Below, in pieces: positions 1-14,173 of a stretch of 14,173 nt of DNA (position 1 is its first letter; each line of letters begins with the position of its first letter). This stretch comes from Gemmatimonadota bacterium. Lineage in GTDB: Bacteria > 4572-55 > J002. The stretch covers positions 1-14,173 of the forward strand of contig RFFQ01000051.1 of assembly GCA_003697105.1 (NCBI GenBank). Reading direction: 5' to 3'. Below the pieces are notes generated by a model. The model was not told where the DNA came from. It was given only the letters and a program-made list of their open reading frames with translations, and did not search any database. The position numbers were made by a program, and so were the translations under genes.

Positions 1-102
1 AAGCATCATAATCAACATCCTCATCAAAAATACAAAATAGGGTTCATACTCAAAAGGACACCATAAATCAATAAAAAACCACTTTTCCAGAGTTTTCAGT
101 TA

Positions 103-1938
103 TTAAAAAATCTGACCTAAGCCCAAGTGCCACACGCCTTCACTCAGGTGGGTCTTGGTGCTTTTTAATGGGATGGCATATTCCAACCGGATGGGTCCAA
201 CAGGCAAGTGATAGCGTATTCCTAGACCTGCCCCGTATTTTAAGTTGAGCAGGTTAACTTGATTCCAATAGCGCCAGACATTGCCCCCATCCAGAAAGAT
301 AGCGGCGGCAATAAAGCGCCAGATGGTGCTGCGTAATTCAAGATGTAGTGCGCTGTAGATACGTCCGGGTACCGTAATGGGGTTGCCTTGGGCATCCATG
401 CTTTCCGCGCCAATGCTTTGTTCGCCGTACCCTCGCAAGGAGTTGGTGCCTCCCAGTAGAAACCGGTCATCGGCGGGGACTAACTCCGTAGAAGCCATCG
501 GGAACACGTAGCCTCCTTCCACATTCATGCCGAGAACCAGTGGGAATCGCCCGGTCTTAAAATGGCTGTATTGTGCTGTGGTCTTATTAAAATCGATAGT
601 CCCTCCTAAAAATCGGGTGGCAATCTCATCGGAAATTGACCAGTAATATCCGTGTTTGGGACGGAAGACGGCATCGCGGCTGTCTTGTGCGACAAATAGG
701 CGTAGGGTACTTTTTGTAATTTGTCCGGCTTCTTGCCGGATTTCCGGCGATGCTTGTGCTGTTAGATCAAAGATATTGTCAATTTCTAAGCGGTAACGGG
801 CGGCTAATTCCGCCTCCGGTTCAAATCGGCGAGACAGCCGCACGGTAATCCCGCTACGTTCGGTGCGGTAGGTCGGGTGTTTTTCCCGTTCGTGGAATGA
901 TTCCGTTTCCAGAGACAACCGTTGGGCTAATAGCCACGGGATCGAATAGGTAAATTGATAACGTTGTGAGCGTTCAATTCGGGTTTCCTGAGTGGACGTG
1001 CGATCAAAATTATAGGTTAGATAGGTTTGAAATTTTAGTCCATGCCGGTTATTCCACAAATTTTTAGAGCCCCACTCCACCAAAAAACGAAGCCCATCTT
1101 TAGAGCCGTAACCCGCACCAGTTCCGATCCAGCGAGGTTTATCTTCCCGCACATACACGTTCAAATCGACCACCGGTCGTTGCTGTTCGATACCGTAGGG
1201 TTCTAAAAAAGCATTGGTGAATAAGCCGGTGGCATAAATCGCCTTTTGGCTTTGCTGTAACTTTTCCATATCGAAAATATCGCCCGGCTTCAGGTACAAC
1301 TCCCGACGGATGATCCGTTCGGTTACCCGCTGGTTACCAAACACATGAATCTGCCCAACCCGTACCTGAATCCCTTCATGGATTTGCAGGGTTAGATCGA
1401 TATGCGAGCTATCTGGAAACTCCAGACTATCATGGATGGAAGCATAGATGTATCCTTGTTGGCTATACAGCGAATCGATCTTGTGGATTGCCTCCCGCAG
1501 TTGAAACGGGTCAAAGGGGTCTCCGTTTTTCAAGCGCAGTTGCTGGCGGATTGTCCGGTCTGATAAGACGGTATTTCCTGCAATGGTCACCTGATGGAGT
1601 TGGTATTTCCGCCCTTGATTTATGCGGATATGAATCGTCTCCCCTGCCAGCTCAATATGGATGGTGGCATTAATATAACCTTGTCGCCGAAAGTAATTTG
1701 CCAGACGTTCTTTATCCCGCACAAACAGCTCGTATTCGGACAGGGGCAATCCGATTTTCGTCCGCATTATCCCACGTAGCCGGTCTGGATGGGCAGACGT
1801 ACCCTCAAAACTGATATGGCGAATGATTATATTATCAAAGACTTCCGGTTCTGCAGGTTGGGCGTGTGCCATTGCGTTGAGAACGCCGCTCAGATAAAGA
1901 AACATCCACCCGCCGGTTATTATCACCCGTAACCCCAC
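103..1938 (-). CDS. Omp85-family outer membrane protein (BamA/TamA-like), three POTRA domains plus beta-barrel
   Basis: Omp85 proteins insert or export proteins across the outer membrane. Counting from the upstream ATG at 2010 (635 residues), a hydrophobic segment ends in Ala-His-Ala near residue 50, a likely signal-peptidase site. Three POTRA-like repeats follow at about 58-132, 135-212 and 215-295, and then a barrel to the last residue. The barrel carries the diagnostic loop motif S-L-R-G-Y-G and a GLGIRYHLPVGPIRLEYAIP-type strand, and it ends in Phe like an outer-membrane beta-signal. Three POTRAs fit TamA or short FCB Omp85 proteins better than five-POTRA BamA. The start is uncertain. The ATG at 2010 overlaps the lpdA stop by one base but lacks a good ribosome site, and a strong terminator hairpin lies at 1950-1980 inside that reading. 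I prefer the GTG at 1938, which has TAGGTG just upstream and gives a compact signal peptide. An ATG at 1905 is also possible. Family call is firm; specific role is not. Confidence 0.88.
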   Translation of the reverse strand: MGLRVIITGGWMFLYLSGVLNAMAHAQPAEPEVFDNIIIRHISFEGTSAHPDRLRGIMRTKIGLPLSEYELFVRDKERLANYFRRQGYINATIHIELAGETIHIRINQGRKYQLHQVTIAGNTVLSDRTIRQQLRLKNGDPFDPFQLREAIHKIDSLYSQQGYIYASIHDSLEFPDSSHIDLTLQIHEGIQVRVGQIHVFGNQRVTERIIRRELYLKPGDIFDMEKLQQSQKAIYATGLFTNAFLEPYGIEQQRPVVDLNVYVREDKPRWIGTGAGYGSKDGLRFLVEWGSKNLWNNRHGLKFQTYLTYNFDRTSTQETRIERSQRYQFTYSIPWLLAQRLSLETESFHEREKHPTYRTERSGITVRLSRRFEPEAELAARYRLEIDNIFDLTAQASPEIRQEAGQITKSTLRLFVAQDSRDAVFRPKHGYYWSISDEIATRFLGGTIDFNKTTAQYSHFKTGRFPLVLGMNVEGGYVFPMASTELVPADDRFLLGGTNSLRGYGEQSIGAESMDAQGNPITVPGRIYSALHLELRSTIWRFIAAAIFLDGGNVWRYWNQVNLLNLKYGAGLGIRYHLPVGPIRLEYAIPLKSTKTHLSEGVWHLGLGQIF

Positions 1939-1949
1939 TGCACCTAAGC

Positions 1950-1980
1950 AAAAAGACGGCGTCCAATTCGCCGTCTTTTT
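1950..1980 (-). terminator. Intrinsic terminator after lpdA, inside the 5' end of the long Omp85 ORF
   Basis: A perfect inverted repeat of 12 bases (AAAAAGACGGCG / CGCCGTCTTTTT) with a 7-base loop forms a GC-rich 8-bp core flanked by A and T runs. Read on the minus strand it ends in five U. It starts about 30 bases after the lpdA stop codon. It is symmetrical, so it would also look like a terminator on the plus strand. This suggests that the fabL-lpdA string ends here and that the Omp85 gene starts downstream or is reached by read-through. Confidence 0.7.
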
Positions 1981-2009
1981 AGAATGAGTACCGGTAAACC
2001 TGATTTTCA

Positions 2010-3419
2010 TTAGATATGGATTGCCTGCCCGAGGGCATCTCCGGTGGCTTCCATTATCGCTTCGGAGAGTGTCGGGTGGGCGTGGATGGTATGTAAAATC
2101 TCGTTTTCGGTTGCTTCTAGGGATTTCGCCAGCCCCATCTCGGCGATCATCTCGGTGGCTTCCGCACCAATGATATGCGCTCCTAACAGTTCTCCATATT
2201 TAGCGTCATAGATGACTTTGACGAATCCCTCACTTTCGCCAATGGCGAGTGCTTTGCCGCTGGCAGTGAAGGGGAATTTCCCAATTTTGACGTCATACCC
2301 GGCGGCTTTTGCTTTTGCTTCCGTCAGACCGATACTGGCTACTTGCGGTTGGCAATAGGTACAGCCCGGAATGCTCCCGTAATCCAACGGATGCGGGTTT
2401 AGTCCGGCGATGTGTTCTACGCAGATCAGCCCTTCGTGGGAAGCAACGTGCGCCAACCACGGTGCACCGATAACATCACCAATGGCATAAATACCCTCAA
2501 CATTTGTCCGGTAGTATTCATCCACCGCGATTGCACCGCGTTCATAGTGAACCCCGATCTCATCCAGACCGATATTTTCTACATTCCCCGTGACGCCAAT
2601 CGCCATGAGCGCCATATCACTGGTGAGGGTTTGGGTTTTGCCTTTTTTATCCGTGACGGTGACTTCCACTCCATCGGCGGTGGCGTGGCAAGATTCCACA
2701 CGGGTTTCGGTCAGGATATTCATTTTTTTCTTTTTATAGATTTTTTCAAGTGTTCGGCTAATCTCTTCGTCTTCTACCGGCAGAATGTGCGGCATCATTT
2801 CCACTACGGTGATTTTCGTGCCAAAACAGTGGTACATGTAAGCGAATTCAATTCCGATGGCGCCGGCACCCAATACGATCATCGATTTTGGAATTTCCGG
2901 CAACGTCATCGCTTCCCGGCTGGTGATGATTGTTTTACCATTGATTTCCACGCCGGGTATTGTTTTGGGCCGTGCGCCTGTCGCAATGATGATATGCTTT
3001 GCGGTGACTTGTACCGTCTCGTTGTCCTTTCCATTGGTGACACTCAACTGGTTTTTACCGCTAAATGCCGCTGTACCGGCAATCACAGTGATCTTATTTT
3101 TTTTCATCAAAAAGCTGATACCTTTACTAAGCCGGTTTGCCACATTCCGGCTACGTTTGATTACTTTACCGAAATCCACTTCAACCTGATCGATTTTTAG
3201 ACCAAATTCCGCACGGCGATGGTTGATAATCTCGTAAATTTCGGCATTTTTGAGCAAGGCTTTGGTGGGGATGCATCCCCAATTTAGGCAAATTCCACCC
3301 ATTTCGGCTTTTTCGATTACGGCGGTCTTAAATCCTAATTGGGCGGCGCGGATCGCGGCGACATAACCTCCGGGACCGCCCCCGACAACCACCACGTCAA
3401 ACGTTTGAGGTGTACTCAT
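2010..3419 (-). CDS. lpdA: Dihydrolipoyl dehydrogenase (E3)
   Basis: This flavoprotein reoxidises the dihydrolipoyl groups of 2-oxoacid dehydrogenase complexes or the glycine cleavage system, passing electrons through FAD to NAD+. The 469 residues match the family's usual length. Visible are the N-terminal FAD-binding GGGPGG (13-18), the redox-active disulfide in GGICLNWGCIPTK (Cys44 and Cys49), a second dinucleotide motif GAGAIG near residue 185, the FAD-contacting AIGDV segment, and the C-terminal HAHPTLSE with the His448/Glu453 pair of the partner-subunit active site. No signal peptide is seen, so it is cytoplasmic. It lies 26 bases downstream of the MauE/DoxX gene, which implies co-transcription. 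No E1 or E2 subunit gene is present in the window, so its complex cannot be told. All catalytic residues are intact. Confidence 0.97.
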   Translation of the reverse strand: MSTPQTFDVVVVGGGPGGYVAAIRAAQLGFKTAVIEKAEMGGICLNWGCIPTKALLKNAEIYEIINHRRAEFGLKIDQVEVDFGKVIKRSRNVANRLSKGISFLMKKNKITVIAGTAAFSGKNQLSVTNGKDNETVQVTAKHIIIATGARPKTIPGVEINGKTIITSREAMTLPEIPKSMIVLGAGAIGIEFAYMYHCFGTKITVVEMMPHILPVEDEEISRTLEKIYKKKKMNILTETRVESCHATADGVEVTVTDKKGKTQTLTSDMALMAIGVTGNVENIGLDEIGVHYERGAIAVDEYYRTNVEGIYAIGDVIGAPWLAHVASHEGLICVEHIAGLNPHPLDYGSIPGCTYCQPQVASIGLTEAKAKAAGYDVKIGKFPFTASGKALAIGESEGFVKVIYDAKYGELLGAHIIGAEATEMIAEMGLAKSLEATENEILHTIHAHPTLSEAIMEATGDALGQAIHI

Positions 3420-3445
3420 TATGTGAACTCACTTCCATCAAAAGG

Positions 3446-3898
3446 TTATAAGGACTCTGGTTTACTGTATTTCAGAACCGGTATCATCATCCCTAAAAAG
3501 ATGATATTTCGGATAATACTGATCCACAATTCCGTACTTGAACCCGGGTTGCTTCCTCCCGCTGAGGTACATCCACAATGAATATTTAACCCCCGAAAAA
3601 TTGCACTGCTAAGGGCGACAATAAAAACCAATAACATCCCGTTAATCAGGATTACCGCGCCTTTGGGCATATAATTGAGGACGAGAAACAAACCGGCTAA
3701 AAATTCAATCCACGGCAGAACTAAGGCGATGAGATTTGTATATGCATAAGGAATCAATTTATAATTTTGAATATCTTTTGCGAATTCCAACGGCTCGACA
3801 ATTTTATGTAAGCTCGCATAGATGAAAAAGATGCCCACGATCAGGCGGAAACTCATCACCACGAATTCATTTTTCATAATCGCTTGTAATTTTGCCAT
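3446..3898 (-). CDS. MauE/DoxX-family redox-associated membrane protein
   Basis: A 150-residue polytopic membrane protein with about four hydrophobic helices. The N-terminal block (R-L-I-V-G-I-F-F-I-Y-A-S-L-H-K-I) and the E-F-x-A-G-L-F-L helix are typical of the MauE/DoxX superfamily. A Cys-Gly-Cys pair in the last loop (RGLNIHCGCTSAGG) is typical of the redox-associated MauE-like members, which are thought to support disulfide or thiol chemistry at the inner membrane. The reading frame stays open to 3943, but the ATG at 3898 is preferred: it shares one base with the upstream rhodanese stop (TAATG) and has GAGGAG about ten bases before it. Translational coupling to the rhodanese gene is therefore likely. 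Precise substrate unknown. Confidence 0.82.
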   Translation of the reverse strand: MAKLQAIMKNEFVVMSFRLIVGIFFIYASLHKIVEPLEFAKDIQNYKLIPYAYTNLIALVLPWIEFLAGLFLVLNYMPKGAVILINGMLLVFIVALSSAIFRGLNIHCGCTSAGGSNPGSSTELWISIIRNIIFLGMMIPVLKYSKPESL

Positions 3899-4455
3899 TA
3901 TTCGTGCTCCTCGGATGAGATCGGATAGCCGGCGGCAAGCCATTCATTCCACCCGCCGATAAACACAAAGATTCGGGAGTACCCTAGGGTAATGAGTTCT
4001 TCCGCCAGCAATTTGGAAGCGTCACAGTCTGCTCCGTCACAATAGACAACGACCAGTTGATCCGGGGGAATATCTGCCAATTGGTCCATGTAATCCATCA
4101 CCGCGTCATACGGAATATTGATGGCGCCTTCAATGTGTCCTTCCGCGTACAGATCGGCATAGCGAGCATCAATAAAGACACCCATTTTTTGCTGGTAGAT
4201 GTCGTGATATGCCTGTTCAAGGGTCACGGCTTTAAATGCTTCCAACGTTGAGCCGTGCTGGTAACGTGGGGGCAACTCCAGAGGGGTTGATACTGAATCG
4301 ACAACTGGAGGGGATTCTTCGGGTATTCCTGCAAATTCAACCGCTTTTTTCTGAGCGATCCAGCCGACGGGATGTTTGCGGGTCATGTTGGTCGTGATGC
4401 CAATGGCTATCGCCAATAACACAATCAGTATTGCTTGTAGAATGGGTTTGACCAT
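3898..4455 (-). CDS. Membrane-anchored rhodanese-domain protein
   Basis: Rhodaneses carry sulfane sulfur as a cysteine persulfide. This 185-residue protein has one N-terminal hydrophobic segment (about 4-22), which would place the rest in the periplasm as a signal anchor, then a linker. A single rhodanese domain follows at about 75-182, including F-I-D-A-R-Y-A-D-L-Y-A-E-G-H-I-E-G-A-I-N-I-P and the active-site loop V-V-V-Y-C-D-G-A-D-C-D-A-S. Cys139 is the likely catalytic cysteine, and a second cysteine (Cys144) lies in the same loop. The gene begins 9 bases after the DUF1573 stop, with AGGA as ribosome site, and is coupled to the MauE/DoxX gene below. The context suggests sulfur or thiol handling outside the cytoplasm; the acceptor is not visible. 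Confidence 0.88.
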   Translation of the reverse strand: MVKPILQAILIVLLAIAIGITTNMTRKHPVGWIAQKKAVEFAGIPEESPPVVDSVSTPLELPPRYQHGSTLEAFKAVTLEQAYHDIYQQKMGVFIDARYADLYAEGHIEGAINIPYDAVMDYMDQLADIPPDQLVVVYCDGADCDASKLLAEELITLGYSRIFVFIGGWNEWLAAGYPISSEEHE

Positions 4456-4464
4456 ACCTGAATC

Positions 4465-5166
4465 CTATTTATTTTTGGGTTTTGGCACAAATCCGACCAC
4501 CGGAATTTCGAGCGCTGGATACGTTGGGGGGTCAAATTCAATCCGTATCCGTGTGTTGATGCGCTCCACCGTTTTTGCCTCGCAGATGCCGCGCAAATTC
4601 ACTTGGGATTCCGGCGGAATCTCATTTGCCGGTAGCTCAAACCGGACATTTTTTAAGCTATCTACGGCACTCAGGGTTTTGATCGATATGGGTTGGTTGG
4701 TATTGTTGATCAAGCTGATCGTTCGTTCGCGGGTCTCACCGATCCAGACGCGGGCAAAATCCATCAGGGGTGGTTCGTACTCAACCGGCACGATAACCAC
4801 ACCGGCGATATGGAATTCTTCCACTGGGCGGCGTGGATCATTTGTCAACAGTTTGATGCGGTGTCCAACGAGTCCGCGATCTTTACTGGAATCATACCGG
4901 ATGGCAACACTGCCCGTCGCGCCCGGTACTAAGCGCTCCGCTGAGAGGTGCGCCAGTGTACAGCCGCACTCAGTCTTGACTTCATGGATAATCAGGGGGG
5001 CATCTCCCCGGTTTTGGAAATGAAACTCAAAGTGTAGTGTGTCCCCTTGAAAGATCGTGCCAAAGGGGGTGCGTAGCGGGTTTAGCCGTTCAATTTGCGG
5101 GGCGGCATTCGCCCCCCCGAGCATCCCGCTAAACAGTATTAGGCTGAGAGCGATCATTCGGTGCAT
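4465..5166 (-). CDS. Exported DUF1573-domain protein
   Basis: A 233-residue protein with a signal peptide (hydrophobic residues about 4-19, Ala-Asn-Ala cleavage near 21) and two Ig-like beta domains. The first (about 40-130) is a clear DUF1573 domain: F-x-F-x-F-x-N-R-G-D-A-P-L, then I-x-x-V-K-T-E-C-G-C-T, and K-D-R-G-L-V-G-H with T-N-D-P near its end. The second half (about 135-228) repeats the fold weakly and has one further Cys. No lipobox is seen. DUF1573 has no settled biochemical role; the conserved Cys-Gly-Cys could bind metal or take part in thiol chemistry. It sits 6 bases from fabL and 9 from the rhodanese gene, clearly within one operon. The ribosome site is weak, so it may depend on translation of fabL. 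Confidence 0.88.
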   Translation of the reverse strand: MHRMIALSLILFSGMLGGANAAPQIERLNPLRTPFGTIFQGDTLHFEFHFQNRGDAPLIIHEVKTECGCTLAHLSAERLVPGATGSVAIRYDSSKDRGLVGHRIKLLTNDPRRPVEEFHIAGVVIVPVEYEPPLMDFARVWIGETRERTISLINNTNQPISIKTLSAVDSLKNVRFELPANEIPPESQVNLRGICEAKTVERINTRIRIEFDPPTYPALEIPVVGFVPKPKNK

Positions 5167-5172
5167 GGTTTT

Positions 5173-5937
5173 TTAGCCTAAAATAGAATATCCACCATCC
5201 ACAATGAGGGTCTGTCCATGAATCATTTTCGCAAAGTTACTGCACAAGAACAGTGCGGCATCTGCCACATCATCGGGGGTTGTCAGCCGTCCTGCCGGTG
5301 TCTTTCGTTCTGATTCCGTGAGCAATTCCATCCGGTTGGGGAAGTGCTTCAGGGCATCGGTATCAACCACTCCCGCGGAAACGGCATTCACATTGATATT
5401 GTGTGGTGCTAGTTCTAGCGCCAGATGGCGGACTAGGGATTCCAGCGCCGCTTTGGATGATCCAACGGCGGTATAGTTGGGAATGGCACGAATTGCCCCT
5501 AAACTAGAAACCGCAACAATTTTGCCGCCTCGATTTCCCATCAACGGGCGAGCATGTTGAACCAGCGGCAACAGCGCGGCGGCATTGATTTCCATCGTGT
5601 GATTCCAGTGTTTCAGGGTCAGTTCTAGTGCGGGCTTTAACACCCCGGAGGCGGCATTGCTGATCAAAATATCCAAAGTGCCAAATTCGCTCTGGATGGT
5701 ATCGAACATCCGGTCAATATGATCCGGTTCTTTGACATTAGCTCGGATCACAAGTGCTTTTGACCCCGACGCTTCGATTGCTTGCGCGGTTTCTTCTGCC
5801 GGTGTCCGGTGGCGGACATAATTGATTGCCACATCCGCACCGGATTCTGCCAGCCGGCGGGCTATCGCTTGACCAATCCCGCGTGACCCACCGGTAACCA
5901 GCGCTTTTTTGCCTTGCAAATCAATTTGAGTTGCCAT
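5173..5937 (-). CDS. fabL: Enoyl-[acyl-carrier-protein] reductase III (FabL type, SDR family)
   Basis: FabL performs the last, NADPH-dependent reduction step of each fatty-acid elongation cycle in the cytoplasm. The 254 residues fit a short-chain dehydrogenase: Rossmann motif T-G-G-S-R-G-I-G near residue 15, N-A-A-S-G-V-L near 95, and Y-x6-K (Y-T-A-V-G-S-S-K) rather than the Y-x3-K of ordinary SDRs. From memory of Bacillus subtilis FabL, the segments N-A-A-S-G-V-L-x-P, T-D-A-L-K-H-F-P-N-R, T-P-A-G-R and M-I-x-G-Q-T-x-I-V-D-G-G are shared. This separates it from FabG and FabI. It is the first gene of the minus-strand string and is preceded by a structured leader. The ribosome site is modest (AAGAAAGA). 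A related SDR with another substrate is possible but less likely. Confidence 0.88.
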   Translation of the reverse strand: MATQIDLQGKKALVTGGSRGIGQAIARRLAESGADVAINYVRHRTPAEETAQAIEASGSKALVIRANVKEPDHIDRMFDTIQSEFGTLDILISNAASGVLKPALELTLKHWNHTMEINAAALLPLVQHARPLMGNRGGKIVAVSSLGAIRAIPNYTAVGSSKAALESLVRHLALELAPHNINVNAVSAGVVDTDALKHFPNRMELLTESERKTPAGRLTTPDDVADAALFLCSNFAKMIHGQTLIVDGGYSILG

Positions 5938-5996
5938 AAATCTTTCTTAATTTGGGATCGTGTGTAACGTAGGTTAATATGGGCGGTGTTTTATGT

Positions 5997-6028
5997 ACCC
6001 TCGGGTTGTTTCACTGCCCAACCCGGGT
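5997..6028 (-). other. Second hairpin in the fabL leader
   Basis: On the minus strand ACCCGGGTTG pairs with CAACCC-GA-GGGT around a 10-base loop, giving ten base pairs with a two-base bulge. It is GC-rich but has no U tract, so it is not a terminator. It lies 60-90 bases before the fabL start, in the expected 5' untranslated region. Confidence 0.45.
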
Positions 6029-6045
6029 CGCGCCCAGAAATCGGC

Positions 6046-6074
6046 TTGAAAACAAAAACCTCCTCTGGTACAAT
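6046..6074 (+). promoter_or_regulatory. Promoter-like pair on the plus strand
   Basis: TTGAAA (6046-6051), a 17-base gap and TACAAT (6069-6074) match a sigma-70 promoter well. Transcription would begin near 6081 and cover the short reading at 6119. It overlaps the minus-strand hairpin, so the match may be chance. Confidence 0.35.
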
Positions 6075-6118
6075 GGAATTCAAAAATCACTCTAACCACC
6101 ATCGTATAAGAGGAGGTT
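6048..6118 (-). terminator. Long leader hairpin with U-rich tail: candidate attenuator or small-RNA terminator
   Basis: On the minus strand AACCTCCTCT (6118-6109) pairs perfectly with AGAGGAGGTT (6066-6057). Inside it, after a 2x2 internal loop, TACGATGG pairs with CCATTGTA using one G-U pair. The tail reads TTTGTTTTC, so the RNA ends in a U-rich run. The same arms on the plus strand have an A-C mismatch where the minus strand has the G-U pair, so the structure fits a minus-strand RNA better. From the promoter at 6142-6171 it would give an RNA of roughly 85-90 bases. Confidence 0.5.
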
Positions 6119-6303
6119 ATGCACATCGAGAAAACAACGCCAATGTACCATCCATGCTACCGAGTTGTCAAGCCCCAAATTACACGTTTTTCGGCAACTA
6201 TTGCCCCCCTCAAAATCTGCAATTGGCAGGGAAAACCTTCGCCGCCCTGCGGGCACTCGTTTTCGTTATCTTTATGTCAAAAATACCGTATCCCTTCTCA
6301 TGA
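6119..6303 (+). pseudogene. Short frame-disrupted reading, possible remnant or small peptide gene
   Basis: An ATG at 6119 follows AGAGGAGG very closely and has a promoter-like pair upstream. The frame first encodes about 39 residues beginning MHIEKTTPMYHPCYRV and ending in N-W-Q-G-K. It then becomes proline- and cysteine-rich and runs into the antisense of the tRNA, which is not credible protein. The overlapping -1 frame continues as T-F-A-A-L-R-A-L-V-F-V-I-F-M and stops at 6303. The two parts join at GGGAAAA (6229-6235), in the right phase for a -1 shift, giving 61 residues. I do not recognise the product. It could be a decayed gene fragment, for instance from a mobile element, or nothing at all. 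Confidence 0.25.
6142..6171 (-). promoter_or_regulatory. Sigma-70-type promoter for the fabL leader/operon
   Basis: Read on the minus strand: TTGACA (6171-6166), an 18-base gap, then TACATT (6147-6142). The -35 box is perfect and the -10 box matches four of six positions. The start site would be near 6135, about 200 bases before fabL, leaving room for the structured leader. Confidence 0.55.
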
Positions 6304-6329
6304 AAAAAGCCCTTCCTTAGGAAGGGCTT
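6303..6329 (-). terminator. Intrinsic terminator of tRNA-Lys
   Basis: Minus strand: AAGCCCTTCC, a 3-base loop, GGAAGGGCTT, followed by further T (six in a row in total). It lies 7 bases after the tRNA 3' end. Confidence 0.9.
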
Positions 6330-6335
6330 GGGCAG

Positions 6336-6411
6336 TGGTGATCCGCCTGGGACTCGAACCCAGGACCACCTGCTTAAAAGGCAGATGCTCTACCGACTGA
6401 GCTAGCGGATC
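6336..6411 (-). tRNA. tRNA-Lys (anticodon UUU)
   Basis: The minus strand folds as a complete 76-base tRNA with encoded CCA. The acceptor arms GATCCGC and GCGGATC pair perfectly, with A as discriminator base. The D arm is GCTC...GAGC, and the anticodon stem TCTGC/GCAGG (one U-G pair) holds loop CTTTTAA with UUU at positions 34-36. The T arm is CTGGG/CCCAG with loop TTCGAGT. It stands alone, with its own promoter and terminator. Confidence 0.97.
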
Positions 6412-6437
6412 ATCATCCTTATTTTTGAAGGCGTCGC

Positions 6438-6466
6438 AATATATCATTTTTAGAGAGAGATGTCAA
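6438..6466 (-). promoter_or_regulatory. Promoter of tRNA-Lys
   Basis: Minus strand: TTGACA (6466-6461), a 17-base gap, TATATT (6443-6438). This is close to the sigma-70 consensus and puts the start near 6431, about 20 bases before the mature tRNA. It is the best promoter match in the window. Confidence 0.85.
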
Positions 6467-6518
6467 CCCTTAAGCCTAAAAAATCTTAGTGACCCATCTC
6501 GTTTTCACAGGAAAACGC

Positions 6519-6547
6519 TTGACCCTCTTCTCCAAATCGATTATTTA
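6519..6547 (+). promoter_or_regulatory. Weak candidate promoter for the protease gene
   Basis: TTGACC, a 17-base gap and TATTTA lie 70-97 bases before the protease ATG. The -10 match is poor. A small inverted repeat, GTTTTC-ACAG-GAAAAC (6501-6516), lies just upstream and could be an operator. Confidence 0.3.
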
Positions 6548-6615
6548 GAAGCACCCCACGGATTCCCCCAACGTTATTCTTTTCCCTATTCACTCTATTT
6601 TTTTAAGGAGTTTTT

Positions 6616-9384
6616 ATGCGTCACCTTATTTTTACTGGTTTAATCAGCCTGTTGGTCGTGTTTCCGGTTGTAATGGCGGCAGAAATTGCGCCGGAATTGG
6701 AAGCACAACTGCAACAGATGGACGATGAGGCGTTTATTACCGTCATGATCGAAATGGCGGATCAGTTTGATACGCCGGCATTGGACCGCGATTTGAAACA
6801 ACGCCGTGCTACCCGCCAACAGCGACATTATGAAGTTGTTACGGCGTTGCAAGATTGGGCAAACCGTACCCAAGCAGATGTTCTCAACTGGCTTGACCAG
6901 CAAGAATTGCAGGGTAAGGTTCAGAATGTGCAAAGTATGTGGATCAGTAATCTGATTTTTGCGGATATGCAAAAAGCGGTTGTTTATCAACTGGCGGCTT
7001 TTGATGAAATTGCTACGCTCCACCCGAACTATGAAATGGAACTCATTGAACCCGTTCGCACCGAAAATAGTCGGGAAACCGGTTCCTTACGGCGAGTTGA
7101 ATCCGGTTTGGAAGCCATCCGCGCTGATGAAGTGTGGGCAATGGGCATCAATGGTGAAGGCACACTGGTTTCAAACGTGGATTCCGGTGTGGATGGGAAT
7201 CATCCTGCGTTAGCCGACCGGTGGCTCGGTCTGGAAAGACCGTGGCAAGAGTGCTGGTATAATGCCCAAGACCCCAATGGTTCTCAATTTCCCATCGCGG
7301 TGGACGGGGCACACGGCACGCACACCATGGGGACGGAAACCGGTCTGGGGGTGGCTACAGGAGATACCATCGGGGTGGCATGGGGTGCTCAATGGATTGC
7401 CGCCGGTGTGGAATTCAGTGGTGGTAGTACCCAACGGCTCGTCAATTCCCTGCAATGGATCGCCAACCCGGATGGTGACCCGACCAACGATGATGATGTC
7501 CCTGATGTCTGTAATAATTCGTGGGGAAGTTCGACCCCATGCCGCACAGTATATGATGGTGTGATCCAAAATTGTGAAGCCAACGGGTGCGCGATTGTCT
7601 TCTCCGCCGGAAATTCAGGTCCGGGACCCCAAACGATTGGTAGTCCGGCAAGTTCAATTTTGACTCCTTACACGGTCTTTGCCGTAGGTGCGGTGAATGG
7701 GCATGGTAGCAACCCACCGTATCCGATTGCGTCCTTTAGTAGCCGAGGTCCCTCCGGTTGTGATGGGCAAACTATCAAACCGGAAGTGTCCGCGCCGGGG
7801 GTGGAAGTCCGCTCCTCCGTGCCGGGCGGTGGGTATCAAAGTTCCGGCTGGAGTGGCACCTCGATGGCGGCACCGCATGTCTCGGGAACGATGGCACTGA
7901 TGCGCCAAGTTGACCCCAATATTGAAGTGGATGTGATGAAAGATATTCTGATGAGTACCGCCATTGATCATGGCAGTCCCGGTGAAGATAATGATTATGG
8001 TTGGGGTGTCATTGATGCGTACGCTGCGGTGATGGAAGTCTTTGCCCGGCTCTCTGCTTTTGAAGGGACCGTGACAGATGCCGAAAGCGGTGAGGAACTG
8101 CGGGAAACGCATGTTTATATTGAGGATACCGCGTTTGAGACCGTCTCCGATGTGAATGGCTTCTACCATCTCTCTGCCCAACCCGGTGAATATTTTATCA
8201 GCGCCGAGCGGTTTGGGTATTATGATTTTGTCTCGGAAATCAGTTATACCATTGCCTCCCAAGAAACGATCATCGTTGATATCGAAATGGATGCCCGCCC
8301 TACCGGTACGCTTTATGGCATGGTGACCGATACCCAAGGTAATCCGTTGGAAAATGCCGGATTTTCACCGGTGGGTGTGCCGGTGGACCCCTTTTATACG
8401 GACGGTAATGGGGAATATGCTGTTGAACTGCCGGGCGATTATGAATACACGTTGTTTGTGTATGCTCCCGATCATGACCCGCAGGAAATTACAGTTGAAA
8501 TCCCAGCCGGTAGCGAGGTAGAACTCAATGTGGAGATGGTTTTTGTGCAAAGTTTTGAAGAGTCTGATGGGGGTTTTACATTAAGTGGGAGTGGGAATGA
8601 GTGGGAGTGGGGTGCTCCGACTGAAGAAGGAGGACCCGCTTTTGCCTACAGTGGTGACTATGTTTGGGGCACGGATTTGGATGGCGTCTATGGTTCCAAC
8701 CGGCGTTATAATCTGATTACCCCCACGTACCATATTGGCATTGATTCCACTGCTAAATTGGTATTTTATACGTGGTACGAACTCAGCGAAGGGTGGGATG
8801 GCGGCAATGTCGCTATTACCACCAATGCCGGTGAGGATTGGACGATCATTGACCCGGTGGGTGGTTATCCCGATGATTCCATTGTGGGATTAGGTGGTGC
8901 GCGTGGTTTTACGGGTGATTCCGATGGTTGGGAGCGGGTTGAATTTCCGCTAGCGGACTATCTTAATCAAGATGTGCAATTCCGCTTCCGCTTTGGTAGC
9001 ACAAACGATCCCCAACGAGGTTGGTTTATTGACAATTTCGCGCTGTACGGTTCGACCGATTTTGGGATCGATGTACCTTCCACCCAGACGCAGATTCAAA
9101 CACCGCTTTACTATGAGCTACACCCAAATTACCCCAATCCGTTTAACCCGTTTACGCTGATCCATTACCAAATTCCTCGGTCGGATTGGGTCTCCTTGCG
9201 AATTTACAACAGCGAAGGCCGGTTAATACGGACACTCGTCGAGGGTGAACAACCCGCCGGCGCCTATTCCGTAGAATGGGATGGTAAACGAGCCGACCGA
9301 CGCCCCGTACCGAGCGGTATCTACTATTACCGCCTCGATGCCGGAGAGTTTAGCCAAACCCGTAGTATGGTTCTCCTCAAGTAA
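6616..9384 (+). CDS. Secreted subtilisin-family (S8) protease with C-terminal sorting domain
   Basis: A 922-residue secreted serine protease. It has a signal peptide (about 1-22) and a propeptide-like region to about 160. The S8 catalytic domain (about 165-470) carries the triad Asp189 (V-D-S-G-V-D), His233 (A-H-G-T-H-T) and Ser416 (G-T-S-M-A-A-P-H), with oxyanion Asn333 in S-A-G-N-S-G-P. Two carboxypeptidase-regulatory-like beta domains follow (about 480-560 and 561-643), then a jelly-roll domain rich in Trp and Gly resembling those of bacillopeptidase F or immune inhibitor A (about 645-815). The C-terminal FlgD-Ig-like sorting domain opens with L-H-P-N-Y-P-N-P-F-N-P and ends in M-V-L-L-K. 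Such tails are known or predicted type IX secretion signals in Bacteroidota and related phyla. The start is supported by AAGGAG nine bases upstream. It is monocistronic and ends at a shared bidirectional terminator. All catalytic residues are intact. Its target is unknown; nutrient scavenging is plausible. Confidence 0.95.
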   Translation: MRHLIFTGLISLLVVFPVVMAAEIAPELEAQLQQMDDEAFITVMIEMADQFDTPALDRDLKQRRATRQQRHYEVVTALQDWANRTQADVLNWLDQQELQGKVQNVQSMWISNLIFADMQKAVVYQLAAFDEIATLHPNYEMELIEPVRTENSRETGSLRRVESGLEAIRADEVWAMGINGEGTLVSNVDSGVDGNHPALADRWLGLERPWQECWYNAQDPNGSQFPIAVDGAHGTHTMGTETGLGVATGDTIGVAWGAQWIAAGVEFSGGSTQRLVNSLQWIANPDGDPTNDDDVPDVCNNSWGSSTPCRTVYDGVIQNCEANGCAIVFSAGNSGPGPQTIGSPASSILTPYTVFAVGAVNGHGSNPPYPIASFSSRGPSGCDGQTIKPEVSAPGVEVRSSVPGGGYQSSGWSGTSMAAPHVSGTMALMRQVDPNIEVDVMKDILMSTAIDHGSPGEDNDYGWGVIDAYAAVMEVFARLSAFEGTVTDAESGEELRETHVYIEDTAFETVSDVNGFYHLSAQPGEYFISAERFGYYDFVSEISYTIASQETIIVDIEMDARPTGTLYGMVTDTQGNPLENAGFSPVGVPVDPFYTDGNGEYAVELPGDYEYTLFVYAPDHDPQEITVEIPAGSEVELNVEMVFVQSFEESDGGFTLSGSGNEWEWGAPTEEGGPAFAYSGDYVWGTDLDGVYGSNRRYNLITPTYHIGIDSTAKLVFYTWYELSEGWDGGNVAITTNAGEDWTIIDPVGGYPDDSIVGLGGARGFTGDSDGWERVEFPLADYLNQDVQFRFRFGSTNDPQRGWFIDNFALYGSTDFGIDVPSTQTQIQTPLYYELHPNYPNPFNPFTLIHYQIPRSDWVSLRIYNSEGRLIRTLVEGEQPAGAYSVEWDGKRADRRPVPSGIYYYRLDAGEFSQTRSMVLLK
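8587..8612 (+). other. G-quadruplex-type motif inside the protease gene
   Basis: Four runs of at least three G separated by 3, 7 and 3 bases lie on the coding strand. They come from a short direct repeat of AGTGGGAGTGGG that encodes the Gly/Ser/Trp/Glu stretch opening the jelly-roll domain. The pattern meets the usual G4 definition; function is unknown. Confidence 0.45.
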
Positions 9385-9415
9385 ATCGCACCGTTGTAAG
9401 CGGTAATCGAACGTC

Positions 9416-9455
9416 AAAACCCCGTGAGTGAAATTATACACTCACGGGGTTTTTT
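9416..9455. terminator. Bidirectional intrinsic terminator between convergent genes
   Basis: AAAACCCCGTGAGTG and CACTCACGGGGTTTT pair perfectly (15 bp) around an 8-base loop. On the plus strand the arm ends in six T, and on the minus strand in four. It lies 32 bases after the protease stop and 43 bases after the NapC-like gene stop, and so serves both. Confidence 0.9.
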
Positions 9456-9497
9456 AGAAGACAGAATTTAACGCGGTAACGCGTGTTCATGACGGGG

Positions 9498-10985
9498 TTA
9501 ATACCAATTCATGAACTCATTTTTCAGATATTCGTGCATCATGGCATTTCGATCGGTTTCGCTGGGAGTTTCCAGATATTTGAATGGCGAATCTTCCTCG
9601 TTGGATAAGATGGAATGGCAGGTGGTGCAATCATAAGCGATGGTAGAACCATCTTCGGCAACTAGATTTTGATTATGGCAACGAAAACATCCGTCTTCTG
9701 TGCCGCGATGCCCGATATGGCTGGGATATGTACCCCATTCGATCTGCATCTGATGGTGGATATTACGGTTATACACCGCCTGTAACACCGTAATTGCTTG
9801 ATCAATTGCCGCCATTTTTTGCCCGGCAATGCGGGGATAGTTGCGCTGGTAGAACCCGGATAGATGGGCTTCAATACCACTCATTGCCGCCGCCTGATTG
9901 GGATAATTCGCGGTGATGGCGCTCAATGCTTCTCGTTTGAGATAAGGCAATGACCGGTCTAACAATCCCTTGCGAATCCGGTCGTCAATTGCGGTTTCGG
10001 GGTCTTCATAGATGTGGGTTGCCCGATTGTGGCAATCAATACAATCGAATGTTCGGATATCCTCGGCGTGGGCATCCTCGTGCAGGCGTTGGTTCGTATA
10101 GCGCTTAAAACTGCCATCTTCTTGCCGGACTTCCACCCAAATCATTTTTTTGCGCTCATCATTTACGGAAGCATAGCGAACTTCATTTTCTTTACCGATG
10201 TGCCAATGAATGCCGGCTCTTTCACCCGGATGGCCGGTGTCGATTTTCAGCCCCAAGGTGGTGTACTTTGGTGTGGAAGTTGAATCGCGGTCATAATGGA
10301 TAATCGTTTTGAGTTTACTTCCGTAAAATTTATCGGGCCAATGACATTTTTCACACGTTTCGCGAGCGGGGCGTAGGCGGTGAACCGGTGTGGGTATCGG
10401 GCGACTATAGATATCGAACGCCGCCAACACCATTTGCCGGGCGCCGTTCAACTTCGAGTCGATCAGGGCATCCACACCTTCTCCCACATGGCATTCCACG
10501 CACTTCACGCGGGCATGGGGGGAATCCTGATACGTTGTCCATTCTGGGTTCATGACGGTATGGCAGGTTGTGCCGCAAAATTCTGGTGTATCCATAAAAT
10601 GCAAACCCCGTACACTTGCCCCACCCATAAAAATCACATTGATTAATGTTAGGATGGCGACGGTCAAGAAGAGCCGCGATCCGGTTTGATGTGCCACCAC
10701 ATCATCTGGGGAAAAGCGCTCGTTCAGCAGTTCTTTGGTTGATTTTCCCCGTTGTTTGGTGTAGCGCCACCAGCCGATGGGGATCAGCACTAGCCCGATC
10801 AAAAAGAGGGTGGGGAAGGTCAAATAAGTAATCAGCCCCATGTACTGATTGGTAAAGATGCCGAGAATCCGGGCAAATTCTAAAATAATAAAGGTAATAA
10901 AGGAGGACGTTGCCAGTACTACCCCAATTTTGCCAAACCAGTTGACCGAAATACCGCGCAGAAAATTCAGATATTTTTGAAACAT
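9498..10985 (-). CDS. Membrane-anchored NapC/NirT-type multiheme cytochrome c
   Basis: NapC/NirT/NrfH proteins oxidise quinol at the inner membrane and pass electrons to periplasmic enzymes. Numbered from the ATG at 11000 (500 residues), three hydrophobic helices (about 24-48, 54-78, 109-128) precede a periplasmic domain. The diagnostic block is F-C-G-T-T-C-H-T-V-M-N-P-E-W, then S-P-H-A-R-V-x-C-V-E-C-H and R-P-I-P-T-P-V. There are six heme sites: one CX3CH (142-147) and five CX2CH starting at 167, 216, 320, 438 and 458. Ordinary NapC/NrfH proteins have one helix and four or five hemes. The extra helices and length recall the larger ImcH-like inner-membrane cytochromes, which is a resemblance and not a firm assignment. 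I prefer the ATG at 10985, which has GGAG nine bases before it; the one at 11000 has only AGG. It is the last gene of the operon, 72 bases after the octaheme gene. Confidence 0.9.
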   Translation of the reverse strand: MFQKYLNFLRGISVNWFGKIGVVLATSSFITFIILEFARILGIFTNQYMGLITYLTFPTLFLIGLVLIPIGWWRYTKQRGKSTKELLNERFSPDDVVAHQTGSRLFLTVAILTLINVIFMGGASVRGLHFMDTPEFCGTTCHTVMNPEWTTYQDSPHARVKCVECHVGEGVDALIDSKLNGARQMVLAAFDIYSRPIPTPVHRLRPARETCEKCHWPDKFYGSKLKTIIHYDRDSTSTPKYTTLGLKIDTGHPGERAGIHWHIGKENEVRYASVNDERKKMIWVEVRQEDGSFKRYTNQRLHEDAHAEDIRTFDCIDCHNRATHIYEDPETAIDDRIRKGLLDRSLPYLKREALSAITANYPNQAAAMSGIEAHLSGFYQRNYPRIAGQKMAAIDQAITVLQAVYNRNIHHQMQIEWGTYPSHIGHRGTEDGCFRCHNQNLVAEDGSTIAYDCTTCHSILSNEEDSPFKYLETPSETDRNAMMHEYLKNEFMNWY

Positions 10986-11012
10986 AGTTGTGTTCTCCAT
11001 TCGCGCCTATTT

Positions 11013-11043
11013 CGGGCAAGCGCGGGAATTCCACACTTGCCCG
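11013..11043 (-). other. Stable intercistronic hairpin between the two cytochrome genes
   Basis: On the minus strand CGGGCAAGTGTGG pairs with CCGCGCTTGCCCG over 13 bp, including two G-U pairs, around a 5-base loop. The plus-strand version would have two A-C mismatches, so the structure suits minus-strand mRNA. No U tract follows. A role in mRNA processing or in protecting the upstream octaheme message is plausible. Confidence 0.6.
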
Positions 11044-11057
11044 GTAAAATCATCATC

Positions 11058-12410
11058 TTAGTTTTTCTGGGCGGCTTCTTCAAACAGCGGTGCATAAATT
11101 TTTTGAATCTCGCCGGAACGAATGGCGGCTTTGAGTTCCTCTGTCGGTTTGTTGACCCATTCGTGCATGGGGTCATTGGCAATCATATCATCAATGATTT
11201 TGTTGACATCCGGATCGTTATATTTGCGAGCTTCGGGGATTAGTTTAAAGTAAAAGTGCTGAGCAACTTCATAAAATCCGTGCCACCACGTGTAGTCTGG
11301 ACCCATCATGGACGCCCCATGACGCGCTCGACGCCCCTCATGATGCCAAAGCTCCCAATAAATCCACTCTATTTTATTACTAAAGGATGCTTTATTTTCC
11401 AGCAATCCTTTTTCCTTGATGGTGTTGAGAATAGCAGTTGCGGGTTCCGCATATTTTTCATTGTAGAGCCGCACGGTGGCATCATATTGGTAAAAGTGCC
11501 CATCGGTGAAACCGGGACCATGACACGCGACACACACATCTTGCATATTTGCCCGGCGTTGTTCCCAATTATCCAGATGTTTAGATTTTGGTGGACGGAG
11601 CGTCCATGCAATGCGGGTTCCGGCATCATGCGTGATTGGTTGATTCTTGGTGGCGGACATGTGACACGTGGCACACGTGGGGGCAACGTAGTAATCCTCA
11701 CCCACCACCCATTTATCCGAATCCAGATTCATTTTATCAATGTTAGTGTAATACGTGTTGCCGTGTTTGGACTCTTCATACACTTCTTTTTGCGGGTGAT
11801 CCGGTCCCAGATGGCATTTGGAACAGGCTTCCGGCTGGCGTGCCTGCGCTTTATCAAAGCTGTGACGGGTGTGGCACGCATTACACGATCCGTTTGAACC
11901 GTCCGGGTTAAGCCGCCCAATACCGGAATTGGGCCACGTTGAACGGTGGAGCTTATTCGGCGAAGATTCGTCAATCTTCACTTTTGCTCCGTGACAACTT
12001 TCACAACCCAGTGCGGCAACGGGTGCACCGGCGGTCACATGTGCCAGATACGCATCTTTGGAATCCAGAATTTTACCGGCGGAGGCATGATATGACTCTT
12101 GAAATTCTGTCGATTCTTTCTCATGACAACGCCCGCAGTCCTTCGGCGTTACCAACGTGGCAATGGTGGCACCATGATGCTCATAAGCATCTGGATCGTC
12201 CTTTTCTGCAACGTGACAACTGATACAGGTCACTTTATGAAACGCATGTTGGGACTCATACCATTGCTTGTACAAGCCGGGGGATTTCTCCTTGTGGCAG
12301 GTCATACATTCTCCGGCAACTTTGGGATCCACGCTGGATAATGCCGGATTGGCGCTGAAGATCACCACGATAAACGTCGTGATCACTCCTATTAACACAA
12401 AATTTCTCAT
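11058..12410 (-). CDS. Octaheme cytochrome c of the hydroxylamine oxidoreductase (HAO) family
   Basis: A periplasmic octaheme enzyme of the HAO superfamily, whose members oxidise hydroxylamine or hydrazine or, in non-nitrifiers, are thought to reduce nitrite or hydroxylamine. The 450 residues have a signal peptide (about 1-26) and eight CX2CH sites starting at 35, 62, 92, 136, 176, 196, 246 and 293. HAO hallmarks are G-P-D-H-P-Q-x-E-x-Y-E-E-S-K-H-G (202-217), T-H-D-A-G-T-R-I near 260, and A-R-H-G-A-S-M-M-G-P-D-Y near 362-373. The C-terminus is a heme-free helical segment without a membrane anchor, shorter than nitrifier HAO. Whether the tyrosine that cross-links the catalytic heme in true HAO is present cannot be told without alignment. 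The frame is open to 12434, but the ATG at 12410 is correct: AAGGAGG lies about seven bases upstream and the signal peptide starts there. The neighbouring NapC-like and porin genes point to respiration rather than nitrification. Confidence 0.92.
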   Translation of the reverse strand: MRNFVLIGVITTFIVVIFSANPALSSVDPKVAGECMTCHKEKSPGLYKQWYESQHAFHKVTCISCHVAEKDDPDAYEHHGATIATLVTPKDCGRCHEKESTEFQESYHASAGKILDSKDAYLAHVTAGAPVAALGCESCHGAKVKIDESSPNKLHRSTWPNSGIGRLNPDGSNGSCNACHTRHSFDKAQARQPEACSKCHLGPDHPQKEVYEESKHGNTYYTNIDKMNLDSDKWVVGEDYYVAPTCATCHMSATKNQPITHDAGTRIAWTLRPPKSKHLDNWEQRRANMQDVCVACHGPGFTDGHFYQYDATVRLYNEKYAEPATAILNTIKEKGLLENKASFSNKIEWIYWELWHHEGRRARHGASMMGPDYTWWHGFYEVAQHFYFKLIPEARKYNDPDVNKIIDDMIANDPMHEWVNKPTEELKAAIRSGEIQKIYAPLFEEAAQKN

Positions 12411-12437
12411 TAGATTACCCTCCTTACAGGTCATCGT

Positions 12438-13673
12438 TTAGAAATTAACAATGGTTTGTCCATAAACCCAACCGGATGCGTCTTCACCGTACCAATCCTT
12501 GAAAACATCTCCGGGTGAAAAAGCAGAAATACCGCCAGTAAAGCGAATATTGGCGTTGTAGGTGTAGATCAGAGTCAGGTCGATCTCCGTCCCAAGAGCT
12601 GTTTCTTCCGTTCCATCCGAGAGAAGCGCATCCTGAGCTAGACTGAACAGGTGCAAATCGCCCTTAAACAATAAATTCTCACGCGGTGTGAAACCGGATT
12701 TCAGCATGATGTCAACCAGACCCTTGTTTTGAGTATTCACCGGTATGTTGGTGAAATAATCCATGAAGCCATAAAACTTATGGTTAGTGGCGTATAAGGT
12801 ATCGAAGCATTCATATTCTTCGGTTTCTGGATCATCGCCCGTCAGTATATCCATTCCCAGACCGACAAACGGTTTCAGATGATGATTGAACTTATACATC
12901 GCGAAAACGGTCAACATACCTGCCGCAATGTCGGTATCACCAAAATTGGTGGTACCTCCTTGAAATGCTAACTCAGCTTTTAGATTCAAACCACCAAAGT
13001 TCCCCTTGAAGTAGGTGCCAATCGTGGCTCGCTCCAACAGCGCGTCTTCATCAGCGTTTTCTTGGGCATCCTGCTCCGCCAACACATACACGTCAATGGC
13101 ATAATTATCGGCGGGTTTAATCTGGGTATATACCCCGGAAAATGTCTGGTCACCGTCATTTTCGTCCGGCGCTTGATTCGATTCATAAAGTTGTGTATTG
13201 AATAGATCGATCTGCACTTTACCGAATGATAACATCGCCACGCCGCCATCGAAAGACCGGCCCACATTGTGCCAACCAACGGCTCCGATTAACCGTTCAT
13301 TGCCATAAACCATCTCCATACGACCCATTTTGATCGATAACCAATCCCACCAGAGCCGGTTTACTTGAAAATAGGCTTGGTGCAGATCGACATTCGCCGT
13401 AGAGGAGAGGGTAGAGGCTTCTGTCCCGTAAATTCGAGAATCTTGCAACTGAACAAAAGCAAGCCATCCCTGAGGAGAGGTCGCTTTGATGTTGATCCGG
13501 GTTCGTAACGCGGTAACGTCATATGGATCGGTATCACTGTTGAAATCTTTGTCAATACTTTCTCCACGAACCCGTAATTGCCCGCCAATAGTAAGTTCTG
13601 TTTCTTGTGCTCCTAACCAAGACGGGGTAATTAGTAAAACAGATAACACTATTAGACTGAAATAACGCATCAT
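12438..13673 (-). CDS. Outer-membrane porin of the alginate-export type
   Basis: A 411-residue outer-membrane beta-barrel. A signal peptide (about 1-22, cleaved after L-G-A) is followed by alternating beta-strands. The early block A-L-R-T-R-I-N-I-K-A-x-S-P-Q-G-W-L-A-F-V-Q-L-Q-D-S-R, and the later G-R-M-E-M-V-Y-G-N-E-R-L-I-G with W-H-N-V-G-R-S-F-D-G-G, resemble alginate-export (AlgE-type) family porins. The last residue is Phe, as expected for a barrel. The size suggests about 16-18 strands, well below the roughly 26-28 strands of MtrB-type electron conduits, so passive uptake of a small anion is more likely. The start codon is one of two adjacent ATGs (13673 or 13670), with GGAGG just upstream. 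It is the first gene of the operon, 27 bases before the octaheme gene, and is presumably controlled by the palindrome at 13803. Confidence 0.85.
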   Translation of the reverse strand: MMRYFSLIVLSVLLITPSWLGAQETELTIGGQLRVRGESIDKDFNSDTDPYDVTALRTRINIKATSPQGWLAFVQLQDSRIYGTEASTLSSTANVDLHQAYFQVNRLWWDWLSIKMGRMEMVYGNERLIGAVGWHNVGRSFDGGVAMLSFGKVQIDLFNTQLYESNQAPDENDGDQTFSGVYTQIKPADNYAIDVYVLAEQDAQENADEDALLERATIGTYFKGNFGGLNLKAELAFQGGTTNFGDTDIAAGMLTVFAMYKFNHHLKPFVGLGMDILTGDDPETEEYECFDTLYATNHKFYGFMDYFTNIPVNTQNKGLVDIMLKSGFTPRENLLFKGDLHLFSLAQDALLSDGTEETALGTEIDLTLIYTYNANIRFTGGISAFSPGDVFKDWYGEDASGWVYGQTIVNF

Positions 13674-13774
13674 AAAACCTCCATAACAAGTTTGAAAAAT
13701 GAAACCTTTCGCGGGATATGTATTTGTACTGCCATCCTTCCCGGAAAAGCTAGATAAATAGAACTGTAGGATAA

Positions 13775-13780
13775 TAGATA
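13775..13780 (-). promoter_or_regulatory. Candidate -10 box of the porin/octaheme/NapC operon
   Basis: TATCTA on the minus strand would start transcription near 13768, exactly 41.5 bases from the centre of the TTGAC-N4-GTCAA palindrome. An alternative is TATTAT at 13776-13771. No good -35 box is seen, as expected for an activator-dependent promoter. Confidence 0.4.
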
Positions 13781-13802
13781 GGTAAAACCGGAATGACTTA
13801 CC

Positions 13803-13816
13803 TTGACTTTAGTCAA
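13803..13816. promoter_or_regulatory. CRP/FNR-family-like operator upstream of the porin/cytochrome operon
   Basis: TTGAC-TTTA-GTCAA is a perfect 5+4+5 palindrome with the same layout as the FNR site (TTGAT-N4-ATCAA). It lies 130 bases before the porin start codon and just past the STAS-gene terminator, so it belongs to the cytochrome operon. The distance to the candidate -10 box fits a class II activation site. The regulator gene is not in the window. Confidence 0.6.
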
Positions 13817-13836
13817 TTTTGTAAAACCTTACGCAT

Positions 13837-13862
13837 AAAAAAAGAGCCAGATGTCTGGCTCT
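13837..13862 (-). terminator. Intrinsic terminator of the STAS-domain gene
   Basis: Minus strand: AGAGCCAG, a 4-base loop, CTGGCTCT, then a run of seven T. It lies 50 bases after the STAS stop codon and insulates that gene from the porin operon. Confidence 0.9.
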
Positions 13863-13912
13863 GTAAAAGGAAATGAGGAATTATAGGGCAACCCACTTAA
13901 TCCGCAAGGGTG

Positions 13913-14173
13913 TTATGCGGCAGGTCGCATTTCATTAAGGGGGGTTTCTTGGATAGTTGCTTTATTGGCAAAGTCAAAAAAACCGCACAAATCCAGTGTT
14001 TCAAATGCGGCACTTCGGGGATTCACCACGAAGATGATCTGAATTTTCTGCTGGTTCAGTTTGGAATACAATCCAATCAGATGACCAATAGCAACCGATG
14101 TTAATTGCCGGAGTTGGTATAAATCAAAATAAATTTGGGTGATGTTATCCAAATTTTCCGTCCAGTATTGCAA
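13913..14173 (-). CDS. STAS-domain protein, 3' part (anti-sigma-factor antagonist-like)
   Basis: Only the last 86 codons lie in the window; the frame stays open to the edge, so the true start is outside. The visible part shows the core of a STAS domain: I-Y-F-D-L-Y-Q-L-R-Q-L-T-S-V-A-I-G-H-L-I, then K-I-Q-I-I-F-V-V-N-P-R-S and F-E-T-L-D-L-C-G-F-F-D-F. In SpoIIAA-type antagonists the segment after the D-L strand holds the phosphorylatable serine (D-S-S-G-x-G). Here the matching stretch is L-T-S-V-A-I-G, so a Thr-Ser pair is available. The protein probably takes part in partner-switching regulation or is a stand-alone STAS protein. It is a single-domain end with no further domain after STAS. Confidence 0.75.
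   Translation of the reverse strand: MQYWTENLDNITQIYFDLYQLRQLTSVAIGHLIGLYSKLNQQKIQIIFVVNPRSAAFETLDLCGFFDFANKATIQETPLNEMRPAA

Follow-up and report, generated by a model that had tools for sequence, protein, structure and literature searches.

An operon of a porin, an octaheme cytochrome, and an ImcH-family cytochrome that looks like a nitrite- or hydroxylamine-respiring unit and may be an overlooked route from nitrate to ammonium

Main finding

The stretch of Gemmatimonadota DNA analyzed here (the window; 14,173 nucleotides) carries on its minus strand, at positions 9498 to 13816, an operon in which a PF13372 porin gene is followed by genes for an octaheme cytochrome of the HAO family and a six-heme membrane cytochrome (Table 1). 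The three genes look like a unit for respiring nitrite or hydroxylamine that occurs in at least a dozen bacterial phyla, and a predicted HcpR-type operator, a control site of the nitric oxide type, looks like the element that switches the operon on. As a respiratory unit under such control, the operon may be an overlooked route from nitrate to ammonium. Judging from the sequence, we put the probability at roughly 0.7 that it encodes a periplasmic N-oxide reductase module, similar to NrfHA and the reverse-HURM, that reduces nitrite, NO, or hydroxylamine.

Table 1. Positions of the operon, its control elements, and selected residues in the window
Feature	Position	Strand	Remarks
Intrinsic terminator of the preceding STAS-domain gene	13843..13862	-	AGAGCCAGACATCTGGCTCT, then a T run
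Perfect palindromic operator	13803..13816	-	TTGACTAAAGTCAA; HcpR1-type box TTGAC-N4-GTCAA; ~130 bp upstream of the porin ATG
Outer-membrane porin	12438..13673	-	411 aa; PF13372 (Alginate_exp), 131 bits
Octaheme HAO-family cytochrome	11058..12434	-	PF13447; 8 CxxCH; likely translation start 12410 (Met9)
Fourth heme motif, C144-x-x-C147-H148	11991..12005	-	Counterpart, by alignment, of the catalytic (P460) heme-4 site in Nitrosomonas HAO
Asp212-His213	11796..11801	-	Counterpart, by alignment, of distal Asp267-His268 in Nitrosomonas HAO
Trp384-His385	11280..11285	-	Position of the HAO cross-linking Tyr467 by alignment; no Tyr here
ImcH-family NapC/NirT cytochrome, quinol-oxidizing type	9498..11000	-	500 aa; PF03264; likely start 10985
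Atypical CX3CH heme site (CGTTCH)	10560..10577	-	Adjoins the membrane domain

Organization and conservation of the operon

A preliminary description of this DNA had proposed three codirectional genes forming a self-contained operon with 14 heme sites. The order given there is correct, with all three open reading frames on the minus strand, and the self-contained character of the operon was borne out. The terminator that closes the upstream STAS-domain gene parts the operon from transcription upstream. The position at which the earlier finding had ended, 13816, is the end of the palindromic operator. The heme count was correct (eight sites in the octaheme protein and six in the membrane cytochrome), although the membrane protein's first site has the form CX3CH rather than CX2CH.

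Adjacency of the octaheme and membrane cytochrome genes is beyond chance, since it recurs in 53 of the 72 testable loci, i.e., relatives with enough downstream sequence, which represent more than 12 phyla. The three-gene order is thus conserved for this pair and not, in most loci, for the porin, which had been described as a dedicated first gene. A family HMM places a porin near the octaheme gene in 18 of 80 loci, and it is upstream in only 11 of these and downstream in 7. The porin of the window has a signal-peptide-like N terminus and a C-terminal Phe. Among the neighbors of the pair, hcp adjoins it in three loci (L010, L050, and L067), NrfHA is directly upstream in another (L055), and HcpR-like genes are beside it in eight.

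The octaheme cytochrome

Membership of the octaheme protein in the HAO family is supported, in addition to its PF13447 match, by sequence matches to 4qo5 (6e-45) and NeHAO (8e-20) and by structure matches to proteins with the HAO fold (NeHAO, Z 10.7; IhOCC, 9.8; KsHAOr, 9.4). Homologues and a Shine-Dalgarno sequence (AAGGAGGG) indicate that translation likely starts at Met9. The heme-4 motif and the distal Asp212-His213 pair are invariant in 32 homologous sequences. Of the features of oxidative HAO/HDH enzymes, the eight c-hemes, the heme-4 site, and the distal Asp-His are present, and the cross-linking tyrosine, for which an alignment had been proposed as a check, is absent. The equivalent of Tyr467 is His385 when aligned via L106/1fgj and Trp384 in an alternative register. 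Because these residues replace the tyrosine, the protein is probably reductive; a His at this key site has been associated with the reductive state (PMC12758564), and a HAO-family octaheme with a non-Tyr residue here is characteristic of reductive proteins of the epsilon-Hao/HAOr kind. Met376 and Trp384 are invariant among the octaheme homologues, which fits a Met/Trp spacing reported for Campylobacterota Hao (PMC8940962).

An oxidative enzyme, which would dehydrogenate hydroxylamine or hydrazine and deliver the electrons to the quinone pool, is favored by the Asp-His pair held in common with NeHAO and by the invariant Tyr381. This tyrosine precedes the cross-link position by one helical turn, and an alternative cross-link is possible. 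However, with His/Trp at the position itself and only reductive nitrogen genes among the neighbors identified, we consider an oxidative role most improbable. Two other assignments were rejected: NrfA, as the protein has eight CxxCH and no CxxCK motifs and its own genome contains no match to PF02335, and an ortholog of IhOCC, as a paralogue in the same genome (C177) scores 466 bits versus 157 for the window protein, which has Asp-His and not Asp-Val.

The membrane cytochrome

The membrane cytochrome, which probably begins at Met6 and not at 11000, has three N-terminal transmembrane helices, one CX3CH site, and five CX2CH sites. The ImcH family has been defined by three N-terminal transmembrane segments, an adjoining CX3CH, and five to nine CX2CH motifs (Zhong and Shi 2018, PMC6295460), and the resemblance to ImcH that had been noted earlier is thus correct at the family level. 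Six heme sites and three helices also set the protein apart from the tetraheme NapC layout of Campylobacterota, as had been pointed out. A structure search with a model of the ImcH-like protein (pTM 0.56) returned unspecific helical matches only (best Z, 6.5). In a sampled set that included Desulfuromonadales, 14 ImcH homologs without an octaheme link form a separate clade (support, 100/100), and the subfamily of the window protein falls outside it.

The preliminary description had considered extracellular electron transfer (EET), in which the ImcH-family cytochrome would feed a porin-cytochrome route to minerals. The protein does fall within the ImcH definition, and the ImcH of Geobacter serves high-potential EET. 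However, the locus lacks an outer-membrane multiheme protein and a large MtrB-type barrel and has only an ordinary 411-aa PF13372 porin, the octaheme protein has the HAO fold with a conserved catalytic site, none of the homologs in the well-supported ImcH clade is octaheme linked, and the operator and neighbors belong to nitrogen-oxide genes. EET is thus a highly unlikely function for this operon.

Operator and regulation

The TTGACTAAAGTCAA palindrome equals the HcpR1 consensus TTGAC-N4-GTCAA of Rodionov 2005, for which hcp, nrfHA, and nar are among the predicted regulon members (PMC1274295). The exact box occurs in 8 of 69 regions upstream of octaheme operons versus 0.021 in shuffled sequences (maximum of 1 in any of 1,000), and it is missing from most of these regions. 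A looser pattern (TTGA-N6-TCAA) was found in 14 upstream regions versus 1.1 in shuffles. The same box precedes napA-type genes in four genomes, including napDA in the genome of the window and napMA in a genome of the same class, and it also precedes hcp, a ferredoxin gene, and, in one genome, a porin gene unlinked to the octaheme locus that lies under the same 14-mer. The closest HcpR-like regulator in the window's genome (C41; recognition helix PETLSR) has Pro/Glu at the specificity positions, as described for this box (Ser/Pro180 and Glu181). The two boxes in the window's genome have the same spacer, but this identity is not significant in itself and was dropped as evidence because other pairs among the 14 sites share spacers as well. 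A loose search for FNR boxes (TTGATN4ATCAA, two mismatches) gave 16 matches versus 10 expected, which is too weak to stand alone.

The role in nitrite or hydroxylamine reduction that had been suggested earlier is likely. Through its operator and neighborhoods, the operon is linked to HcpR-type regulation and to nitrate reductase, Hcp, and NrfHA. The HcpR-type operator and the hcp neighbors are also what would be expected if the octaheme protein scavenged NO or hydroxylamine under HcpR control, a detoxification of NO or nitrosative stress that overlaps the reductase module proposed above and differs from it in purpose. However, the dedicated quinol oxidase and the operator held in common with nap indicate respiratory use, and we regard detoxification as possible but rather unlikely. 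Sulfur-compound reduction has been proposed in the literature for the clade I proteins of Auka "Tharpellota" (PMC9213671), which are related members of the HAO family with no known function, but it seems very improbable for this octaheme family given the links to nap, hcp, and nrf.

Nitrogen-oxide genes in the genome and its relatives

The genome of the window encodes NapDA (C93; NapA, 1008 bits against a cutoff of 904). NrfA, NirS, NirK, and Hcp were not detected in it, although absence from a MAG, here 96.85% complete, is weak evidence. Of the 50 octaheme-bearing genomes searched, only 2 have full-length NrfA, 12 have Hcp above the cutoff, and about 10 have a close NapA, which rules out a general rule that such genomes carry Hcp or NapA. 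That most of the 50 lack a close NapA, Hcp, and NrfA counts against the proposed N-oxide reductase. Two further octaheme proteins are encoded in the window's genome, an IhOCC-type protein (C177) and C143, either of which could reduce nitrite in place of the window protein.

Proposed function and significance

In the N-oxide reductase module that we favor, the ImcH-family cytochrome would oxidize menaquinol at the inner membrane and pass the electrons to the octaheme HAO-fold enzyme, which, having no tyrosine cross-link, may reduce nitrite to ammonium and/or hydroxylamine and probably NO and hydroxylamine as well. Nitrite would be supplied by NapA in the same periplasm, and the porin probably admits nitrate or nitrite. 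An HcpR-type Crp/Fnr regulator acting on TTGAC-N4-GTCAA, presumably in response to NO, would turn on the operon along with nap, and also with hcp in other genomes.

Outside nitrifiers, anammox bacteria, and Campylobacterota, HAO-family octahemes are widespread among anaerobes, and most of them have no assigned function. The operator common to nap and hcp gives one large subfamily, found in more than 12 phyla, a testable assignment to nitrite or NO, which predicts a capacity for DNRA in genomes without nrfA and casts doubt on inferring iron reduction from ImcH homologues. More tentatively, and with somewhat less than even confidence, we suggest that the octaheme reductase, controlled by HcpR and fed by ImcH, represents another widespread ammonifying nitrite reductase system in addition to NrfHA and ONR/epsilon-Hao, spread over at least a dozen phyla that are mostly uncultured. 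DNRA surveys based on NrfA would overlook such a system, and some members of the ImcH family would then function in the respiration of nitrogen oxides and not in EET.

Comparison with known systems

The reverse-HURM of Nautilia and Campylobacter comprises epsilon-Hao, NapC/CycB, Nap, and Hcp (PMC3701875). The window's system resembles it in combining an HAO-family octaheme lacking the cross-linking Tyr with a NapC-superfamily quinol oxidase and periplasmic NapA, in the lack of detectable NrfA, NirS, and NirK, and, in some relatives, in having hcp near the pair. It differs in that an ImcH-family protein with six hemes and three helices takes the place of the tetraheme NapC/CycB, in its adjacent porin and HcpR-type operator, and in that Hcp was not found in the window's genome. 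NrfHA likewise pairs a quinol-oxidizing NapC-superfamily cytochrome with a periplasmic multiheme reductase, which is the pentaheme NrfA instead of an octaheme HAO-fold enzyme.

Among individual proteins, IhOCC of Ignicoccus hospitalis (4qo5) has the same fold and is the best solved sequence match to the window octaheme, but its distal pair is Asp-Val whereas that of the window protein is Asp-His. The nitrite-reducing HAOr of Kuenenia (6h5l) has the GPDHP active-site motif in common with the window protein and also lacks the cross-linking Tyr, although its reported product is NO, its gene context is different, and the similarity is limited (73 bits). The ImcH of Geobacter has the same three N-terminal transmembrane helices and a CX3CH with several CX2CH sites, six in Geobacter and five in the window protein, whose separate subfamily is linked to the octaheme enzyme and not to EET genes.

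Locus organization and conservation

The three co-directional genes of the preliminary description, for a porin, an octaheme cytochrome, and a NapC/NirT-type membrane cytochrome, were confirmed, all on the minus strand and each with a domain match. Its count of 14 heme sites also holds (8 in the octaheme protein and 6 in the membrane protein, the first of the latter being CX3CH). Judging from homologues and ribosome-binding sites, translation probably begins at 12410 in the octaheme gene and at 10985 in the membrane cytochrome gene.

Features of the operon and its upstream region
Feature	Position	Strand	Domain or remark
Porin gene, 411 aa	13673-12438	minus	PF13372
Octaheme gene	12434-11058	minus	PF13447
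NapC/NirT-type membrane cytochrome gene, 500 aa	11000-9498	minus	PF03264
Intrinsic-type terminator	13843-13862		ends preceding STAS gene
Palindrome TTGACTAAAGTCAA	ends at 13816		end of the stretch given in the preliminary description

Elsewhere in the window, a small minus-strand cluster (3446-5166) consists of MauE/DoxX, rhodanese, and DUF1573 genes and is adjoined by a FabL-like reductase, and the protease encoded at 6616-9384 is of the subtilisin family, carries carboxypeptidase-like repeats, and has a T9SS-type sorting domain at its C-terminus.

A genome scan yielded 80 relatives (49-72% identity) from Zixibacteria, Acidobacteriota, Calditrichota, Neomarinimicrobiota, Aminicenantota, Planctomycetota, Myxococcota, Ignavibacteriota, Eisenbacteria, Krumholzibacteriota, KSB1, Gemmatimonadota, Nitrospinota, Nitrospirota, Desulfuromonadales, and others. 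The three-gene order was conserved in part: the ImcH-family partner lies immediately 3' of the octaheme gene in 53 of the 72 loci with enough room, but the porin is upstream in 11/80 loci and downstream in 7/80. Genes around the pair in relatives encode the hydroxylamine reductase Hcp (L010, L050, and L067), NrfHA (L055), NapH-like protein, ferredoxin, Rrf2, cupin, and, in eight loci, Crp/Fnr regulators; the top solved match of the neighboring regulator is DNR, an NO-responsive regulator (4.7e-29). One planctomycete contig (L038/L039; JAKQDH010000118.1) carries the pair twice, in opposite orientations. Octaheme genes in Desulfuromonadales (L080-L085) mostly have no adjoining ImcH-like gene, and several of these genomes have an unlinked ImcH homologue.

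The membrane partner

The partner has three hydrophobic N-terminal helices, one CX3CH, and five CX2CH, a layout that equals the published definition of ImcH (PMC6295460) and bears out the resemblance noted in the preliminary description. In a 39-row tree (row L206, wrongly counted as octaheme-unlinked, duplicates the L076 protein), 14 homologues without octaheme linkage, including those from Desulfuromonadales, form one clade (support, 100/100), and the octaheme-linked homologues fall outside it. Thus, on sequence criteria, the partner belongs to a separate subfamily of the ImcH family, one linked to the octaheme gene. CGT[A/T]CH occurs in nearly all octaheme-linked partners listed; L076 has CGETCH.

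The octaheme protein

The closest solved relatives in a sequence search were IhOCC (4qo5, Ignicoccus hospitalis; 6e-45) and Nitrosomonas HAO (NeHAO; 8e-20), and the predicted model (mean pLDDT, 77.5) best matched NeHAO (Z, 10.7), IhOCC (Z, 9.8), and Kuenenia HAOr (Z, 9.4). Throughout 32 homologues, both the C144-H148 heme-4 motif and the D212-H213 pair are unchanged. They align to NeHAO C229-H233, of the P460 heme, and D267-H268, the pair distal to it; IhOCC has Asp-Val at the latter position, whereas the window protein has Asp-His. Orthology with IhOCC was rejected, since the C177 paralogue of the same genome takes that place (466 bits to 4qo5).

NeHAO Tyr467 sits within NPGGWTY, and its window equivalent, aligned via homologue L106, is His385 of GPDYTWWHG. 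The cross-linking tyrosine raised in the preliminary description is absent from that position in either register (His385 or Trp384), which favors a reductive chemistry. His at this site has been described as the ancestral reductive state (PMC12758564). PMC8940962 (after Haase 2017) gives Trp at the key site of Campylobacterota Hao and Met eight residues before, and the invariant Met376/Trp384 agree with that spacing. Invariant Tyr381, one turn from the cross-link position, remains a caveat.

An HcpR1-type operator

The exact box TTGAC-N4-GTCAA is found upstream in 8/69 octaheme operons, against a mean of 0.021 and a maximum of 1 in 1000 shuffles. Eight further intergenic boxes occur in octaheme loci: four directly 5' of the octaheme gene, overlooked by the automatic upstream window, three adjoining a regulator gene, and one separating the pair from hcp. 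The looser TTGA-N6-TCAA is present in 14 upstream regions versus 1.1 in the control. Boxes also precede octaheme genes in L081-L084 (Desulfuromonadales). The box equals the HcpR1 consensus wyTTGACnnnnGTCAArw (Rodionov 2005, PMC1274295), and predicted HcpR1 regulons in Geobacter and Desulfuromonas include hcp, frdX, nrfHA, and nar (PMC1274295).

The window's genome holds 14 exact boxes (about 4 expected at equal base frequencies; control pattern, 1), most of them intragenic. One lies 85 bp 5' of napD-napA, where NapA scores 1008 bits (cut-off, 904) and NapD is assigned by size, position, and sequence only. A box also lies 121 bp 5' of a tetraheme gene and napA in G001, a genome of the same class, 5' of napA-type genes in G099 and G098, 174 bp 5' of hcp in G145, and 69 bp 5' of a ferredoxin gene in G133, whose product is 58% identical to the ferredoxin adjoining the pair in L025. 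The octaheme operon of G099 has no adjoining porin, and a porin from the window porin's family, encoded elsewhere in G099 (34% identity; 4e-67), has the identical 14-mer. The recognition helix PETLSR occurs in the closest HcpR-like regulator of the window's genome (C41) and in the regulator beside the G001 operon; its Pro and Glu at two specificity positions match the description for the HcpR1 box (PMC1274295).

Genome content and proposed pathway

NrfA, cd1 NirS, copper NirK, and Hcp were not detected in the window's genome (96.85% complete); of the 50 octaheme-bearing genomes searched, 2 encode full-length NrfA and 12 encode Hcp. Two more octahemes are encoded, C177 (IhOCC type) and C143, so that the window enzyme ranks as the best but not the sole candidate for nitrite reduction in its genome. 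Genes near that for C177 (L179:4479-13890) encode an 845-aa molybdopterin oxidoreductase with a Tat signal, a protein of TorD size, Fe-S proteins, and molybdopterin-synthesis-like proteins. The C143 protein (L180:3480-5986) is short and HAO-like (439 aa), with the Tyr in NPDYALWYG aligned to the HAO cross-link, and its gene is directly 3' of a sodium-pump decarboxylase beta-type gene.

The most likely reading is nitrite reduction under HcpR-type control. The porin would pass nitrate/nitrite, NapA would produce nitrite, and the ImcH-type cytochrome would take electrons from menaquinol for the octaheme enzyme, which would convert nitrite to ammonium and/or hydroxylamine and would probably also reduce NO/hydroxylamine; the regulator would respond to NO.

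No description of the octaheme-ImcH pair or its HcpR-type operator was found in the open-access literature searched. The operon differs from reverse-HURM (the epsilon-Hao pathway of Nautilia and Campylobacter), strictly taken, in its partner type and missing Hcp, but it would work like that pathway (PMC3701875) and like NrfHA.
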